Source: a virus
IMG/VR virus record: IMGVR_UViG_3300010316_000013
Span: 1 to 46,417 of that record
Strand: one strand, 5' to 3'
DNA length: 46,417 nucleotides
Shown here: positions 1 to 46,417 of the stretch, one piece after another
How the letters are laid out: the number at the start of each line of letters is the position of its first letter
Numbering within the stretch: position 1 is the first letter of the stretch
The notes under the pieces: generated by a model
What the model was told of the DNA's origin: nothing
Database searches by the model: none
Seen by the model: only the letters and a program-made list of their open reading frames with translations
Made by a program: the position numbers and the translations under genes

Positions 1-561
1 GGCACAGTTACTAATACTATGTTAGCTGGCAGCATAGCTAACGACAAGTTGGCCAACTCGACAATCAGCGGAGTAGCACTGGGTGGAACATTGTTTGCCC
101 TGAGTCCAGGAAACTATCTAACAGGCGGCGATTATGACGGCAGTGGCATTGTAACACATTCAGTAGATGCTACTACCACAAACACAGCATCAAAAATTGT
201 AGCTCGTGATAGCAATGGTACTATTGCCGCAACTAATACGGTATACCCAACACGAAACGCAGGGTCATTTGGATCAGGGCAAACGCTTACTATTGACTTT
301 ACTAGTGATAGATTTGTTCGTGCTACCATCACAGGTGAGACTGTCACAGTTGCATATACTAATATCACGCCCGGCAAAGAAATTTACATATTCTTTACTA
401 ATAGTTCGGGCGGTGATTTGGAAGTCGACAGTGGAGTAGCAGATCAAAATGCTACCAATGCCAAAGCTGTTGAAAATACTAAAAACGGCGGCACCAGCCA
501 GATCCGTGTGACCAGCTTCGGTACTACTGTAAACGATCTTTACGTACACTTCAAGAAGTAA
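1..561 (+). CDS. Tail fibre or virion structural protein, C-terminal part
   Basis: The reading frame is open to the left edge of the window, so this is the C-terminal end of a longer protein. An ATG at 19 lies in the frame but need not be the start. The sequence is rich in Gly, Thr, Ser and Asn with repeat-like segments (IANDKLANSTI, GNYLTGGDYDGSG), which is typical of fibrous tail or decoration proteins in marine T4-like phages. The last 100 residues look like a beta-rich C-terminal domain. A strong terminator follows. The virion role is inferred from composition and context. Confidence 0.7.
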   Translation, partial: GTVTNTMLAGSIANDKLANSTISGVALGGTLFALSPGNYLTGGDYDGSGIVTHSVDATTTNTASKIVARDSNGTIAATNTVYPTRNAGSFGSGQTLTIDFTSDRFVRATITGETVTVAYTNITPGKEIYIFFTNSSGGDLEVDSGVADQNATNAKAVENTKNGGTSQIRVTSFGTTVNDLYVHFKK

Positions 562-572
562 TAAAAGGTTAA

Positions 573-603
573 CCCCAGCTAGCGTAAACTAGCTGGGGCT
601 TTC
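573..603 (+). terminator. Rho-independent terminator
   Basis: A perfect 10-bp stem (CCCCAGCTAG with CTAGCTGGGG) closes a 6-base loop and is followed by CTTTC. It lies just after the stop of the tail-fibre gene and separates it from the convergent gene at 667-957. Confidence 0.85.
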
Positions 604-666
604 ATTCTATAATTTATTAATAAAGGGCTATGCCCTGACATTCTAATAGTAAGTTTTGTAAGTTTA

Positions 667-957
667 TTATTTCTTGTTTAATCCGCTACCGTTGCTAACA
701 AACTCATAAAACTTGTTGGCAGTTTCCAGAACGGTGTCTGCTCTAGGAACCTCAGGTAGATTAATAGTAGTAACTACTTCGTCACCTTCTTTTTTCACGC
801 TGGTTTCGAACTGACCCCACTTGGCATAATAGTCTCGCCAGGTTTGATTTTGGGCAAACTCTAACACCTTAGTTCTCAGCTCGTAACCGTTCTTATTTGG
901 TGTAAACGTTGGCATCATTTTCTTAAATTCTTCTGCCATTTTAGTCATATCTGTCAT
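667..957 (-). CDS. Conserved small phage protein, unknown function
   Basis: The 96-residue protein is charged and probably mostly helical (MAEEFKKMMPTF near the N-terminus, ending in SGLNKK). No catalytic motif is visible. The start is fixed by an AGGAGA ribosome site 6 bases upstream. A textbook host-type promoter (TTGACA, 17 bases, TATAAC) lies directly upstream on the same strand, so it is probably expressed early and separately from the plus-strand virion genes around it. Confidence 0.8.
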   Translation of the reverse strand: MTDMTKMAEEFKKMMPTFTPNKNGYELRTKVLEFAQNQTWRDYYAKWGQFETSVKKEGDEVVTTINLPEVPRADTVLETANKFYEFVSNGSGLNKK

Positions 958-987
958 TTTTACTCTCCTAAGTGTGTGTATGTCATT

Positions 988-1016
988 GTTATAACAGAGT
1001 TATTTAGCAATGTCAA
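988..1016 (-). promoter_or_regulatory. Sigma70-type promoter
   Basis: On the minus strand, TTGACA (1011-1016) and TATAAC (988-993) are separated by exactly 17 bases. It drives the gene at 667-957. Confidence 0.85.
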
Positions 1017-1023
1017 CCAGTAA

Positions 1024-1031
1024 GATAAATA
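1024..1031 (+). promoter_or_regulatory. T4-like late promoter
   Basis: GATAAATA, one base from the T4 late consensus TATAAATA, lies 20 bases upstream of the ATG at 1052 and is followed by a GGAGA ribosome site. Confidence 0.65.
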
Positions 1032-1051
1032 ATATTAATAGGAGATACTAG

Positions 1052-1222
1052 ATGCGAGCAAGAGAATTTACAATCAACGTCCCGATCAATATCAAGATCA
1101 ATGGCGACGGCGATCCTGAAATAGATGTAGCTGGCAACTTCTTCGCAAGAGATGGAAGCAGCACATTTGTGCCTACTATTCTTCCTTGGAATATCACAGT
1201 CAACTCAATACATCTACATTAG
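1052..1222 (+). CDS. Small virion-type protein, possibly frameshifted into the next frame
   Basis: ATG follows a good ribosome site (AATAGGAGATACTAG) and encodes 56 residues starting MRAREFTINV and containing NIKINGDGDPEIDVAG. It stops at 1222 while a second ORF in another frame already runs from about 1186 to 1467. The second ORF has no convincing start, so the two may be halves of one protein joined by frameshifting, or a gene broken by an indel. The late promoter suggests a virion component. Confidence 0.55.
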   Translation: MRAREFTINVPINIKINGDGDPEIDVAGNFFARDGSSTFVPTILPWNITVNSIHLH

Positions 1223-1467
1223 TTGAAATAATAACACCCGAGTCATCACTCTCCGTAGGTGATGTTACCGTTATTGCTGACTCAGTATGGAACAATACAG
1301 TACAAGGATCAAGTTCTCCGCTCGATCTTATCAATAGCATCATCACAGATATAGGATCCATTCCTGCCGAAGTCTGGGATGAAATTATCGATAATACTAA
1401 AAATCAATCAGCTAGAGAAAAGCTACGTAAGATAGCAACGAAGACACAGGACATTGCGTTACGCTAA
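1186..1467 (+). CDS. Downstream half of the 1052 gene, or an overlapping gene
   Basis: The frame overlaps the preceding gene by 37 bases. Its only plausible start is a TTG at 1186 without a ribosome site. The product contains SVWNNTVQGSS and PAEVWDEIIDN and ends in a basic helical segment (KLRKIATKTQ). The content looks like real coding sequence, but the missing start suggests it is read by frameshift from the upstream ORF or is a decayed 3' half. Function unknown. Confidence 0.5.
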   Translation: MEYHSQLNTSTLVEIITPESSLSVGDVTVIADSVWNNTVQGSSSPLDLINSIITDIGSIPAEVWDEIIDNTKNQSAREKLRKIATKTQDIALR

Positions 1468-1482
1468 TCCTGTGTCTTTGTT
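1441..1482. terminator. Inverted repeat between convergent genes
   Basis: AAGACACAGG (1441-1450) is the exact complement of CCTGTGTCTT (1470-1479). It spans the stop of the 1186-1467 ORF and lies just past the end of the minus-strand operon ending at 1488. It could terminate both, but the loop is long (19 bases) and the T-tract short. Confidence 0.5.
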
Positions 1483-1487
1483 GAAAG

Positions 1488-1619
1488 TCAAGCATCTCGA
1501 TTGATGCTTTTCATGAGATCATCTGCTTCGCGATAATAACCTAGGTTACGCATTTCTCGAGCTGCTCTATGCGCGCCGCTTATTTCCATACTTTTAATCA
1601 TCCGTTTCCAAAAGTTCAT
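1488..1619 (-). CDS. Tiny basic protein, DUF1127-like flavour
   Basis: The 43-residue protein starts MNFWKRMIKSM and contains AARE-MRNLGYYREADDLM, a short amphipathic pattern reminiscent of the C-terminal helix of small DUF1127-type proteins (similarity by eye only). Its ATG overlaps the stop of the upstream gene (TGATG), so the two are translationally coupled. It is last in a three-gene minus-strand operon (1935 to 1488). Confidence 0.6.
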   Translation of the reverse strand: MNFWKRMIKSMEISGAHRAAREMRNLGYYREADDLMKSINRDA

Positions 1620-1795
1620 CACATCCATCCTCTTAGATTAGTGTGCAATTGCATCGGAGCAGTACCGCGTTGTAGTTGCTTTTGTCTACGCTCTAGGTCT
1701 GCTAGATCTGACGAATTAGACAACCAAGTTTCAATTTCTTTTTGTTCAGCACTGCGTGAATCAAACTTGAATAAGTTTTTTAAGAAGTTAATCAT
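1619..1795 (-). CDS. Small protein, DUF3563-like
   Basis: The 58-residue protein starts MINFLKNLFKF and carries WLSNSSDLADLERRQKQLQ, which resembles the conserved YLAxxxDLxDLExR core of small DUF3563 proteins. It overlaps the upstream gene by ATGA and the downstream gene by TGATG, so the three form a coupled operon. Function unknown. Confidence 0.65.
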   Translation of the reverse strand: MINFLKNLFKFDSRSAEQKEIETWLSNSSDLADLERRQKQLQRGTAPMQLHTNLRGWM

Positions 1796-1935
1796 TCAAC
1801 GCTCCCTTTTGTAACCAATTGGTGGTATGCCCAGGAAGTGTCATTCTTGTATTCTATTTTAGCATAAGCTAACGCATCACGGTCTGTCCAACCGAATTTC
1901 TTGGGGTTAACCAAGCTTGTTAATAGTGATATCAT
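1792..1935 (-). CDS. Small unknown protein, first gene of minus-strand operon
   Basis: The 47-residue protein starts MISLLTSLVNPKKFGW and ends HQLVTKGSVE. I chose this start over a longer in-frame extension because it follows a GAGGT ribosome site, while the extension covers the promoter. It leads the three-gene operon 1935-1488. Confidence 0.6.
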   Translation of the reverse strand: MISLLTSLVNPKKFGWTDRDALAYAKIEYKNDTSWAYHQLVTKGSVE

Positions 1936-1954
1936 ATTATTTTTTACCTCAGTG

Positions 1955-1983
1955 TGTATATGTTTGTAAATGCTGCACTGCAA
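1955..1983 (-). promoter_or_regulatory. Sigma70-type promoter
   Basis: On the minus strand, TTGCAG (1978-1983) and TATACA (1955-1960) are separated by 17 bases, 20 bases upstream of the start at 1935. Confidence 0.55.
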
Positions 1984-2050
1984 CATACTACTATATTTAA
2001 TACATCTAAGGCGAGAAAGCAACAGCTAATATTGCAACCCCGTTATGCAG

Positions 2051-2158
2051 CTAGCGCATACCGTATACACTCTGCATAACTTCACGCATGGTGTGATCGA
2101 CATCATACTTGTATTCGATAGACAGTAATTTAATGATTGACTTTAGTATCCGTTTCAT
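2051..2158 (-). CDS. Tiny basic protein, unknown
   Basis: The 35-residue ORF starts MKRILKSIIKLLSIEYKYD. It has no clear ribosome site, but a strong promoter lies 8 bases upstream of the ATG, so the transcript would be almost leaderless. The amphipathic basic N-terminus could touch membrane or nucleic acid. Function unknown. Confidence 0.45.
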   Translation of the reverse strand: MKRILKSIIKLLSIEYKYDVDHTMREVMQSVYGMR

Positions 2159-2165
2159 AGTAATA

Positions 2166-2194
2166 CTTATATATTCACTTGTTACAAGTGTCAA
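2166..2194 (-). promoter_or_regulatory. Sigma70-type promoter
   Basis: TTGACA (2189-2194) and TATAAG (2166-2171) on the minus strand have a 17-base spacer. It supports the tiny gene at 2051-2158. Confidence 0.75.
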
Positions 2195-2265
2195 CCGTTG
2201 ATTGACTCATCCTCGAGTTGTCCTAACTGGTTCTCGTGCTAAATAGTATTAAGGGAATAAGTGTT

Positions 2266-2520
2266 ATGAAAAAACAAACTAGAAGTATTTTAGAAGAGCT
2301 TAACAACTTGCACGGCAACAGGGACAATGATCGCTTCATTGATGCCACTGCGAGTAATATCATAGAGAGTTCTATTAATCTGCTATCAAAGATACACGAA
2401 ACATACGATATTGAAACGGCATCAGAACTTGAGCGCCGTTTTCTTAATTCAATACGCACCGGCGATCCAAAGAAGTTTCGCCGTTCAATACAAAAAGTAA
2501 TTGAGGCAAAGAAGAAATGA
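2266..2520 (+). CDS. Small helical protein, unknown
   Basis: The 84-residue charged protein starts MKKQTRSILEELNNL and ends KVIEAKKK. The start at 2266 follows AAGGGA. A longer in-frame start at 2236 lacks a ribosome site. Its stop overlaps the ATG of the next gene (ATGA), so it is coupled to the nucleotidyltransferase-like gene. No known domain recognised. Confidence 0.75.
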   Translation: MKKQTRSILEELNNLHGNRDNDRFIDATASNIIESSINLLSKIHETYDIETASELERRFLNSIRTGDPKKFRRSIQKVIEAKKK

Positions 2521-3392
2521 CAAACAAATTATTCGAAGGCGGCGCAATGCCAGGCGTTGGACCAATTCATATTTCAGAAATAGAAGCAACACTTGTATCA
2601 TTAGAAAAAGTATTAGGTGTTAACTTACGCGACAATGCGTTAGGCTCAGTTAACAAGAAAGAGTTTAGCGGCGACATTGATGTCGCACTTGAGATTGATA
2701 CTGATGACATTCCGGAATTTATTAAGAGATTAGAACAGAGCGATATTGTAAAAGATATTGCCAAGAGCTCAGTAATTATGACAAAGGTGCAGATTGTTGG
2801 CTACGATGAGTCGAAGCAAACAACTAAGCCGCGTACAGGATTTGTGCAAGTAGACTTTATGCCAGGTGACCCGAAGTGGTTAAAGACATTCTTTCATGCA
2901 CCGCACGAAAAAGACTCAAAGTACAAAGGCGTATTTCGTAACCTATTAATTGCAGACATTGCTAAAAACCTCGACGTAATAAACAGCGACGATGTTATCG
3001 ACGATGGTCGGCCTGTAGAGCAGGAGCGTTGGATGTGGGGACAAAAAGACGGACTTGTTAGAGTCAAGCGCACTCCTGTTCCTAAAGCCAAGGGCCCTGG
3101 CTACACTAAAAAAAGCAACAACGAAATCATTGACGGACCGTTTAAAAACGGAGACGAGATTGCAGTTAAGCTAGGACTGGATACAGCAGATGATTTGTAT
3201 TCATACGAAACACTTAAAAAAGCAATCGAAAAGAAATACCCAAAAAAGTTAGTAGACAAAATACTAGACGACTTTGCTAACAGCAAAATAGTTCAAGACG
3301 TTGGTGTACCAGATGATATTAAAAAGCGTGTAACTACAGAAGGCACCAATGACTGGTACCGACAAATAATGGATTTAGTAATATTAGACTAA
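2517..3392 (+). CDS. Nucleotidyltransferase-fold protein
   Basis: The protein has 291 residues. Around residue 43 it carries GSVNKKEFSGDIDVALEID, the GSxxxxxSDID arrangement of DNA polymerase beta-type nucleotidyltransferases, with two acidic residues spaced as metal ligands. A third candidate acidic residue lies near VQVDFMPGD (about residue 125). The C-terminal 100 residues are Lys-rich and helical. It sits in a run of coupled small genes. The substrate cannot be told from sequence. Confidence 0.6.
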   Translation: MTNKLFEGGAMPGVGPIHISEIEATLVSLEKVLGVNLRDNALGSVNKKEFSGDIDVALEIDTDDIPEFIKRLEQSDIVKDIAKSSVIMTKVQIVGYDESKQTTKPRTGFVQVDFMPGDPKWLKTFFHAPHEKDSKYKGVFRNLLIADIAKNLDVINSDDVIDDGRPVEQERWMWGQKDGLVRVKRTPVPKAKGPGYTKKSNNEIIDGPFKNGDEIAVKLGLDTADDLYSYETLKKAIEKKYPKKLVDKILDDFANSKIVQDVGVPDDIKKRVTTEGTNDWYRQIMDLVILD

Positions 3393-3404
3393 TAGGAGAT
3401 AACA

Positions 3405-3716
3405 ATGGATGATATTAGAAAGACCCTCGACTTAATTGAATCAATGGAAATTAAGCCAGAGCATAGGCAAGCATTAAAAATGGCTCAGAAGATTAGAGCA
3501 TATATTAACGACCCCGGCAAGAGTGCCGCAACAGACGATGTTGTCTATAACCAGATGGCAGAACTAGGCACACTACTATCTAAAGTAGGTGCAGACTTTG
3601 GTCCAAAGAGCTTAACTGATGTACTAAAGCTTATGCAACAGTATGCAGCCGACCGTAACCAAGAAGAGTTTACAGTTGATCGTTTCAAAGAACTAATTTC
3701 AATGGCCAGCAGATAA
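3405..3716 (+). CDS. Conserved phage protein, unknown
   Basis: The 103-residue, all-helical acidic protein (MDDIRKTLDLIESMEIKPEH) follows a TAGGAGA ribosome site. Its final A is shared with the ATG of the next gene, so the pair is coupled. No domain recognised. Confidence 0.75.
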   Translation: MDDIRKTLDLIESMEIKPEHRQALKMAQKIRAYINDPGKSAATDDVVYNQMAELGTLLSKVGADFGPKSLTDVLKLMQQYAADRNQEEFTVDRFKELISMASR

Positions 3717-4078
3717 TGGACTTCATTAAAGCTCTAGCTGACAACGAAGGTTTAACCAACGAGGAAGCACTTGAGAAGTTTCTCGACGACATTCGTATGC
3801 CAGATGACTTGGAGTTTTTAGATGAAGATGCTATTGATCGAATTGAAGCAAGAGTGCGCAATCGTGAAATAGCATTGTATCGTTATCTAGTCGGAACGAG
3901 TAATGTAATGCTTACTAAGAGGTTTATTGACTTGGCAAAGGACGGCAAAAGTATACCTAGTTCATTTGTAAAAGGTTATCTCCCAGCAATTGAAATGCTA
4001 GATGATATCGTACAAGCTGGACCTGCGTTCGTTCAAAACTTCAAAGCACTGCATTCTCGAGCAAAAAAAAGCAAATAA
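3716..4078 (+). CDS. Conserved phage protein, unknown
   Basis: The 120-residue acidic protein has a helix-rich middle and a Lys-rich tail (RAKKSK). It starts on the base that ends the preceding gene, which implies translational coupling. No domain recognised. The late promoter of the next gene follows it. Confidence 0.75.
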   Translation: MDFIKALADNEGLTNEEALEKFLDDIRMPDDLEFLDEDAIDRIEARVRNREIALYRYLVGTSNVMLTKRFIDLAKDGKSIPSSFVKGYLPAIEMLDDIVQAGPAFVQNFKALHSRAKKSK

Positions 4079-4098
4079 CCGCACTTTTTTGCTTAGAT

Positions 4099-4133
4099 GA
4101 TAAATAATTACATAAGCAGTTAGAAGACTGCTA
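4099..4133 (+). promoter_or_regulatory. T4-like late promoter with leader hairpin
   Basis: GATAAATA lies at 4099-4106. The leader then forms a 6-bp hairpin (AGCAGT, loop TAGAAG, ACTGCT; 4116-4133) before the TTAGGAG ribosome site of the gene at 4154. Confidence 0.7.
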
Positions 4134-4153
4134 ACATATTAGGAGAATATAAA

Positions 4154-4528
4154 ATGGCAGAATTTGCAAGAGTAAATGGCTCAACTTTCTACGCAGTGGA
4201 TACACTTTACAGTGTATCACAAATGGACGCATACTTGATTACACCAGGTGTTGACATTAGCTTAGAAGTAGGCGTTGGCGGCGCAATTGAACAAATCATT
4301 CAAGAAGTAGCACCACTAATGTACTTCGTGGCAGCAAACGGTCTTAGCGTTCATGTTGTTATGGACAACCACCACAACAACGCAGCAACGCTTCAAGCAC
4401 GCATTCGCAACATCGGCGCAACAGCTGGTCTTGCAAGCGACATCAACTTAACAGGCGCAACAGTAGCACTTGCTAACCAGATGACATTCGCAGCAGGCGG
4501 AACTGGTCCAGTACAAACTGGTGACTAA
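4154..4528 (+). CDS. Probable abundant virion protein
   Basis: The 124-residue protein is neutral and rich in Ala and Gly, with many beta-branched residues (MAEFARVNGSTFYAVDTLY; ending GGTGPVQTGD). It has its own late promoter, leader hairpin, strong ribosome site and terminator, so it is a monocistronic high-expression unit, as expected of a capsid decoration or tail-tube-like protein. The virion role is inferred from expression signals, not from homology I can name. Confidence 0.7.
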   Translation: MAEFARVNGSTFYAVDTLYSVSQMDAYLITPGVDISLEVGVGGAIEQIIQEVAPLMYFVAANGLSVHVVMDNHHNNAATLQARIRNIGATAGLASDINLTGATVALANQMTFAAGGTGPVQTGD

Positions 4529-4551
4529 GTTTTAACTGAGCTAAATTAAAG

Positions 4552-4583
4552 AAAGGGTTCACATTTTTGTGGACCCTTTTTTT
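4552..4583 (+). terminator. Rho-independent terminator
   Basis: A 12-bp stem (AAAGGGTTCACA with TGTGGACCCTTT, one G-U) closes a TTTT loop and runs into seven T residues. Confidence 0.92.
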
Positions 4584-4600
4584 GTGGCGTTAAATACAGT

Positions 4601-4990
4601 ATGAAATTTGAAATCACAACACTTGTCGACGTTACTGAAACCTGCGCTAGGTTTGACACAACTTCTAGTGAATGGCAGCAACAACAGAACTATATTACAA
4701 TGTTAAACACCATTGGTATACGAGCAAACCCTACAGTAAATAAGTCGCCTAGCATACACGAAGCTGGTATTAATGGCATGGGCTTTGGAACAAAGTTTAA
4801 AGGCGTACACAAATACTGGACATTTGAATTTGAAATAGAATACGGTGAGACAGCAGTAGATATTATGTCTGAGGACTTTAACCTTGTTCCAATCATTGCA
4901 GAACTTGACGAGTCGGCAAAATTCAAAGATTCAACATTCAATGCAACTAATAATGTAAATCGCAATATCCTTTTCAAACGTATTGACTAA
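4601..4990 (+). CDS. Conserved T4-like phage protein, unknown
   Basis: The 129-residue protein starts MKFEITTLVDVTETCARFD and contains GFGTKFKGVHKYWTFEFEIE. It looks like a mixed alpha/beta protein of the kind conserved among marine T4-like phages, but I cannot name a family function. A TAAATA element lies only 8 bases before the ATG and there is no clear ribosome site, so initiation is weak or leaderless. Confidence 0.7.
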   Translation: MKFEITTLVDVTETCARFDTTSSEWQQQQNYITMLNTIGIRANPTVNKSPSIHEAGINGMGFGTKFKGVHKYWTFEFEIEYGETAVDIMSEDFNLVPIIAELDESAKFKDSTFNATNNVNRNILFKRID

Positions 4991-5029
4991 ATACAACTAC
5001 AGGACTTATAATATTTAGGAGCGGCTATA

Positions 5030-5281
5030 ATGAGCACAAAATCTACAACTACGCAGTTAGAAAAGGAAAGTCTAGAAGCACATGTTGACTTATGTGCAAT
5101 ACGTTATGAGAATCTTGATGCTAGGCTAAACACTGTAGAGAATAAAATTGATAATATACACAACGATATTAAAGAAGGCAACAACAGTTTAATTAAAGTT
5201 CTAGTAGGCGCCGCAGCAACAATCATCGCAGGTCTATTATCGACTCTTGTTGTAATACTAATGAACTTTACGCCCGCATAA
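5030..5281 (+). CDS. XhlA-like coiled-coil membrane protein
   Basis: The 83-residue protein has an N-terminal coiled coil (about residues 8-52, KIDNIHNDIKEGNNS) followed by one transmembrane helix near the C-terminus (about 57-79). That is the layout of XhlA-type hemolysin or holin-associated proteins. It would sit in the inner membrane with the coil in the cytoplasm. A lysis role is possible but unproven. An AGGAGCG ribosome site precedes it. Confidence 0.65.
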   Translation: MSTKSTTTQLEKESLEAHVDLCAIRYENLDARLNTVENKIDNIHNDIKEGNNSLIKVLVGAAATIIAGLLSTLVVILMNFTPA

Positions 5282-5291
5282 GGTAGCTAAA

Positions 5292-5588
5292 ATGTTTTTA
5301 AGAGAGTTATTTGCACAAGAAGAATTAGACGAGCAGCAAGTTTGGGCCAAGGCCGGCAACAAAGCTGTTCGTAAGTACAGATGCTCAGGAGGGGCCCGCA
5401 AGGGCAGAGTTGTATCAAATATGAGCCAATGCTTTGCTGCTCCTAACATCAAAAGACGCATAGCAATGAAAAAAGTAAAAGCACGCATAGGCGGCAAAAT
5501 GGCACGCAAAGCACGTAGAACAAAAAAGATCAATCCAGTATCAAAAAGAGTAGCATCACTAAACAAGTCAAGTAGAGGCCGTAGGTAA
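5292..5588 (+). CDS. Highly basic protein, duplicate of the C-terminal domain of the next gene
   Basis: The 98-residue protein begins with a short MFLRELFAQEELDE segment. From about residue 20 it is a Lys/Arg-rich domain with VRKYRCSGGARKGRVVS and two Cys. The next gene ends with a closely similar domain (VRKYRCTSGSRKGRIVA). High charge suggests DNA binding or packaging in the head. The start is close to the previous stop and the end shares its last A with the next ATG. Confidence 0.7.
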   Translation: MFLRELFAQEELDEQQVWAKAGNKAVRKYRCSGGARKGRVVSNMSQCFAAPNIKRRIAMKKVKARIGGKMARKARRTKKINPVSKRVASLNKSSRGRR

Positions 5589-6355
5589 TGCTTATTGCTG
5601 AGGTGAGTCAACTCAACGAGCTGTTTAATGATGTGTATCAATGGCAGTGGTCTGGGAAAACTACCAAGGTAATCAAAGCAAAGTTTAATACAGACTCCGG
5701 TGGATTTGTAGAAGTATTCTTCGAACGTTTACATCCAGATAGTGAAAACTTTGAAGTAGGATTTAAAAAAGACGGTGAGATCAAACGCTCAGGCGAAGGC
5801 GACCAGTTTAAGATTATGGCAACGGTAATAGATGTAATCAAGTCATTTATGCAAGAGCACCCGGAAACAAACGTACTAACATTTACAGCAAAGCGCGAAG
5901 GTGAAGAGCTTAATTCACCTAAGATCAAGAACAGACGCGCAGCATTGTATAGCAGAATGTTAAAACGCTTTGCTGATAAGCTAGGATACATATACTCTCA
6001 AGAAGACATCGGTCGTATGACAGAGTTTGTGTTGGTTAAAAAAGAACCAACAGAAGTAGAAGAAGGTGCCACTCCTATATTTGGACGTACTGGCGGCAAG
6101 ACCGTTCGCAAGTACAGATGCACAAGCGGCTCGCGCAAAGGCAGAATCGTTGCTAAGTCAACAACATGTACGGCGCCACGCAACGTTAAAGCTAGCCAAA
6201 CAATGAAAAAGACTCGTGCTGCCAAGAGCGCACCGATGGCCAAGAAAACACGTATCACAAAAACAACTAACCCAGCAAGCCGCAGGCTTAGTAGTATAAA
6301 TACTGGTAAGAGAACGACTAAGCGCAAGCAGTCTTCCAGAAGGAAAAAAATATGA
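5588..6355 (+). CDS. Two-domain prohead/virion-type protein with basic C-terminus
   Basis: The protein has 255 residues. The first 155 form a mixed alpha/beta domain containing RRAALYSRMLKRFADKLGY, a pattern I associate with conserved marine phage proteins of unknown role. Residues from about 165 are a Lys/Arg/Thr-rich basic tail homologous to the preceding gene. It overlaps both neighbours. The basic tail suggests contact with DNA or with the acidic core proteins encoded nearby. Confidence 0.65.
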   Translation: MLIAEVSQLNELFNDVYQWQWSGKTTKVIKAKFNTDSGGFVEVFFERLHPDSENFEVGFKKDGEIKRSGEGDQFKIMATVIDVIKSFMQEHPETNVLTFTAKREGEELNSPKIKNRRAALYSRMLKRFADKLGYIYSQEDIGRMTEFVLVKKEPTEVEEGATPIFGRTGGKTVRKYRCTSGSRKGRIVAKSTTCTAPRNVKASQTMKKTRAAKSAPMAKKTRITKTTNPASRRLSSINTGKRTTKRKQSSRRKKI

Positions 6356-6687
6356 AGATTGATGAGATTGCCAAACGCACTGATGAACTTGCTCCAGTAG
6401 TAGGAGCAGTAGCAGGGGCCGCAGCACGCGGAGCGGCAGGCGCCGCAGCACGTGGGGCAATGGGCGCGGCCAGAGCGGCAGGCCGTACAGCAGCAGGAAG
6501 CATAGCAGGTAAAGCAGCACAAGGAGCAATGCAACAGGAGCCAATGGGAGCAGATGATGCTGTTGACCCTAAGTCACCTGAAGGCCGCAAGCAAGTAGCA
6601 GGCCAAAGAAAACAAGTACAAGATCAAATTAGGTCAACACAAGAACAACTCCAGGCGTTACGTCAGCAGCTGGCTTCTTTACGATGA
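6352..6687 (+). CDS. Ala/Gly-rich protein with C-terminal coiled coil
   Basis: The protein has 111 residues. Positions 15-58 are almost entirely Ala, Gly and Arg in AARGAAGAAARG-like repeats. Residues 75-111 are a Gln/Leu heptad coiled coil (QEQLQALRQQLASLR). It overlaps both neighbours by 4 bases. The low-complexity Ala-rich part could be a membrane-active helix or a flexible scaffold piece. Function unknown. Confidence 0.7.
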   Translation: MKIDEIAKRTDELAPVVGAVAGAAARGAAGAAARGAMGAARAAGRTAAGSIAGKAAQGAMQQEPMGADDAVDPKSPEGRKQVAGQRKQVQDQIRSTQEQLQALRQQLASLR

Positions 6688-6881
6688 AATTAAACGAACT
6701 CATATGTGGTGTGTATACTACTAATGAAGAACAGGATGTTCTTGAACAGCTAGCTGGCTCAGCGTTCCTGTCAAACTTTGGCGAGCGCGAGCAAGTCATA
6801 ATAGAAAACCTCATACGCAAGAGTTTGGTAAGTAAAACTAATTACAACGGGTACACTTTAATAACAAAAAATGATTTCTGA
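6684..6881 (+). CDS. Small phage protein, unknown
   Basis: The 65-residue protein (MKLNELICGVYTTNEEQDVL) overlaps the upstream gene by ATGA and the downstream gene by 11 bases. It looks like a small winged-helix-sized domain (ends NGYTLITKNDF), but no family is certain. Confidence 0.7.
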   Translation: MKLNELICGVYTTNEEQDVLEQLAGSAFLSNFGEREQVIIENLIRKSLVSKTNYNGYTLITKNDF

Positions 6882-7287
6882 TATATTACTTAAACGTCTT
6901 GAAGATATTGTTGATTCTGTAATACTAGAATCACCGCTGCCTTATAAAAAAGGCAATTCTATTCGTGTGAAGAATATAATAATTAGAAAGAACCGTATTG
7001 GATATTTGATATACGATACTACTACTAACAAGCAAGTAGCAAAGACTAACTTCAAAAGCTCTGCTCTTGCTATTGCTAAGTCTCTAGTAGATGGCAAGAA
7101 CGCAATTGAAGAACTAGTAGAGTTAGATAGAAATCTACTCAAGCACTACAACGACAGCGTGTTTTATATACAAAAGATAAAACTATCCAATGATATATCT
7201 ATAAAAGAAATACGTAGAGCACGTCTAGGGGTAAGCTTAGACAGTACAAAACAAATACGTCAACAAATTGATGATTTCATCTTTTGA
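6871..7287 (+). CDS. Conserved phage protein, unknown
   Basis: The 138-residue basic protein has a beta-rich middle (IIIRKNRIGYLIYDT) and helical ends. It overlaps the preceding gene by 11 bases. It is last in the coupled block 5.03-7.29 kb before a new late promoter. Confidence 0.7.
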   Translation: MISDILLKRLEDIVDSVILESPLPYKKGNSIRVKNIIIRKNRIGYLIYDTTTNKQVAKTNFKSSALAIAKSLVDGKNAIEELVELDRNLLKHYNDSVFYIQKIKLSNDISIKEIRRARLGVSLDSTKQIRQQIDDFIF

Positions 7288-7289
7288 TT

Positions 7290-7297
7290 GATAAATA
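7290..7297 (+). promoter_or_regulatory. T4-like late promoter
   Basis: GATAAATA lies 28 bases before the ATG at 7325, followed by a CAGGAAG ribosome site. Confidence 0.7.
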
Positions 7298-7324
7298 AGT
7301 ATAATACAAATTCAGGAAGATATC

Positions 7325-8083
7325 ATGAACATAACAGAATTTTCAAAGCCTGCTACAGCAAAGTCACTAAACGAAAACCTAGCAAAACGTTTTGGCACAA
7401 AGCTTGACATAGACAAATTTACTACAGAGCAACTTCAGGATGCTAGAAATAAGATTCGCACTAAGTTGAGCCAAGTTGAAACTAACGAAGGCTACGGCTC
7501 CGTTGCTAAAGAAGGTTACACAAAAAACAGATTGTTTCTTGATGTACTAAACGCAGCTATTGCAGAGCGCCCTGATACTATTGCTGACGCAATCGACGAA
7601 GCTATTGCTGTTGTAAAAGAAGGCAAGCAAGACGAAGCTGAGATTGTTATGGCAGCCAAGGATATGGTTGACAGAATCACAGGCTGGATGGAAGATACAG
7701 CAGAAATGCAAACTGAATCAATGCTAGAGCTAGCTGATGCTATCCGTGACGAGCTAGGCAGTGAAAAAGCAGAAGGCTTTACTACGTCAGTTAAGCCAGC
7801 ACTCGAAGCACTTTACCAAGTGCTAGAAACAACACGCGAGAGCTTAACTAGTGGCGTTGGTATGTTAACTGGCGAGCAAGAAGACATGGGCATGATGGGC
7901 GGCGAAGACGACTTAGGCATGGAACCAACAACAGACATGGACATGGACAGCGAAGGTGGCGATGACCTGGACCTTGGCGGTGATGACGAGTTTGGTGCAG
8001 CAGACGCATCAGCTGGCGGCGACGATCTAGGTGGTCGCGCAAAGCGTGAATCAGTAGAGCGTCCGCGCTCAAAAAAAAAGTAA
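7325..8083 (+). CDS. Prohead core/scaffold-like acidic protein
   Basis: The protein has 252 residues. Residues 1-185 are helical, with a segment typical of marine T4-like phages (NRLFLDVLNAAIAER). Residues 190-240 are extremely acidic and Met/Gly/Asp-rich (MDMDSEGGDDLDLGGDD), followed by a short basic end. Helical plus polyacidic composition and late expression fit a prohead core or scaffold role (inferred). The frame ends just after a run of nine A residues. A second frame continues with coding character, so a longer -1 product is likely. Confidence 0.7.
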   Translation: MNITEFSKPATAKSLNENLAKRFGTKLDIDKFTTEQLQDARNKIRTKLSQVETNEGYGSVAKEGYTKNRLFLDVLNAAIAERPDTIADAIDEAIAVVKEGKQDEAEIVMAAKDMVDRITGWMEDTAEMQTESMLELADAIRDELGSEKAEGFTTSVKPALEALYQVLETTRESLTSGVGMLTGEQEDMGMMGGEDDLGMEPTTDMDMDSEGGDDLDLGGDDEFGAADASAGGDDLGGRAKRESVERPRSKKK

Positions 8084-8120
8084 GTGAACAAGTAGAATCT
8101 GATATTATATATCAGATTCT
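8071..8120 (+). promoter_or_regulatory. Candidate programmed -1 frameshift signal
   Basis: Nine A residues (8071-8079) give an AAAAAAA slippery heptamer in the zero frame, followed directly by AAG TAA. Fourteen bases later, a perfect 12-bp hairpin with a 3-base loop spans 8094-8120. The -1 frame is open from 8050 to 8391. The spacer is longer than the usual 5-9 bases, so transcriptional slippage on the A run is an alternative. Confidence 0.6.
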
Positions 8121-8391
8121 CGATCACCTTAAAGCCGCTGGCAAGTTTAAGATCTCAATCGATAAGTTAGATCGTTACATGCAGAATATGGGACGCGGCC
8201 AATTCAACTTCGAAGTATTCAAAGCAGCATACGATGCTGATCCAAAGCTGCAACAGCTAGTAACTAACTTTGATCAAAAGAAGATCGAACTAAAGAGTTC
8301 AGAAGCAGACGACCTAAGCCCTACAACAGGCGGCGGCGGTGACACTGTTGGCACTATGGCAAAAAGAGCGGTTGACTTAGGCGATCTTTAA
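8080..8391 (+). CDS. -1 frame extension of the scaffold-like protein
   Basis: The reading frame beginning VSEQVESDIIYQIL runs 103 codons to a stop at 8391 with clear protein character (KISIDKLDRYMQNMGRGQ, ending AKRAVDLGDL). It has no start codon or ribosome site near its beginning. The first ATG (8179) lies in the middle of a helix-rich domain. It is best read as a C-terminal extension reached by -1 frameshifting. A true indel or assembly error in the A run would give the same picture. Confidence 0.6.
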   Translation, partial: VSEQVESDIIYQILDHLKAAGKFKISIDKLDRYMQNMGRGQFNFEVFKAAYDADPKLQQLVTNFDQKKIELKSSEADDLSPTTGGGGDTVGTMAKRAVDLGDL

Positions 8392-8406
8392 TGTTATACT
8401 AACTAT

Positions 8407-9111
8407 ATGACATTATTGATAGAAAAATACGATTATAAAAAGTTAAAGCGAGTAACTCAAGACAATGGAACACGTCGTTACGAAACGGGCAAGGGCAACC
8501 CTGTACCGAGCGTAACGACAATTCTTGGCGCGACAAAGGATATGACACATCTTATTCAATGGCGCAAGCGTGTGGGCGAGCAGAAAGCTAAAGAAATTAC
8601 AACAGAAGCAGCGAACCGTGGTACTCGGATGCACAAGTATCTTGAGGACAAATGCCTCACAGGAGAAATGCCAGTCCCTGGTACAAACCCTTATTCCATT
8701 CAAGCGCATAAGATGGCCGAAATAGTTAACTGTAATGCGTTAGTACACATGTCTGAGATTTGGGGAGTTGAGGTAGCACTATACGTACCTGAGCTCTATG
8801 CAGGTACTACAGACCTTGTTGGGGTATACAAAGGCAATGAAGCAATCTGTGACTTCAAACAATCAAATAAACTTAAAGAAGGTAAATGGATCGAAGACTA
8901 CTTTCTACAGTTAACAGCTTACTCAATTGGTCATAATGAAATACACGGAACAAACATACAACACGGCCATATCTTTATGTGTACACAAGCACTTGAGTAT
9001 CAGCAATTTGATTTAACTCCTGATCCCGATCCGTACTTCGGTAGAACCTATAAAGACTGGTGCAATGCTTGGTGGGACAGAGTTTACAAATTTTACGAAG
9101 CTCAAGGTTGA
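8407..9111 (+). CDS. RecB-like PD-(D/E)XK exonuclease
   Basis: The 234-residue protein carries the motifs of this nuclease family in order: RGTRMH (His76), Glu122 in WGVEVALY, TTDLVG (Asp136), ICDFKQ (Asp149, Lys151) and the QLTAY motif (Gln168). It probably degrades or processes DNA during recombination, repair or host DNA breakdown. The C-terminus (WWDRVYKFYEAQG) overlaps the stop of a minus-strand GIY-YIG gene, and a diverged second copy of this tail sits beyond that gene at 9735-9821. Confidence 0.85.
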   Translation: MTLLIEKYDYKKLKRVTQDNGTRRYETGKGNPVPSVTTILGATKDMTHLIQWRKRVGEQKAKEITTEAANRGTRMHKYLEDKCLTGEMPVPGTNPYSIQAHKMAEIVNCNALVHMSEIWGVEVALYVPELYAGTTDLVGVYKGNEAICDFKQSNKLKEGKWIEDYFLQLTAYSIGHNEIHGTNIQHGHIFMCTQALEYQQFDLTPDPDPYFGRTYKDWCNAWWDRVYKFYEAQG

Positions 9112-9656
9112 TACTTACAGTTATTAAAATGCCAGCGAGTCATTGCCATTCCTTGTTTGCCCTGTTTGCCGCAATGTGGACAATCTACAATAGGTTTATT
9201 CCGGTGCATCTCTTTAGAGGCTTCGCTTATCTTTTTTCGAGCCTCTTCTGTATGCAACTTGCCGTATAGCGGATGCTTTTCGCCTTTCCTGTCCCATTTT
9301 CGTGGACTTTTAAGGCTATAAGTTTTGCCGTAGTTATTAGGCCGCTTGCCTTTTTTGATAGCAGATAGTTTTGCTCTTACTTCTGGACCAGGCGTTGCTC
9401 CTTCTCCGCCGTCTGTTTGGTTGCGTAGAATGCCAGTGCCTAGGTCTTTGCGTCCGTATTTGAGTATAAGATTTTCTTCTAATTCAAAGGCGTCTACTTC
9501 TGTAAGCTTAGTTGCTACAAATCGTATACGTTCTTTTGGCGGCACTGCTACATTATGACGTTGTCTGTATCTACTTTCTTTGCCCTTGCCAATATAGTAC
9601 GGAGTCAAGTCCTCGCGAAGGTATTCGTATACGTAATAAATATTCGATGCTGGCAT
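9102..9656 (-). CDS. GIY-YIG homing endonuclease (Seg-like)
   Basis: The 184-residue protein has YVY (8-10) and YIG (21-23), the basic RYRQRHN stretch and a conserved Glu in ELEENLILKYGR. A NUMOD3-type DNA-binding region follows (GKTYS, HPLYGKLHTEEARKKISEASK). It ends in a zinc-finger-like module (CPHCGKQ ... RWHFNNC). The gene is inserted, antisense, at the 3' end of the exonuclease gene. It has its own late promoter and a leader hairpin, as in other phage homing genes. Confidence 0.9.
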   Translation of the reverse strand: MPASNIYYVYEYLREDLTPYYIGKGKESRYRQRHNVAVPPKERIRFVATKLTEVDAFELEENLILKYGRKDLGTGILRNQTDGGEGATPGPEVRAKLSAIKKGKRPNNYGKTYSLKSPRKWDRKGEKHPLYGKLHTEEARKKISEASKEMHRNKPIVDCPHCGKQGKQGMAMTRWHFNNCKYQP

Positions 9657-9678
9657 ATTAATTTCCTTTTATGTTAGA

Positions 9679-9721
9679 GTAGTCGGGGACGGCCATCCCG
9701 TGGACTACACTAGTATTTATC
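9679..9721 (-). promoter_or_regulatory. Late promoter and leader hairpin of the GIY-YIG gene
   Basis: On the minus strand GATAAATA lies at 9714-9721. The transcript then folds into a hairpin (GTAGTC 9679-9684 pairing with GACTAC 9703-9708, plus an inner GGGA/TCCC) upstream of an AAAGGAAA ribosome site. Late transcription with a structured leader is the known control style of T4 homing genes such as I-TevI. Confidence 0.6.
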
Positions 9722-9734
9722 AAGAAGATAATTA

Positions 9735-9821
9735 ATGATTGGTGTTATGAGTGAGTTTCTTGAAAAGAAACGAACCCTGTGGTGGGAGAGGGTATACATG
9801 TACTTCGAACAAAACGGCTAA
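9735..9821 (+). pseudogene. Remnant of the exonuclease 3' end
   Basis: A 28-codon ORF ends WWERVYMYFEQNG, matching the WWDRVYKFYEAQG end of the exonuclease on the other side of the GIY-YIG gene. It is best explained as the original 3' end of the exonuclease gene, displaced when the nuclease cassette inserted with its own version of the tail. It may be translated as a short peptide but has no ribosome site. Confidence 0.7.
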
Positions 9822-9851
9822 ATACTATTAATAAATTATTAGGAGTATACG

Positions 9852-11459
9852 ATGGCTGTTGTATCCATTTCAAGAATTCAAGTAAGACGAGGCAAGAAGA
9901 CAGCCGGAACAGGCCTGCCACAATTAGCTTCAGGTGAGTTTGGATGGGCTATTGACTCGCAAGAGCTTTTCATTGGTAACGGTAGTGTTAGCGAAGGTGC
10001 GCCGAGTGTAGGCAATACACAAATACTTACTGAGCATGACGATTTGTTTCAGTATGCTAATGCGTATACATACAAAGTAGACGCAGCGTATATTCAAACA
10101 GATCCTTTCTCTGATGCACCTATTACTAGAACTCTACAGCATAGACTTGATGATAGGGTTAGCAGTAAAAGCTTTGGAGCAGACGGAGACGGTACTGATC
10201 AAACATCCGTGTTGCAAAATGCAATCTATCAGCTGTACTTAAACGATGCAACAAAGTCATCAGCTAGCAGTAGAGTTATATTAAATGTTGAAGCAGGCGA
10301 GTATGTTATATCAAGTACTATTAACATACCTTCATATGTTAACATTGTAGGCGCAGGAATTGGTAAAACTGTATTTAGAAAAAGCACCCCTGGCCCGATG
10401 TTCCGTACAATTAACGGCACAAGTACACCTAATGCAGTTGGACCAGAAGAAGCTACGTCAACGCTAAACCAGCCTCGTAACATCAGAATGGAAGGCCTTA
10501 CATTAGAGCTCGAAAGTATTCTAACATCAGGATTTGATTTATTCAGTAGCAAGGAAAGTTTATTTACTGATATCGAAGTTCGCGGGATCTGGGAAGTTAA
10601 CGACAATGTTGCTGACACAGGCGCAGCTATTGTGTTAAGAGGACAATCTCCAACAGTTACAGCAGTCCACAACGTGTTTGAAAGAGTTATCATAAAGAAC
10701 GCAAGCTACGCAGTATACTCAGACAGTGCTATTAAAGACAACGTGTGGTCAAATTGTTATTTTGAAGCACTAGGCAAAGGTGTGTCGTTTGGTGAAAATA
10801 CTCTATCAGGAACAGGACCACTTAACAACGTAGTTGAACAAACAACATTTAAAGATATTCAAAATCAAGGATTCTTAGTTGTAAAGGGTACGGGCAACGT
10901 AAGTACCATTAACAGATATTACTCTGTTGGCAACAATGGCGGATCGAGTGCTACAATTACTAACCCAGTAATTGAATTCCAGGATGAAAAGAACTTGTCG
11001 CAAGACGACTGGTTCCAAAGAACAGGAGAATTAGGGTATGCACAAGAGTATATCAACGGTGTACCTTATATCCCAGAAGTACAGGGTCCTACATTCTTTG
11101 AAAACGCATACACTAATGTAATACCGTTTGGTACAATAAATGAAATACAGAAGTTTGTTAGATTTCCAGCAGAAGAAACCAAGAACATTGAGATAGAGTA
11201 CTATTACAGAAGTAATACTTATGATGTCGCTAGAAAGGGTAACATCAACGTAATGGTTGATCCTGCTAACAATGGTCTCAACTACTCAGATGATTACACT
11301 ATTATCGGCAACCCGGGCACACTAGAAAACATAGAATTGTCAATGCAACTCTTTGATGAAAATGGCGATTCAGTGGTTGACACAGTGGTGCTGATGATGT
11401 TAAACTCAAACTTAGATGATGACGCTCAATTTTATTATAGATTCAAAACAGTAGGTTAA
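9852..11459 (+). CDS. Tail fibre/tailspike with beta-helix fold
   Basis: The protein has 535 residues. The N-terminal ISRIQVRRG ... GELGW-like region (residues 5-45, with ELFIGNGS) is the virion-anchoring repeat common in phage fibres. SFGADGDGTDQTSVLQNAI (about residue 107) followed by VINVEAGEY-type strands and GxGxxxT turns is the start of a pectate-lyase-like right-handed beta-helix. The C-terminal 120 residues form a separate beta domain. A role in receptor binding or surface polysaccharide attack is inferred. It has a TTAGGAG ribosome site. Confidence 0.8.
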   Translation: MAVVSISRIQVRRGKKTAGTGLPQLASGEFGWAIDSQELFIGNGSVSEGAPSVGNTQILTEHDDLFQYANAYTYKVDAAYIQTDPFSDAPITRTLQHRLDDRVSSKSFGADGDGTDQTSVLQNAIYQLYLNDATKSSASSRVILNVEAGEYVISSTINIPSYVNIVGAGIGKTVFRKSTPGPMFRTINGTSTPNAVGPEEATSTLNQPRNIRMEGLTLELESILTSGFDLFSSKESLFTDIEVRGIWEVNDNVADTGAAIVLRGQSPTVTAVHNVFERVIIKNASYAVYSDSAIKDNVWSNCYFEALGKGVSFGENTLSGTGPLNNVVEQTTFKDIQNQGFLVVKGTGNVSTINRYYSVGNNGGSSATITNPVIEFQDEKNLSQDDWFQRTGELGYAQEYINGVPYIPEVQGPTFFENAYTNVIPFGTINEIQKFVRFPAEETKNIEIEYYYRSNTYDVARKGNINVMVDPANNGLNYSDDYTIIGNPGTLENIELSMQLFDENGDSVVDTVVLMMLNSNLDDDAQFYYRFKTVG

Positions 11460-11461
11460 AT

Positions 11462-11872
11462 TTGTTTGATAAACCTTACGAGGCTAGATTAGCCTTATGG
11501 CGAGATTTTAGAGAAGCTCTGGCAACAGATCCAGATCCTATCCAAACGTGCATAGACTTTTGGGCCAATGCGCCCGAAGTACTGATTCAAGCAGACCCTT
11601 ACAATCAAGAAACGTGGCCCGAGCCTTGGCAAATGATAGAGGAAAATATTTTTTGTCCGTTCGTGAAGATCTTAGCGATTTGCTACACCTTGCAGTTAAC
11701 TGAATGTTTTTCTCGGTCCGAATTTGAGATACATATTACACAAGCAAATAATCAAATAAAATATATTTTAACTATAGATGGAAGATGCATTGATAATGAC
11801 AGACTCACTTTTAAAGAGATTTCGAAAACTTTAAAAATTGAGCAGTCTTATCTGACGCCGCCCCTATATTAA
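11462..11872 (+). CDS. Conserved T4-like phage protein, unknown
   Basis: The 136-residue protein contains ATDPDPIQTCIDFWANAP and PEPWQMIEENIFCPF, a pattern conserved in marine T4-like phages. It is encoded two bases after the tail protein stop and starts with TTG without a good ribosome site, so it is probably translated by coupling. The molecular function is not known to me. Confidence 0.75.
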   Translation: MFDKPYEARLALWRDFREALATDPDPIQTCIDFWANAPEVLIQADPYNQETWPEPWQMIEENIFCPFVKILAICYTLQLTECFSRSEFEIHITQANNQIKYILTIDGRCIDNDRLTFKEISKTLKIEQSYLTPPLY

Positions 11873-11905
11873 TTCGCGATTAATAAAGAAAAGGATGAAG
11901 CAAAG

Positions 11906-14212
11906 ATGACTCAAGTCACCAAACGTAACGGAATTAAAGAATCATTAGACATCGAAAAACTACATAAGGTAGTTTTCTTTGCGTGTGAAGATATTACAGG
12001 TGTGAGTGCATCTGAAGTAGAAATTAAAAGTCAAATACAATTTTACAACGGTATGCAAACTAGTGAGATACAAGAGACACTGATCAAAGCCGCCGCAGAT
12101 CTTATATCAGAAGACACACCAAACTATCAATACGTTGGTGGCAGGTTAATTAACTATGCGCTGCGCAAGGAAGTATATGGCGGCTACGAACCATGTCACG
12201 TTAAAGAGCTAGTAGATCGCAACGTAGACAGAGGCTTTTATGATCCAGAACTGCTCGAGTACTACACTGACGATGACTGGGAAAAGATCAACAGCTTTAT
12301 TAAACACGAGCGTGACGAGAATCTAACATACGTTGCCATGGAGCAACTGCGTGGCAAGTATCTAGTACAAAACAGAGTAACCAAAGAGATCTTTGAAACT
12401 CCCCAGATGTGTTATATCCTTATTGCTGCTACACTGTTCCATAAGTACGAAGGCGACGAACGACTAAAGTGGATTAAAGACTATTACGATGCTATTAGCC
12501 TACACGACATTAGTTTACCCACTCCGATAATGGCAGGTGTACGTACTCCGCAGCGCCAGTTTAGTAGTTGCGTTCTTATTGAAACGGGCGACAGCCTCGA
12601 CAGCATTAATGCTACTGCCGCCAGCATTGTAAAGTATGTAAGTCAGAAAGCAGGCATTGGCATTGGTGGCGGAGCAATTAGAGCAATTGGTTCCCCTATC
12701 AGGAAAGGTGATGCATTCCATACAGGAGTTGTTCCCTTTTTTAAGCACTTCCAATCAGCAACACGAAGCTGCTCACAAGGCGGCGTGCGCAACGGCGCAG
12801 CAACAATATACTATCCCATATGGCATTTAGAAGCAGAAGAATTGCTTGTTCTCAAAAACAACAAAGGCACAGAAGACAACCGTGTTCGTCATATGGACTA
12901 TGGTGTACAGTTTAACAAGCTAATGTACGAAAGGCTTATCCAGGGCGGCAACATTACATTGTTCTCGCCCAGCGATGTTCCTGGACTACACGATGCGTTC
13001 TTTGCTGATCAAGATCTGTTCCGTGAGCTTTATGAAAAGGCAGAGCGCAGTACAAAGATTAGAAAGAAAACTATTAAAGCACTTGACTTGTTTCTTGCAT
13101 TTATGGAAGAGCGTAAAAACACAGGTCGCATCTATCTACAAAACGTAGACAACGCTAACGAGCATGGAAGCTTTATTCCTTCACTTGCGCCGATCCGCCA
13201 AAGTAACTTGTGTGCAGAGGTCGACTTGCCAACTAAGCCACTCAGCGATATCAACGATCCAGATGGTGAGATCAGTCTGTGTACACTAAGCGCAACAAAC
13301 TGGGGTAACATTAAGACACCCGCAGACTTTGAACGAGTGTGCAGACTAGCTGTACGCGGCCTAGACGCGCTGTTAAGCTACCAGAACTATCCTATCCTGG
13401 CAGCACAGTTGAGCACAGAGAAGCGTCGTCCTTTAGGCGTTGGCATTATCAACTTTGCTTACTGGATGGCAAAGAACGGATTCACATATCAAAACGTAAC
13501 ACCAGAAGCACTTGCTAAGATCGACGAGTGGACAGAAGCGTGGAGTTACTATCTTATCAAAGCAAGCGCAGACCTAGCAGCAGAGCAGGGCGCGCCGAGT
13601 GGTAATATGGAAACAAAGTACGGACACGGTATTACGCCAAACCAAACCTACAAGAAGGACCTAGACGAACTAGTGCCGCACGTTGAGCGCATGGATTGGG
13701 ACGGACTACGAGCGCAGCTAAAACGCACAGGCATCCGTAACTCAACACTAATGGCACTTATGCCAAGTGAAACATCTGCACAGGTAGCAAACGCAACCAA
13801 CGGCATTGAGCCGCCAAGAGCATTGATTAGCATTAAGCAAAGCAAACACGGCGTACTAACGCAGGTTGTACCGGAGTACAAGAAGCTAAAGAACAAGTAC
13901 GACCTACTGTGGACGCAGAAGTCTCCGGAAGGTTACCTTAAGATTATGGCCGTGCTTCAGAAGTACATTGACCAAGGTATTAGTGTTAACACCAGCTACA
14001 ACCCAATCTTCTTTGAAGATGAAAAGATTCCGATGAGCGTGATGCTTCAGCACTTGTTGATGTTTTACAAGTATGGCGGCAAGCAACTGTACTACTTTAA
14101 CACCAATGACGGACAAGGTGAAGTTGATGTCAACTCAATCATAGCAGCACAAGAAGCACCATTAGACGACTCAAATATCGACGACCAAGATTGTGAATCG
14201 TGTTCAATCTAA
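11906..14212 (+). CDS. nrdA: Ribonucleotide reductase class Ia, alpha subunit
   Basis: The 768-residue enzyme reduces ribonucleoside diphosphates to deoxy forms. An ATP-cone-like N-terminus (VTKRNGIKESLDIEKLHKV) is present. Catalytic residues are intact: Cys222 (FSSCVLI) and Cys459 (SLCTLS) as the redox pair, Asn434-Cys436-Glu438 (NLCAE) as the active site, and a C-terminal Cys763/Cys766 shuttle pair (DCESCSI). It partners with nrdB and the glutaredoxin downstream. The ribosome site AAGGATG lies about 12 bases before the ATG, so initiation looks modest. Confidence 0.98.
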   Translation: MTQVTKRNGIKESLDIEKLHKVVFFACEDITGVSASEVEIKSQIQFYNGMQTSEIQETLIKAAADLISEDTPNYQYVGGRLINYALRKEVYGGYEPCHVKELVDRNVDRGFYDPELLEYYTDDDWEKINSFIKHERDENLTYVAMEQLRGKYLVQNRVTKEIFETPQMCYILIAATLFHKYEGDERLKWIKDYYDAISLHDISLPTPIMAGVRTPQRQFSSCVLIETGDSLDSINATAASIVKYVSQKAGIGIGGGAIRAIGSPIRKGDAFHTGVVPFFKHFQSATRSCSQGGVRNGAATIYYPIWHLEAEELLVLKNNKGTEDNRVRHMDYGVQFNKLMYERLIQGGNITLFSPSDVPGLHDAFFADQDLFRELYEKAERSTKIRKKTIKALDLFLAFMEERKNTGRIYLQNVDNANEHGSFIPSLAPIRQSNLCAEVDLPTKPLSDINDPDGEISLCTLSATNWGNIKTPADFERVCRLAVRGLDALLSYQNYPILAAQLSTEKRRPLGVGIINFAYWMAKNGFTYQNVTPEALAKIDEWTEAWSYYLIKASADLAAEQGAPSGNMETKYGHGITPNQTYKKDLDELVPHVERMDWDGLRAQLKRTGIRNSTLMALMPSETSAQVANATNGIEPPRALISIKQSKHGVLTQVVPEYKKLKNKYDLLWTQKSPEGYLKIMAVLQKYIDQGISVNTSYNPIFFEDEKIPMSVMLQHLLMFYKYGGKQLYYFNTNDGQGEVDVNSIIAAQEAPLDDSNIDDQDCESCSI

Positions 14213-14216
14213 GCAC

Positions 14217-14244
14217 TTGACAAACAACAAAAATACTGTACAAT
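14217..14244 (+). promoter_or_regulatory. Sigma70-type promoter upstream of nrdB region
   Basis: TTGACA (14217-14222) and TACAAT (14239-14244) are 16 bases apart, right after nrdA. It precedes an AGAGGA site and a 4-codon stub ORF. Confidence 0.6.
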
Positions 14245-14267
14245 AAACGAAAGAGGATTACTGTAAA

Positions 14268-14282
14268 ATGTTATACGACTAG
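14268..14282 (+). pseudogene. Four-codon start stub, probable old nrdB start
   Basis: A good ribosome site (AGAGGATT) is followed by ATG TTA TAC GAC TAG (MLYD). It sits between a promoter and the late promoter of the inserted GIY-YIG gene, where the original nrdB start would be expected. It is read here as the broken 5' end left by the insertion. The tie to nrdB is inferred from position only. Confidence 0.4.
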
Positions 14283-14290
14283 AAGAAGTT

Positions 14291-14298
14291 GATAAATA
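14291..14298 (+). promoter_or_regulatory. T4-like late promoter of homing gene
   Basis: GATAAATA lies 20 bases before the ATG at 14318, with an ATAGGAG ribosome site between. Confidence 0.7.
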
Positions 14299-14317
14299 AA
14301 TATAATAGGAGAATATT

Positions 14318-14914
14318 ATGTTTGTTTATATGTGGACTAATTTAGTTAATGATAAAAAGTATATAGGAAGACATGCTGGAAAACAGACGAGCACTTATAA
14401 AGGTTCAGGAAAGTATTTTCGACGTGCTTTAAATAAATTTGGAGAAGAGAACTTTAAAAGAGAAATATTAAAAGAATGCAAGGATTTAACTGAATGTATT
14501 AAATGGGAACAATATTATTTAGATTTTTATAATGCTTCTAAAAACATTAATTTTTATAATATTTCTCCTAGCGCACATGGCGGACATCATGGTGCAGACT
14601 ATAACGGAGAAAAAAATCCAATGTGGGGTCGAAAACATCCTAACCATGTTCCCCACTATGGAAAAGATAACGGAATGCACGGAGTTAGAAGAAAGCTTTC
14701 TGAAAATCCAAATGCTAAAAAGGTTAAACTAATTAATCCTAGTGGTAAAGAATATTACTTTGATAGTATGTTAGAAGCTTGTATTTCTCTTACAGGAAGT
14801 GAAAAAGAATATGGAAAAATGAAACATTTATTCCATAAAACGAAAGAAAATAAATCTTTAAGAAAAGATGCTAGATTTTATAATTGGAAAGGATATTACA
14901 CCAATGAGCAATAG
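14318..14914 (+). CDS. GIY-YIG homing endonuclease
   Basis: The 198-residue protein has VYM (3-5) and YIG (15-17), a conserved Glu in ECIKWEQYYLD, and NUMOD3-like segments (GEKNPMWGRKHP, GKDNGMHG). The C-terminal part (IFYF-type helices) probably binds the target. Codon use is more AT-rich than nrdA and nrdB, a sign of independent origin. Its last 11 bases overlap the nrdB start, and an AAAGGA in its codons serves as the nrdB ribosome site. Confidence 0.9.
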   Translation: MFVYMWTNLVNDKKYIGRHAGKQTSTYKGSGKYFRRALNKFGEENFKREILKECKDLTECIKWEQYYLDFYNASKNINFYNISPSAHGGHHGADYNGEKNPMWGRKHPNHVPHYGKDNGMHGVRRKLSENPNAKKVKLINPSGKEYYFDSMLEACISLTGSEKEYGKMKHLFHKTKENKSLRKDARFYNWKGYYTNEQ

Positions 14915-16040
14915 CAGTGTATTTGACACGAGTAACAGAGCAAACCACACGGAAGTAAAGGCTTTCCTGGACCCAAGTGGTGGTCCTACAATACAGAGAT
15001 ACGACACTATGAAATATCCTAGTATTGACAAATTTACTGACAAGCAGTTGGGGTTTTTTTGGTTACCACAAGAAGTTGATATCTATCAAGATGCTAAAGA
15101 CTTCAAAGCACTTACAGAACACGAACGTCATATCTTTACTTCGAACCTAAAGAGACAGATCCTGCTCGACAGTGTACAAGGCCGTGCACCAGTAGAAGCA
15201 TTTGCTCCTATTGTATCGCTGCCTGAGTTAGAGAACTGGATTCAAACTTGGACGTTTAGTGAGACTATTCACAGCCGCAGCTATACACACATCATTCGCA
15301 ACGTGTATTCAAACCCAAGCAAGATCTTTGACGGCTTAATGGACATCAAAGAGATTGTGGAATGTGCCGAAGACATCTCCAAGTACTACGATGACTTGAT
15401 TGAAATGTCAATGTGGTACAATCTGCTAGGTGTAGGTACACACACTGTTAACGGTAAAGAAGTTGTTGTTGACTTGTATGAGCTAAAGAAGCTGCTATAC
15501 CTGACACTTATGAGCGTTAATATCCTCGAAGGCGTGCGGTTCTATGTTAGCTTTGCGTGTAGCTGGGCGTTTGCTGAACTAAAGAAGATGGAAGGCAATG
15601 CTAAGATCATTAAGTTTATCGCGCGTGACGAAAATCTACACTTGGGTAGCACACAGTTGATGCTTGGGATCCTACAAAAAGACGACCCAGACTTTGTTAA
15701 GATTGTAGAAGAAACCAAGGACGAGTGTATACAAATGTTTGTAGACGCAGTTGATCAAGAGAAAGAATGGGCAGAGTACCTGTTTAAAGACGGTTCTATG
15801 ATCGGACTTAACACTCACTTACTAAGCGAGTACATTGAATGGATCTGTACACGTCGAATGGAAAAGGTAAAGCTACCTAGCCCGTACAACGTAAAGCATA
15901 ATCCGCTACCTTGGACACAGAAATGGATCTCAGGATCAGACGTGCAAGTAGCCCCTCAGCAAACGCAGATAAGTTCATACATCACAGGCGGCAGCAAGCA
16001 AGATGTCGACGGCGATACCTTTAAAGGAATGAGTCTTTAA
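14904..16040 (+). CDS. nrdB: Ribonucleotide reductase class Ia, beta subunit
   Basis: The 378-residue subunit houses the diiron-tyrosyl radical cofactor. Ligands and radical are in place: Asp89 (LLDSVQGR), Glu120 and His123 (SETIHS), Tyr127 (RSYTH), then Glu in NILEGVRFY and Glu/His in ARDENLHL. I chose ATG 14904 over an upstream in-frame ATG inside the GIY-YIG gene because it has AAAGGA upstream and matches the family start. Both ends are flanked by GIY-YIG genes, and its final 56 bases are repeated at 17185-17240. Confidence 0.97.
   Translation: MSNSSVFDTSNRANHTEVKAFLDPSGGPTIQRYDTMKYPSIDKFTDKQLGFFWLPQEVDIYQDAKDFKALTEHERHIFTSNLKRQILLDSVQGRAPVEAFAPIVSLPELENWIQTWTFSETIHSRSYTHIIRNVYSNPSKIFDGLMDIKEIVECAEDISKYYDDLIEMSMWYNLLGVGTHTVNGKEVVVDLYELKKLLYLTLMSVNILEGVRFYVSFACSWAFAELKKMEGNAKIIKFIARDENLHLGSTQLMLGILQKDDPDFVKIVEETKDECIQMFVDAVDQEKEWAEYLFKDGSMIGLNTHLLSEYIEWICTRRMEKVKLPSPYNVKHNPLPWTQKWISGSDVQVAPQQTQISSYITGGSKQDVDGDTFKGMSL
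15978..16033 (+). repeat. 56-bp direct repeat, copy 1 (end of nrdB)
   Basis: The last codons of nrdB, from TACATCACAGGCGGCAGC to GGAATGAG, are identical base for base to 17185-17240 on the far side of the GIY-YIG gene. Confidence 0.95.
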
Positions 16041-17165
16041 ATGTGGACCAACCCAACTACAATTGATCCTGATATATTAAGCATGTCAAAATCTCTCAAT
16101 TGTAGTTGGGTTGGCGCAGTTAGCGTAAAATACGAATCAGCTTATGACATCAACGATTGTCATAATAATTCTAGTTTACATGCTACTATATATGGCGGAA
16201 CTCAAACAATTGGATATTATTTTATAAAGGGGTTCGGTACTACACAGGCAATTCGTCATAGCGTGTGGGAGAAAAATCAAACACTGTTAGATGTAACTCC
16301 GCATTTAGATAATAGAGAATACATTATTTTTGCAAAAAGTGCAATACAAAATAAAGAGTATTCTATACCTAACTGTTATTTTCAGTCTCTTGCTAAATAT
16401 ATAGGACAGGAGACTGAAGTTATGTATTATGTATATCAGATAGTAGACCCAAGAAACAACCAGCCGTTTTATGTTGGAAAAGGAAAAGGACGAAGAGCAA
16501 AAACTCATTTATGGAAAATTCCTGAAACTAGAAATGCATATAAAGAGAATAAAATTGCTGATATTCGAAAATCCAATCTAGAACCTAGAATTGAATATAT
16601 TGCTGAAAATATTATCGACGAAACACTAGCATATAACATCGAAGCAGTATTAATTAAAAAATATGGCAGAAAAGGTTACGATAAAAATGGTATACTATCT
16701 AATGTATGCTTAGACAACAGGCCTCCTAACCAAAAAGGAAAGACATATGAAGAAATCTATGGTATTGAAAAAGCATTAGAACAAAGAAAACTAAGGTCTA
16801 GACTTCAACAAGAACGAAAAGGGTATGGACCAAAAACTCATACTGAAGAAACTAAAAATAAAATTAGCAAAAGTATTACCGAACTGCACAATAACAGAGA
16901 CTGTTCACATAACGAAGGAACCAAGAAAAAAATTGGACTAGCCAATAGCAAGTATACAGGTAAGTTAAATAAGAAAAGTTATTGCTATGTGTTAACATCT
17001 CCTACTGGTGTAGAGCACGAAGTATACGGTGGAGAAGCAACAGAATTTTGCAAACAAAATAATTTAAGTTGGAGTACACTTAAGATGCAGATACAAAAAA
17101 ACTGGCCTATTCCTAAAAAAGGTAAAACAAAAGGTTGGAAATTAGAGGTAAAGAATGAAAAATAA
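16041..17165 (+). CDS. GIY-YIG homing endonuclease with extra N-terminal domain
   Basis: The protein has 374 residues. The ATG begins on the base after the nrdB stop. Residues 1-125 are a separate domain of unknown function containing HSVWEKNQTLLDVTPHLD. The GIY-YIG domain starts at YVY (130-132) with YVG at 144-146, and the catalytic Glu lies in AYNIEAVLIKKYGRKGY. NUMOD-type DNA-binding segments follow, with a C-terminal NUMOD1-like part (YVLTSPTGVEHEVYGG). Codon use is AT-rich. The gene separates nrdB from its old 3' end and from glutaredoxin. Confidence 0.88.
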   Translation: MWTNPTTIDPDILSMSKSLNCSWVGAVSVKYESAYDINDCHNNSSLHATIYGGTQTIGYYFIKGFGTTQAIRHSVWEKNQTLLDVTPHLDNREYIIFAKSAIQNKEYSIPNCYFQSLAKYIGQETEVMYYVYQIVDPRNNQPFYVGKGKGRRAKTHLWKIPETRNAYKENKIADIRKSNLEPRIEYIAENIIDETLAYNIEAVLIKKYGRKGYDKNGILSNVCLDNRPPNQKGKTYEEIYGIEKALEQRKLRSRLQQERKGYGPKTHTEETKNKISKSITELHNNRDCSHNEGTKKKIGLANSKYTGKLNKKSYCYVLTSPTGVEHEVYGGEATEFCKQNNLSWSTLKMQIQKNWPIPKKGKTKGWKLEVKNEK

Positions 17166-17247
17166 GGAAACAGAAATATCAAGCTACATCACAGGCGGCA
17201 GCAAGCAAGATGTCGACGGCGATACCTTTAAAGGAATGAGCTTGTGA
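17155..17247 (+). pseudogene. Displaced nrdB 3' end, still an open mini-ORF
   Basis: An ATG overlapping the GIY-YIG stop opens a 30-codon frame whose last 22 residues (SSYITGG through KGMSL) equal the NrdB C-terminus. Its TGA overlaps the GTG start of glutaredoxin (GTGA). This looks like the original junction of nrdB and glutaredoxin, preserved after insertion of the nuclease. Translation of the mini-ORF would keep the coupling to glutaredoxin. Confidence 0.8.
17185..17240 (+). repeat. 56-bp direct repeat, copy 2 (nrdB remnant)
   Basis: Identical to 15978-16033. The sequences diverge on both sides of the block, which defines the duplicated segment. Confidence 0.95.
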
Positions 17248-17498
17248 AAATAATAGTTTGGAGCAAAGACAACTGCCCGTATTGCACGGCAGCATTTGAA
17301 CTGTTAGATCGAACAAATCTAACATACGAAACAAGAAAGATCGGCGACGGTTGGACTAGAGAGCAGCTATTAGAAGCTGTTCCTACTGCTAAGACAGTGC
17401 CGCAAATCATCATCGATAAACAAGTTATTGGTGGATACAACGACCTGACTTCTTACATGGAAGACACAGGATTTAATGGAACAGGATGGAGCCTATGA
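17244..17498 (+). CDS. Glutaredoxin
   Basis: The 84-residue thioredoxin-fold protein has the CPYC active site (Cys11, Cys14), the TVPQIII cis-proline loop, and the GGYNDL glutathione-binding segment. It would re-reduce the C-terminal cysteines of NrdA. The GTG start overlaps the TGA of the nrdB remnant, which implies coupled translation. It is full length for a phage glutaredoxin. Confidence 0.95.
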   Translation: MKIIVWSKDNCPYCTAAFELLDRTNLTYETRKIGDGWTREQLLEAVPTAKTVPQIIIDKQVIGGYNDLTSYMEDTGFNGTGWSL

Positions 17499-17785
17499 TA
17501 ATCGAAACCCCGTACACACGGAACGACACAATTACACTAAAGACAATGGCAGGCGAAGAAGTAATCGGACGCTTTGAAACAGAAGATGCTAGTCATATTA
17601 CAGTATCAAAGCCAATGGCAATTATGGCAAACGGACAAGGACTTGGCCTAGGACCATTTGCTTTTACTATTAGCCCTGACTCAAAAGTCAAGCTAAATAA
17701 AGCTGGGATACTGTTTATACACAAGACTGACGCTGAAATGGCCAAGCAGTATGTAACAAGTACAACAGGTATTCATACAGCATAA
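17495..17785 (+). CDS. Small conserved phage protein, LSm/SH3-like barrel
   Basis: I take the ATG at 17495 (ATGA overlap with glutaredoxin) rather than 17486, giving 96 residues. The pattern TITLKTMAGEEVIGRF ... DASHITVSKPMAIM resembles the strand 1-3 core of LSm/Hfq-like barrels and recurs in marine T4-like phages. RNA binding is a guess. The protein continues with a short tail. Confidence 0.6.
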   Translation: MIIETPYTRNDTITLKTMAGEEVIGRFETEDASHITVSKPMAIMANGQGLGLGPFAFTISPDSKVKLNKAGILFIHKTDAEMAKQYVTSTTGIHTA

Positions 17786-17794
17786 GGAACTACT

Positions 17795-18070
17795 ATGGGC
17801 CACGACATTCATCGTTTGGGAGATCCAAACACTGCTGGCGCAGATGTAACTAGCACAAAGCAAACTAACGTTACAGCAGGTAGTAGACCAGTAGCTACAG
17901 ACGGTGACCCTGTTGCAAGCCACGGTACTGGAATACACTCGTCACCTAATACAGCAAACGGTAGCGGCACTGTGACCATCGAAGGCATACGTGTAAATCG
18001 CGAGGGAGATCCAGATACGTGCGGTCATCCTCGCGCTGTTGGTCTGCCAACAGTACAGGTTGGCGAGTAA
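17795..18070 (+). CDS. PAAR-motif baseplate spike tip
   Basis: The 91-residue, Gly/Thr/His-rich protein opens with a GHDIHRLGDPNTAG motif, then carries VATDGDPVASHG and VNREGDPDTCGHP segments. These His and Cys residues form the metal site of PAAR tips that cap the central spike (T4 gp5.4 type). A TAAGGAA ribosome site lies upstream. Confidence 0.85.
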   Translation: MGHDIHRLGDPNTAGADVTSTKQTNVTAGSRPVATDGDPVASHGTGIHSSPNTANGSGTVTIEGIRVNREGDPDTCGHPRAVGLPTVQVGE

Positions 18071-18074
18071 TTGA

Positions 18075-18103
18075 TTGACAGCCGCCTAAGCTTGTGCTAT
18101 AAT
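18075..18103 (+). promoter_or_regulatory. Consensus sigma70 promoter
   Basis: TTGACA (18075-18080) and TATAAT (18098-18103) are exactly 17 bases apart. Both hexamers are perfect. It drives the block starting at 18130. Confidence 0.93.
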
Positions 18104-18129
18104 TAAAATATAACAGACTAGAGGTAGAG

Positions 18130-18705
18130 ATGAAAAAGATTCTAACAGACGTCGATGGCGTTCTGCTTGACTGGGAGTCTTCGTTCCACAAGTGGATGAA
18201 GTTAAAGGGTTACAGCAAAGTAAAGCAAAATGAATATAATATCAAGCTTTCCTTCGACTGGAACGAGGAAGATGATCACCACGACATTGTGCGTGAGTTT
18301 AACAGCAGTGCTTGGATGGGCTACCTCGATCCTCACAAAGACGCAGTAGATGGCGTACAGAGGCTCTGGTTAGCTGGGTATGAGTTTGACGTTATTACTA
18401 GTATGAGCAGTGATCCTTATGCACAAGAGTTGCGTAAGATGAATTTGAAACGTTATTTCGGTGCGCACTTTATGAAACGCTTTGTATCACTTGATTGCGG
18501 TGCCGACAAAGACGAAATCCTTAAAGAATATGAAGGCACTGGTTACTGGTGGATTGAAGACAAGCCAGAGAACTGCGATGCAGGATTAGCAGTAGGGCTT
18601 CGCCCGATACTAATTGATCACCTTCACAACCGATGGTATGACAATCCTAACGTTATTCGTGTAACTGACTGGAATCAACTTGTAAACGTTATTTTGGAAG
18701 ATTAA
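18130..18705 (+). CDS. HAD-family 5'(3')-deoxyribonucleotidase-like enzyme
   Basis: The protein has 191 residues. The nucleophile motif is DVDGVLLDW at residues 8-16, motif II is VITSMSS (around 97), and the acidic motif is WWIEDKPENCDAG (around 140). This layout matches NT5C-type nucleotidases that dephosphorylate deoxynucleoside monophosphates, fitting the nearby ribonucleotide reductase block. An AGAGGTAGAG ribosome site precedes the ATG. Confidence 0.8.
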   Translation: MKKILTDVDGVLLDWESSFHKWMKLKGYSKVKQNEYNIKLSFDWNEEDDHHDIVREFNSSAWMGYLDPHKDAVDGVQRLWLAGYEFDVITSMSSDPYAQELRKMNLKRYFGAHFMKRFVSLDCGADKDEILKEYEGTGYWWIEDKPENCDAGLAVGLRPILIDHLHNRWYDNPNVIRVTDWNQLVNVILED

Positions 18706-18709
18706 TCGA

Positions 18710-18883
18710 ATGAAGATGCACGATGAACTCGTACTAGCATTTCACACATATCTCAAAGAACACGAACAGTTTGAGAAAGGTGTTAAAGCCGCGGCTCCTC
18801 GTGCAAGGAAAGCATTACACGAACTACATTTGCTCACTAGAGAGCGCAGAAAAGAAATTCAAGAACAAAAGAGCGAGATGTAA
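18710..18883 (+). CDS. Short histone H1-like basic protein
   Basis: The protein has 57 residues. After an acidic helix (LKEHEQFEKG) comes VKAAAPRARKALHELH and RERRKEIQEQK, the signature of short Hc1/H1-like proteins found in bacteria and phages. It may bind DNA or RNA. Too short for usual ORF cut-offs. It starts 4 bases after the nucleotidase stop. Confidence 0.75.
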   Translation: MKMHDELVLAFHTYLKEHEQFEKGVKAAAPRARKALHELHLLTRERRKEIQEQKSEM

Positions 18884-18884
18884 C

Positions 18885-19214
18885 ATGGGCGATGATTCGC
18901 TAGAATACCTAAGAGACCTTGGCGTAAGGGCGCTGGCATATGAAGAAGTACGATCTGAAGTAATTGGATTTATTTTAGAAAACCAAGTTAAAGACGAAAT
19001 GATGGCAACTGATCTATTTATTATGGGATTTATTTGGCTAGCACATCACAGGAAAGAAACTCTAACAGATCACGACATACTCTTGCTGTTAGATATTGAG
19101 TCAGACGTGCTGACTATTCCTTTTGATGATGTGCAGGTATATAGCCTAGACGAAAGTCAAGCAGAGCACGACTTGTCAGAGCTTTTAATGCGAACCTACA
19201 ATAAATTGAGTTAA
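18885..19214 (+). CDS. Conserved phage protein, unknown
   Basis: The 109-residue acidic protein starts MGDDSLEYLRDLGVRAL. I chose this ATG, one base after the preceding stop, over a frame-open extension that overlaps the H1-like gene. Mostly helical, no motif. Confidence 0.7.
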   Translation: MGDDSLEYLRDLGVRALAYEEVRSEVIGFILENQVKDEMMATDLFIMGFIWLAHHRKETLTDHDILLLLDIESDVLTIPFDDVQVYSLDESQAEHDLSELLMRTYNKLS

Positions 19215-19216
19215 CT

Positions 19217-19417
19217 ATGTGGCCCTATGTTTACATAAAACATATCCTACCTGAAGAAGTTTGTACCCTTGTTGAAGAACGTATTAAGAATACTAGGGTA
19301 ACTTTTTCTAACGATTGGAGAAGTAATTTCGACGTGTTAACCTTTAACCGACCATTGTCTAAAAATGAGCAACTAATAGTTGACCTCATAGCAAGTGAGT
19401 ATTATGCCGAAGAATAA
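19217..19417 (+). CDS. Small phage protein, unknown
   Basis: The 66-residue protein (MWPYVYIKHILPEEVCTL) begins two bases after the previous stop and overlaps the next gene by 14 bases. No domain recognised. Confidence 0.65.
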   Translation: MWPYVYIKHILPEEVCTLVEERIKNTRVTFSNDWRSNFDVLTFNRPLSKNEQLIVDLIASEYYAEE

Positions 19418-19649
19418 ATGGGACGCACCTATGCCAAAAACGCCCAAGCGCAAAGATCGCAAACGCTGTTATATTGTATGGCGCAGCATCTTACGAACAA
19501 AGGCCTACGCCGTTGGTAAAGTAGTTTGGCTAACTGACGCGCAATGGTGCTTTTATCAGATAAAAGATCCGAAGATAATACTCGAAGAAGTGTTAGAACG
19601 AGATCGACTAGAAGAATACAAGAAGTATATGGAGCAGACAATTGATTGA
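19404..19649 (+). CDS. Small basic phage protein, unknown
   Basis: The 81-residue protein begins MPKNKWDAPMPKTPKRKD, followed by a compact aromatic and Lys-rich domain and an acidic helix (EEVLERDRLEEYKKYM). The start overlaps the upstream gene. No domain recognised. Confidence 0.65.
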   Translation: MPKNKWDAPMPKTPKRKDRKRCYIVWRSILRTKAYAVGKVVWLTDAQWCFYQIKDPKIILEEVLERDRLEEYKKYMEQTID

Positions 19650-19845
19650 ATCAGACGAACTATATGATAGACTCAAAGCAATGTCCGAAGAAGATCGTAT
19701 CAAAATTCTAGACCCTATCATCGATGCTGTACGCGGTAAAGTACAGATACACCACGGATGGGAAGTAATTGGAAATAGAATCTTTGCATTAGCAGTGTTG
19801 GATTTGTATAAAGAATGGCAGTTGGAAATATGGAGCAGAGAATGA
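19642..19845 (+). CDS. Small phage protein, unknown
   Basis: The 67-residue protein starts with TTG inside the end of the previous gene (IESDELYDRLKAMSEEDR). It is predominantly helical. It overlaps the next gene by ATGA. No motif. Confidence 0.6.
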   Translation: MIESDELYDRLKAMSEEDRIKILDPIIDAVRGKVQIHHGWEVIGNRIFALAVLDLYKEWQLEIWSRE

Positions 19846-20009
19846 TCGAGCACCGTTGGGAATTCTGTGATCACTGTGATCACGATGTTGTTATCTGTGG
19901 TAAATGCGGTAACAACACCTGCAACGGCGGCTACGGCACTGTAGACGGAAAAGAGTGCGACGAGTGTAACAGTGCATACGATTTATATCTTGACACTATG
20001 AACAAATAG
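19842..20009 (+). CDS. Small zinc-ribbon protein
   Basis: The 55-residue protein has CDHCDHDVVICGKCGNNTC followed by a CNGGYG and CDEC pair, giving two CxxC-type zinc sites similar to the DnaJ zinc domain. Start at the ATGA overlap with the upstream gene. A role in protein or nucleic-acid contact is a guess. Confidence 0.7.
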   Translation: MIEHRWEFCDHCDHDVVICGKCGNNTCNGGYGTVDGKECDECNSAYDLYLDTMNK

Positions 20010-20018
20010 TGCTATAAC
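19990..20018 (+). promoter_or_regulatory. Sigma70-type promoter
   Basis: TTGACA (19990-19995), 17 bases, TATAAC (20013-20018). It drives the lipoprotein gene at 20048. Confidence 0.88.
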
Positions 20019-20047
20019 TAACTGTAAAAACAAACAGAGGACCTAAA

Positions 20048-20479
20048 ATGAAACTTACTAAAATCGTTACTGTCGCAGCACTTGTCGCAGGAGCATTTAC
20101 ATTAAGTGCCTGCCAGGACGATGCTACTATTGCTTCACAGAATATCAACCGTGCTGCTGATAATTTCGAAGTGATGCGCCGCGTAGTATTTATGAATGGC
20201 ATTACAGACGAATACATGCTCGAAGTAATCGGAGCATGTTCGCTTAACGATCGCGGAACAAGCGTACAAGTTACTTGTAAGAATGGCGAAGGAGAGTTTG
20301 TTCGCCACCAGCTTGGACTTAGTGATAACGTAACCTACTTCGCCGAACAGCTCGAAGCAATTGATGTTAGCACAAACCACTACCGCGTTACATTTAAGCC
20401 GCAACAGATCATTCCTGACATTGATCTTCGTGGTAGTTTCGAAGACTTAACTACTAACCATAGTGAAGTAAATCAATAA
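20048..20479 (+). CDS. Phage-encoded lipoprotein
   Basis: The protein has 143 residues. A signal peptide (KLTKIVTVAALVAGAFT) ends in the lipobox LSAC with the lipidated Cys22, so the mature protein is anchored in an envelope membrane. The rest is a soluble domain with two further Cys. It is an independent unit with its own promoter and terminator. A cell-surface role such as superinfection exclusion is plausible but not shown by sequence. Confidence 0.85.
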   Translation: MKLTKIVTVAALVAGAFTLSACQDDATIASQNINRAADNFEVMRRVVFMNGITDEYMLEVIGACSLNDRGTSVQVTCKNGEGEFVRHQLGLSDNVTYFAEQLEAIDVSTNHYRVTFKPQQIIPDIDLRGSFEDLTTNHSEVNQ

Positions 20480-20483
20480 AATT

Positions 20484-20504
20484 AGGGCCTTAGGGCCCTT
20501 TTTT
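20484..20504 (+). terminator. Rho-independent terminator
   Basis: AGGGCC, loop TTAG, GGCCCT, then six T residues. It ends the lipoprotein unit just before the tmRNA promoter. Confidence 0.9.
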
Positions 20505-20505
20505 C

Positions 20506-20534
20506 TTGACAAGCACTTCTAAAGAGTGTATAAA
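20506..20534 (+). promoter_or_regulatory. Promoter of the tmRNA gene
   Basis: TTGACA (20506-20511), 17 bases, TATAAA (20529-20534). The transcript would begin a few bases before the first tmRNA hairpin at 20547. Confidence 0.88.
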
Positions 20535-20540
20535 TATACT

Positions 20541-20960
20541 TGCAACGTTGAAGCAATTCAACAACATATTCTGGACCGGGGGGCGGTACCCCGATCGTCC
20601 ACCACAAGCACATAATGTGTGTTTTTGATGGGCGATAAATAGGATCGACAGGTGTGTGAGGAAAGTGGAGTTGTCCCGATCTAAGCTGGGTAACGCGAAG
20701 AACATACTAACTGCAAACGTAAATGCAAAGCCAGAGATGGCACTAGCAGCGTAAGCTGCGTGGGCTTACAGACTGCCTAGAAACAGAAAATCTGCTCCGA
20801 GTATGGGTTCCACTCGTTTACTACAAAAAACGGGCCCACTTACAGACGGAAAAAAGGCACAACATAGTTTTACTGGCTGAGTTTATGGTCTTGTGCTATA
20901 CAATCTTTTAGTACCGGCGGACTACGAATAGTGGGATACAAAACGCACCACTCTGAAAAT
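20541..20960 (+). ncRNA. ssrA: Circularly permuted two-piece tmRNA
   Basis: The acceptor piece comes first: a GNRA hairpin (20547-20562), a T arm (CGGGG, 7-base loop, CCCCG; 20577-20593) and ATCGTCC-A-CCA (20594-20604). After a 25-base spacer the coding piece begins GGGCGAT (20630-20636), which pairs with ATCGTCC to form the 7-bp acceptor stem, followed by the tmRNA-like AGGATCGACAGG. The tag frame (20713-20754) reads ANVNAKPEMALAA and stops at TAA, ending in the canonical ALAA degradation signal. The T loop (GGCGGTA) is not the tRNA consensus. Both ends are approximate. Permuted tmRNA is normal in alphaproteobacteria and some cyanobacteria, but unusual in a phage. Confidence 0.93.
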
Positions 20961-20982
20961 GTAAGATGATGTGTAGTACATT

Positions 20983-21017
20983 GGTAAATACCTTATAAGC
21001 TTATATAAGGGAATACC
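20983..21017 (+). promoter_or_regulatory. Hairpin masking a ribosome site
   Basis: CCTTATA (20991-20997) pairs with TATAAGG (21004-21010), extended by GGTA/TACC. The AAGG ribosome site of the gene at 21019 is in the stem, so translation may be structure-controlled. Confidence 0.5.
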
Positions 21018-21018
21018 A

Positions 21019-21243
21019 ATGAGTGGACCAAACACACAATTTAACTTAGACGTAGACGACATTGACCAAATAGAATCTGCACTAAATCACAGGCTGCGCG
21101 ACTTGTCGTTTGAAAGCCTAGGAGAAACAGAAAACGTTGACTCTGTTGCTGTAGAAATGCAAAAGATAAACGATTTATTAGCGAGACTCTATCATCAAAA
21201 GAATTGGTATCGTCCGACTAGCACACCTTACCTTGGAGGTTAA
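21019..21243 (+). CDS. Small acidic phage protein, unknown
   Basis: The 74-residue protein (MSGPNTQFNLDVDDIDQIES) has a helical middle and a Pro/Tyr-rich end (YRPTSTPYLGG). Its end contains the GGAGGT ribosome site of the next gene. No domain recognised. Confidence 0.75.
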   Translation: MSGPNTQFNLDVDDIDQIESALNHRLRDLSFESLGETENVDSVAVEMQKINDLLARLYHQKNWYRPTSTPYLGG

Positions 21244-21244
21244 A

Positions 21245-21490
21245 ATGAAAGAAGAACTGTTACCTACTGAAGAGAAACCAGTAGACAGTGACCCCGGTCC
21301 GATTAATCGAGACAAGTTCGAAATATCTTTTAGAATACTAGGAAATGAATTCTTCGGAATGCAGATTGCTAGCGAAAGCCGAGTTAAGAATTGGGCATTT
21401 TTTGGCCTATTAACATTAGTAGCGTTAACGCTATTAGTCAACAGTATCGGCCCGACATTAATATCGATTGTAAATAGTATATCAGGATGA
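21245..21490 (+). CDS. Small single-pass membrane protein
   Basis: The 81-residue protein has a charged N-terminal half and a hydrophobic stretch near the C-terminus (FFGLLTLVALTLLVNSIG). Start chosen at the ATG 8 bases after GGAGG. It overlaps the next gene by ATGA. Function unknown. Confidence 0.75.
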   Translation: MKEELLPTEEKPVDSDPGPINRDKFEISFRILGNEFFGMQIASESRVKNWAFFGLLTLVALTLLVNSIGPTLISIVNSISG

Positions 21491-21711
21491 ACTGGATAGA
21501 GATAGACAAGATACTTGTAGGTATAGCCGAACGACACGACAACACAGAAGATATGTTCGCCGAAGTTGAAAAACAGTTCAAGTGGACACGCAGCCAAAGC
21601 GAAGCAGCTATCAATCCGTTGCTCAAACGCCACAGTATTAATATAACTGTTGCTAAAAAGCCTAAAACAGCTAAAAAGCTGCCAAAAAAGGTTGCAAAGA
21701 AGAGGAAGTAG
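21487..21711 (+). CDS. Small protein with very basic tail
   Basis: The 74-residue protein has an N-terminal helical region (VEKQFKWTRSQSEAAINPLL) resembling a small DNA-binding helix set, and the C-terminal 20 residues are nearly all Lys, Ala and Pro. It is probably a nucleic-acid binder. Coupled to the upstream gene by ATGA. Confidence 0.7.
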   Translation: MNWIEIDKILVGIAERHDNTEDMFAEVEKQFKWTRSQSEAAINPLLKRHSINITVAKKPKTAKKLPKKVAKKRK

Positions 21712-21757
21712 TGTTATATATTATACATTGATGTTTAACATAAAGGAAACATATCAC

Positions 21758-22360
21758 ATGAAGACAGTACTAATGGGAGCAATTGCTGCTCTATTTGTAG
21801 CAGGATCCGCTACAGCACAAGATTTTAACGACACACAAGCATTTGTTGATGTAGAAGTCGGCAAGCTTACATTCGGCATCGAAGCAAGCGAGCAGTCAGG
21901 ATTCACTGGGCTCGAGTTTGACTACGAAGTACTGGCATATCCGCTGGGTGCAGGAACCTCGACATTGGATCTTGGTGTAACATACTTTGATTCAAGCGAA
22001 ACTATTACAATCGATGCAATTTATGCAGTGCGTATGCCAGCCGCACCAACAGTTGACGTATACGGTTCAGTTGAACTTAATTACGTTGCTAGCAGCGAAC
22101 TAGCAGTCGAAGGCGATGTATTCGGAACTCCAGAAGTTGGCGTAGAATGGTACGCAAGTGATACAACATCTATGTTCGGCGAAGTGGGTTATGTGTTCAA
22201 CTTGTCCAATGACGTAAGCAACGTAGGCGCATACGCTGAAGTCGGAATGAACTGGGATGTCGCTGACAACATCACGTTTACACCGTCGGTGGTTCACACG
22301 TTTGATGGACCTGGTGCAGACGTAACTGAAGCTCGCGTAGGACTTACACTAAGGTTCTAA
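21758..22360 (+). CDS. Outer-membrane beta-barrel protein
   Basis: The protein has 200 residues. A signal peptide ends SATA-Q (cleavage after Ala20). The remainder alternates hydrophobic and polar residues with Gly/Asp turns and ends in the typical outer-membrane signature (ARVGLTLRF, C-terminal Phe). It would insert in the host outer membrane, possibly changing the receptor surface. The start at 21758 has an AAAGGAAA ribosome site, while an in-frame extension upstream overlaps the previous gene. Confidence 0.85.
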   Translation: MKTVLMGAIAALFVAGSATAQDFNDTQAFVDVEVGKLTFGIEASEQSGFTGLEFDYEVLAYPLGAGTSTLDLGVTYFDSSETITIDAIYAVRMPAAPTVDVYGSVELNYVASSELAVEGDVFGTPEVGVEWYASDTTSMFGEVGYVFNLSNDVSNVGAYAEVGMNWDVADNITFTPSVVHTFDGPGADVTEARVGLTLRF

Positions 22361-22380
22361 GCACTTCGGGGAAGGAGGGA

Positions 22381-22410
22381 AAGGGTGTAGTTTCGACTAC
22401 ACCCTTTTTT
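22381..22410 (+). terminator. Rho-independent terminator
   Basis: AAGGGTGTAG pairs with CTACACCCTT around TTTCGA and runs into six T residues, closing the outer-membrane protein unit. Confidence 0.93.
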
Positions 22411-22412
22411 CA

Positions 22413-22420
22413 CATAAATA
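22413..22420 (+). promoter_or_regulatory. T4-like late promoter
   Basis: CATAAATA, followed 9 bases later by a GGGAG ribosome site for the gene at 22442. Confidence 0.55.
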
Positions 22421-22441
22421 ACATAGCAAGGGAGAAGTGCT

Positions 22442-22786
22442 ATGTTATATGAATACAGATGTATAATAAAAAGAATTGTTGACGGCGACACAGTCGATAT
22501 TGACATTGACCTAGGCTTTGATACTTGGCTTAAAGATCGAAGAGTCAGGATTGTACACATTGATACTCCTGAAGTCCGAACAAGAGACTTACAAGAAAAA
22601 GAACTAGGCCTAGCAGCATCGGCTAGAGCAGCAGAATTACTTCCAGTTGGGACAAATCAAATCCTACATTCAAAAGAGTTTAGCGGCAAGTACGGAAGAC
22701 TTATCGGCGACTTCTATGTAAACGACAGTAAAGATATGTACTCAGACGTAATGCTTAAAGAAGGCTTCGCAACCTACTACAAGTGA
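22442..22786 (+). CDS. Staphylococcal-nuclease-like (thermonuclease family) protein
   Basis: The 114-residue protein follows the family order: VDGDTVDIDIDLGF (Asp metal ligands), RRVRIVHIDTPEVRT (catalytic Arg and Asp), KELGLAAS and SGKYGRLIGDFY (second catalytic Arg). It is compact and lacks a signal peptide, so it probably acts on nucleic acids inside the cell. The stop is 1 base before a new promoter. Confidence 0.85.
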   Translation: MLYEYRCIIKRIVDGDTVDIDIDLGFDTWLKDRRVRIVHIDTPEVRTRDLQEKELGLAASARAAELLPVGTNQILHSKEFSGKYGRLIGDFYVNDSKDMYSDVMLKEGFATYYK

Positions 22787-22815
22787 TTGACATAAATGCA
22801 ATCACCTGCTAGTAT
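22787..22815 (+). promoter_or_regulatory. Sigma70-type promoter ahead of a stub ORF
   Basis: TTGACA (22787-22792), 17 bases, TAGTAT (22810-22815). It is followed by an AGGAGA site and a 3-codon ORF (22839-22850, MTL stop), which looks like a broken gene start or a leader peptide. Confidence 0.7.
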
Positions 22816-22886
22816 AAGTTTACTAGTAGGAGAATTGTATGACTCTATAAAGTCCGCGAACTACACTTTTATTTATCTGTTAACAG

Positions 22887-22915
22887 TTGACAAATTAAAC
22901 TTCTTTTGCTAGTAT
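22887..22915 (+). promoter_or_regulatory. Second sigma70-type promoter
   Basis: TTGACA (22887-22892), 17 bases, TAGTAT (22910-22915), the same hexamers as the promoter 100 bases upstream. It drives the gene at 22950. Confidence 0.75.
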
Positions 22916-22949
22916 ACATGTATATAGATCCAAATTATAGGAATTTTAA

Positions 22950-23318
22950 ATGTCCGGAATGTCGCTTGTAAGAGGAATGACTTCTCTTAACACTAAGAAA
23001 CGCAAAAGCAAAAAGAAAACAGCAAAGCAAATTGCTGCTGAAGCAGAACACGAAACCTATCTCAAAAAAATGGGCGTAGGCAGAACTAAGCTACCAACAA
23101 ACGCAAAAGGTGACCGCGTGGGGATCAATACAATCCCCGACTATAGCGTAAAACGTGTAACTAGTGATGTTATTCCTGCTCACGGTCCTGCACGAGAACG
23201 CAGCCAGTATACTGGTGTCGAGATTGCTGGGATCGTTACCACGCATAAATCAAACGCTCAGCCGATAAGAAAAGATAACAAGCAGGCGGCAGTCGACGCC
23301 GCTAATATGCGCCGCTAA
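22950..23318 (+). CDS. Conserved marine phage protein, unknown
   Basis: The 122-residue basic protein has a Lys-rich N-terminal part and a conserved core (KLPTNAKGDRVGINTIPDYS ... YTGVEIAGIVTTHKSN) ending DAANMRR. This pattern is widespread in marine phages, often annotated hypothetical. A partial second copy of its C-terminal end lies just downstream in the same frame. Confidence 0.8.
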   Translation: MSGMSLVRGMTSLNTKKRKSKKKTAKQIAAEAEHETYLKKMGVGRTKLPTNAKGDRVGINTIPDYSVKRVTSDVIPAHGPARERSQYTGVEIAGIVTTHKSNAQPIRKDNKQAAVDAANMRR

Positions 23319-23330
23319 CCTTTTATGTAA

Positions 23331-23411
23331 CCAAACCCTAACTCAGCTTATCCCATTCGCTGTGACAACAAGAACGCAGCTAAAGATGCGGCAGCAATGC
23401 GTAGAAATTAA
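23331..23411 (+). pseudogene. Duplicated 3' end of the 22950 gene
   Basis: After the gene's stop and one more in-frame stop, the same frame continues with a 26-codon segment ending PIRCDNKNAAKDAAAMRRN, parallel to PIRKDNKQAAVDAANMRR at the gene end. It is a displaced old C-terminus like those next to the homing genes, but no nuclease lies between the copies. Confidence 0.75.
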
Positions 23412-23429
23412 CTAAACCACCTTATAGTT

Positions 23430-23437
23430 GATAAATA
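23430..23437 (+). promoter_or_regulatory. T4-like late promoter
   Basis: GATAAATA lies 20 bases before the ATG at 23457, followed by a ATAGGAG ribosome site. Confidence 0.7.
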
Positions 23438-23456
23438 TGCTATAGGAGAACAGTTA

Positions 23457-25016
23457 ATGTTTCTAGCATATTTGGTTTTATTCACAGCACTGGCTATCAG
23501 TGCTGTGGCAATATATTATTCAGTCGCAGGGCTAGTTGCAATCTTCGCATCGGCGGCTGTGGCAATTATCATTATGGGCAGTATCTTGGAGATTGCTAAA
23601 CTTGTAACAGCAGTATGGCTACACAAATACTGGGACAAAACAGTGTGGTGGCTAAAAACATATCTAAGTATTGCAGTAATAGTATTGATGCTAATAACTT
23701 CGATGGGTATCTTTGGCTTTCTGTCTAAGGCACACATTGAACAGACAGCTAACGCACAAGACGGGATAGCACAAATTGAGCGGATCAATACTGACTTAGC
23801 AAAACAACAAGACATTATCAGCCGCGCTGAAGTTAGAATAGACAAAACTGTTAACTCTGATAACACCCGAGACAGTGAACTACAAGAACAAATAAGCTTA
23901 GAGCAAAACAGAATCGACAATGCTCTTCAACGTATACAGCCTGCTATTGATGAACAGAATCAAATCATAACTCAGGAAACTGATAAACTAGGACAACGCA
24001 CTGCACCTTTGCAGGCTGAAGTGAGTAGAATTACAACCGTCTTAAATGACCTACAAACTGCTATTAACTCAAACGACATTGCTAAAGCTCAGGGCATTGT
24101 AGGCACCAACCCAGACGGTCGTTATGGCCCTGACACTGCGCGAGCAGTAGACGAGTTTAGAATTGCCCAAACACAACGACGTGACGGTCTAGTTTCACAA
24201 ATAGACAGTTTGCGTTCTGCTCCAAGCAGCGTAGCAGAAGCTGCTAGAGAAGAGATTCGCAGATTGCGCAGTCTTACTGAGCAACAGATATCAGCATCAA
24301 CTACACTGTTAGAACGCCTGCGCTCGCAGTTAGGACAGGGCGATAGTGATGAAGTAGAACAGATTGTACTAGAGCAGCGTGAACGAATAACGCAAGCTAA
24401 CTTAGAGATAGATAAATTATCAGATCGTAAGTTTGAACTCGAAACAGAGTATCGAAAGCTTGAAGCTGAAGTAGGTCCGCTTAAATACATTGCTGAATTT
24501 GTATACGGTGAAACAGCAGACACAGATCTACTAGAAGAAGCCGTCCGTTGGGTTATCATCTTAATCATATTTGTGTTTGATCCACTAGCTGTACTCTTGC
24601 TAATCGCTAGCCAATATACATTTAACTATCACAGAAAGCAAGAACCAGCAGTAGAAGAGCAACCAGCTGAAGAGGTAGTAGAAGAGCAACCAGTTGAAGT
24701 TAAAGACATTGTAGAGTCCCTAGCATACACACTAGTTGACCACACTAGCGAAGTTGAAGATGATGGAGACTGGGGCGAGGACTGGGAAGAAGACTACATC
24801 GATCCCGAATCATTGCCAATAGAATATCAAGATGACGCTGAAGATCTAGAAGAGCTCAGAAGAATAGAATATGAAAAGAGAGATCAAAAGCACTTGCCGG
24901 CTAAAGAACAATGGAAAAAGGATCATCCAGACCAAACACTAAAGCTGTATAAAAATCTCTTTATACAAGGTAAGATAGATTCATTACCTTGGGAAAACTA
25001 TATCTCGGATAGATAA
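23457..25016 (+). CDS. Large membrane protein with coiled coil and PG-binding-like segment
   Basis: The protein has 519 residues. Three hydrophobic helices lie in the first 95 residues and another near residue 365-385 (IILIIFVFDPLAVLLLIAS). Between them is a long Gln/Glu coiled coil. A segment around residue 205-230 (IVGTNPDGRYGPDTARAVDEF) resembles peptidoglycan-binding repeats. The C-terminal 140 residues are acidic and Glu/Val-rich. It is a conserved architecture in marine T4-like phages. An envelope role is likely, the exact role unknown. Confidence 0.8.
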   Translation: MFLAYLVLFTALAISAVAIYYSVAGLVAIFASAAVAIIIMGSILEIAKLVTAVWLHKYWDKTVWWLKTYLSIAVIVLMLITSMGIFGFLSKAHIEQTANAQDGIAQIERINTDLAKQQDIISRAEVRIDKTVNSDNTRDSELQEQISLEQNRIDNALQRIQPAIDEQNQIITQETDKLGQRTAPLQAEVSRITTVLNDLQTAINSNDIAKAQGIVGTNPDGRYGPDTARAVDEFRIAQTQRRDGLVSQIDSLRSAPSSVAEAAREEIRRLRSLTEQQISASTTLLERLRSQLGQGDSDEVEQIVLEQRERITQANLEIDKLSDRKFELETEYRKLEAEVGPLKYIAEFVYGETADTDLLEEAVRWVIILIIFVFDPLAVLLLIASQYTFNYHRKQEPAVEEQPAEEVVEEQPVEVKDIVESLAYTLVDHTSEVEDDGDWGEDWEEDYIDPESLPIEYQDDAEDLEELRRIEYEKRDQKHLPAKEQWKKDHPDQTLKLYKNLFIQGKIDSLPWENYISDR

Positions 25017-25024
25017 TTATTTGT

Positions 25025-25423
25025 ATGAACAAAATTAATCTAATAACCCCACCTGACATATTGCGCACTGATGCGTTAACTTGGTTGTTTATATATCCGC
25101 GCAAAGATATTCAGAAACAACTTCAGGACGATATACTTGCTAACTACGACGGTACAATGAATCTTTACTATTATGACCAACCTAACTACAACAAAGATGA
25201 TGTTGAATGGCTGTTAAACGTATTTGAACTTGCTGAAGTTGTAGTAATTGATGTTGACAACTGTGAACCCTATATTATAGACCTAATGTCTTATTTAATT
25301 TCAAAATCAAAGACTTATTGGTTGACAATGAGGGATGAATCGTTGTATACTCATATCAGTAGCAATAGAATATACGATTTAAGCTTTTTAAATACAGGAG
25401 ATACAATTGAGAAAGCAATATGA
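25025..25423 (+). CDS. Conserved T4-like phage protein, unknown
   Basis: The 132-residue protein contains a Rossmann-like strand ([18 protein letters not shown]), and its spacing suggests a small alpha/beta fold. It overlaps the bS21 gene by 17 bases. No activity motif recognised. Confidence 0.75.
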
Positions 25424-25637
25424 TAGAGACTCTGGTCCTCGTGGCCTTGTAGTAGAAGTGAATCATGGAGACTTCGGTCGCGCCCTTCGCAAGTTTAAGA
25501 AGAAGGTGCAAGACGACGGCATCCTCCAAGAGATGCGTAGCAAAGAATTCTACGAAAAACCAAGTGCTATACGCAAGCGCGCCAAAGCAGCAGCTCGTGC
25601 GCGCCACCTAAAGGCCCGTGCAAAGGCAGAAGACTGA
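25407..25637 (+). CDS. rpsU: Ribosomal protein bS21
   Basis: The 76-residue protein has the bS21 core ([19 protein letters not shown] ... [19 protein letters not shown]) and the Arg/Lys-rich C-terminus. bS21 sits at the anti-Shine-Dalgarno site of the 30S subunit and affects initiation, so a phage copy could retune host ribosomes. The start is a TTG 7 bases after GGAGA, inside the end of the previous gene. Phage bS21 genes are known in marine phages including pelagiphages. Confidence 0.95.
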
Positions 25638-25649
25638 TCAACAAACTAC

Positions 25650-25670
25650 AGGAGGGTGCAATGCCCTCCT
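25650..25670 (+). promoter_or_regulatory. Hairpin after rpsU
   Basis: AGGAGGG pairs with CCCTCCT around a short loop. There is no T tract, so it is more likely an mRNA processing or stability element than a terminator. Confidence 0.5.
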
Positions 25671-25692
25671 ACACATAAAAAAGGATTAGATA

Positions 25693-26001
25693 ATGTCAAC
25701 GCAGCTTGATGTAGTAATTGACGAGAAAATTAAGCAAATTAATCACTTACCTAGCAAGTATAACGTGGTAATGTTAAACGACGACAAAACTCCAATTGAC
25801 TGGGTTATTTCAGTACTGACTGAGATCTTTAAACACAGTGACGCAACAGCAGAGTCTTTGACTATGGATATTCATAACAAAGGATCAGCAGTAGTCGGCA
25901 CCTATTCGTACGAGATCGCAGAGCAGAAGGCACTTGAAACTATTAATCTAAGTCGCAGCAATGGCTTTCCTTTACAAGTAAAGGTAGACGAAGAGAAATG
26001 A
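25693..26001 (+). CDS. clpS: ClpS adaptor (N-degron recognition)
   Basis: The 102-residue protein has a flexible N-terminus, then YNVVMLNDDKTPIDWVISVL with Asn29, Asp30 and Asp31 in the N-degron pocket, IHNKGSAVVGTYSYEIAE with the conserved His61, and NGFPLQVKVDEE at the end. It would deliver substrates to host ClpA. It shares an ATGA overlap with the heme oxygenase gene, so they are co-translated. Confidence 0.93.
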   Translation: MSTQLDVVIDEKIKQINHLPSKYNVVMLNDDKTPIDWVISVLTEIFKHSDATAESLTMDIHNKGSAVVGTYSYEIAEQKALETINLSRSNGFPLQVKVDEEK

Positions 26002-26525
26002 ATTTAAAAGAGCTTACCTGGGAACATCACAAGAACGCTGAACGACAAGCATTTGTAAAAGAGCTGCTAGGTGGGAACATAACTAATAACCGTTACGCTA
26101 CCTTTCTCTTTAACAGTCACCCACAGTACAACATACTTGAACAATTTGCTATGCTTCACGATTTGATAGACTTTAGGCGAGCACCTGCCATCCATGAAGA
26201 CTATTTAGAACTTTGGGACGAACATCCAAATCAGCCCCCGACTCTTCCGGTAGTAAAAGAGTATACAGATCATATTGCATCAATCAAAGATGATCCTAAC
26301 AAGCTAATGGCACATATCTACGTTCGTCATATGGGTGACTTGAGTGGCGGACAGATGATTGCAAAACGTGTACCTGGCAAGGGCAGACTATACCAGTTCG
26401 ACGAAGATGTTGATGTTTTAAAAGAAAGCATCAGAACACGTCTCGATGATTCTATGGCAGACGAAGCTAAGATCTGCTTTGACTTTGCCACTAAGCAGTT
26501 TCAACAAATGATGGATATTAAATGA
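25998..26525 (+). CDS. ho1: Heme oxygenase
   Basis: The 175-residue protein is short for the family (about 210-240) but has the proximal heme His in EHHKNAE (His11) and the distal helix motif GDLSGGQ (around residue 112-118). It opens heme to biliverdin IX-alpha, releasing iron and CO. It is coupled to clpS upstream and to a bilin reductase downstream by ATGA overlaps, so biliverdin is probably its product for the next enzyme. Confidence 0.93.
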   Translation: MNLKELTWEHHKNAERQAFVKELLGGNITNNRYATFLFNSHPQYNILEQFAMLHDLIDFRRAPAIHEDYLELWDEHPNQPPTLPVVKEYTDHIASIKDDPNKLMAHIYVRHMGDLSGGQMIAKRVPGKGRLYQFDEDVDVLKESIRTRLDDSMADEAKICFDFATKQFQQMMDIK

Positions 26526-27211
26526 GCGAAGTCTGGGATATACTGATTGACTGTCAAACTCAAATAATTGATAAACTAGATGCTAGTTGCTTCGAGTATC
26601 ACGAATTTGAAATGGAAAAGTTTAACCAGCCCGATAACGGATGGGTTAACAGACTTTGGATGAGTGATAGTATACGAAGAGCTCACGTTGACGTAGTAGA
26701 TGCTAGAGCCAGTCGCGGACTTTGGATGATGCACGTATGCGTGTTTCCTAGGTTAAGCAGCGATGCTCCTATATACGGGTTTGATGTCATTGCTGGCAAG
26801 AACAAGATGACAGGGGCCTTTTTAGACTTCTCTCCTACAGTACACGACACGCATCCTATGATGATTGAATTTGAAGATATGGTACAAGCGTTTGTACCTG
26901 CGAAGAAGCGCGAACTGCCTGAGTGGGCTACTAACATATTTTCAAAGAATATGATAGCAGCAGGTAATGTTGGCAGCACTGAAACTAATGATATTGTTCA
27001 ACTTGCGTTAGGCACATTGGATTATTACATTAACGACGTCAGTGATTATACAGGCAACGCAACAGAAGATTTAGTTAAAGCTAAACAAAATTGGTATTGT
27101 GAGAACCAAAAGCTAAACCCGCATACTCCTCGAGTAATGAAAAGCCTAGGCTTAGACGAAGCGGACGTTAACTTATTCTGTAAGGATATTCTCTTTCCTG
27201 AAATCTTATAA
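26522..27211 (+). CDS. Ferredoxin-dependent bilin reductase (PebS/PcyX-like)
   Basis: The 229-residue protein has the family core RLSSDAPIYGFDVIAGKNKMTGAF followed by LDFSP with the proton-donating Asp102, and a C-terminal LFCKDILFPEIL region. It is fused in operon with heme oxygenase, so it should reduce biliverdin with ferredoxin. Sequence alone does not separate phycoerythrobilin-forming PebS or PcyX from other members. PcyX is a phage type reported from marine metagenomes, which fits this context. Confidence 0.85.
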   Translation: MSEVWDILIDCQTQIIDKLDASCFEYHEFEMEKFNQPDNGWVNRLWMSDSIRRAHVDVVDARASRGLWMMHVCVFPRLSSDAPIYGFDVIAGKNKMTGAFLDFSPTVHDTHPMMIEFEDMVQAFVPAKKRELPEWATNIFSKNMIAAGNVGSTETNDIVQLALGTLDYYINDVSDYTGNATEDLVKAKQNWYCENQKLNPHTPRVMKSLGLDEADVNLFCKDILFPEIL

Positions 27212-27214
27212 ATA
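27207..27214 (+). promoter_or_regulatory. T4 late promoter, exact consensus
   Basis: TATAAATA lies 25 bases before the ATG at 27239. It overlaps the end of the bilin reductase gene. Confidence 0.65.
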
Positions 27215-27238
27215 CTTAAAATGATTTAGGAATACAAT

Positions 27239-28828
27239 ATGCGCTTTTTCGAATTTAAAACTATCTCTTCTAGCAACACACTAACCGAAGTTGCGAAGAT
27301 GTCTGCTAAGTTGTGGAAAGATAAGTACATTATATCAACGGTTAACAGTATCAAAAATAAAAAAGACTTTGATTACATAGATAACAAAGAAGAAAAATTT
27401 GGCCTTGTTGATAAAATTACAGTAGACGGCGAGGCAATGTCGCCCGATGAATGGCAGCAATACGCATTAGCAAATGATAATGCTACTGTAGTTAACTCTA
27501 CGTTATTTTCAATTAATGGTCAAGATTTAACAATAAACAAATTACTTAAAGCAGACGCAGTTAAAGGATCGTTAACACCAAACAAGGGCGATATTGCCGA
27601 AGCAGTACTAGGTTCTGCCATAACAGCAAAATTTCGAAACGGCGGCGGCAATGTTACAACAAATGATATTATAGAAATCTTAAAAAGCGTAGTTTCAGAA
27701 GGTTCTACTGAAGGCACAACTAATTATCAAACTTCCGGAATTGAAGAAGACAATTACAAATTTATGTTAACGTTAAATAATTCATCATTAAAACCTTTAA
27801 AACTTTGGATGGAAGAAGAAGATCCAATGGGCAATCCTGCAAACTTTGCGTTAGTTAAACAGTTTGGAGTCAATAGGGCAACTATTAAAGATCTACAAAA
27901 GCAAGTTAGTGACGCTGCAGAGTATGCGAACCGTAATAAACGTGCAGTTACAGCAGTAGATAAAGCAAAAATTGATCCTAGTCAGAACATAGTAGAAATT
28001 ATGTCAGACGGTGGCGACGGAACACAGCAGAATATAACTAAGGTTGATTTAAAACTATCTTATGATGGGCAGATTCAAAGACTCTTAAGTCTCAAGGCCG
28101 GGGCTGTTAAACAGTTTGGACAAGTAAGTGGCGGCGAATGGGAAGCTGTAAGCAACTTCTTTGAAAGCATTTTTAAATTTAGATTACCCGATTCAATGAA
28201 GGCACAATTTGGTTTTAAATCTTCTGATCAAGATGACTATAAAGATTATAATTATGGAGAGGGTCCGTTTGCTAATTTATACTCTGAAATGGCAAAACAA
28301 GCAATGGAGTATACAGCAGGCGATGATACCAGAAAAGAATATAACTTAGTAAAAAATGTATACGATGGAATTAACTTTCATGCTACTAGAGGAGAAGAAG
28401 GCGTAACAATGGTTATTTTATCTCCAAGTTCTAAAGTTGCGTATAAAGAATTGGCATTTGATAAAAGATTATTATCTGCATTAGAATTATACGATTTACA
28501 GGTTGTTAACGAGCCCGGAAACGCTAATCATAAAATAAGTATTATCGGTAACTTGAAAACAGAAAAAGCAATACAGGTATTAGGTAAAGATAACGCTATT
28601 AAAATACCAAGTAAGTCAGTGTTAGTTCAGTTGCGCTCGGCAAAAATGGGCAACGCAATACGTAATGTAGTTGAAATGGGCGAACTATTAAAAGATCTTT
28701 CCAACGTCGAAAAGTTAGACAAAGCAGAAGCAACAAAAAGTCTAAAGCAACAACCTGAACCAGAGGCAAGACAGCAACCAACCCCTGATGTTAACGCCGT
28801 GCCGGGAAATGATGTACCAAATGCTTGA
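27239..28828 (+). CDS. Large protein, possible PD-(D/E)XK-type nuclease fold
   Basis: The protein has 529 residues. KGDIAEAVLGSAITAKF (about residue 117) and VDLKLSYDGQIQRLLSLKAG (about residue 265) have the Glu ... Asp ... xxK spacing of PD-(D/E)XK enzymes, but the match is by eye. The C-terminus is Gln/Pro-rich and disordered. The gene is AT-rich in its first half and has a late promoter, but no ribosome site stronger than TTAGGAA. Phage proteins of this type are usually unannotated. Confidence 0.5.
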   Translation: MRFFEFKTISSSNTLTEVAKMSAKLWKDKYIISTVNSIKNKKDFDYIDNKEEKFGLVDKITVDGEAMSPDEWQQYALANDNATVVNSTLFSINGQDLTINKLLKADAVKGSLTPNKGDIAEAVLGSAITAKFRNGGGNVTTNDIIEILKSVVSEGSTEGTTNYQTSGIEEDNYKFMLTLNNSSLKPLKLWMEEEDPMGNPANFALVKQFGVNRATIKDLQKQVSDAAEYANRNKRAVTAVDKAKIDPSQNIVEIMSDGGDGTQQNITKVDLKLSYDGQIQRLLSLKAGAVKQFGQVSGGEWEAVSNFFESIFKFRLPDSMKAQFGFKSSDQDDYKDYNYGEGPFANLYSEMAKQAMEYTAGDDTRKEYNLVKNVYDGINFHATRGEEGVTMVILSPSSKVAYKELAFDKRLLSALELYDLQVVNEPGNANHKISIIGNLKTEKAIQVLGKDNAIKIPSKSVLVQLRSAKMGNAIRNVVEMGELLKDLSNVEKLDKAEATKSLKQQPEPEARQQPTPDVNAVPGNDVPNA

Positions 28829-29501
28829 ATGGTTCTATAACCTACTACACCAACAAGTAGAAGTCGATGAGATCGAAGACGAAACTCAATCACAAAATTA
28901 TATTCCTATTGTGTGGCTTCACGGAGCCGGGCAAACTCATCGGTCGTGGGAATACATTAGAGAACACATCAACCATCCACACGAGATTGTAATTGACTAT
29001 TCACAAATGAATCGATTCTATGAAAACCTTGAAGAGATGAAACATAAGATAGGAAACGACCCTGTCTTTGTAGTCGGACACAGTCTCGGAGGGTTGTATG
29101 GATTACATTTAACGCAACACTGTAACGTAGTAGGCGGTGTAAGCGTTAGTACACCGTTTAGAGGATCTAGCGCAGCAGACTGGGCAAAGTATGTTATACC
29201 AAGCTATCCGTTGTTTAAGGATGTAGGCAGACGAAGCGCGCCGGTTGTAGAAGCAGCAAAGATTAAACTCAACATACCGTGGACGCAGCTAGTAAGTACT
29301 GCGGGCGGCGTGCCTTATCTCAAAGATGAAAATGATGGAGTATGTACAGTTGCTTCAATGACGTCTAGAAATGATATGGAAATAATTCGAGTTGATTCAA
29401 CACATTACGAAGTAATGTGTGATGCTAATGTCGTCGATGCTATAGCTAGAAAGTATAACGAAGTTAATACACTAGTACAAGTAAATGCGATAAAGAAATA
29501 A
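28812..29501 (+). CDS. Alpha/beta hydrolase
   Basis: The 229-residue protein has an oxyanion loop in WLHGAGQTHRSW, the nucleophile elbow GHSLGG, the acidic residue in KDENDGVCTVASM and the final His in DSTHYEVM. This is a complete Ser-Asp-His triad of a lipase or esterase-like enzyme. The substrate is unknown. Lysis-lipid or envelope roles are possible. Several in-frame ATGs (28788, 28809, 28812, 28821) overlap the previous gene, so the start is approximate. Confidence 0.8.
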   Translation: MYQMLEWFYNLLHQQVEVDEIEDETQSQNYIPIVWLHGAGQTHRSWEYIREHINHPHEIVIDYSQMNRFYENLEEMKHKIGNDPVFVVGHSLGGLYGLHLTQHCNVVGGVSVSTPFRGSSAADWAKYVIPSYPLFKDVGRRSAPVVEAAKIKLNIPWTQLVSTAGGVPYLKDENDGVCTVASMTSRNDMEIIRVDSTHYEVMCDANVVDAIARKYNEVNTLVQVNAIKK

Positions 29502-29583
29502 GTGTTCCTATACAAAAACCTATTGCGATTGTAGCAATTATTACATAGTTCTTTTTAAATACATTAACCAACCTTGATCTCAT
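29464..29583 (-). CDS. Tiny membrane protein on the opposite strand
   Basis: A 39-residue ORF follows a very good ribosome site (GGGGAGGTTGCT). After MRSRLVNVFKKNY it has one hydrophobic helix (VIIATIAIGFCIGTLISL). It overlaps the 3' end of the hydrolase gene. Short membrane proteins of this kind are often missed. Confidence 0.55.
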   Translation of the reverse strand: MRSRLVNVFKKNYVIIATIAIGFCIGTLISLSHLLVLVY

Positions 29584-29609
29584 AGCAACCTCCCCATACA
29601 CTATTTAGC

Positions 29610-29638
29610 TTGACATTGTTGCTGAATCGCGCTATAAT
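29610..29638 (+). promoter_or_regulatory. Consensus sigma70 promoter
   Basis: TTGACA (29610-29615), 17 bases, TATAAT (29633-29638), both perfect. It drives the gene at 29659, whose GAGAGGA ribosome site follows. Confidence 0.93.
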
Positions 29639-29658
29639 AGCGAGAGAGGATTCAAAAT

Positions 29659-30390
29659 ATGGCATCAACCTTAGAAAAACAAGAACTGATCGAGGACATT
29701 GAAAGTCCGACTAAGAAGTATATGATTACGCTATCTGGCGACTTTCAAGAAGTTGTGTACGGATCAAGCTGCGACCAAGAGTATCAATATTGGCGGTCTC
29801 CTGAAGCAAAAGCAGCATTAGGATATAATAGCGATGCTGAAGATGTATTTTCGATATACATGTTTGAAAAAGATGATAAAAAATTTCCAGAGGTTCCTGC
29901 TACCTTTCGACGCCGTCGTAGTAGCGAATGGTATGAAATGGGTTCTATTGATCATGTTAGTGGATTTGATTTAAAGAAGTCAAGAATACAGATACATCAA
30001 CTAAAAGGCAGCACCAACATCAAACGCGCAACATTAAAAGACGTAAAAAGAGAAGTACTTCCGGAGTGTGATTTTTACAACGACTTTCTTTTAGGGCACG
30101 ACGTAAAAGGATGCTTAGAAAAGTCTAAGATCGATCATTACGATTATGTTTATAATGCACAACTAACTCACCACAGCGAAGTCAGCTACATGTTCTTAGA
30201 GCTCAACCGTACAATTGACCTTGATAAGTTTGAAATTGACGGGGTTCATTTTACCAATGAGCACTCTTTAATGTTAGATTTATCATACAATGATGATGAC
30301 AGTATTATACGTTTTGAAGATGACCTATCGCCTAGGTCCAAAGATACTAGCTTTGATGTAAGGATTTTGGACACGTCGACAATCCAATAA
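29659..30390 (+). CDS. Phage protein, unknown
   Basis: The 243-residue protein (MASTLEKQELIEDIESPTKK) has a beta-rich middle and a acidic end, with RRRRSSEWYEMGSIDHVSG as its most conserved-looking stretch. Its 3' end overlaps the convergent gene on the other strand by 44 bases. No domain recognised. Confidence 0.75.
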   Translation: MASTLEKQELIEDIESPTKKYMITLSGDFQEVVYGSSCDQEYQYWRSPEAKAALGYNSDAEDVFSIYMFEKDDKKFPEVPATFRRRRSSEWYEMGSIDHVSGFDLKKSRIQIHQLKGSTNIKRATLKDVKREVLPECDFYNDFLLGHDVKGCLEKSKIDHYDYVYNAQLTHHSEVSYMFLELNRTIDLDKFEIDGVHFTNEHSLMLDLSYNDDDSIIRFEDDLSPRSKDTSFDVRILDTSTIQ

Positions 30391-30769
30391 AATTAGATAC
30401 AAAGTTAAACTCCTGTGACAAAATTTTAAATAGCTCTGGATGCAGGTGTTGGCTAACAATATCATATGAACTTATACCTATGCTTACATAGTAGTCTTTG
30501 CTAATTCCATATTTCTGTCCGTACTTAGGAAACACACCTGATACAAAAAGACACGCATCACCTAGTTCTTTGGCAGATCGATGTTTAGGATTTTCTAAGG
30601 TTAGCAACGCTCTTCCAAATCCTTCTTCAGGAATAAAACGAGGACGATCCATAAAGCTTGCCAGCAACATTACTACATAGCACTCAACTGCTTCGGGCAA
30701 TTCATACCCTGTTGTAACAGAAGTTTCTTTTATTACCTCTCGAAAGGCATCAACGTAAGCATCTTTCAT
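30347..30769 (-). CDS. Phage protein, unknown
   Basis: The 140-residue, mostly helical protein starts MKDAYVDAFREVIKET, with PRFIPEEGFGRALLTLENP in the middle. It is convergent with the preceding gene. A late-type TATA element is only about 8 bases upstream of the ATG, so it may be nearly leaderless. No domain recognised. Confidence 0.65.
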   Translation of the reverse strand: MKDAYVDAFREVIKETSVTTGYELPEAVECYVVMLLASFMDRPRFIPEEGFGRALLTLENPKHRSAKELGDACLFVSGVFPKYGQKYGISKDYYVSIGISSYDIVSQHLHPELFKILSQEFNFVSNFIGLSTCPKSLHQS

Positions 30770-30770
30770 A

Positions 30771-30784
30771 TAAATATTTATCTA
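30771..30784. promoter_or_regulatory. Overlapping late promoters on both strands
   Basis: TATAAATA (30771-30778, plus) overlaps a GATAAATA on the minus strand (30777-30784), serving the divergent genes at 30800 and 30769. Confidence 0.5.
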
Positions 30785-30799
30785 AAAAGAGGACGGTTG

Positions 30800-31498
30800 A
30801 TGAGAATTAGTATTGAAAAAACTCCTAAGCAGAAACTATCCCAATATGCCGTCGACGTTGCTTGCGCAGTGTCAGTAACACATTTACCAAAGACAGACTT
30901 CAGCAAAGTAGTAGACGCTGCGATTGACCTAAATCAACAAGCAGGATCAGCAAAGGCCATTCTGCACGTTGGTGCACGGAATCTAAGCTCTGAATCAGAG
31001 CTGCACGAAAACATTATAAGAGCCAAGCAAGCTGGCATCGACAAAGTTCTTGTTATTGGCGGTGGCGAACGCGAAGGTAGAGCATATCAATCTACAAACG
31101 AAGTACACCACGCTATCGCTGCGTACGGTCTTGAAATGTACTGCGGAGTATACCCACAAGAAGAAGATTACTATCTAGCTAGAGAAACAAAATATAGCGT
31201 GTATTCAAAAGGCATTACTCAACTATGCTTAAACAGTGCGGTACTTAATACTTGGTATGAAAAAACAATACCTGGAGTTCCTACTAACTGTTCAGTTGAA
31301 GGACTACTAAAGTATATGAGGATGTGCGGCTTAACTGAAAGTTTTAAGTACATCGCAGGTAATGCTATAGGCATACAATACATTACAATGAACGGCTTTA
31401 GCGCAAAGAAATTTGTCAAACGTCTCAACCACGAACAGATACACTTGTACAACTTTGGCAGATTAGACCAAACGCTACTCGATTTACAATTAGGTTGA
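30800..31498 (+). CDS. Methylenetetrahydrofolate reductase-like TIM-barrel protein
   Basis: The protein has 232 residues. Segments VTHLPKTDFSKVVDAAID, AILHVGARNLSSESEL, KVLVIGGGEREG and EMYCGVYPQEED follow the strand order of the MTHFR barrel, and GITQLCLNSAV matches the flavin/folate side. The lengthy N-terminal part of bacterial MetF is reduced. It could interconvert one-carbon folates for nucleotide or methionine supply. Catalytic identity needs a structural comparison. The start follows an AGAGGACGG site. Confidence 0.7.
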   Translation: MRISIEKTPKQKLSQYAVDVACAVSVTHLPKTDFSKVVDAAIDLNQQAGSAKAILHVGARNLSSESELHENIIRAKQAGIDKVLVIGGGEREGRAYQSTNEVHHAIAAYGLEMYCGVYPQEEDYYLARETKYSVYSKGITQLCLNSAVLNTWYEKTIPGVPTNCSVEGLLKYMRMCGLTESFKYIAGNAIGIQYITMNGFSAKKFVKRLNHEQIHLYNFGRLDQTLLDLQLG

Positions 31499-31523
31499 CA
31501 CACACTGCTCATCGTGTTATATT
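31495..31523 (+). promoter_or_regulatory. Sigma70-type promoter
   Basis: TTGACA (31495-31500, overlapping the MTHFR-like stop), 17 bases, TATATT (31518-31523). Confidence 0.85.
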
Positions 31524-31551
31524 AAGATAATGACAAAAATGAGAGATTGAT

Positions 31552-31941
31552 ATGAGAATTGGATTAAGCCTAAGTCGCTGCGTTCGTGATATCTTTGAGA
31601 AGAAGATTAACCCAGCAGAGATCCTTGTAATCGTAGCAAGGACTGATTTCGATCCCGAAAATGATGCACAGTGGAACAACATCTGGGCAGGGTACACCGG
31701 CAGTAGCTATACTTCTGCGCCAGAATGGGCTATATACAGTGACAAAGAAGACGAGTTTCGGGCAATTTGCAAACGTCTAAAAGAGGACGGCAAACTTCAT
31801 CAGCCTCGGCAGTTCGGAGCATATCCTACAAGACTTCCTTATTACTGGCTTGATACGTTTGCTCCAATGGAAGAAATTGCAAGTAACCCGGCGGCCGTTA
31901 AGGCTTGGGAAAATTATAAACTAATAGCAGGATTAAGTTAA
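31552..31941 (+). CDS. Conserved marine phage protein, unknown
   Basis: The 129-residue protein starts MRIGLSLSRCVRDIF and includes RTDFDPENDAQWNNIWAGY and AYPTRLPYYWLDTF, a distinctive conserved pattern. It shares its last base with the start of the next gene. Function unknown. Confidence 0.8.
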   Translation: MRIGLSLSRCVRDIFEKKINPAEILVIVARTDFDPENDAQWNNIWAGYTGSSYTSAPEWAIYSDKEDEFRAICKRLKEDGKLHQPRQFGAYPTRLPYYWLDTFAPMEEIASNPAAVKAWENYKLIAGLS

Positions 31942-32279
31942 TGAAGGCACAAGAACCAGCAGAAGGCCTATTAAAGGTAAGCGAGTATGGCAATTCAATA
32001 GCGTATCAGGTTGCGTGTGACTGCTCAGAACCTGATCACGCACAAGTGATTGACATCGAAGCCGATGACGACGGTTTCGTTGTAGTGACTATCTACACTG
32101 ACACAAGCAATGACCATAGACAAAATCGGTTCAGCTTAATGTGGGAAGCACTTATTCGAGGCTACATCAAAACCAATGCGTCCATTATACTAACAGAGCA
32201 AGTTGCTCTCAACTACACTACAGCGCTAACAAAAGCAATGACAGATCTTAAGAAGTTGAAAAATGCCTCTGATAATTGA
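31941..32279 (+). CDS. Phage protein, unknown
   Basis: The 112-residue acidic protein (MKAQEPAEGLLKVSEYGNS) has a Cys pair in YQVACDCSEPDH and a beta-rich middle. It overlaps both neighbours. No domain recognised. Confidence 0.75.
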   Translation: MKAQEPAEGLLKVSEYGNSIAYQVACDCSEPDHAQVIDIEADDDGFVVVTIYTDTSNDHRQNRFSLMWEALIRGYIKTNASIILTEQVALNYTTALTKAMTDLKKLKNASDN

Positions 32280-32442
32280 TCCACCTAGCGGATGGAAGTA
32301 TGGATTTCCTAAGCCAGTTCCTGACGGTGTAATGAAGAGTGACGCATTACTACGGATTTGGCTTTCGGGACAAGGGTATCCCAATGAGGACATTGACCTA
32401 GCAATGAAGCATAGTCGCTATTGGGAAAGAGACGAAGAATGA
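32263..32442 (+). CDS. Small phage protein, unknown
   Basis: The 59-residue protein (MPLIIDPPSGWKYGFPKPV) contains RIWLSGQGYPNEDIDLAMKH. It overlaps the gene before it by 17 bases and the one after by 4. Confidence 0.65.
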   Translation: MPLIIDPPSGWKYGFPKPVPDGVMKSDALLRIWLSGQGYPNEDIDLAMKHSRYWERDEE

Positions 32443-32555
32443 TTTGGTATTTAAAATGGTTAGCAGGCGGCAAGTGCTACTGCAATAATGGCAGGAAGTC
32501 TTATACTTGCCGAGGATTAACTCGATGCGCAAATTCAGAGGAGTACGACGAATGA
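32439..32555 (+). CDS. Tiny Cys-rich protein
   Basis: The 38-residue ORF (MIWYLKWLAGGKCYCNNG) has four Cys. It is ATGA-coupled to the gene upstream and ATGA-coupled to the 5' remnant downstream. It contains the GAGGAG ribosome site of that remnant. Confidence 0.55.
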   Translation: MIWYLKWLAGGKCYCNNGRKSYTCRGLTRCANSEEYDE

Positions 32556-32656
32556 AAGTGAAAATTGGTATGAAAGTTGATAAATATTCTCCTTACAAGA
32601 ATATTTATGGGAACACATATACATCACATTATACCAAGGCATATGGGCGGAACTAA
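32552..32656 (+). pseudogene. 5' remnant of the 33097 gene
   Basis: A start with good ribosome site (AGAGGAG) encodes MKVKIG, matching the MRVKIG start of the gene at 33097. After six codons it runs into the HNH cassette. It appears to be the original 5' end of that gene, displaced by insertion of the nuclease. Confidence 0.5.
32579..32586 (+). promoter_or_regulatory. T4-like late promoter of HNH gene
   Basis: GATAAATA lies 21 bases before the ATG at 32607. Confidence 0.6.
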
Positions 32657-33095
32657 CGATCCAGAAAATCTAATAGAATTAACTGTCGAAGAACATGCTG
32701 ACGCACATCGTAAGTTATACGAAGAACACGGGCACTGGCAAGATCACGTTGCCCGGAAAGCGTTAAGTGGACAGATTGAAAGTGATGATATTCGTAGGGT
32801 TGTAGCAAGTTTAGCTAACAAGAATAAAGTTTGGACAGAAAAGTCAAAAGAAAAGTTAAGAGAATCAAGAAAAAAACAAAACAGCAGTGGATAGACTTGG
32901 AGTGAAGAAAGTCGCAAAGCAAAAAGCGAAGCAATGACTGGAACTACTCAAAGTAAGGAATCTAATGTAAAACGAAGCAAAACTATGTCAGGAATTGCTA
33001 AACCTAAAGTTAAATGCCCGCATTGCGGCAAAGAAGGTGGAGCCCCTCAAATGAGACGGTGGCACTTTGATAATTGTAAAAAGAAGGAGTTTTAA
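32607..33095 (+). pseudogene. HNH homing endonuclease broken by an in-frame TAG
   Basis: The HNH core (IHHIIPRHMGGTNDPENLIELT ... EEHADAHRKLYEEHG) is intact over about 95 residues. A TAG at 32892-32894 then interrupts the frame, which continues open to 33095 with a DNA-binding region and a zinc-like end (CPHCGKEGG ... RWHFDNC). So the gene is either a nonsense-mutated pseudogene or needs amber read-through. The final codons carry an AAGGAG ribosome site for the next gene. Confidence 0.8.
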
Positions 33096-33096
33096 T

Positions 33097-33810
33097 ATGC
33101 GTGTAAAAATTGGAAAATACACCACCTGGTGGGGACCATATCAGCTTGCTGAGGTGATTTGCTTCTGGGCACGAGATAAAAAAGACGAACACGGCCTGCC
33201 CGACAAACCTGACTATGTTCACAAATTTGGCGAATGGCTTGCTCACGGCAGCATCGAACCTGATCAGGAAGTAGGTGAGGTACTAAGCTGGGGCAGAGAA
33301 CGTCATGTAACGTTACTTTACAAATTCCTGTCGTGGTTTAACAGTAAAAAATCTCGCACAATCAAAGTACAAATTGATCCTTGGGACACCTGGAGTATGG
33401 ATCATACACTTGCTTACATTGTACTTCCTATGCTCAAGCAGCTTAAAGAAACGCAGCACGGTGCACCGCATGTAGAGGATGATGACGTCCCTGAACATCT
33501 GCGCAGCACATCTGCTCCGCCTAAGGAAAATGACTGGGACACAGACGACAATCATTTCAAGCGTTGGGACTATGTATTAGGCGAGATGATCTTTGCTTTT
33601 GAAAGCAAGCTTGACGATAGCTGGGAAGAGCAGTTTCATACCGGTACCCGAGACATCGGATGGAAGAAACTCGACAATGGCAACAGTAAAATGGTCAAAG
33701 GACCAAATGACACTAGTCACTACGATAAAGAAGGCCATAGAACTTATCAAAAGCGTATTTCAAATGGCTTCAGACTGTTTGGGAAATATTTTGAAAATTT
33801 GTGGGATTAA
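33097..33810 (+). CDS. Conserved phage protein, unknown
   Basis: The 237-residue protein contains IDPWDTWSMDHTLAYIVLPML, a hallmark of a phage protein family usually annotated hypothetical. Its current start (ATG 33097) has an AAGGAG site that is part of the HNH gene. It is followed by a basic C-terminal half. No function can be assigned. Confidence 0.8.
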   Translation: MRVKIGKYTTWWGPYQLAEVICFWARDKKDEHGLPDKPDYVHKFGEWLAHGSIEPDQEVGEVLSWGRERHVTLLYKFLSWFNSKKSRTIKVQIDPWDTWSMDHTLAYIVLPMLKQLKETQHGAPHVEDDDVPEHLRSTSAPPKENDWDTDDNHFKRWDYVLGEMIFAFESKLDDSWEEQFHTGTRDIGWKKLDNGNSKMVKGPNDTSHYDKEGHRTYQKRISNGFRLFGKYFENLWD

Positions 33811-33820
33811 AGGAAAACAT

Positions 33821-34597
33821 ATGCCTAATGTAACTATTGCAACTTCACTACCGTGGTCGACGGCCACGGCATCAATTCAAACATCTTTGGCCTGCGATGA
33901 ATTTAATATCACTGATGTAAGGAAGGAAGTCGCCTTTACTGAGGACGCACTTGTTATTGTTTGTGCGTTAAAAAGACTCAAACGTTCCGGTGCTGAGATT
34001 GTTGACATGTTGTCATACTTAACAAACGAAAAAAACAATTTGACCATCAATGAAATCGAAATCCTTGACTGTGATCGACAAGAAGCAGATAAGATCTATC
34101 GTCACTTTGGCAACAAATTCACAATGATGCAACTGCGCGGCCAGTTTGCTAGTGAATTTCAAATGTTAGTCGAACGACTAGGGCAATACAAACGCAAGAT
34201 GACAGTTGGCGAGTTTCCGCCACTTGTGTCACTTGTGAAATTTTACGATGAAGACCAGCAGCTAAAATCAATGACTGCTAATGCAAAAAGTCTACCAGCT
34301 CTCACTAAGTATGACAATCCTAACTATATGCTAGACGTTGAGGCTGAATACGTAGGCGAAGTAGTTCAGTACAAAAAGAACGCTAAGATAGTCAATCATT
34401 TTTGGAAGACTCCAGATTCTCATCTTGTGAGACTTTGTCTACGCAGACAAGACCAAGGAATCAGTGCTTGGAAATTAATTACCAAGCTTGGCAAAATTAA
34501 GTTAAGCGGCTCGTCTCGAATGAAAAACATCGAAGGCACTGATTTTGTATTATACGAGACGCTCCCCTTCATTGAAGTCGACTTATTGACTAAATAA
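33821..34597 (+). CDS. Phage protein, unknown
   Basis: The 258-residue protein starts at MPNVTIATSLPWSTAT, following AAAGGAAAAC, rather than at the longer in-frame start that overlaps the previous gene in a shadow frame. It includes VAFTEDALVIVCALKRLKRSG and NEIEILDCDRQEAD. Mixed alpha/beta. No domain recognised. Confidence 0.75.
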   Translation: MPNVTIATSLPWSTATASIQTSLACDEFNITDVRKEVAFTEDALVIVCALKRLKRSGAEIVDMLSYLTNEKNNLTINEIEILDCDRQEADKIYRHFGNKFTMMQLRGQFASEFQMLVERLGQYKRKMTVGEFPPLVSLVKFYDEDQQLKSMTANAKSLPALTKYDNPNYMLDVEAEYVGEVVQYKKNAKIVNHFWKTPDSHLVRLCLRRQDQGISAWKLITKLGKIKLSGSSRMKNIEGTDFVLYETLPFIEVDLLTK

Positions 34598-34601
34598 TGT
34601 T

Positions 34602-34778
34602 ATGAAGACATACAAATATGAAGAGGTATTTCAAGATATACCCGGCGATGACGAGAATGTACTAATGAACATTCCTCCTGAAGTTGCTGAACAAGTCGGA
34701 TGGAAACCCGGCGATACACTAAGAATCAAGCAGTCAACAGATGGAGTTATCAAAATTACAAAGGTAAAGAATGGGTAA
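34602..34778 (+). CDS. Small AbrB/MazE-like swapped-hairpin protein
   Basis: The 58-residue protein has [21 protein letters not shown] and [14 protein letters not shown], the beta-loop pattern of AbrB/SpoVT and MazE-type DNA-binding or antitoxin domains. It overlaps the IF-1 gene by 8 bases (ATGGGTAA), so it may regulate that operon. No partner toxin is visible. Confidence 0.6.
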
Positions 34779-34986
34779 GGAAGACATTATAGAGTTAGAA
34801 GGTAACATAATCGAAGTGTTACCGAATCAGATGTTTAAGGTTAAGCTGGCTAATGATCACGAAATAGTTTGTTACACCGGCGGCAAGATGAGACAGAATA
34901 GAATCAGGCTTGTTATGGGCGACAAAGTAAGAGTTGAAATGACACCCTATGATCTTAACAAAGGAAGAATTACCTTTAGAATCTGA
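34771..34986 (+). CDS. infA: Translation initiation factor IF-1
   Basis: The 71-residue protein has the complete S1/OB fold ([53 protein letters not shown]), close in length to bacterial IF-1 (72). IF-1 binds the A site of the 30S subunit and supports start-codon selection with IF-2 and IF-3. A phage-encoded copy could favour phage mRNAs. The ATG lies inside the end of the AbrB-like gene. Together with bS21 and the tmRNA it forms a translation-directed set. Confidence 0.95.
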
Positions 34987-35015
34987 TTGACATCTATCTA
35001 CCTTGACACTATACT
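34987..35015 (+). promoter_or_regulatory. Sigma70-type promoter
   Basis: TTGACA (34987-34992), 17 bases, TATACT (35010-35015), right after infA. Confidence 0.85.
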
Positions 35016-35034
35016 AAAGTAGTAAACAACAGAT

Positions 35035-35721
35035 ATGGATGAAAGAATGTACCAGACTAGCAAAATCATCGAACTTAGTGTGTCAGCTGCCCGCGTAAAT
35101 AAAGGGTACATAAAATCATCAACTGGCAGTGTTTACTCAAACAAAGATCTTATGCGGTTTACACTTTCGTCCGAGCTGGAGAGATCTTACGTTCCAGATG
35201 ACTTTGTACCTTTGGAATTTACTGATGAAGATGCAGTACAATTAGAAAAGATAAACAAGCATATGCGTCGCTATATGCTAATGTCGCTGGGCAATTTGTC
35301 AGCATTTCAGTCAGACGTGTTTGTTCATTACAACTCAGAAACTATTCCATCTAACCGCTTTGGCTTTATTGCTTATCTTCCTTTCTTCGTTGAGCGTGAC
35401 CTAAAAGAATTAGCATACACACAGCGACTTAAAAAAGAATTCAGCGACAGCCGCCACTTGACCGAGTTTAAATCACTCGAAGGCAAGGTAGAAGTATTAA
35501 AAGTGATACATCTCAACAAGGCAGAGTACGAAACATATTTGTACTTTGTAGGATTTGATAAAAACTTGTTGATATTCGCAAACAAGAATAAATTCGAGAC
35601 AGGCGACTTTCTCGAAATGCGAGGCAAGGTAAAAAGCTTTCAAGAAGAAATGCAAACCAAAACACCAGTAACTCGTCTAAACTACGTAAATATAAAAAAG
35701 AGGATTACTGAAAATGTCTAA
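35035..35721 (+). CDS. Phage protein, unknown
   Basis: The 228-residue protein (MDERMYQTSKIIELSVSAAR) has a beta-rich C-terminal part (KNLLIFANKNKFETGDFLEM). No domain recognised. Its stop overlaps the next ATG. Confidence 0.7.
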   Translation: MDERMYQTSKIIELSVSAARVNKGYIKSSTGSVYSNKDLMRFTLSSELERSYVPDDFVPLEFTDEDAVQLEKINKHMRRYMLMSLGNLSAFQSDVFVHYNSETIPSNRFGFIAYLPFFVERDLKELAYTQRLKKEFSDSRHLTEFKSLEGKVEVLKVIHLNKAEYETYLYFVGFDKNLLIFANKNKFETGDFLEMRGKVKSFQEEMQTKTPVTRLNYVNIKKRITENV

Positions 35722-35956
35722 AAAGTTAAGAGAATACTTTGCTAAAAACTTGCTAAAGGTTTTAGCAGTATCATCAACTGGGGCTATAATATTGTTAGTA
35801 GCAAACTCAATATCGGCCCTGGCATTAAATATAGTAGCTATCTTGATAATGATGTGTATGATCATTTATTTAGCTTGGACAATAGCAAAAACAGTCGACT
35901 TAATGATAAAATTGATACCCGAGTTAAAGAACAACAATCAGATCGAGAATTATTAG
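35714..35956 (+). CDS. Two-helix membrane protein
   Basis: The 80-residue protein has two closely spaced hydrophobic helices (around residues 15-34 and 38-58) and a charged tail. It is a likely inner-membrane protein of unknown role. It overlaps the ORF upstream by 8 bases. Confidence 0.75.
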   Translation: MSKKLREYFAKNLLKVLAVSSTGAIILLVANSISALALNIVAILIMMCMIIYLAWTIAKTVDLMIKLIPELKNNNQIENY

Positions 35957-36012
35957 AAAGAAAACTCAACCACGACCTTCATGAACGAGAAACTCAGAAA
36001 GTAGAAAAATGA
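35875..36012 (+). CDS. Possible small coiled-coil protein from a TTG start
   Basis: A 45-codon frame (MDNSKNSRLNDKIDTRVKEQ...) lies over the end of the membrane protein gene in another frame. It is Glu/Lys-rich with heptad-like spacing (QQSDRELLERKLNHDLHERE). It ends ATGA-coupled to the next gene, which supports it, but there is no ribosome site for the TTG. Confidence 0.4.
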   Translation: MDNSKNSRLNDKIDTRVKEQQSDRELLERKLNHDLHERETQKVEK

Positions 36013-36221
36013 TCGAATATATCTTCATCTTCGCAACAGCAGTACTCTTTACTCTCCTTGGATACAGTTGGGGACGCAACGCTATCAAAGTATCAGTAGA
36101 GCACGTTATTGACAGTTTAATCAACGACGGCTACATAAAAACATCCGGCACAGGCCCCGACATGGAAATCCTCAAGTGGAAAGAGTGGGAAGATGCCAAA
36201 GCCTCTAAAACTAACTCATAA
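36009..36221 (+). CDS. Small membrane-anchored phage protein
   Basis: The 70-residue protein has an N-terminal transmembrane helix (YIFIFATAVLFTLLGYSWG) and a soluble tail with VEHVIDSLINDGYIKTSG, a pattern seen in marine T4-like phages. Function unknown. Confidence 0.75.
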   Translation: MIEYIFIFATAVLFTLLGYSWGRNAIKVSVEHVIDSLINDGYIKTSGTGPDMEILKWKEWEDAKASKTNS

Positions 36222-36453
36222 AAAATGGGTACAGTTACTCGGCGAGCTTGCTAAAGATTACAAGCCTAGCCAATATCTAATAAAATCAAAAATGAAGGAA
36301 AAGCTAGGCTTCACTCCTCGTGAGTACAAAGATTACGACAATGAGAACCATCGCTGGCGTGATAACTGTATTATGCTAGATTTCTATAGTGAAAAGAAAC
36401 GTACATTAATGCTGATGAAGTACAGTGAAATTCTTGACAAGACTACGCAATGA
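36193..36453 (+). CDS. Small basic phage protein, unknown
   Basis: The 86-residue Lys-rich protein (MPKPLKLTHKKWVQLLGELA) overlaps the preceding gene by 29 bases. A sigma70 promoter for the next operon lies at its 3' end. Confidence 0.65.
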   Translation: MPKPLKLTHKKWVQLLGELAKDYKPSQYLIKSKMKEKLGFTPREYKDYDNENHRWRDNCIMLDFYSEKKRTLMLMKYSEILDKTTQ

Positions 36454-36462
36454 TGCTATATT
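36434..36462 (+). promoter_or_regulatory. Sigma70-type promoter
   Basis: TTGACA (36434-36439), 17 bases, TATATT (36457-36462), directly before the gene at 36491. Confidence 0.85.
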
Positions 36463-36490
36463 AAACATATAGTAAGACAAAGAGGTCGTT

Positions 36491-36835
36491 GTGAGCGAAG
36501 GAAAAACACGCAAGTTTATATGCTATTTTGACTGTAATGGGTTTGAATCTATTACAGATGTAACTGCTTGGGAAAAGCAGTGTTTGCTTGATAGCATTGC
36601 TGGATCAAAGTTAAAGGAGGCTCCAGTTAGTCTTTATTACTTAATGATGCGAGCTCGCTTTAATACACAGCGCAATCCTGAAGTATGGACTTTTACATCT
36701 AACTGGGACATAGAAGAGGAAACGCTTTGGGGAGTTGCTGAGGAAAATCCTCAGTCACTAGTAGACTTGATAAGAGAAAACGGTAACAGAATTTATGGTG
36801 ATAGACCAAGCAGCAAGGAGCCACGGATCAAATGA
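36491..36835 (+). CDS. Phage protein, unknown
   Basis: The 114-residue protein starts with GTG after an AGAGG site. It contains LDSIAGSKLKEAP and RARFNTQRNPEVWTF. ATGA overlap with the next gene. No domain recognised. Confidence 0.7.
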   Translation: MSEGKTRKFICYFDCNGFESITDVTAWEKQCLLDSIAGSKLKEAPVSLYYLMMRARFNTQRNPEVWTFTSNWDIEEETLWGVAEENPQSLVDLIRENGNRIYGDRPSSKEPRIK

Positions 36836-37185
36836 CAAAGTATATTAACTTTGCAGTCGGACAAGAATATACAACACTAGGTGCCGAGAACTATTTAATA
36901 TGGGGGATTGAGCCTGGTGGATTTCTAAAGGCTGTCATTTGCAATGACTTGTATCGCGCAAGCGCCACAGCTGACTATCAAAATAAGCCAATTCTTACTG
37001 AGATTTCAGCAGCCGTCTTTCATAATTTTCCACACGGAAGTTATGGCGGCTACGAGCAATATGAAAATTGGATGAGAAACAAAGACGGCATCCGCACTGA
37101 ATTTTCACGCTATATGGAAAAGCAGTTTACATTTAATAGCCTCAAGGGGAAAGTTAAAGATGACAAAAACTACATCCCGTTTTGA
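36832..37185 (+). CDS. Phage protein, unknown
   Basis: The 117-residue protein (MTKYINFAVGQEYTTLGAEN) has an aromatic-rich middle (HGSYGGYEQYENWMRNK). It overlaps the next gene by 26 bases. No domain recognised. Confidence 0.7.
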   Translation: MTKYINFAVGQEYTTLGAENYLIWGIEPGGFLKAVICNDLYRASATADYQNKPILTEISAAVFHNFPHGSYGGYEQYENWMRNKDGIRTEFSRYMEKQFTFNSLKGKVKDDKNYIPF

Positions 37186-37588
37186 AGTAAGTCTTCAAGA
37201 CAGACTCAACCAAAGCCAAGAGGCACGCCTGGCGCATACTCGAGCAGTACGCGGATATAAAAAATATCGCGTGTATGATATTCTTGTTAAGGAAGAAGAA
37301 CCTAACATGGCATCTGCCTTCAAGGCTCTTAAGAACAGAACATACAGACAACAGCACATAGGCAGAGCTCTTCGAGGCGCCGGAGTTAAACCCGGAGTGA
37401 TCAATTATTATGGCTTAGGTCGGAGTACAGGCAAATCTGCGATGTTGCAATACTGCTATTACGATTCTCTTCTCTATCCAGAAATTTATAGTGTTGCCCA
37501 TCTCCTATATAAGACACAATGGCTAAAACCGTCACAGGCGACAATGCTGCGGCTCAAAGGACATAAGGTAGAAATTGATGAAGCCTAG
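37160..37588 (+). CDS. Basic phage protein, unknown
   Basis: The 142-residue protein, rich in Lys, Arg and Tyr (AVRGYKKYRVYDILVKEE), ends with a short acidic tail. It overlaps both neighbours. No domain recognised. Possibly nucleic-acid binding. Confidence 0.65.
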   Translation: MTKTTSRFEVSLQDRLNQSQEARLAHTRAVRGYKKYRVYDILVKEEEPNMASAFKALKNRTYRQQHIGRALRGAGVKPGVINYYGLGRSTGKSAMLQYCYYDSLLYPEIYSVAHLLYKTQWLKPSQATMLRLKGHKVEIDEA

Positions 37589-37904
37589 GTTTATTGAATA
37601 TTATGAATACCGTGACATTTGGAATAACTCGGTTGAGATAAGCTACTATTTTATGCCAGTTGACAAAGAAGCCGAACACAAAACAAATATGGACTCTGGC
37701 AGTCTTCGGATCTGGCGGTATGACACCAAGCTTAAAACGTTAAAGTGTATTAGAAATAAACACCCTAGTGAACGTCGACCCAATGACATATCCGCAGCTG
37801 AATTTCTAAAGATACAACTGCAAGCAAAAGAAGTTCCTTACGACGAGCACTATCTAAATATGCAACGGATCGAGCGTCGGCGAGAAGATAAGGCAAAAAA
37901 ATAA
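37578..37904 (+). CDS. Small-paralog family member 1
   Basis: The 108-residue protein has RIWRYDTKLKTLKCIRNKHP followed by a SAAEFLKIQLQA motif, and belongs to a set of four related small proteins around 37.6-39.2 kb. The family pattern is a tight R-[IT]-W-[KR] strand turn and a conserved FL-x-[IM] helix near the C-terminus. It starts at ATG 37578 inside the previous gene. Function unknown. Confidence 0.7.
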   Translation: MKPRFIEYYEYRDIWNNSVEISYYFMPVDKEAEHKTNMDSGSLRIWRYDTKLKTLKCIRNKHPSERRPNDISAAEFLKIQLQAKEVPYDEHYLNMQRIERRREDKAKK

Positions 37905-38164
37905 TGGAAGAACTACTCTACTTTGAAGTACCTCAGTTCAAGAACGAAGAACTTGGCCGGAATCGTTACTTTTTTAGAAAGACGACTCCCGACTCGAGAA
38001 TAACATCACATCCACGGCAAATAGCATACAGGGCAACGAGAATTTGGAGTCTCAAAGACGGCAAAGTCAAATATATTAAGAACAGATATTTAGCAGCAGT
38101 AGACGAAAAAGAATTTCTATTCATTCGAATGGCAGCAATGCCACTAGAAACTCAGGCAAATTAA
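37904..38164 (+). CDS. Small-paralog family member 2
   Basis: The 86-residue protein has RIWSLKDGKVKYIKNRYLA and KEFLFIRMAA, parallel to the preceding gene and to those at 38686 and 38928. It shares a base with the previous stop. The long non-coding block follows. Confidence 0.7.
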   Translation: MEELLYFEVPQFKNEELGRNRYFFRKTTPDSRITSHPRQIAYRATRIWSLKDGKVKYIKNRYLAAVDEKEFLFIRMAAMPLETQAN

Positions 38165-38624
38165 TAAACACTCATAGGCAACTATAGGCTCTACAAATAG
38201 AATTAAGGTTGGTGCGCCGATTATAATCGCACCGTCATAGACTGCGGAATGGCAGCCCCTGGACGATATCTGACTGTCTATTGTCAGGCTACAGAGACTA
38301 TCCTTAACAGGACGTTGATCAGAGTAATGTCTGGTTTCTCTCTAGCATAAAGAGCCTTTAGTGTTAAAGTCCTATGAAAATACACAGTCACCTGAGAGTA
38401 TTTCTTAAAAATCGTAGCGGCAGGGTTAGGTACAGAGCCCAAGGACTAGCTAAAATTTAAGCCCGCTGATATCGTGCGTGAAGCCAACTCACATGAAAAT
38501 TTGTCATCCTACCTATACGTAGGGTGACTCATGGTTCTACAATCTACATGAATATATCTCTTTTCTAATTATAATACTGCGATAGAGCGAACAAGCGACT
38601 GAGCTGTTGCTTGTAAAGCAACTC
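38165..38624 (+). ncRNA. Structured non-coding block, candidate ncRNA
   Basis: No ORF above noise lies in this block of about 460 bases, an unusual length in this dense genome. It contains perfect hairpins: GGTGCG/CGCACC (38211-38233), GTCATCCTAC/GTAGGGTGAC (38503-38528) and GTTGCTT/AAGCAAC (38606-38622). At 38292-38300 CAGAGACTA matches the core R element of group I introns, but neither a clear partner S element nor interrupted exons were found. It may be a small RNA of unknown class. Strand is assumed plus. Confidence 0.5.
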
Positions 38625-38653
38625 TTGACAATGCAATAATTAGAACATATACT
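38625..38653 (+). promoter_or_regulatory. Sigma70-type promoter
   Basis: TTGACA (38625-38630), 17 bases, TATACT (38648-38653). It drives the gene block from 38686. Confidence 0.85.
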
Positions 38654-38685
38654 GTATTTAAGGACATCCACGAACGAGTGAGACT

Positions 38686-38931
38686 ATGACAACCAACACC
38701 GAATATGATCTATATATTGAACTAGTTTCTGATGAAGGTGATGCTCTTTATTACTGTCGTCCTAAACGCAATCGAAAAGCTCTAGCTCTTCCGCAAGGGT
38801 ATAGCTTTTCGAGGACATGGAAGATAAAGGATGGCGAAGAACTTGTCTTACACTATGACAAACTAAAGTTACCTCCGATGTCAAGAAACAAGCTACTGCT
38901 GATGATGCTGAACGCAGAGGTTATCAAGTGA
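38686..38931 (+). CDS. Small-paralog family member 3
   Basis: The 81-residue protein has SRTWKIKDGEELVLHYDKLK and RNKLLLMMLNAEV, parallel to the paralogs on the other side of the non-coding block. ATG overlaps the start of the next gene by ATGA-type coupling at its end. Confidence 0.7.
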   Translation: MTTNTEYDLYIELVSDEGDALYYCRPKRNRKALALPQGYSFSRTWKIKDGEELVLHYDKLKLPPMSRNKLLLMMLNAEVIK

Positions 38932-39161
38932 CTACTTACTATCTAGAAATAAAAACTACTGGTAAGAATACTTGTAACTATTATTTCAAGACGACATCTT
39001 ATATCAACATTCCGGAAATATACAAGTACCATTCAAATCGAATATGGAAAGTATACAATTCTGGGTGCATACAATGGATTAAGAATATTCCCAATGGGAC
39101 AATGTCACCTATAGATTACAAAGAATTTTTACTAATTCAACCCAAGGCTGAAAAATTATGA
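38928..39161 (+). CDS. Small-paralog family member 4
   Basis: The 77-residue protein has SNRIWKVYNSGCIQWIKNIP and YKEFLLIQPKAEK, again the family motif. It is ATGA-coupled to the previous gene and to tilS. Confidence 0.7.
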   Translation: MTTYYLEIKTTGKNTCNYYFKTTSYINIPEIYKYHSNRIWKVYNSGCIQWIKNIPNGTMSPIDYKEFLLIQPKAEKL

Positions 39162-39760
39162 TTAAACTACAAGGAAAACTTCCTAGAAAGATCTACTTAG
39201 CGTGTTCAGGCGGCAGCGATAGTATGGCTGCGCTTGACTTCCTACGTAGAAATCATGAAGTAGAAGTGTTGTATGTTCATCACAGAACCAGCCACGGTGA
39301 ATCAGCATTACATTTTTTAGGTAATTATTGTACAACTCACAATCTAAAGATTACTTGGTGCGCTATTGACCCAGCCAGGCCTGATAGGGAAAGTCAAGAA
39401 GAATGGTGGAGAAACGAACGCTACCGGTTTTTTGATAACTTTATTGATGCTCCTGTAGTAACCTGCCATCACTTGGACGACTGTGTTGAAACGTGGATTT
39501 GGAGCAGTCTTAACGGTACTGGAAAGATTATTCCACGTACACGCGGAAATGTAATTCGTCCGTTTCGTCTCACACGCAAGAGAGATTTTGCTATGTGGAA
39601 CGCAATGCGCAACGTTGAGTGGAAAGAGGATGACAGCAACGCAGATACCAGTTATACTAGAAACTATATCAGACACGAAATGATGCCACATGTACTAACA
39701 GTGAATCCTGGCATCCACAAGGTTGTAGCAAGAAAGGTAAGAGACGATGGGATGGTTTAA
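39158..39760 (+). CDS. tilS: tRNA(Ile)-lysidine synthetase, minimal
   Basis: The 200-residue protein contains the PP-loop SGGSDS (17-22), HHLDD (104-108) with ET (111-112), the IRPFRLTRK segment and EDDSNADTSYTRNYIR. These are the signature blocks of TilS, which puts lysidine on C34 of tRNA-Ile(CAU) so it reads AUA. It stops where the catalytic domain ends, without the C-terminal domains of E. coli TilS (about 430 residues). Its presence suggests the phage array includes a tRNA-Ile(CAU), not visible here. ATGA overlap with the upstream paralog. Confidence 0.92.
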   Translation: MIKLQGKLPRKIYLACSGGSDSMAALDFLRRNHEVEVLYVHHRTSHGESALHFLGNYCTTHNLKITWCAIDPARPDRESQEEWWRNERYRFFDNFIDAPVVTCHHLDDCVETWIWSSLNGTGKIIPRTRGNVIRPFRLTRKRDFAMWNAMRNVEWKEDDSNADTSYTRNYIRHEMMPHVLTVNPGIHKVVARKVRDDGMV

Positions 39761-40214
39761 AAAACGACACAAACACGAGTGGGAGTTGATATCAGTTAAC
39801 GATGAGAATAGCACAACTTTTACTGATCAAAGCAACAAACCAGTATATCACGAGATACGATTCTACAAATGCCATTGCGACGTTCGAAAAGCTGAATCTA
39901 ATTGTTCTATGGGACACCGGGGAATTAAACTAGCTATACTAGACTGGACAGAAGCTGGGGTTCTTCCCAAAGGGTCATATCATCCTAGTAATAAGATCGG
40001 AACTCTTACAGTCAACGATATCCACCGACAGAAACTTGACTCTGTTTTGGAATATCTAAAGACACTTGCTGAGATGAAAACAGCTTTAGGTGTCGTTTTA
40101 AATCGCGACTTTGATTTAGAGGCACGACATCCAAAGCTTAAAGAAGCAGCAGACGAGTATCATCGCAGACTAGACAAATATCGAAATTTTGACACACTAA
40201 AGGACAGTAAATGA
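39747..40214 (+). CDS. Phage protein, unknown
   Basis: The 155-residue protein starts MGWFKKRHKHEWELI and contains FYKCHCDVRKAESNCSMGHR, with three Cys and three His that could bind zinc. It overlaps tilS by 14 bases. Function unknown. Confidence 0.7.
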   Translation: MGWFKKRHKHEWELISVNDENSTTFTDQSNKPVYHEIRFYKCHCDVRKAESNCSMGHRGIKLAILDWTEAGVLPKGSYHPSNKIGTLTVNDIHRQKLDSVLEYLKTLAEMKTALGVVLNRDFDLEARHPKLKEAADEYHRRLDKYRNFDTLKDSK

Positions 40215-40480
40215 GTGATCGACTAACTGATAGACTACAAGGGCGCTACGCTATGGGCCCACATATGCCCAACGGCGATCCAGAGTTTGGCTGGAGGCAG
40301 TTTGAGTCTCCTCCAATTCAGCATGAAGCAGCGCAAGAGATCAAACGCTTGCGACGACAGATTGAACTGTTCTGGAACGGTACGATCTCAGAACATGAAC
40401 TGCACGAAAGCAGATTTCAAGAGATGGACGCAGATGAGTTCCATCGTCTAAGAGCAGAGAAAGGAACAGCATATGACTAA
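40211..40480 (+). CDS. Small charged phage protein, unknown
   Basis: The 89-residue protein (MSDRLTDRLQGRYAMG) is helical and acidic in its second half. ATGA overlap with the gene before it. Confidence 0.7.
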   Translation: MSDRLTDRLQGRYAMGPHMPNGDPEFGWRQFESPPIQHEAAQEIKRLRRQIELFWNGTISEHELHESRFQEMDADEFHRLRAEKGTAYD

Positions 40481-40541
40481 CAAGATAAGCGTAACCCCCA
40501 CCGATGGCAGAATACGCCACCCGTCAGAAGGCACACAATGA
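40473..40541 (+). CDS. Very small ORF, unknown
   Basis: The 22-residue ORF (MTNKISVTPTDGRIR) follows AAAGGAACAGC and is ATGA-coupled to the next gene. It may be a leader for that gene or a real small peptide. Confidence 0.4.
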   Translation: MTNKISVTPTDGRIRHPSEGTQ

Positions 40542-40888
40542 GAGGCATCCCTGAAAATATATTCTTACTTCCAAAAGATGCCGAATTGTTCGGACAAAAG
40601 TATGGCCACCCAACTGTTAAGCAAGTGTATGTAGGAGATGAGTACGTCGAGTATGTGCTAGCAGCTATGACTGACTGGCAGCCAATTGAAACAGCGCCTG
40701 TTGACGGAACTATCGTTCAACTGTGGGTACCAGACCATAACACCGTTACTACCGGCTGGTTCTGTAAAGATACAGGACTATGGCCACACGATGAGGCATT
40801 TTCAGAAGAAGGTGAGCCGTGTAATGTAGGACTACCTACGCACTGGATGCCACTCCCAACACCCCCAAAAGGAGACCAAGATGCTTAG
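40538..40888 (+). CDS. DUF551-type phage protein
   Basis: The 116-residue protein has WQPIETAPVDGTIVQLWV ... GWF ... WPHDEAF and the end PTHWMPLPTPP, the DUF551 signature common in phages. Function unknown. It overlaps the next gene by 8 bases. Confidence 0.8.
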   Translation: MRGIPENIFLLPKDAELFGQKYGHPTVKQVYVGDEYVEYVLAAMTDWQPIETAPVDGTIVQLWVPDHNTVTTGWFCKDTGLWPHDEAFSEEGEPCNVGLPTHWMPLPTPPKGDQDA

Positions 40889-41039
40889 ATTTATAAAGCA
40901 ACTTTTTGGCTACAAGACCTGCCCGAGCTGTGACTGCCAGCACACATGGACGATATTCGGAACCCTTTGTGGGCAGTGTGGTATAACTGAACAATTGGAA
41001 CAAACAACTAAGATAAGGAAGACAAATGTATATCACTAA
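40881..41039 (+). CDS. Small zinc-finger-like protein
   Basis: The 52-residue protein (MLRFIKQLFGYKTCPSCDC) has CPSCDC and CGQC spaced as a zinc ribbon. It overlaps both neighbours. Function unknown. Confidence 0.65.
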   Translation: MLRFIKQLFGYKTCPSCDCQHTWTIFGTLCGQCGITEQLEQTTKIRKTNVYH

Positions 41040-41262
41040 AACAATTAATGTTGACGTCGACATTGATTTCCATGATTTGGGTCTCAGCGACATTAAACAT
41101 ATGATGGCAGACGAAGGCTACATCATTACTCGCTGCGGCAATTTTCTTGATGACGAACTAGATTATCTCATTGAAATGATTGACAAAAGACCAGAAAGCA
41201 TGTATACTCGTAACATAAGAGACAAGCTTTACGAACTAAGGTTTATTGACCACAAAGGATAG
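41026..41262 (+). CDS. Small phage protein, unknown
   Basis: The 78-residue acidic protein (MYITKTINVDVDIDFHDLGL) overlaps the previous gene by 14 bases. Three bases separate it from the next ATG. Confidence 0.7.
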   Translation: MYITKTINVDVDIDFHDLGLSDIKHMMADEGYIITRCGNFLDDELDYLIEMIDKRPESMYTRNIRDKLYELRFIDHKG

Positions 41263-41264
41263 TA

Positions 41265-41462
41265 ATGACAAATAGAAAATTTACCGACATTAGAGATGCT
41301 ATAGCAGACGACGACTTCGCGATTATTATCGATCAAGCCGGTAATTTAAAAGCACTTTGGATGCCCCTAGGTGACGACGTTGCTGTTCCGAAGATAGTTT
41401 GTGAAATTATAGAAGATAATTTTAAAATTAGCATGTCTAAGAACGGCCCAACAATTCATTAA
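41265..41462 (+). CDS. Small phage protein, unknown
   Basis: The 65-residue protein (MTNRKFTDIRDAIADDDFAI) has a regular beta-alpha pattern. It begins two bases after the previous stop. Confidence 0.7.
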   Translation: MTNRKFTDIRDAIADDDFAIIIDQAGNLKALWMPLGDDVAVPKIVCEIIEDNFKISMSKNGPTIH

Positions 41463-41471
41463 GGAACAAAC

Positions 41472-41744
41472 ATGACAGAAGAAGAACAACAAGAACTAAT
41501 CAAACAGCTAGCAGTACTAGCACGTGAAGCAGACGTACAAGACCCAATTGATTGGGGTATGCTGAACATCACAGAAGACCAAGCCTTCACAATGATGGCA
41601 AGTAACGTAGTAGAACAGATGAACGCAGTCCCAGCTGAACAACAGCATATGGTTGCCCTTGCTACAGTTACAAAGCTGCTAGTTGAAAACTTTGTGTTAA
41701 ATCTCCGGCTTAAAGGTGCAGAAAATGTCAAGAACAATGTATAG
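41472..41744 (+). CDS. Small acidic helical protein
   Basis: The 90-residue protein (MTEEEQQELIKQLAVLAREA) is almost fully helical. An AAGGAA site precedes it. It overlaps the next gene by 20 bases. Confidence 0.7.
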   Translation: MTEEEQQELIKQLAVLAREADVQDPIDWGMLNITEDQAFTMMASNVVEQMNAVPAEQQHMVALATVTKLLVENFVLNLRLKGAENVKNNV

Positions 41745-41943
41745 TGAAACTGCTAACCTAGTGTGTACCGAGAACGGTAAAACACTAGTGGGCGAAGTAA
41801 TGGACTATCGCCCTGCGTACTCACTAATAGTTAGCATAGACAGATCAGTTAAAGTGTCAATGCGCTACAACACTGCTTCGAAAACTTATCTTGGCAGAGT
41901 CGGAGCACTAGAATTTGAATCAACCGGTCCGAAAGGAAATTAA
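41725..41943 (+). CDS. Small phage protein, unknown
   Basis: The 72-residue, beta-rich protein (MSRTMYSETANLVCTENGK) has an AAAGG site. It is the second of a short run of small genes leading to clpP. Confidence 0.65.
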   Translation: MSRTMYSETANLVCTENGKTLVGEVMDYRPAYSLIVSIDRSVKVSMRYNTASKTYLGRVGALEFESTGPKGN

Positions 41944-41944
41944 T

Positions 41945-42121
41945 ATGAGCGACTCACCTTATAAAACAATGATGAGTGATCCGGAACCTGGAATGGTTAT
42001 GCAGGAACTTGTTACTTACCGATTGGTTGATGGCAAGATGAGAAAAACAGTTACTACTCGCAGATTCTACAAAGATGACTATGTAGACTCAGAAACAACA
42101 ATTTCACTGGAGATGATTTAA
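41945..42121 (+). CDS. Small phage protein, unknown
   Basis: The 58-residue protein ([19 protein letters not shown]) contains [18 protein letters not shown]. The start at ATG 41945, two bases after the previous stop, was chosen. It ends two bases before clpP. Confidence 0.7.
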
Positions 42122-42122
42122 T

Positions 42123-42740
42123 ATGGCACTAATACCTTTTGTAGTAGAACAGACCTCATCTGGGGAACGCTCGTATGATATATTTTCAAGATTACTTCGA
42201 GATAGAATTATAATGTTAAACGGATCAATACATACTGGCATGTCGCATTCAATTGTAGCACAAATGTTGTTCCTTGAGTCAGAAGATCCTAACAAAGAAA
42301 TTAATCTTTATATTAACTCCGGCGGCGGCGAAGTAACAGCCGGAGTTGCGATCTACGACACTATGCAGTTCATCAAGCCTGACGTTAAAACAATTGTAAT
42401 GGGTCAAGCTTGTTCAATGGGCAGCTTCCTTGCTCAAGCAGGTGCAGCAGGAAAACGCTTTGTACTGCCTGAGTCACGTACAATGATTCACAGAGTTAGC
42501 AGCGGTACACGAGGTACAAGCGGTAGTGTACACGTACAAGAACTTGAGTTTGAAGACGCTCGTCGTGCGTTTGAGGAGTCAAAGAAGGTCAACAAGCGGC
42601 TGACCGAACTGTACGAGCGCCATAACACCGCAGGCAAGAAATACGACGAACTGTATGAAACTATGAAGTTTGATACGTTCCTAACAGCAGAGGAGGCAGT
42701 TGAGTATGGACTCGCAGACAAAGTCGTCACTAGCCGTTGA
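42123..42740 (+). CDS. clpP: ClpP-type serine protease
   Basis: The 205-residue protease has the catalytic Ser98 (QACSMGS), His123 (RTMIHRV) and Asp184 (MKFDTFL), with the substrate groove GGGEVTAG and the YINSGGG motif. It could assemble with host Clp ATPases or act alone. A longer loop than E. coli ClpP separates His and Asp. It is positioned among small genes. Together with clpS and a tmRNA, this phage controls several parts of Clp proteolysis. Confidence 0.93.
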
Positions 42741-43065
42741 TGAAACAGTAGCAGCACTCAAGGGTGTTCCTACTAGAGAAGCACTTCACGAAATGCTATC
42801 TAAAGATACCTATGCAATTACCTTTGACAAGATGAATGGCGACGAGCGTACAATGACGTGTACGCTCATGCCAACCTTCCTGCCAGAAGCAACTAAGAAA
42901 GATACACTTAGTGAAACTAAAGTGCGAAACCTTGAAGACAAGGTATTTGTAGTTTGGAGTCTTGAAGTAGGCGGGTGGCGCAGTTTCAGATATGATCGCA
43001 TCAAGGCAGTAACTCTAGCACCACTTCCGCCTGAATGTGGCCCTAAAGGAGGCAGATATGAGTGA
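42706..43065 (+). CDS. DUF2693-like SH3-fold protein
   Basis: The 119-residue protein contains [21 protein letters not shown] and [18 protein letters not shown], the DUF2693 pattern of phage SH3-like proteins. It overlaps the end of clpP by 35 bases and starts after AGGAGG. Function unknown. Confidence 0.75.
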
Positions 43066-43435
43066 AGACAAACTAGTATACGTAGCATGTGATTATAGCG
43101 CAACAGGCGAAGGACATTCGATGATGACTCTCATCACTCGCGCATATCCTATCACAGACGACTATGTAAAACCAAGCGGATTTAGCGAAGATGGCGAATG
43201 GCAGTATAACAGTGAAACTAAAAACACACCAGATGAACGTGCTCTTAGAGAATTTGCTAATGAGTTCGGTAGTTATTTTGCTCAAGGTGCTGAAGTATTA
43301 TCGCGTGAAGAGTTCTTTCACCGTTATGAACGATACGTTCCGGCAATGGTATATAAGGCAACAGACCCGGACAGCAAACACGGCCAGCCTCCGGGATTTA
43401 ACTGGAAAAGCTCACTGCACATGAACTTTTCTTGA
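43058..43435 (+). CDS. Phage protein, unknown
   Basis: The 125-residue acidic protein ([17 protein letters not shown]) is ATGA-type coupled to the previous gene. It includes LREFANEFGSYFAQGAEVLS. No domain recognised. It is the last gene before the tRNA region. Confidence 0.7.
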   Translation: MSEDKLVYVACDYSATGEGHSMMTLITRAYPITDDYVKPSGFSEDGEWQYNSETKNTPDERALREFANEFGSYFAQGAEVLSREEFFHRYERYVPAMVYKATDPDSKHGQPPGFNWKSSLHMNFS

Positions 43436-43475
43436 CAGGATAGAACCACTTTATAAGCAGTTTTTCTGTCAAGAT

Positions 43476-43483
43476 GATAAATA
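43476..43483 (+). promoter_or_regulatory. T4-like late promoter
   Basis: GATAAATA lies 26 bases before the ATG at 43509, with a AAAGGAAAC ribosome site between. Confidence 0.65.
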
Positions 43484-43508
43484 AATACAACAAAGGAAAC
43501 TAACTTCA

Positions 43509-43601
43509 ATGAAACTTACAGTCGTACAACTAGCATCGTCATGGACACCGGGACAAAATAATCCTGGCGCGAGTACGTCTATGGAGGGATATGGTGGTTA
43601 A
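43509..43601 (+). CDS. Small late peptide, unknown
   Basis: The 30-residue ORF (MKLTVVQLASSWTPGQNN... ending SMEGYGG) has its own late promoter, a good ribosome site and a terminator 30 bases after its stop. That makes it a complete transcription unit. Function unknown. Confidence 0.55.
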   Translation: MKLTVVQLASSWTPGQNNPGASTSMEGYGG

Positions 43602-43630
43602 CTAGTTTTCAACAACTTACACACTATAAG

Positions 43631-43663
43631 TCCTCCAAGCACACAGCTTAGGAGGATTTTTTT
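43631..43663 (+). terminator. Rho-independent terminator
   Basis: TCCTCCAAGC pairs with GCTT(A)GGAGGA and runs into seven T residues, closing the small late unit. Confidence 0.9.
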
Positions 43664-43683
43664 ATGAACAGGCAAAATAGGCA

Positions 43684-43712
43684 TTGACAACCACCTTACC
43701 CGGTGCTACATT
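43684..43712 (+). promoter_or_regulatory. Sigma70-type promoter, tRNA array
   Basis: TTGACA (43684-43689), 17 bases, TACATT (43707-43712), followed by AAGTAGGAAGCAAAG. The downstream copy at 43794 has a similar AAGTAGGCAGCAATG after it. Confidence 0.7.
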
Positions 43713-43793
43713 AACTAAGTAGGAAGCAAAGAACAACGGCACTAAGAGGTGCAACAGTTTAGACGCACTTACAAAAAAACTAAAACTAAGTGG

Positions 43794-43822
43794 TTGACAC
43801 ACACTTAAAACAGTGTTATAAC
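43794..43822 (+). promoter_or_regulatory. Sigma70-type promoter, tRNA array
   Basis: TTGACA (43794-43799), 17 bases, TATAAC (43817-43822). It is the nearest strong promoter to the tRNA genes. Confidence 0.85.
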
Positions 43823-43937
43823 TAATAAGTAGGCAGCAATGTTTACACGCTCTTTGATAATTTAGACACGGTTGTTTTGTTACTTAACAGTAACTTATAA
43901 ACAACACTTGCTTAGACGAAAGTCGATAATAGTAAGG

Positions 43938-43987
43938 GTAAGTAGAGAAACTGGTAATACCAAAGCCAGTTTATTAACTCTACTTAC
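43938..43987 (+). promoter_or_regulatory. Long hairpin ahead of the tRNA array
   Basis: GTAAGTAGAG (43938-43947) pairs with CTCTACTTAC (43978-43987), and AAACTGG pairs with CCAGTTT inside. This 17-bp hairpin is a candidate RNase III-type processing site in the tRNA precursor. The 390 bases from 43602 to 43992 hold only the terminator, the two promoters and this element. Confidence 0.7.
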
Positions 43988-43992
43988 ACATA

Positions 43993-44090
43993 TACTGTGA
44001 CAGGTGGTAAGTATGGTTCAAATCCATATGTTGGGTGGCTTCCCATAAACAGACGACGGTCGACCGAAGGTTCGAATCCTTCCACAGTAT
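43993..44090 (+). other. tRNA-like element, degenerate or chimeric
   Basis: It ends like a tRNA: T arm GAAGG-TTCGAAT-CCTTC (44066-44082) and an acceptor CACAGTA that pairs with TACTGTG at 43993-43999. The middle does not form a normal D and anticodon arm. It instead contains a second T-arm-like hairpin (TATGG-TTCAAAT-CCATA around 44012). No CCA is encoded. It is a chimera of two tRNAs or a decayed tRNA. Confidence 0.55.
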
Positions 44091-44107
44091 AGTTGTAAGT
44101 AGAGTTT

Positions 44108-44140
44108 ATTCCCCAGTAGCTCAGTTGGCTAAGGGAATTA
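44108..44140 (+). pseudogene. 5' tRNA fragment
   Basis: CCCAGTAGCTCAGTTGGCTAAGG has the start and D arm of a tRNA but is cut short and runs straight into tRNA-Asn. It is a relic left by recombination in the array. Confidence 0.55.
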
Positions 44141-44141
44141 T

Positions 44142-44217
44142 TCCGGCATAATTCAGTTGGTAGAATAGCGGACTGTTAATCCGTATGTCCCTGGTTCGAG
44201 CCCAGGTGCCGGAGCCA
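44142..44217 (+). tRNA. tRNA-Asn (GUU)
   Basis: A complete cloverleaf: acceptor TCCGGCA/TGCCGGA, anticodon loop CTGTTAA, T arm CCTGG-TTCGAGC-CCAGG, and encoded CCA. Decodes AAY. Confidence 0.97.
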
Positions 44218-44233
44218 TTTTATAGCTCACTTT

Positions 44234-44241
44234 GATAAATA
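44234..44241 (+). promoter_or_regulatory. T4-like late promoter of HNH gene
   Basis: GATAAATA, with TTAGGAG before the ATG at 44264. Confidence 0.65.
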
Positions 44242-44263
44242 ACTATGTTATTAGGAGTGAGCT

Positions 44264-44710
44264 ATGTTAAGTGAAAAAGAAATACGACACGCTCTTGACA
44301 AGCATTGGAATATAGGTCCTGCGGCAAAAGAGTTAGGTGTTGGATACAGTACACTACGCAAGTATATTGCACAATACGGTATTGAACACGATAGCCGCAA
44401 AAGTAAAGACGGTCCAAAGTTTGACAAGAACGCTTATGCCGCAAAGGCTGTAACTAGAGCAAGGCAAAAGAAAAAGCTAGAAGCACTAGAATACAGAGGC
44501 GGAATGAAGTGTACACGATGTGGGTTTGATGAACCTGTTCCAGACTGTTATGCGTTTCATCATAGAGATCCAGCAAGTAAAGATCCAAGCTGGGGCAAGA
44601 TGAAAACAAATAACTGGAGTTTGGAAAAGATGAAAGAAGAACTTAACAAGTGTGATGTCCTATGCCATAACTGTCACAGTATTGTACACTGGGAACAGAG
44701 ACAGGCGTAG
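44264..44710 (+). CDS. HNH homing endonuclease in the tRNA array
   Basis: The protein has 148 residues. An N-terminal helix-turn-helix (GPAAKELGVGYSTLRKYIAQYG) is followed by a zinc-supported HNH: CTRC (83-86), HHRDP (99-103), CHNC (134-137) and HSIVHWE. It sits between tRNA-Asn and the next tRNA with its own late promoter, the usual position of a free-standing homing gene. Confidence 0.9.
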   Translation: MLSEKEIRHALDKHWNIGPAAKELGVGYSTLRKYIAQYGIEHDSRKSKDGPKFDKNAYAAKAVTRARQKKKLEALEYRGGMKCTRCGFDEPVPDCYAFHHRDPASKDPSWGKMKTNNWSLEKMKEELNKCDVLCHNCHSIVHWEQRQA

Positions 44711-44900
44711 GAGCCAAAATAACGGTACTTGACTAGGTGGGAGTTAAGTTAAATCGCCCTAAATGGCCACTAGGGTAGAGCCAAACACATAGGTATCGCA
44801 AGCGCGACTAAGACACCCTAAAAAGTGGGCAGTGCCATTAGCAAGAAGATAAACACGGCAGCCTCATTGCGTAGTAACGGTGCTTCTTGCTGTAGAATAT
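44711..44900 (+). other. Structured non-coding spacer in tRNA array
   Basis: There is no coding potential. It contains CCCTA/TAGGG (44757-44775 region) and AGCAAGAAG (44840-44848) pairing with CTTCTTGCT (44883-44891), the second long stem in the array. It could guide processing of the tRNA precursor. Confidence 0.5.
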
Positions 44901-44991
44901 AGAGAGGTGACTGAGTGGTCGAAAGTACTCCCCTGCTAAGGGAGCGAACGTTAATAGCGTTCCGTGGGTTCGAATCCCATCCTCTCTGCCA
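44901..44991 (+). tRNA. tRNA-Ser (GCU)
   Basis: Class II tRNA with a long variable arm: acceptor AGAGAGG/CCTCTCT, anticodon loop CTGCTAA, T arm GTGGG-TTCGAAT-CCCAT, encoded CCA. Decodes AGY. Confidence 0.97.
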
Positions 44992-45003
44992 TAATAGAAT
45001 AAT

Positions 45004-45078
45004 GCGGGATTAACTCAGTGGTAGAGTAGCTGCTTTACACGCAGAATGTCGGCGGTTCGAATCCGTCATCCCGCACCA
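45004..45078 (+). tRNA. tRNA-Val (UAC)
   Basis: Acceptor GCGGGAT/ATCCCGC, anticodon loop TTTACAC, T arm GGCGG-TTCGAAT-CCGTC, encoded ACCA. Decodes GUA and GUG. Confidence 0.96.
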
Positions 45079-45086
45079 AAACAACA

Positions 45087-45222
45087 TTGTAAGTTGAGTT
45101 TGCACCACAAGCATAGCCGTGCTGCAACATCTTAAGATACTGCACTGGACTGCCCGAAAGATTACCTAGCACGTAAGTGGAATGGTTGCTCTAGCAGATA
45201 CCACTTTATGCTCAACTTGCAA
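45087..45222 (+). other. Structured non-coding spacer closed by a 12-bp stem
   Basis: TTGTAAGTTGAG (45087-45098) pairs with CTCAACTTGCAA (45211-45222), one G-U pair, enclosing 112 bases with an inner hairpin (AAGTGG ... CCACTT near 45176-45207). A matching TTGTAAGTAGAGTTT also occurs at 44093. It looks like an RNA domain or a processing stem rather than a gene. Confidence 0.5.
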
Positions 45223-45236
45223 TTAGAATAACCTGG

Positions 45237-45422
45237 GTGTTAGCAGGTGAACAGAACATTGACTTAGCGGTTGGTGTTAAAACGAAGACGGTTCAAGTAC
45301 GTAACATGGCAACCTTCGGCTTAGTAACTCCAGTAACGTACCCCAAGGACGTAAGTCCATTACCACAGGCGCCAAAATTTGTGGATAATGTCTCTGATGT
45401 TGTGGTAGAGAGCCCAGGTTAA
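45237..45422 (+). CDS. Doubtful short ORF in the tRNA array
   Basis: GTG opens a 61-codon frame (LAGEQNIDLAVGVKTKT ... DVVVESPG). No ribosome site is visible. The ORF lies almost exactly between an 8-base inverted repeat, AACCTGGG (45230-45237) and CCCAGGTT (45413-45420). It may be a fragment of a structural gene rather than a working gene. Confidence 0.35.
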   Translation: MLAGEQNIDLAVGVKTKTVQVRNMATFGLVTPVTYPKDVSPLPQAPKFVDNVSDVVVESPG

Positions 45423-45430
45423 CTTTTTAT

Positions 45431-45504
45431 GTCGGTGAAGTGTTATGGTAGCACATCAGTCTCCAAAACTGAGGGCGAGGGTTCAACTCCTTCCACCGAT
45501 GCCA
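45431..45504 (+). tRNA. tRNA-Trp (CCA)
   Basis: Acceptor GTCGGTG/CACCGAT with one G-U pair, anticodon loop CTCCAAA, T arm with TTCAACT, encoded CCA. Decodes UGG. Confidence 0.94.
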
Positions 45505-45514
45505 AATAGAATAC

Positions 45515-45604
45515 GGAGAGGTGGCCGAGCGGTCGAAGGCGTCAGTCTTGAAAACTGAAGAACCTTTACGGGTTCCCAGGGTTCGAATCCCTGTCTCTCT
45601 GCCA
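45515..45604 (+). tRNA. tRNA-Ser (UGA)
   Basis: Class II tRNA: acceptor GGAGAGG/TCTCTCT, anticodon loop CTTGAAA, long variable arm, T arm CAGGG-TTCGAAT-CCCTG, encoded CCA. Decodes UCA. Confidence 0.97.
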
Positions 45605-45632
45605 GTATAAAACGGCGGAAGGTAGAAGTTTG

Positions 45633-45640
45633 GATAAATA
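45633..45640 (+). promoter_or_regulatory. T4-like late promoter
   Basis: GATAAATA only 6 bases before the ATG at 45646, so the transcript may be leaderless or start at a downstream ATG. Confidence 0.45.
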
Positions 45641-45645
45641 ACTTT

Positions 45646-46191
45646 ATGTTAATATGTAAACAATGTAATACCGAATTTAAGCCGAATAAAATGAAAGCAC
45701 AAAGTTTTTGTACTTATGAGTGTTATAAAGCATCTTTAGAGAAACCTAAAAAGTTTTGTAAAAACTGTAATAGTGAAATAACTAAGAAATGGGCAAAAGA
45801 GTTTTGTTGCCGTTCGTGTAGTGCTTCGTTTAATAACAAAAAAAGAGACTATGGATATCGTCGTTCAAAGTTAGAAGAACACATCGAAGAAGTAGTTAAA
45901 GAAAAAACTGATAAAACTATTTTGTTTAACGATAAAACAGTTATAGGATCAGAATTAGATATATATGTTCCAGACTTAAAGTTAGCTATTGAAATACAAG
46001 GTATATTTCATTATCAACCAGTGTTTGGAGAAGAGAAGTTTAACAGTATTCAAAAAAATGATGCTGAAAAAAGAAAAAAGTGCGAAGAGTTAGGGATCAG
46101 GTTAGTTGAGATTGATACTCGAGAACAACAACAGTTTAGCATAGAATCTTCTAAGAAGTATGTTGATATTGTACTAGAACTGATTTCATAA
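45646..46191 (+). CDS. Zinc-finger PD-(D/E)XK-type homing nuclease
   Basis: The protein has 181 residues. Two Cys4 zinc ribbons lie in the first 65 residues (CKQCN ... CTYEC and CKNCN ... CCRSC). A nuclease-like domain follows with GSELDIYVPDLKLAIEIQG (about residue 105), the E-x-D...E-x-Q spacing of Vsr/DUF559-like nucleases, and LGIRLVEID at the end. Codons are AT-rich and its location within the tRNA array fits a free-standing homing gene. Confidence 0.75.
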   Translation: MLICKQCNTEFKPNKMKAQSFCTYECYKASLEKPKKFCKNCNSEITKKWAKEFCCRSCSASFNNKKRDYGYRRSKLEEHIEEVVKEKTDKTILFNDKTVIGSELDIYVPDLKLAIEIQGIFHYQPVFGEEKFNSIQKNDAEKRKKCEELGIRLVEIDTREQQQFSIESSKKYVDIVLELIS

Positions 46192-46216
46192 TCCCTGCGC
46201 TTCCGCCATAAACACT

Positions 46217-46290
46217 GCGGGTATAGCATAGTGGTAATGTTACAGCCTTCCAAGCTGAAGAGAGGAGTTCGATTCTCCTTACCCGCTCCA
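46217..46290 (+). tRNA. tRNA-Gly (UCC)
   Basis: Acceptor GCGGGTA/TACCCGC, anticodon loop CTTCCAA, T arm AGGAG-TTCGATT-CTCCT, encoded CCA. Decodes GGA and GGG. Confidence 0.96.
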
Positions 46291-46295
46291 AAATT

Positions 46296-46369
46296 GGCCC
46301 TATGGTATATAGGTATTACACTAGACTGTCTATCTGGAAAACAGGGTTCGAGTCCCTGTAGGGTCGCCA
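46296..46369 (+). tRNA. tRNA-Asp (GUC)
   Basis: Acceptor GGCCCTA/TAGGGTC with one G-U, anticodon stem CTAGA/TCTGG around loop CTGTCTA, T arm ACAGGG-TTCGAGT-CCCTGT, encoded CCA. Position 37 is a U, which is unusual next to GUC. Confidence 0.88.
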
Positions 46370-46379
46370 TAGAAATAAC

Positions 46380-46417
46380 GCTGGTTTAGCTCAGTTGGTA
46401 GAGCGCTTCACTTGTAA
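46380..46417 (+). tRNA. tRNA-Thr (UGU), cut by window end
   Basis: The 5' half is intact: acceptor GCTGGTT, D arm GCTC-AGTTGGTA-GAGC, anticodon loop CTTGTAA. The gene continues past the window. Confidence 0.85.

Follow-up and report, generated by a model that had tools for sequence, protein, structure and literature searches.

tmRNA is an RNA that frees stuck ribosomes, and its gene can be carried by phages as well as by bacteria. Two-piece tmRNAs were reported in 2021 from 53 of the 402 tmRNA-bearing phages found among 18,146 phages, and 50 of these 53 were marine or aquatic (PMC9004378). One such example is Melnitz, whose tmRNA is of the alphaproteobacterial type and whose host is a Methylophilales bacterium (PMC9004378). 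A tmRNA survey of 2025 gives 79 unique phage tmRNA sequences, all forms included, and 11,946 permuted sequences overall, and those of its sections cited here note one tRNA gene and one repetitive element within the intervening sequences of permuted genes (PMC11915505). Two-piece phage tmRNAs are already known, and the gene described here adds one more. The initial annotation of this DNA had called a phage copy rare, which was overstated in view of the 53 phages above (PMC9004378) and of at least 163 distinct members collected here from IMG/VR.

Anatomy and setting of the tmRNA gene

The window, by which we mean the whole stretch of DNA analysed, corresponds to a virus record in IMG/VR and is 46,417 bases long. 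It carries on its plus strand a complete permuted two-piece tmRNA gene at 20542 to about 20795, as judged from Rfam, ARAGORN and the sequence itself. We put the probability that this gene is a complete, selected, phage-borne ssrA of the permuted form at about 0.92, based on its promoter, a closed stem with G3-U70, an encoded CCA, a tag stop codon in the P5 loop, and stems that have changed yet stay paired in related phages. The initial annotation had proposed such a gene and a covariance-model search for it, and the proposal is borne out by matches to RF04321 (tmRNA_permuted; 98.5 bits, E 4e-18, gathering score 47) and RF01849 (alpha_tmRNA; 85.3 bits, E 8e-22, gathering score 50), each aligned across the full model, by an ARAGORN call of a permuted tmRNA with the tag ANVNAKPEMALAA, and by the phage genes that flank it. 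The RF04321 alignment covers positions 1-213, T-arm and P2/D-region included; two of its P2-region pairs are non-standard. The locus folds better than its shuffles (z = -3.2).

The acceptor half precedes the tag half, with the stem closed between them. The acceptor piece (20542-20604, from the RF04321 and RF01849 alignments and the sequence) starts with AACGTTGAAGCAA and consists of the P2 3' strand, the T-arm (20577-20593, CGGGG/CCCCG), the acceptor 3' strand ATCGTCC (20594-20600) and a terminal ACCA, in which the discriminator A (A73) lies at 20601 and the encoded CCA at 20602-20604. This is followed by an intervening segment, or spacer, of 25 nt (CAAGCACATAATGTGTGTTTTTGAT, 20605-20629), which forms a hairpin prolonging the acceptor helix; it holds no ORF, and its removal by processing is expected. 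The coding piece (20630-20795, the 3' end being an estimate) comprises the acceptor 5' strand GGGCGAT (20630-20636), the D-loop AAATAGGATCGAC, the P2 5' strand, the tag, the P5 hairpin and a 3' pseudoknot. The acceptor strands at 20630-20636 and 20594-20600 form seven of seven pairs, the third of which is a G-U pair (G3-U70), the known identity element for alanine. The tag frame at 20713-20754 reads GCA AAC GTA AAT GCA AAG CCA GAG ATG GCA CTA GCA GCG TAA, so that ANVNAKPEMALAA ends in a hydrophobic AA motif before the stop codon TAA, which itself sits in the loop of the P5 hairpin GCAGC-GTAA-GCTGC (20746-20759). The reversed order of the halves, the acceptor-stem coordinates, the encoded CCA and the ALAA end of the tag had all been noted in the initial annotation, and each agrees with the sequence (the tag also with ARAGORN).

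The mature 3' end is estimated to lie near 20795, because a small pseudoknot can be read from the sequence at 20762-20794 (GGGC 20762-20765 with GCCT 20775-20778, and CAGA 20769-20772 with TCTG 20791-20794) and the RF01849 match stops at 20798. An extent of 20506-20960 had been given before; the part that holds the promoter and the gene stands, whereas 20796-20960 has no Rfam match above gathering score and lies outside the tmRNA, downstream of its mature end. A separate RNA at 20796-20960 was considered and rejected, its sole Rfam match being far under the gathering score; folding of 20798-21018 is barely better than that of shuffles (z -1.1).

The gene is separated from its upstream neighbour by an intrinsic-terminator-like site of that neighbour (20484-20505, plus strand), in which a GC stem of six pairs at 20484-20499 is followed by TTTTTCTTGA. 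Directly after it, on the same strand, is a sigma-70-type promoter (20506-20534) composed of TTGACA (20506-20511), 17 nt and TATAAA (20529-20534), which matches the consensus at 11 of 12 positions and is absent from a strict scan because that scan accepts only T as the sixth base of the -10 box. The dedicated promoter claimed at the outset is upheld by the relatives, where a counterpart with at least 10 of 12 matches is found in 131 of 162, as against 9 of 162 shuffled sequences, among the matches listed.

The upstream gene itself (20048-20479, plus strand) is a phage gene with a profile match to PHROG 478 and Pfam Phage_VG64 ('recombination directionality factor', RDF-like), and on both sides of the tmRNA lie phage genes that include class I ribonucleotide reductase, homing endonucleases, a head maturation protease and this RDF-like gene. 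The same order, an RDF-like gene (77-87% identity to that of the window) and then a permuted tmRNA with a similar promoter, is found in contigs L015, L016 and L019. In the related 317-kb contig L018 the RDF-like neighbour is present with no tmRNA match, so the tmRNA gene is dispensable in that lineage. Elsewhere in the window, 11906-17165 encodes the large and small subunits of class I ribonucleotide reductase, and homing endonuclease genes both separate and follow the two subunit genes; the small subunit is nearest (about 60% identity) to those of jumbo phages that infect enterobacteria and Xanthomonas. The segment 44142-46369 contains seven tRNA genes (Asn, Ser, Val, Trp, Ser, Gly, Asp) and, interspersed with them, a gene for an HNH-type endonuclease. 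A gene at 26522-27211 encodes a ferredoxin-dependent bilin reductase (Pfam PF05996, E 1e-19); auxiliary metabolic genes of this kind are known in aquatic phages.

Phage relatives and the reading frames nested in their spacers

Relatives were collected by two independent scans of IMG/VR, one searching for the start of the acceptor piece (AACGTTGAAGCAA...CTGGAC; at least 119 stretches) and one for the T-arm/CCA boundary (at least 120 stretches), the latter restricted to spacers with AAGG in their 5' arm; pooled, they give at least 216 readable members, at least 163 of them distinct. All 163 distinct relatives listed have seven standard acceptor pairs, with pair types varying at positions 4-6, a count that is partly by construction because the collector demanded at least six of seven pairs. 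G-U at position 3 was no requirement, and G3-U70 is kept together with A73 in 163 of 163. The spacer arms are paired in 94.9% of cells, compared with 73.2% (maximum 75.8%) after permutation of the arms across the members listed, and the first scan involved no selection on either spacer arms or promoter. Among the relatives listed, the segment between the halves is a covarying hairpin, and its length ranges from 12 to 304 nt.

Several relatives bear signs of exchange within the gene. L015 and the pair L016/L019 (about 3480-3700) have the P2 and tag half and the flanks in common and differ in T-arm, acceptor stem, spacer and D region, and the differing tRNA-like-domain parts of L015 are each closed by their own pairing; this is a recombinational swap inside the gene, within the tRNA-like domain, that left the stem intact. 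The same or nearly the same spacer is also seen on different tmRNA backbones (L133/L134/L209, L136/L213 and L196/L206), as if spacers had been exchanged between them. Unusually long tags of 29 aa with the common core VFSFVDF...YVNEDFALAA occur in L129, L213, L115 and L111.

Many of the longer spacers contain reading frames. In the first scan, made without selection on spacers, an ATG-ORF longer than expected from shuffling (p<0.05 each, combined p 7e-13) is present in 12 of the 20 distinct spacers of at least 95 nt and in 1 of the 29 of 60-94 nt, among the matches listed. In the second, AAGG-selected scan, 88 of the 89 long spacers listed have an ORF of at least 25 aa that takes up 60% or more of the spacer length; for 64 of these 88, the stop codon ends 1 nt short of the coding half. 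In a minority of second-scan frames the end lies beyond the processing site, inside the coding half (+13 or more), which would leave the excised piece of those relatives with no stop codon; in many relatives the nested ORFs fit between the two processing sites. Among the matches listed they encode 25 to about 80 aa and fall into at least about ten unrelated protein families, for example in L203, L180, L115, L111, L268 and L249 within L106-L337. Median dN/dS values are 0.11-0.20 in six multi-member families; at the level of sequence comparison, the presence of selected nested ORFs is established, and the selection is purifying. No match of the nested proteins to PHROG was found, and those to Pfam were sub-threshold only.

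Homologues of the nested proteins also occur as ordinary genes just upstream of a tmRNA (that of L203 in L216, that of L115 in L137, that of L128 in many loci), and a nested family of 62 aa corresponds to gp85 of Melnitz, encoded directly before the Melnitz ssrA. Melnitz (L338) has in its 142-nt spacer an unannotated ORF of its own, MFKWLSKTR...IPKYLSG..., near record position 46096 (locus position 1597), and the PKYLSG end recurs in L184 and L215. The nested ORF of L128/L146/L221 has no in-frame ATG at the expected place and uses the UAG of the D-loop as its stop; an AUA start would be our guess. The paper on Melnitz makes no mention of a spacer or intervening segment (PMC9004378). The nested ORFs of the window gene's relatives look new, since no protein gene is mentioned for intervening sequences of permuted genes in the cited sections of the 2025 survey (PMC11915505), and no report of ORFs within a tmRNA intervening sequence was found in the open-access literature.

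The arrangement of these frames suggests how they might be expressed. Arms are paired in 96.4% of cells in ORF-bearing spacers, as opposed to 80.1% (maximum 83.6%) when permuted, the start codon usually lies 12-15 nt past the CCA end in most families, and the spacer stem has the Shine-Dalgarno sequence in its 5' arm. Because this arm is paired, the folded precursor would hide the Shine-Dalgarno sequence, and translation of the nested ORF and maturation of the tmRNA may exclude each other. It is probable that, in the large phage family to which the window gene belongs, the spacer is a site for nested small protein genes, that the excised piece would serve as a mini-mRNA, and that its translation would compete with the folding of the tmRNA precursor and with its processing; within this model, the coupling of translation to maturation is what we infer.

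Proposed function and alternative readings

The spacer of the window gene would be excised by RNase P and a tRNA 3' nuclease, both of them tRNA-processing enzymes of the host, leaving the acceptor and coding pieces paired, and host AlaRS would charge the product with alanine. The phage tmRNA would presumably work with host SmpB to free ribosomes that stall on broken mRNAs in the course of infection, and the nascent chain would be tagged with ANVNAKPEMALAA for host proteases. No smpB was found in the 46-kb window record or in 13 other phage records by a search that recovers smpB in 10 control genomes. The likely benefit would be that ribosomes are kept circulating while phage and host nucleases fragment mRNA.

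A real tmRNA could also act against the host, either as a decoy that ties up SmpB or by re-routing the tagging of host proteins to feed phage synthesis. The TLD-only RNA of phage DS6A resembles a tmRNA-inhibiting molecule (PMC4131195; and, in the sections cited, PMC11915505), and selective degradation of host proteins is among the proposals made for Melnitz (PMC9004378). Unlike the DS6A RNA, however, the window gene has all normal parts of trans-translation intact, including an ALAA-type tag, and an anti-host role is considered unlikely.

It is very unlikely that the gene is an attachment-site remnant, in which case it would be a copy of a host ssrA without function of its own, brought in by a temperate phage with its integration site in the tmRNA gene. 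Integration at tmRNA genes is common, the adjoining gene is named for a recombination directionality factor, and integrases occur in some roseophage records with a permuted tmRNA (MAL1, MD18, RpoS-V10 and RcXuper, not RcRudolph, of the five searched). The gene is nevertheless no fragment, being complete with its promoter and covarying stems; no tyrosine integrase was found in the window, in the large records L144, L014, L274, L252 and L239 or in Melnitz, and relatives of the RDF-like gene are present in many unrelated phages. The idea that the contig stems from the host chromosome or is chimeric, with the gene being the host's own ssrA, draws on the alphaproteobacterial look of the tag; the phage genes flanking it (for ribonucleotide reductase, a head maturation protease and homing endonucleases) and the recurrence of the gene order in the independent virus contigs L015, L016 and L019 make it close to negligible. 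The tag had also been taken to point to an alphaproteobacterial host, a conclusion that is not supported, as a tag is weak evidence of host when Melnitz pairs an alphaproteobacterial-type tmRNA with a Methylophilales host (PMC9004378).

Comparison with described permuted tmRNAs

With its precise anatomy and conserved promoter, the window copy is a well-supported addition to the two-piece tmRNAs of phages. Among its relatives, many uncultured marine phages as well as the cultured Melnitz have protein genes nested in the spacer, which shows that this part of a permuted RNA gene can accommodate further genes. Such nested ORFs place a small protein on the same transcript as a ribosome-rescue RNA, and through them mutual exclusion between translation and RNA maturation becomes testable.

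The window gene is like the alphaproteobacterial permuted tmRNA (RF01849/RF04321) in gene order, G3-U70, encoded CCA, the D-loop AAATAGGATCGAC and a tag stop codon in the P5 loop; it is different in that it is phage-borne, has its own sigma-70-type promoter conserved in its phage family, and begins its acceptor piece with AACGTTGAAGCAA. The tmRNAs of roseophages DSS3_MAL1, MD18, RpoS-V10, DSS3P8, RcXuper and RcRudolph share with it the permuted form, an acceptor stem of seven of seven pairs and alpha-type tags, while their spacers are GC-rich, 97-111 nt long and without a convincing ORF. Most of the tmRNA genes in these six roseophages are unannotated, and permuted tmRNA genes are unannotated in the isolate records of MD18, RpoS-V10, RcXuper, RcSimone-Hastad, Cp1R7A-A1 and DSS3P8 (L003, L339, L340, L341, L342, L344). 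Like Melnitz and other two-piece phage tmRNAs (PMC9004378), the window gene is a two-piece form in a marine phage, with a similar promoter context and a record without smpB. It differs from the Melnitz ssrA in its 25-nt spacer and its lack of a glutamine riboswitch match, whereas Melnitz has a 142-nt spacer that holds an unannotated ORF.

Follow-up and report, generated by a model that had tools for sequence, protein, structure and literature searches.

Introduction

A phage cassette joining a heme oxygenase gene (hemO) to the bilin reductase gene pcyX was reportedly described by Ledermann in 2016 and 2018. The hemO-pcyX pair and the 5-ALA synthase gene alaS were subsequently placed in marine and freshwater phages for which alphaproteobacterial hosts were proposed (Wegner 2024, PMC11480375), and that article calls the hemO and bilin-reductase genes of such phages 'still enigmatic'. 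That phages carry bilin genes although their hosts lack phycobilisomes, which a preliminary description of the DNA analysed here had taken to be unusual, was thus already published. The main text of the same article holds no words beginning with 'Clp' or 'Hsp'. Related work defines an AX lineage that unites phage PcyX with the PcyA of alphaproteobacteria, and reports that bilin-binding globins adjoin the reductases of heterotrophs (PMC10151467). Among the Clp proteins, ClpS of jumbo phages has been described as probably serving the ClpAP of the host as an adaptor (PMC7824862), and seven Clp-family proteins have been counted in phage Atu_ph07 (PMC6102473). We found no description of the gene order clpS-hemO-pcyX, or of bilin-binding tail repeats, in the accessible text of the open-access literature on phage bilin and Clp genes.

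Here we describe a 46,417-base IMG/VR virus record (hereafter the window) in which these three genes stand in this order, and compare it with related viral loci and genomes.

The three-gene unit and its surroundings

The features discussed are collected in Table 1. The preliminary description had claimed ATGA overlaps between clpS, hemO and the reductase gene, and both junctions indeed overlap by four bases, with the open reading frames (ORFs) lying exactly where it had placed them. Its three gene identities held as well: the matches to the Pfam families ClpS, Heme_oxygenase and Fe_bilin_red (1e-19 for the last) all exceeded the curated cut-offs. A purine-rich stretch precedes the clpS start codon on inspection of the sequence. 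hemO and pcyX each start within the stop of the gene before, an arrangement suggestive of coupled translation.

Table 1. Positions of the features in the window and of the repeat-bearing tail proteins in related loci.
Feature	Position	Strand	Evidence or remark
Ribonucleotide reductase large subunit	11906..14212	+	phrog_84, 1035 bits
Ribonucleotide reductase small subunit, expected iron enzyme	14868..16040	+	phrog_86, 9.7e-140
Permuted alphaproteobacterial-type tmRNA	20511..20845	+	ARAGORN tmRNA*; RF01849 85.3 bits; RF04321 98.5 bits
Conserved ORF of syntenic block	25025..25423	+	tblastn match in 60/82 loci
Ribosomal protein bS21 homologue, upstream neighbour	25407..25637	+	PF01165 2.4e-19
Stable hairpin between bS21 and clpS	25647..25673	.	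fold z -3.9
clpS, N-degron adaptor, 102 aa	25693..26001	+	PF02617 1.5e-26
hemO, heme oxygenase, 175 aa	25998..26525	+	PF01126 2.5e-20
pcyX, ferredoxin-dependent bilin reductase, 229 aa	26522..27211	+	5OWG phmmer 6.2e-72; Foldseek best match 5OWG
TATAAATA octamer at pcyX stop	27207..27214	+	
clpP-like protease subunit, 205 aa, possible ClpS partner	42123..42740	+	PF00574 2.5e-63
Giant tail proteins with tandem ~163-residue CxRD repeats	L425 267-7697 (G005 211766-219197); L426-L445		

The hairpin upstream of clpS was terminator-like on the minus strand only in a terminator scan. By the T4 consensus, the TATAAATA octamer is late-promoter-like, and it was found at the same position relative to the pcyX stop in 11 of 58 distinct loci. 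Enrichment of such promoters in the window was considered and rejected, as four octamers against 3.85 expected are no more than chance. The window ClpP reached 247.6 bits against the clpP subfamily NF001368 (cut-off 249). No Hsp20 gene was detected anywhere in the window, including beside clpS, and alaS is absent from this 46-kb fragment.

The window heme oxygenase is of the HO-1 type, with the proximal His and the distal GDLSGG (GDxSGG) motif; the proximal His was present in 70/73 and 55/56 distinct heme oxygenases of two lineages. The pocket of the window ClpS retains N, D, D, T, P and H (the NDD motif and the His of the amino-binding site), with Ile at the gate Met and Thr at the Met62-equivalent. 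Thr at the latter position was seen in 58 of 68 distinct ClpS proteins with bilin genes and in 6 of 23 without. Given these two residues, the specificity of ClpS may differ, and a shifted N-degron preference in ClpS of the window type is possible. The NDD motif is missing from three ClpS rows without bilin genes. As a separate observation made by eye, the loci L153-L155 encode very divergent ClpS-like proteins followed by a ferredoxin-NADP reductase-like protein.

Identity of the bilin reductase

Judged by sequence and modelled fold, the window reductase is PcyX. A phmmer search against the PDB ranked PcyX 5OWG (PcyX_EBK42635) far ahead of PcyA (2.1e-12), and the score against PF05996 was 71.5 bits (cut-off 31). 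When an AlphaFold model made from an alignment of 24 sequences (pLDDT 94.5) was searched with Foldseek, 5OWG came first (2.7e-17, 41% identity) and PcyA next; PebS ranked much lower. Of the 'PebS/PcyX-like' label in the preliminary description, the PcyX half therefore stands, 5OWG being the best match by both sequence and fold; the PebS half does not, since PebS was only a distant and much weaker fold match to the model.

The phylogenetic check proposed earlier placed the reductase with characterised PcyX and apart from PcyA. In the corrected tree of ferredoxin-dependent bilin reductases (FDBR), which included one PebS and left out P-RSM6 PebS, the reductase groups required the minimum possible number of changes and 5OWG fell among PcyX; in an earlier version of the tree, a branch with support 95/84 parted the PcyX rows from five phage PcyA. 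The Mosig-type PcyX proteins and 5OWG formed a single clade (100/100). The window PcyX sits on a long branch whose placement relative to the remaining PcyX is only weakly resolved.

The conserved catalytic Asp on which the earlier identification depended is also in place. The window PcyX keeps D57, H71 and D88, and the columns of PcyA His88 and Asp105 are conserved in the PcyX/PcyA alignment. At the column of PcyA Glu76, Asp occupies 51/51 PcyX rows and Glu 5/5 cyanophage PcyA rows; D57 of the window is this PcyX-specific Asp. It would equal the residue numbered Asp55 in published work if the 5OWG chain carries an 8-residue tag. According to PMC11480375, a phage enzyme without the PcyX-specific Asp55 produces PCB; with this Asp present here, phycoerythrobilin (PEB) is the predicted product.

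Conservation and composition of the cluster

Loci were collected with three kinds of anchor. The scan with the window PcyX kept 80 of 154 relatives, of which 11 were cut within 2 kb upstream and 69 were assessable. Upstream of PcyX, these 69 loci encoded ClpS in 67, heme oxygenase in 65 and Hsp20 in 63 cases. After removal of 21 duplicates, the counts for distinct PcyX proteins were 47/48, 46/48 and 45/48, respectively. The clpS link was thus borne out by the search for its gene order in other phages that had been proposed earlier, and it is real and conserved in the lineage of the window. The exact four-base overlap was seen between clpS and hemO in 33/80 distinct loci and between hemO and pcyX in 12/80. 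The scan with the PcyX of the pelagiphage Mosig kept 80 of 194 relatives (29 too short, 51 assessable). All 51 assessable Mosig-type loci encoded heme oxygenase; ClpS and Hsp20 were each found in 0/51.

The scan anchored on heme oxygenase kept 80 of 96 relatives. Both ClpS and PcyX were present in 63/80, PcyX without ClpS in 4/80, and ClpS with the downstream side cut in 1/80; neither was seen in 12/80 (nine with both sides assessable, three cut downstream). As two of the queries used for scanning favour loci with bilin genes, the proportions given do not represent frequencies. Loci departing from the common order included two with pcyX directly 3' of clpS and hemO missing (L002, L003) and two with a lone pcyX and neither clpS nor hemO (L057, L061). 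Separately, a stand-alone hemO, 68-73% identical to that of the window, was observed in L283, L287-L289, L291, L293, L294, L296 and L302, with no ClpS or PcyX within the flanks examined; in L287 and L296 it lies between two large ORFs, the downstream one tail-fibre-like. PcyX as a bacterial gene was considered and set aside: a scan of genome contigs returned only two short MAG contigs, L158 and L159, and since the genes of both run in the phage order Hsp20-ClpS-HO-PcyX, they are probably misbinned phage.

Adjacency differed between gene pairs, with hsp20-clpS neighbouring in 61/62 cases, clpS-hemO in 64/66, hemO-pcyX in 45/66 and bS21-hsp20 in 1/54. Genes for GMP reductase, GroES, GroEL or DnaK lie between bS21 and hsp20 in subsets of the loci. 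In the ClpS-anchored scans, Hsp20 was directly upstream of ClpS whether or not bilin genes followed; across the loci of all scans, this held for 112 of the 118 distinct ClpS assessed that have bilin genes and for 21 of the 28 that have none. The Rhizobiales phages Phosso and Atu_ph07 have the gene order hsp20-thymidine kinase-clpS; no bilin reductase was found in either, and the gene coupled to clpS in Phosso had no match to heme oxygenase or reductase. In the genome G004, about 100 kb separate clpS (79 kb) from hemO-pcyX (178 kb), so the two modules need not stand together. The reductase gene of G004 was considered as a second Clp link through a nearby ClpA and dismissed, several unrelated genes intervening.

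Presence of hsp20 beside clpS with or without bilin genes, the Rhizobiales gene order without a reductase, and the existence of hemO-pcyX away from clpS together alter how the clpS link is to be read. The link itself, as described earlier, stands; the single clpS-bilin unit is better taken as hsp20-clpS to which a hemO-pcyX pair has been joined. On a ClpS tree with 91 labelled rows, the bilin label changed twice, and on a larger quick tree of 118 rows five times, with the label scored on the clpS neighbourhood alone, so that G004 was entered as 'no bilin'; shuffled labels gave a mean of about 21 changes. So few changes against the shuffled value suggest that one or a few events brought hemO-pcyX to the hsp20-clpS unit.

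Wider genomes and probable host

The source of the window is a large marine virus of bacteria. Named relatives of its ribonucleotide reductase, ClpP and ClpS were mostly large phages among the matches listed. A panel of 15 records of up to 381,886 bases was searched family by family. ClpS was detected in 12/15 and ClpP in exactly these 12, the window and G001-G011 included. A ClpB_D2-small match was found in 6/13 records; one ORF of 740-760 residues from each of four of these six matched ClpA best (857-889 bits), below the NCBI equivalog cut-off of 993. The 5-ALA synthase was present in 7/15 records of a panel in which Phosso and Atu_ph07 replaced two short records. No Fer2 ferredoxin was found in 14/15 records, Mosig being its sole bearer.

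The alphaproteobacterial host, put forward earlier as probable, is backed at that strength by the permuted alpha-type tmRNA of the window; the alpha_tmRNA model matched 10/15 panel records, nine above the cut-off. A tmRNA can reflect an earlier host, as work on the phage Melnitz states (PMC9004378). SAR11 is a possible host, but the GC content of the window is 40.7% (lineage median 38%) versus a median of 31% in Mosig-type loci.

Repeats weakly resembling phycobiliproteins in giant tail proteins

The sole match to a phycobiliprotein family in the 15 records (PF00502, 26 bits) lies inside a 2477-residue ORF of G005 that carries nine C-x-R-D repeats. Searched in three pieces, this ORF scored 23.7, 19.4 and 12.5 bits against PF00502 (E of 5.2e-5, 0.0011 and 0.15), one of the three passing the cut-off of 22.2; the family was the top Pfam match for two pieces and second for the third. 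In related loci, neighbouring motifs were spaced by 158-168 residues in 72 of 112 intervals. This spacing equals the length of a phycobiliprotein subunit.

Repeat matches were found in all 11 large relatives (G001-G011) and weakly in P-SSM4, and none in the window fragment, Mosig, Phosso, Atu_ph07 or P-SSM2. In a phage collection, 333 records matched the repeat (272 Synechococcus, 52 Cyanophage, eight Prochlorococcus and one Marine). A profile of the nine repeats matched CpcA in the PDB at 4.1e-5, and 54 of the 60 matches listed were phycobiliproteins or derived from them; the other six were unrelated cytolysin chains matching a different stretch (best 5.5e-4). With a profile of 58 repeats, 21 of 27 matches were phycobiliproteins or derivatives of these (best 2.4e-4). 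The predicted repeat fold (pLDDT 87, pTM 0.66) retrieved a phycobiliprotein first in Foldseek, without significance (E 0.61). VIA returned phycobiliproteins in 49 of 50 rows, at Z 4.9-5.5 over residues ~44-127, about half of the domain, with rmsd mostly 2-3 across about 80 residues; these Z values are below the caution level of the tool and the model is helical. The resemblance appears to be real but partial, and would fit either a distant kinship or a commonplace arrangement of helices.

When the C, R and D columns were masked, C.RD still stood at the motif column in 160/161 IMG/VR repeats, found with a profile built from repeats originally chosen by this motif. It was kept in 3/5 repeats of two cyanophage loci. 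In S-CAM4 (L447 1-7645; 17535-25179), a gene for a CpeT-like chromophore lyase is followed by two tRNAs and then the repeat-bearing tail gene. A search for CpeT-like lyases over the extracted loci, a minor part of each genome, found them in S-CAM4 and the cyanophage locus L259 only, and in none of the bilin-phage loci.

Discussion

We consider it probable that the clpS-bilin link reflects co-expression: within a single phage lineage, a proteostasis unit would be expressed together with the genes for PEB synthesis. An obligate pathway is not favoured. The gene identities, order, conservation and separability of the modules can be read from the sequences themselves. The ancestral transcription unit would have been hsp20-clpS-hemO-pcyX, the trio of the window being the end of this conserved unit after loss of hsp20 beside clpS. 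On one or a few occasions the hsp20-clpS unit would have acquired the hemO-pcyX pair, which it then retained. HemO would convert heme to biliverdin with release of iron, and PcyX, presumably with electrons from host ferredoxin, would reduce biliverdin to PEB. ClpS would pass N-degron substrates to ClpAP, for which the phage supplies a putative ClpP and some sister phages a putative ClpA. The unit would be co-transcribed and expressed during host takeover.

Several points pull against co-expression. Conservation across many divergent loci could mean functional coupling instead, and ferredoxin is missing from every panel record except that of Mosig. A strict two-enzyme pathway, for its part, does not predict the clpS-pcyX loci without hemO (L002/L003) or the lone pcyX genes (L057/L061). 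Coupling is the essence of a reading in which Hsp20 and ClpS-ClpAP dismantle host proteins, hemoproteins included, HemO recovers the iron, and PcyX drains biliverdin and so sustains HemO turnover. It would explain all four genes as one unit and agrees with phage ClpP in 12/12 ClpS records, with the ribonucleotide reductase small subunit encoded in the window and with iron supply, which PMC11480375 raises as a purpose. We nevertheless hold such heme disposal to be rather unlikely, because hemO-pcyX lies ~100 kb from clpS in G004, ClpS is missing from all assessable Mosig-type loci, and the 5-ALA synthase in 7/15 records points to more heme and not to salvage alone.

The purpose of the bilin itself admits further answers. 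It might be a chromophore of the phage's own virion, with PEB on the phycobiliprotein-like CxRD repeats of the giant tail proteins. The distribution of the repeats among the large relatives and their absence from Mosig, Phosso, Atu_ph07 and P-SSM2, the predominance of phycobiliproteins in the profile and VIA matches, the persistence of C.RD under masking and the lyase gene upstream of the S-CAM4 tail gene all fit; the low Z values, the Foldseek E, the half-domain coverage, the cytolysin matches, the loss of C.RD from two of five cyanophage repeats and the window fragment without repeats do not. Moreover, 333 phage records, almost all of them from cyanophages, carry the repeats, against 16 with PcyX-like tblastn matches. 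We regard the virion chromophore as a distinctly unlikely reading, and hold out slightly less hope for its fuller form, in which the phages make PEB for their own virions, the CxRD cysteine carries the bilin covalently, and marine cyanophages do likewise, using bilin from the host or the phage together with lyases that the phage encodes. If the repeats bind bilin, the phage would colour its own tail, and it would be clear why phages whose hosts lack phycobilisomes have genes for bilin synthesis; this lead narrows the question of purpose to whether virions of the lineage or of repeat-bearing cyanophages are bilin-positive. PEB or biliverdin for a host or phage photoreceptor or another bilin-binding protein is very improbable in our estimate: in E. 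coli, the PcyA of a freshwater phage does provide phytochrome with a functional chromophore (PMC11480375), but PF00502 matched nothing in the 15 records except the G005 tail ORF.

Co-expression remains the account that we prefer, and it is best placed by comparison with known systems. With the cassette of Mosig (EXVC030M) and Wegner the window lineage shares hemO adjoining a pcyX that encodes the PcyX-specific Asp, a separately located 5-ALA synthase gene in 7/15 records, and proposed alphaproteobacterial hosts. It differs in that the pair is joined downstream of hsp20-clpS, with ClpP and often ClpA, in a PcyX 51% identical to that of Mosig, in GC content (41% in the window and 38% in the lineage versus 31%), and in ferredoxin, found only in Mosig. 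The jumbo phages Atu_ph07 and Phosso likewise have hsp20 near clpS and a ClpP, but thymidine kinase separates the two genes and there is no bilin reductase. The pcyA and pebS cassettes of cyanophages share a phage heme-to-bilin pathway; their PcyA is only 24-29% identical to the window PcyX, PebS is a distant fold match, and the hosts are cyanobacterial. Synteny thus sorts the constant pairs, hemO-pcyX and hsp20-clpS, from their variable linkage, and adds a second, large-phage lineage in which the hemO-pcyX pair is tied to chaperone and protease genes. The enzyme pair is known in viruses, and its stable linkage to the hsp20/clpS stress-protein genes is new: compared with the published cassette, the enzymes are the same, the genomic setting is new and the regulatory setting probably so.

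What the first reader, a model, noticed from the sequence alone, without database searches (positions are those of the whole stretch)
39158..39760. Minimal phage TilS
It has the lysidine synthetase signatures but only the catalytic domain. TilS acts on tRNA-Ile(CAU), so a matching tRNA is expected in the phage array outside this window. Direct control of AUA decoding by a phage is uncommon.
Basis: partly seen in the sequence, partly recalled or inferred. Interest (0 to 1): 0.75.

Follow-up and report, generated by a model that had tools for sequence, protein, structure and literature searches.

The report
Catalytic-domain-only phage tRNA-lysidine enzyme
A large bacterial virus carries a stripped-down version of the enzyme that lets cells read the isoleucine codon AUA, and relatives of the virus carry the transfer RNA that this enzyme should modify, sometimes directly beside the gene.

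Summary
ORF 39158-39760 (+, 200 aa) scores above the curated TIGR02432 TilS cut-off (102.8 vs 93.6 bits). Its 56-member family profile finds TilS structures at 3e-31 and the next PP-loop family, TtuA, only at 3e-4. It contains only the catalytic domain: in 80 of 83 closed ORFs of the family the protein is 195-219 aa, in three 240 aa. No PF09179 (TilS C-terminal) match was found in the window or ten large related records. The 80 bacterial relatives fetched carry more protein after this domain (one through a frameshift). Phage versions form one clade under purifying selection.

The window lacks a CAU tRNA and ends inside its tRNA array, so the predicted partner is untested here. In relatives it is supported: 8 of 11 large records carry a CAU tRNA with the C4-G69 pair of known tRNA-Ile2, and all 7 tRNAs within 60 nt of tilS are CAU (about 5 lineages).

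Most likely it makes lysidine-34 on tRNA-Ile2 for AUA decoding. TilS in phages is already in print. The domain-only architecture, its breadth and the tRNA linkage appear new.

The parts
39158..39760 (+). tilS-like gene, 200 aa, TilS N-terminal (PP-loop) domain only
39206..39223 (+). PP-loop SGGSDS (residues 17-22), ATP binding
   Evidence: sequence; S17 G18 G19 D21 S22 invariant in 56 sequences
39410..39424 (+). RNERY motif (residues 85-89)
   Evidence: R88 and Y89 invariant; R88 aligns to Aquifex TilS R113 by counting in the alignment
39467..39493 (+). HHLDDCVET motif (residues 104-112)
   Evidence: H104, D108, E111 invariant; they align to Aquifex H133, D137, E140
39629..39673 (+). D-x-x-N...R-N-x-x-R motif (residues 158-172) shared with TilS
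   Evidence: D158, N161, R168, N169, R172 invariant; shared with solved TilS
38928..39161 (+). upstream ORF overlapping tilS by 4 bases, suggesting co-translation
   Evidence: no Pfam family at E up to 1
39747..40214 (+). downstream ORF overlapping tilS by 14 bases; no TilS C-terminal domain match
44142..46369 (+). tRNA array (Asn gtt, Ser gct, Val tac, Trp cca, Ser tga, Gly tcc, Asp gtc), cut by the end of the record; no CAU tRNA

Best explanation
The gene encodes a tRNA(Ile)-lysidine synthetase reduced to its catalytic N-terminal domain. It most likely adenylates C34 of a CAU-anticodon tRNA-Ile2 with ATP and then attaches lysine, giving lysidine. That turns a tRNA that would read AUG as Met into one that reads AUA as Ile. 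The phage uses AUA often (27.6% of Ile codons), and relatives carry their own tRNA-Ile2(CAU), often grouped with tRNA-Arg(UCU) and tRNA-Leu(UAA). The likely role is therefore to keep AUA decoding, and with it isoleucine charging of the phage's own tRNA, running during infection without depending on host TilS. Shown: family, predicted fold, conserved active-site residues, domain content, selection, tRNA linkage in relatives. Inferred: activity, substrate, and recognition through the anticodon stem-loop alone, because the domains that read the rest of the tRNA are absent.
For: TilS family above curated cut-off. Family profile vs TilS structures 3.1e-31, next family 3.2e-4. AlphaFold2 model mean pLDDT 95.0; best structural matches all TilS, Z 20.6-23.3 over 198-200 residues. 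Active-site residues invariant in 56 of 56. Purifying selection. All 7 tRNAs found within 60 nt of tilS in 84 loci are CAU, though CAU makes up 34 of 516 tRNAs there; they represent about 5 lineages. 8 of 11 records of about 180 kb or more hold a CAU tRNA with C4-G69, 6 of them also C5-G68, as in E. coli ileX, T4 tRNA-Ile and three bacterial tRNAs, and unlike E. coli metT/U and metZ/W/V. AUA is 18.5 per 1000 codons in the window. AUA is the most avoided codon inside tilS genes, 66 seen against 193 expected, which fits an enzyme needed before AUA can be read well.
Against: No CAU tRNA lies in the window itself. Three of the 11 large records showed no C4-G69 CAU tRNA in the stretches read: PA5oct, G002 and G008; records may be incomplete and not every tRNA match was fetched. 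Of the five tRNA types next to tilS, only L091 has both E. coli TilS determinants, L083 and L084 have C4-G69 only, and L060 and L075 have neither, so those two may be tRNA-Met. In bacteria C-terminal domains contact the tRNA, and residues of CTD2 are needed in tested type I enzymes (PMC12514573 passages), so a lone catalytic domain might be weak or unspecific. AUA avoidance is not unique to tilS: ClpP is lower (0.26) and several other genes are near 0.43. No activity is shown.
Confidence: 0.77

Rival explanations
1. It is a real lysidine synthetase but acts mainly on the host's tRNA-Ile2, simply adding enzyme when the phage raises AUA demand.
For: The window carries no CAU tRNA. Three of 11 large relatives showed no C4-G69 CAU tRNA in the stretches read.
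Against: 8 of 11 large relatives do have a tRNA-Ile2-like CAU tRNA, and only CAU tRNAs lie within 60 nt of tilS, 7 of 7.
Confidence: 0.12
2. The lone catalytic domain is not autonomous: it works with a separate tRNA-binding partner (phage or host), perhaps host TilS itself.
For: Bacterial TilS uses C-terminal domains to contact the tRNA (PMC12514573 passages), and these are absent here. The overlapping neighbours 38928-39161 and 39747-40214 have no clear family.
Against: No PF09179 match in the window or ten large related records at E up to 1. An unrelated partner cannot be excluded.
Confidence: 0.07
3. It is a TilS relative that has moved to another substrate, such as tRNA-Met(CAU) or another PP-loop reaction, or is inactive.
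For: Loss of the acceptor-stem-reading domains removes a known basis for rejecting tRNA-Met (passages). Two of the five adjacent CAU tRNA types lack both C4-G69 and C5-G68.
Against: The motifs shared with TilS are invariant and the profile separates sharply from TtuA and MnmA. dN/dS 0.05-0.45 argues against an inactive protein.
Confidence: 0.04

Closest known systems
Bacterial TilS type I and type II (E. coli, Geobacillus kaustophilus; Aquifex aeolicus, Mycobacterium smegmatis)
   Same: Same catalytic domain, motifs and predicted fold.
   Different: Type I has CTD1 and CTD2, type II lacks CTD2 (PMC12514573, passages). The phage protein has neither and ends near the start of the linker helix (model 1-200 aligns to Aquifex 6-233).
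TilS of Pseudomonas jumbo phages PA5oct/MIJ3
   Same: About 41% identical, also of catalytic-domain length (gene of 612 bases in MK797984), in a phage with CAU, Leu(UAA) and Arg(UCU) tRNAs.
   Different: The MIJ3 paper reports TilS as first seen in phages and suggests it keeps the host alive. The passages read do not mention domain content or a tRNA-Ile partner (PMC6892783).
TilS-like proteins of RsoM2USA (349 aa), pelagimyophages and chloroviruses
   Same: Virus-encoded putative TilS; chloroviruses are proposed to use it for their frequent AUA codons.
   Different: RsoM2USA TilS is 349 aa, longer than the family here. The chlorovirus and pelagimyophage proteins were not compared here.
tRNA-Ile(CAU) of phage T4 and of a T4-like vibriophage
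   Same: Phage-borne CAU tRNA; lysidine was found on one vibriophage tRNA according to a review (PMC13191261 passage). T4 tRNA-Ile shares C4-G69 and C5-G68.
   Different: There the review suggests host enzymes may do the modifying. Here the phage brings its own enzyme.

Membership tests
TilS (tRNA(Ile)-lysidine synthetase) | Match over curated cut-off of TIGR02432 lysidine_TilS_N | tested here: met
   102.8 bits vs 93.6, model 1-189 of 189
TilS (tRNA(Ile)-lysidine synthetase) | PP-loop SGGxDS and the D-x-x-N...RN-x-x-R motif shared by solved TilS | tested here: met
   Invariant in 56 of 56 phage sequences; aligned to 1wy5, 1ni5, 3a2k
TilS (tRNA(Ile)-lysidine synthetase) | Closer to TilS than to other PP-loop families | tested here: met
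   TilS 3.1e-31, TtuA 3.2e-4, MnmA 0.32; Z 20.6-23.3 vs 17.9
TilS (tRNA(Ile)-lysidine synthetase) | Makes lysidine at C34 of tRNA-Ile2 | not testable with these tools
   Needs biochemistry
TilS type I or type II architecture | Linker helix and at least one C-terminal tRNA-binding domain | tested here: not met
   200 aa; PF09179 (67-position TilS profile, taken here as CTD1) absent in 11 of 11 records searched, control found in 12 of 14 genomes, over the cut-off in 4; 80 of 83 closed ORFs of the family 195-219 aa
Phage TilS/tRNA-Ile2 pair | CAU tRNA of Ile2 type in the same genome | tested here: inconclusive
   Absent from this truncated window; present by C4-G69 in 8 of 11 large related records
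TtcA/TtuA or MnmA thiolases | Best sequence match to these families | tested here: not met

The most novel reading that the evidence does not exclude
These phages use a third TilS architecture, a self-sufficient catalytic domain that picks its substrate from the anticodon stem-loop alone. It forms a phage-owned enzyme-tRNA pair that is partly independent of the acceptor-stem rules of host TilS, so AUA decoding passes under phage control.
Probability: 0.4. Interest if true: 0.72.

Novelty: new variant of a known kind. Interest (0 to 1): 0.5.

Why it matters
Bacterial TilS is described as using C-terminal domains to tell tRNA-Ile2 from tRNA-Met. A widespread natural family with only the catalytic domain, kept under strong selection, makes it directly testable how much of that discrimination the catalytic domain can do. 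It would also be a case where a phage brings both a tRNA and the enzyme that gives that tRNA its amino-acid and codon identity, and it offers a small enzyme for studying AUA decoding.

Tried and rejected
Split gene: the missing C-terminal domain could have been encoded separately. PF09179 gave no match at E up to 1 in the window and ten large related records, and ten neighbouring ORFs gave no TilS domain.

Truncated or decaying gene: rejected, since relatives of the same length form one clade with dN/dS 0.05-0.45 in 130 pairs (these pairs overlap heavily and include near-copies).

A tRNA-like stretch at 43993-44090 (25.5 bits, below the gathering score) contains CAT; allowing introns or a looser threshold in ARAGORN gave no CAU tRNA there, so it is not counted as the partner.

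AUA avoidance as a specific signature of tilS: a crude baseline gave 62 seen vs 228 expected; with conserved genes as baseline 66 vs 193, rank 2 of 36 families, behind ClpP. Some of the 36 families look like antisense ORFs. I treat it as suggestive only.

A search with one tRNA-Ile2 sequence in ten records matched PA5oct tRNAs; the best G018 match turned out to lie on a tRNA-Arg, so it was not counted.

Viral structure library: only three strong matches, of 238, 348 and 696 aa; one is named TilS. Not followed up.

Full report
What is there. The ORF at 39158-39760 (+) starts with ATG, encodes 200 aa and overlaps its neighbours by 4 and 14 bases. It matches Pfam ATP_bind_3 (100.6 bits) and, above the curated cut-off, TIGR02432 lysidine_TilS_N (102.8 vs 93.6 bits, full model). 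PHROGs had no proper match: the best was phrog_424, PAPS reductase, E 0.0062. A single-sequence search of solved structures found only three distinct sequences, all TilS, from Aquifex (8.8e-14), E. coli and Geobacillus.

Relatives. tblastn in 50,697 phage records gave 34 records. The best were two uncultured huge-phage genomes of 635 and 642 kb (45% identity) and eleven PA5oct-like Pseudomonas records (about 41%). The other 21 are at 24-30% identity; several look like bacterial sequence in phage-labelled records and were not used. In IMG/VR, 102 stretches encode a relative and 80 loci were kept, at 51-66% identity, some on contigs up to 357 kb. I dereplicated 84 ORFs (80 IMG/VR loci, PA5oct, two huge phages, the window) to 56 below 95% identity; L039, which runs off its contig, was left out, and L037 and L038 were left out beside L036.

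Family membership. In the 56-sequence alignment S17, G18, G19, D21, S22, R88, Y89, H104, D108, E111, D158, N161, R168, N169 and R172 are invariant. By counting along the alignment, R88, H104, D108, E111 and R172 align to Aquifex R113, H133, D137, E140 and R205; that several of these are catalytic is recalled, since the original structure paper is not held. The profile scores TilS structures at 3.1e-31, 4.6e-25 and 6.9e-24, then TtuA 3.2e-4 and MnmA 0.32. The AlphaFold2 model (53-row alignment, mean pLDDT 95.0, pTM 0.89) matches TilS first by Foldseek (TM-score by query length 0.81-0.85) and by VIA-align 2 (2e89, 2e21, 1ni5, 1wy5, 3a2k: Z 23.3-20.6, rmsd 2.3-2.7 A, 198-200 residues aligned; TtuA next at 17.9).

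Only the catalytic domain. Of 83 closed phage ORFs, 80 are 195-219 aa and three (L036-L038) are 240 aa. The model's residues 1-200 align to Aquifex 6-233, so the protein ends near the start of the linker helix. PF09179 was not found at E up to 1 in the window, seven large IMG/VR records, two huge phages or PA5oct, while the same search rang in 12 of 14 control genomes, over its cut-off in 4. Of the 80 bacterial relatives kept, 79 have at least 98 further residues in frame after the match, median of all 80 227. In the 80th (L133) the frame stops after 12 codons, but an open frame resembling a TilS C-terminus, judged by eye, continues in another frame. These 80 are the best matches of a capped search, not a random sample. 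A quick tree puts the 56 phage sequences on one side of a branch with SH-aLRT 99. dN/dS is 0.05-0.45 over 130 pairs with dS 0.1-1.5.

The tRNA partner. The window is a 46,417-base virus record and nothing more of the genome is held. It has seven tRNAs, none CAU, and its last bases look like the start of another tRNA. I therefore looked in relatives. ARAGORN was run on all relative loci and on 20 stretches from ten large records chosen from Rfam tRNA matches; the match list was cut, so some tRNAs of these records were not read. Fifty different CAU tRNAs, seven of them reference sequences, were compared at acceptor pairs 4:69 and 5:68. PMC12514573 (passages) gives C4:G69 and C5:G68 as dominant identity elements for E. 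coli TilS. [quoted passage not shown] subtilis, so this test is imperfect. E. coli ileX, T4 tRNA-Ile and three bacterial matches to ileX have both pairs; E. coli metT/U and metZ/W/V do not. Of 11 large records (G001-G008, two huge phages, PA5oct), six have a CAU tRNA with both pairs (G001, G003, G006, G007 and both huge phages) and two with C4-G69 and U5.G68 (G004, G005). Three have none in what was read (G002, G008, PA5oct). G001 holds the phage whose TilS is 63% identical to the window's. In G001, G003 and G004 the CAU tRNA sits in a small cluster with Arg(UCU) and Leu(UAA), away from the main array; similar company is seen in PA5oct and around L060, L061, L063, L084 and L091.

Physical linkage. 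In the 84 loci ARAGORN finds 516 tRNAs, 34 of them CAU. Seven lie within 60 nt of tilS and all seven are CAU (L060, L061, L063, L091, L075, L083, L084). The first three are close relatives, so this is about five lineages. Taking tRNAs as independent, the chance of five out of five is about 1e-6 (my arithmetic, which ignores clustering of tRNA genes). By acceptor pairs only L091 is a full Ile2 match, L083 and L084 are partial, and L060 and L075 are not. Either the last two are Met tRNAs or the catalytic domain does not use these pairs.

Codon demand. With ORFs of 90 aa or more, AUA is 214 of 775 Ile codons (27.6%), 18.5 per 1000, in the window, and 45-57% in the AT-rich relatives L010, L011, L012 and L090; L056 is an exception at 7%. 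The window's tilS has 0 AUA among 11 Ile codons. Across the family, tilS genes have 66 AUA where the conserved genes of the same loci predict 193, the strongest avoidance of any codon in tilS (next: TCG and CTC, 0.62) and second of 36 families. ClpP is lower still (0.26), and several other genes, among them DNA ligase and a redoxin, lie near 0.43, so this is compatible with a need to make TilS before AUA can be read, but not specific to it.

Mechanism. [quoted passage not shown] charging switches from Met to Ile and decoding from AUG to AUA (PMC11938285 passage). The phage protein keeps the domain that does this. What it lacks is the part that in bacteria contacts the anticodon and/or acceptor stem (PMC12514573). 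I infer that it reads the anticodon stem-loop, perhaps with lower selectivity, and acts mainly on phage-borne tRNA-Ile2.

What is in print. The MIJ3 paper (PMC6892783, passages) reports TilS as new to phages, suggests a role in host viability, and lists tRNA-Met, -Leu and -Arg among its tRNAs; the passages read do not mention domain content or tRNA-Ile2. RsoM2USA has a 349-aa TilS (PMC8504454, passages). Some pelagimyophages encode TilS (PMC7029224, one passage). 39 of 41 chloroviruses do, and the authors propose help with AUA (PMC7589089, passages). A review cites lysidine on a vibriophage tRNA(CAU) (PMC13191261, passages). I saw no report of a catalytic-domain-only TilS in the searches, of which I saw the listings and the passages named above; only open-licence papers are held.

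Verdict. A real, well-conserved, catalytic-domain-only TilS of large phages: a new architectural variant of a known enzyme whose presence in phages is already reported. Interest is moderate, resting on the testable question of how the lone domain selects its tRNA.

Noticed in passing
window 20502-20845: tmRNA on the + strand, matched both as permuted (RF04321, 98.5 bits) and alphaproteobacterial (RF01849); tag peptide ANVNAKPEMALAA. Relatives L017, L018, L019 and L075 also carry tmRNAs that ARAGORN marks with a star; that the star means permuted is recalled.
   Followed up: no
window 25998-27211: Adjacent genes for a heme oxygenase (PF01126) and a ferredoxin-dependent bilin reductase (PF05996): a phage bilin-making pair.
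   Followed up: no
window 43993-44140: tRNA-like debris: a 25.5-bit tRNA match with a clean acceptor stem and T arm but two T-arm-like hairpins, followed by what looks like a lone tRNA 5' half before tRNA-Asn.
   Followed up: partly
window 14318-17165: GIY-YIG type ORFs lie between and after the ribonucleotide reductase large and small subunit genes.
   Followed up: no
L091:12117-12191, L104:5647, L107:3545, L051:18525: Suppressor-type tRNAs (anticodon CTA or TTA) in several TilS-bearing phage records, hinting at stop-codon readthrough or reassignment there.
   Followed up: no
window 42123-42740: ClpP protease gene near tilS; its family is found in 33 of 56 loci and is even poorer in AUA than tilS, 29 seen against 112 expected.
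   Followed up: partly
L054:18126, L060:10918, L051:17658: tRNAs for which ARAGORN prints four-letter anticodons (tgat or gtag), so probably unusual anticodon loops.
   Followed up: no
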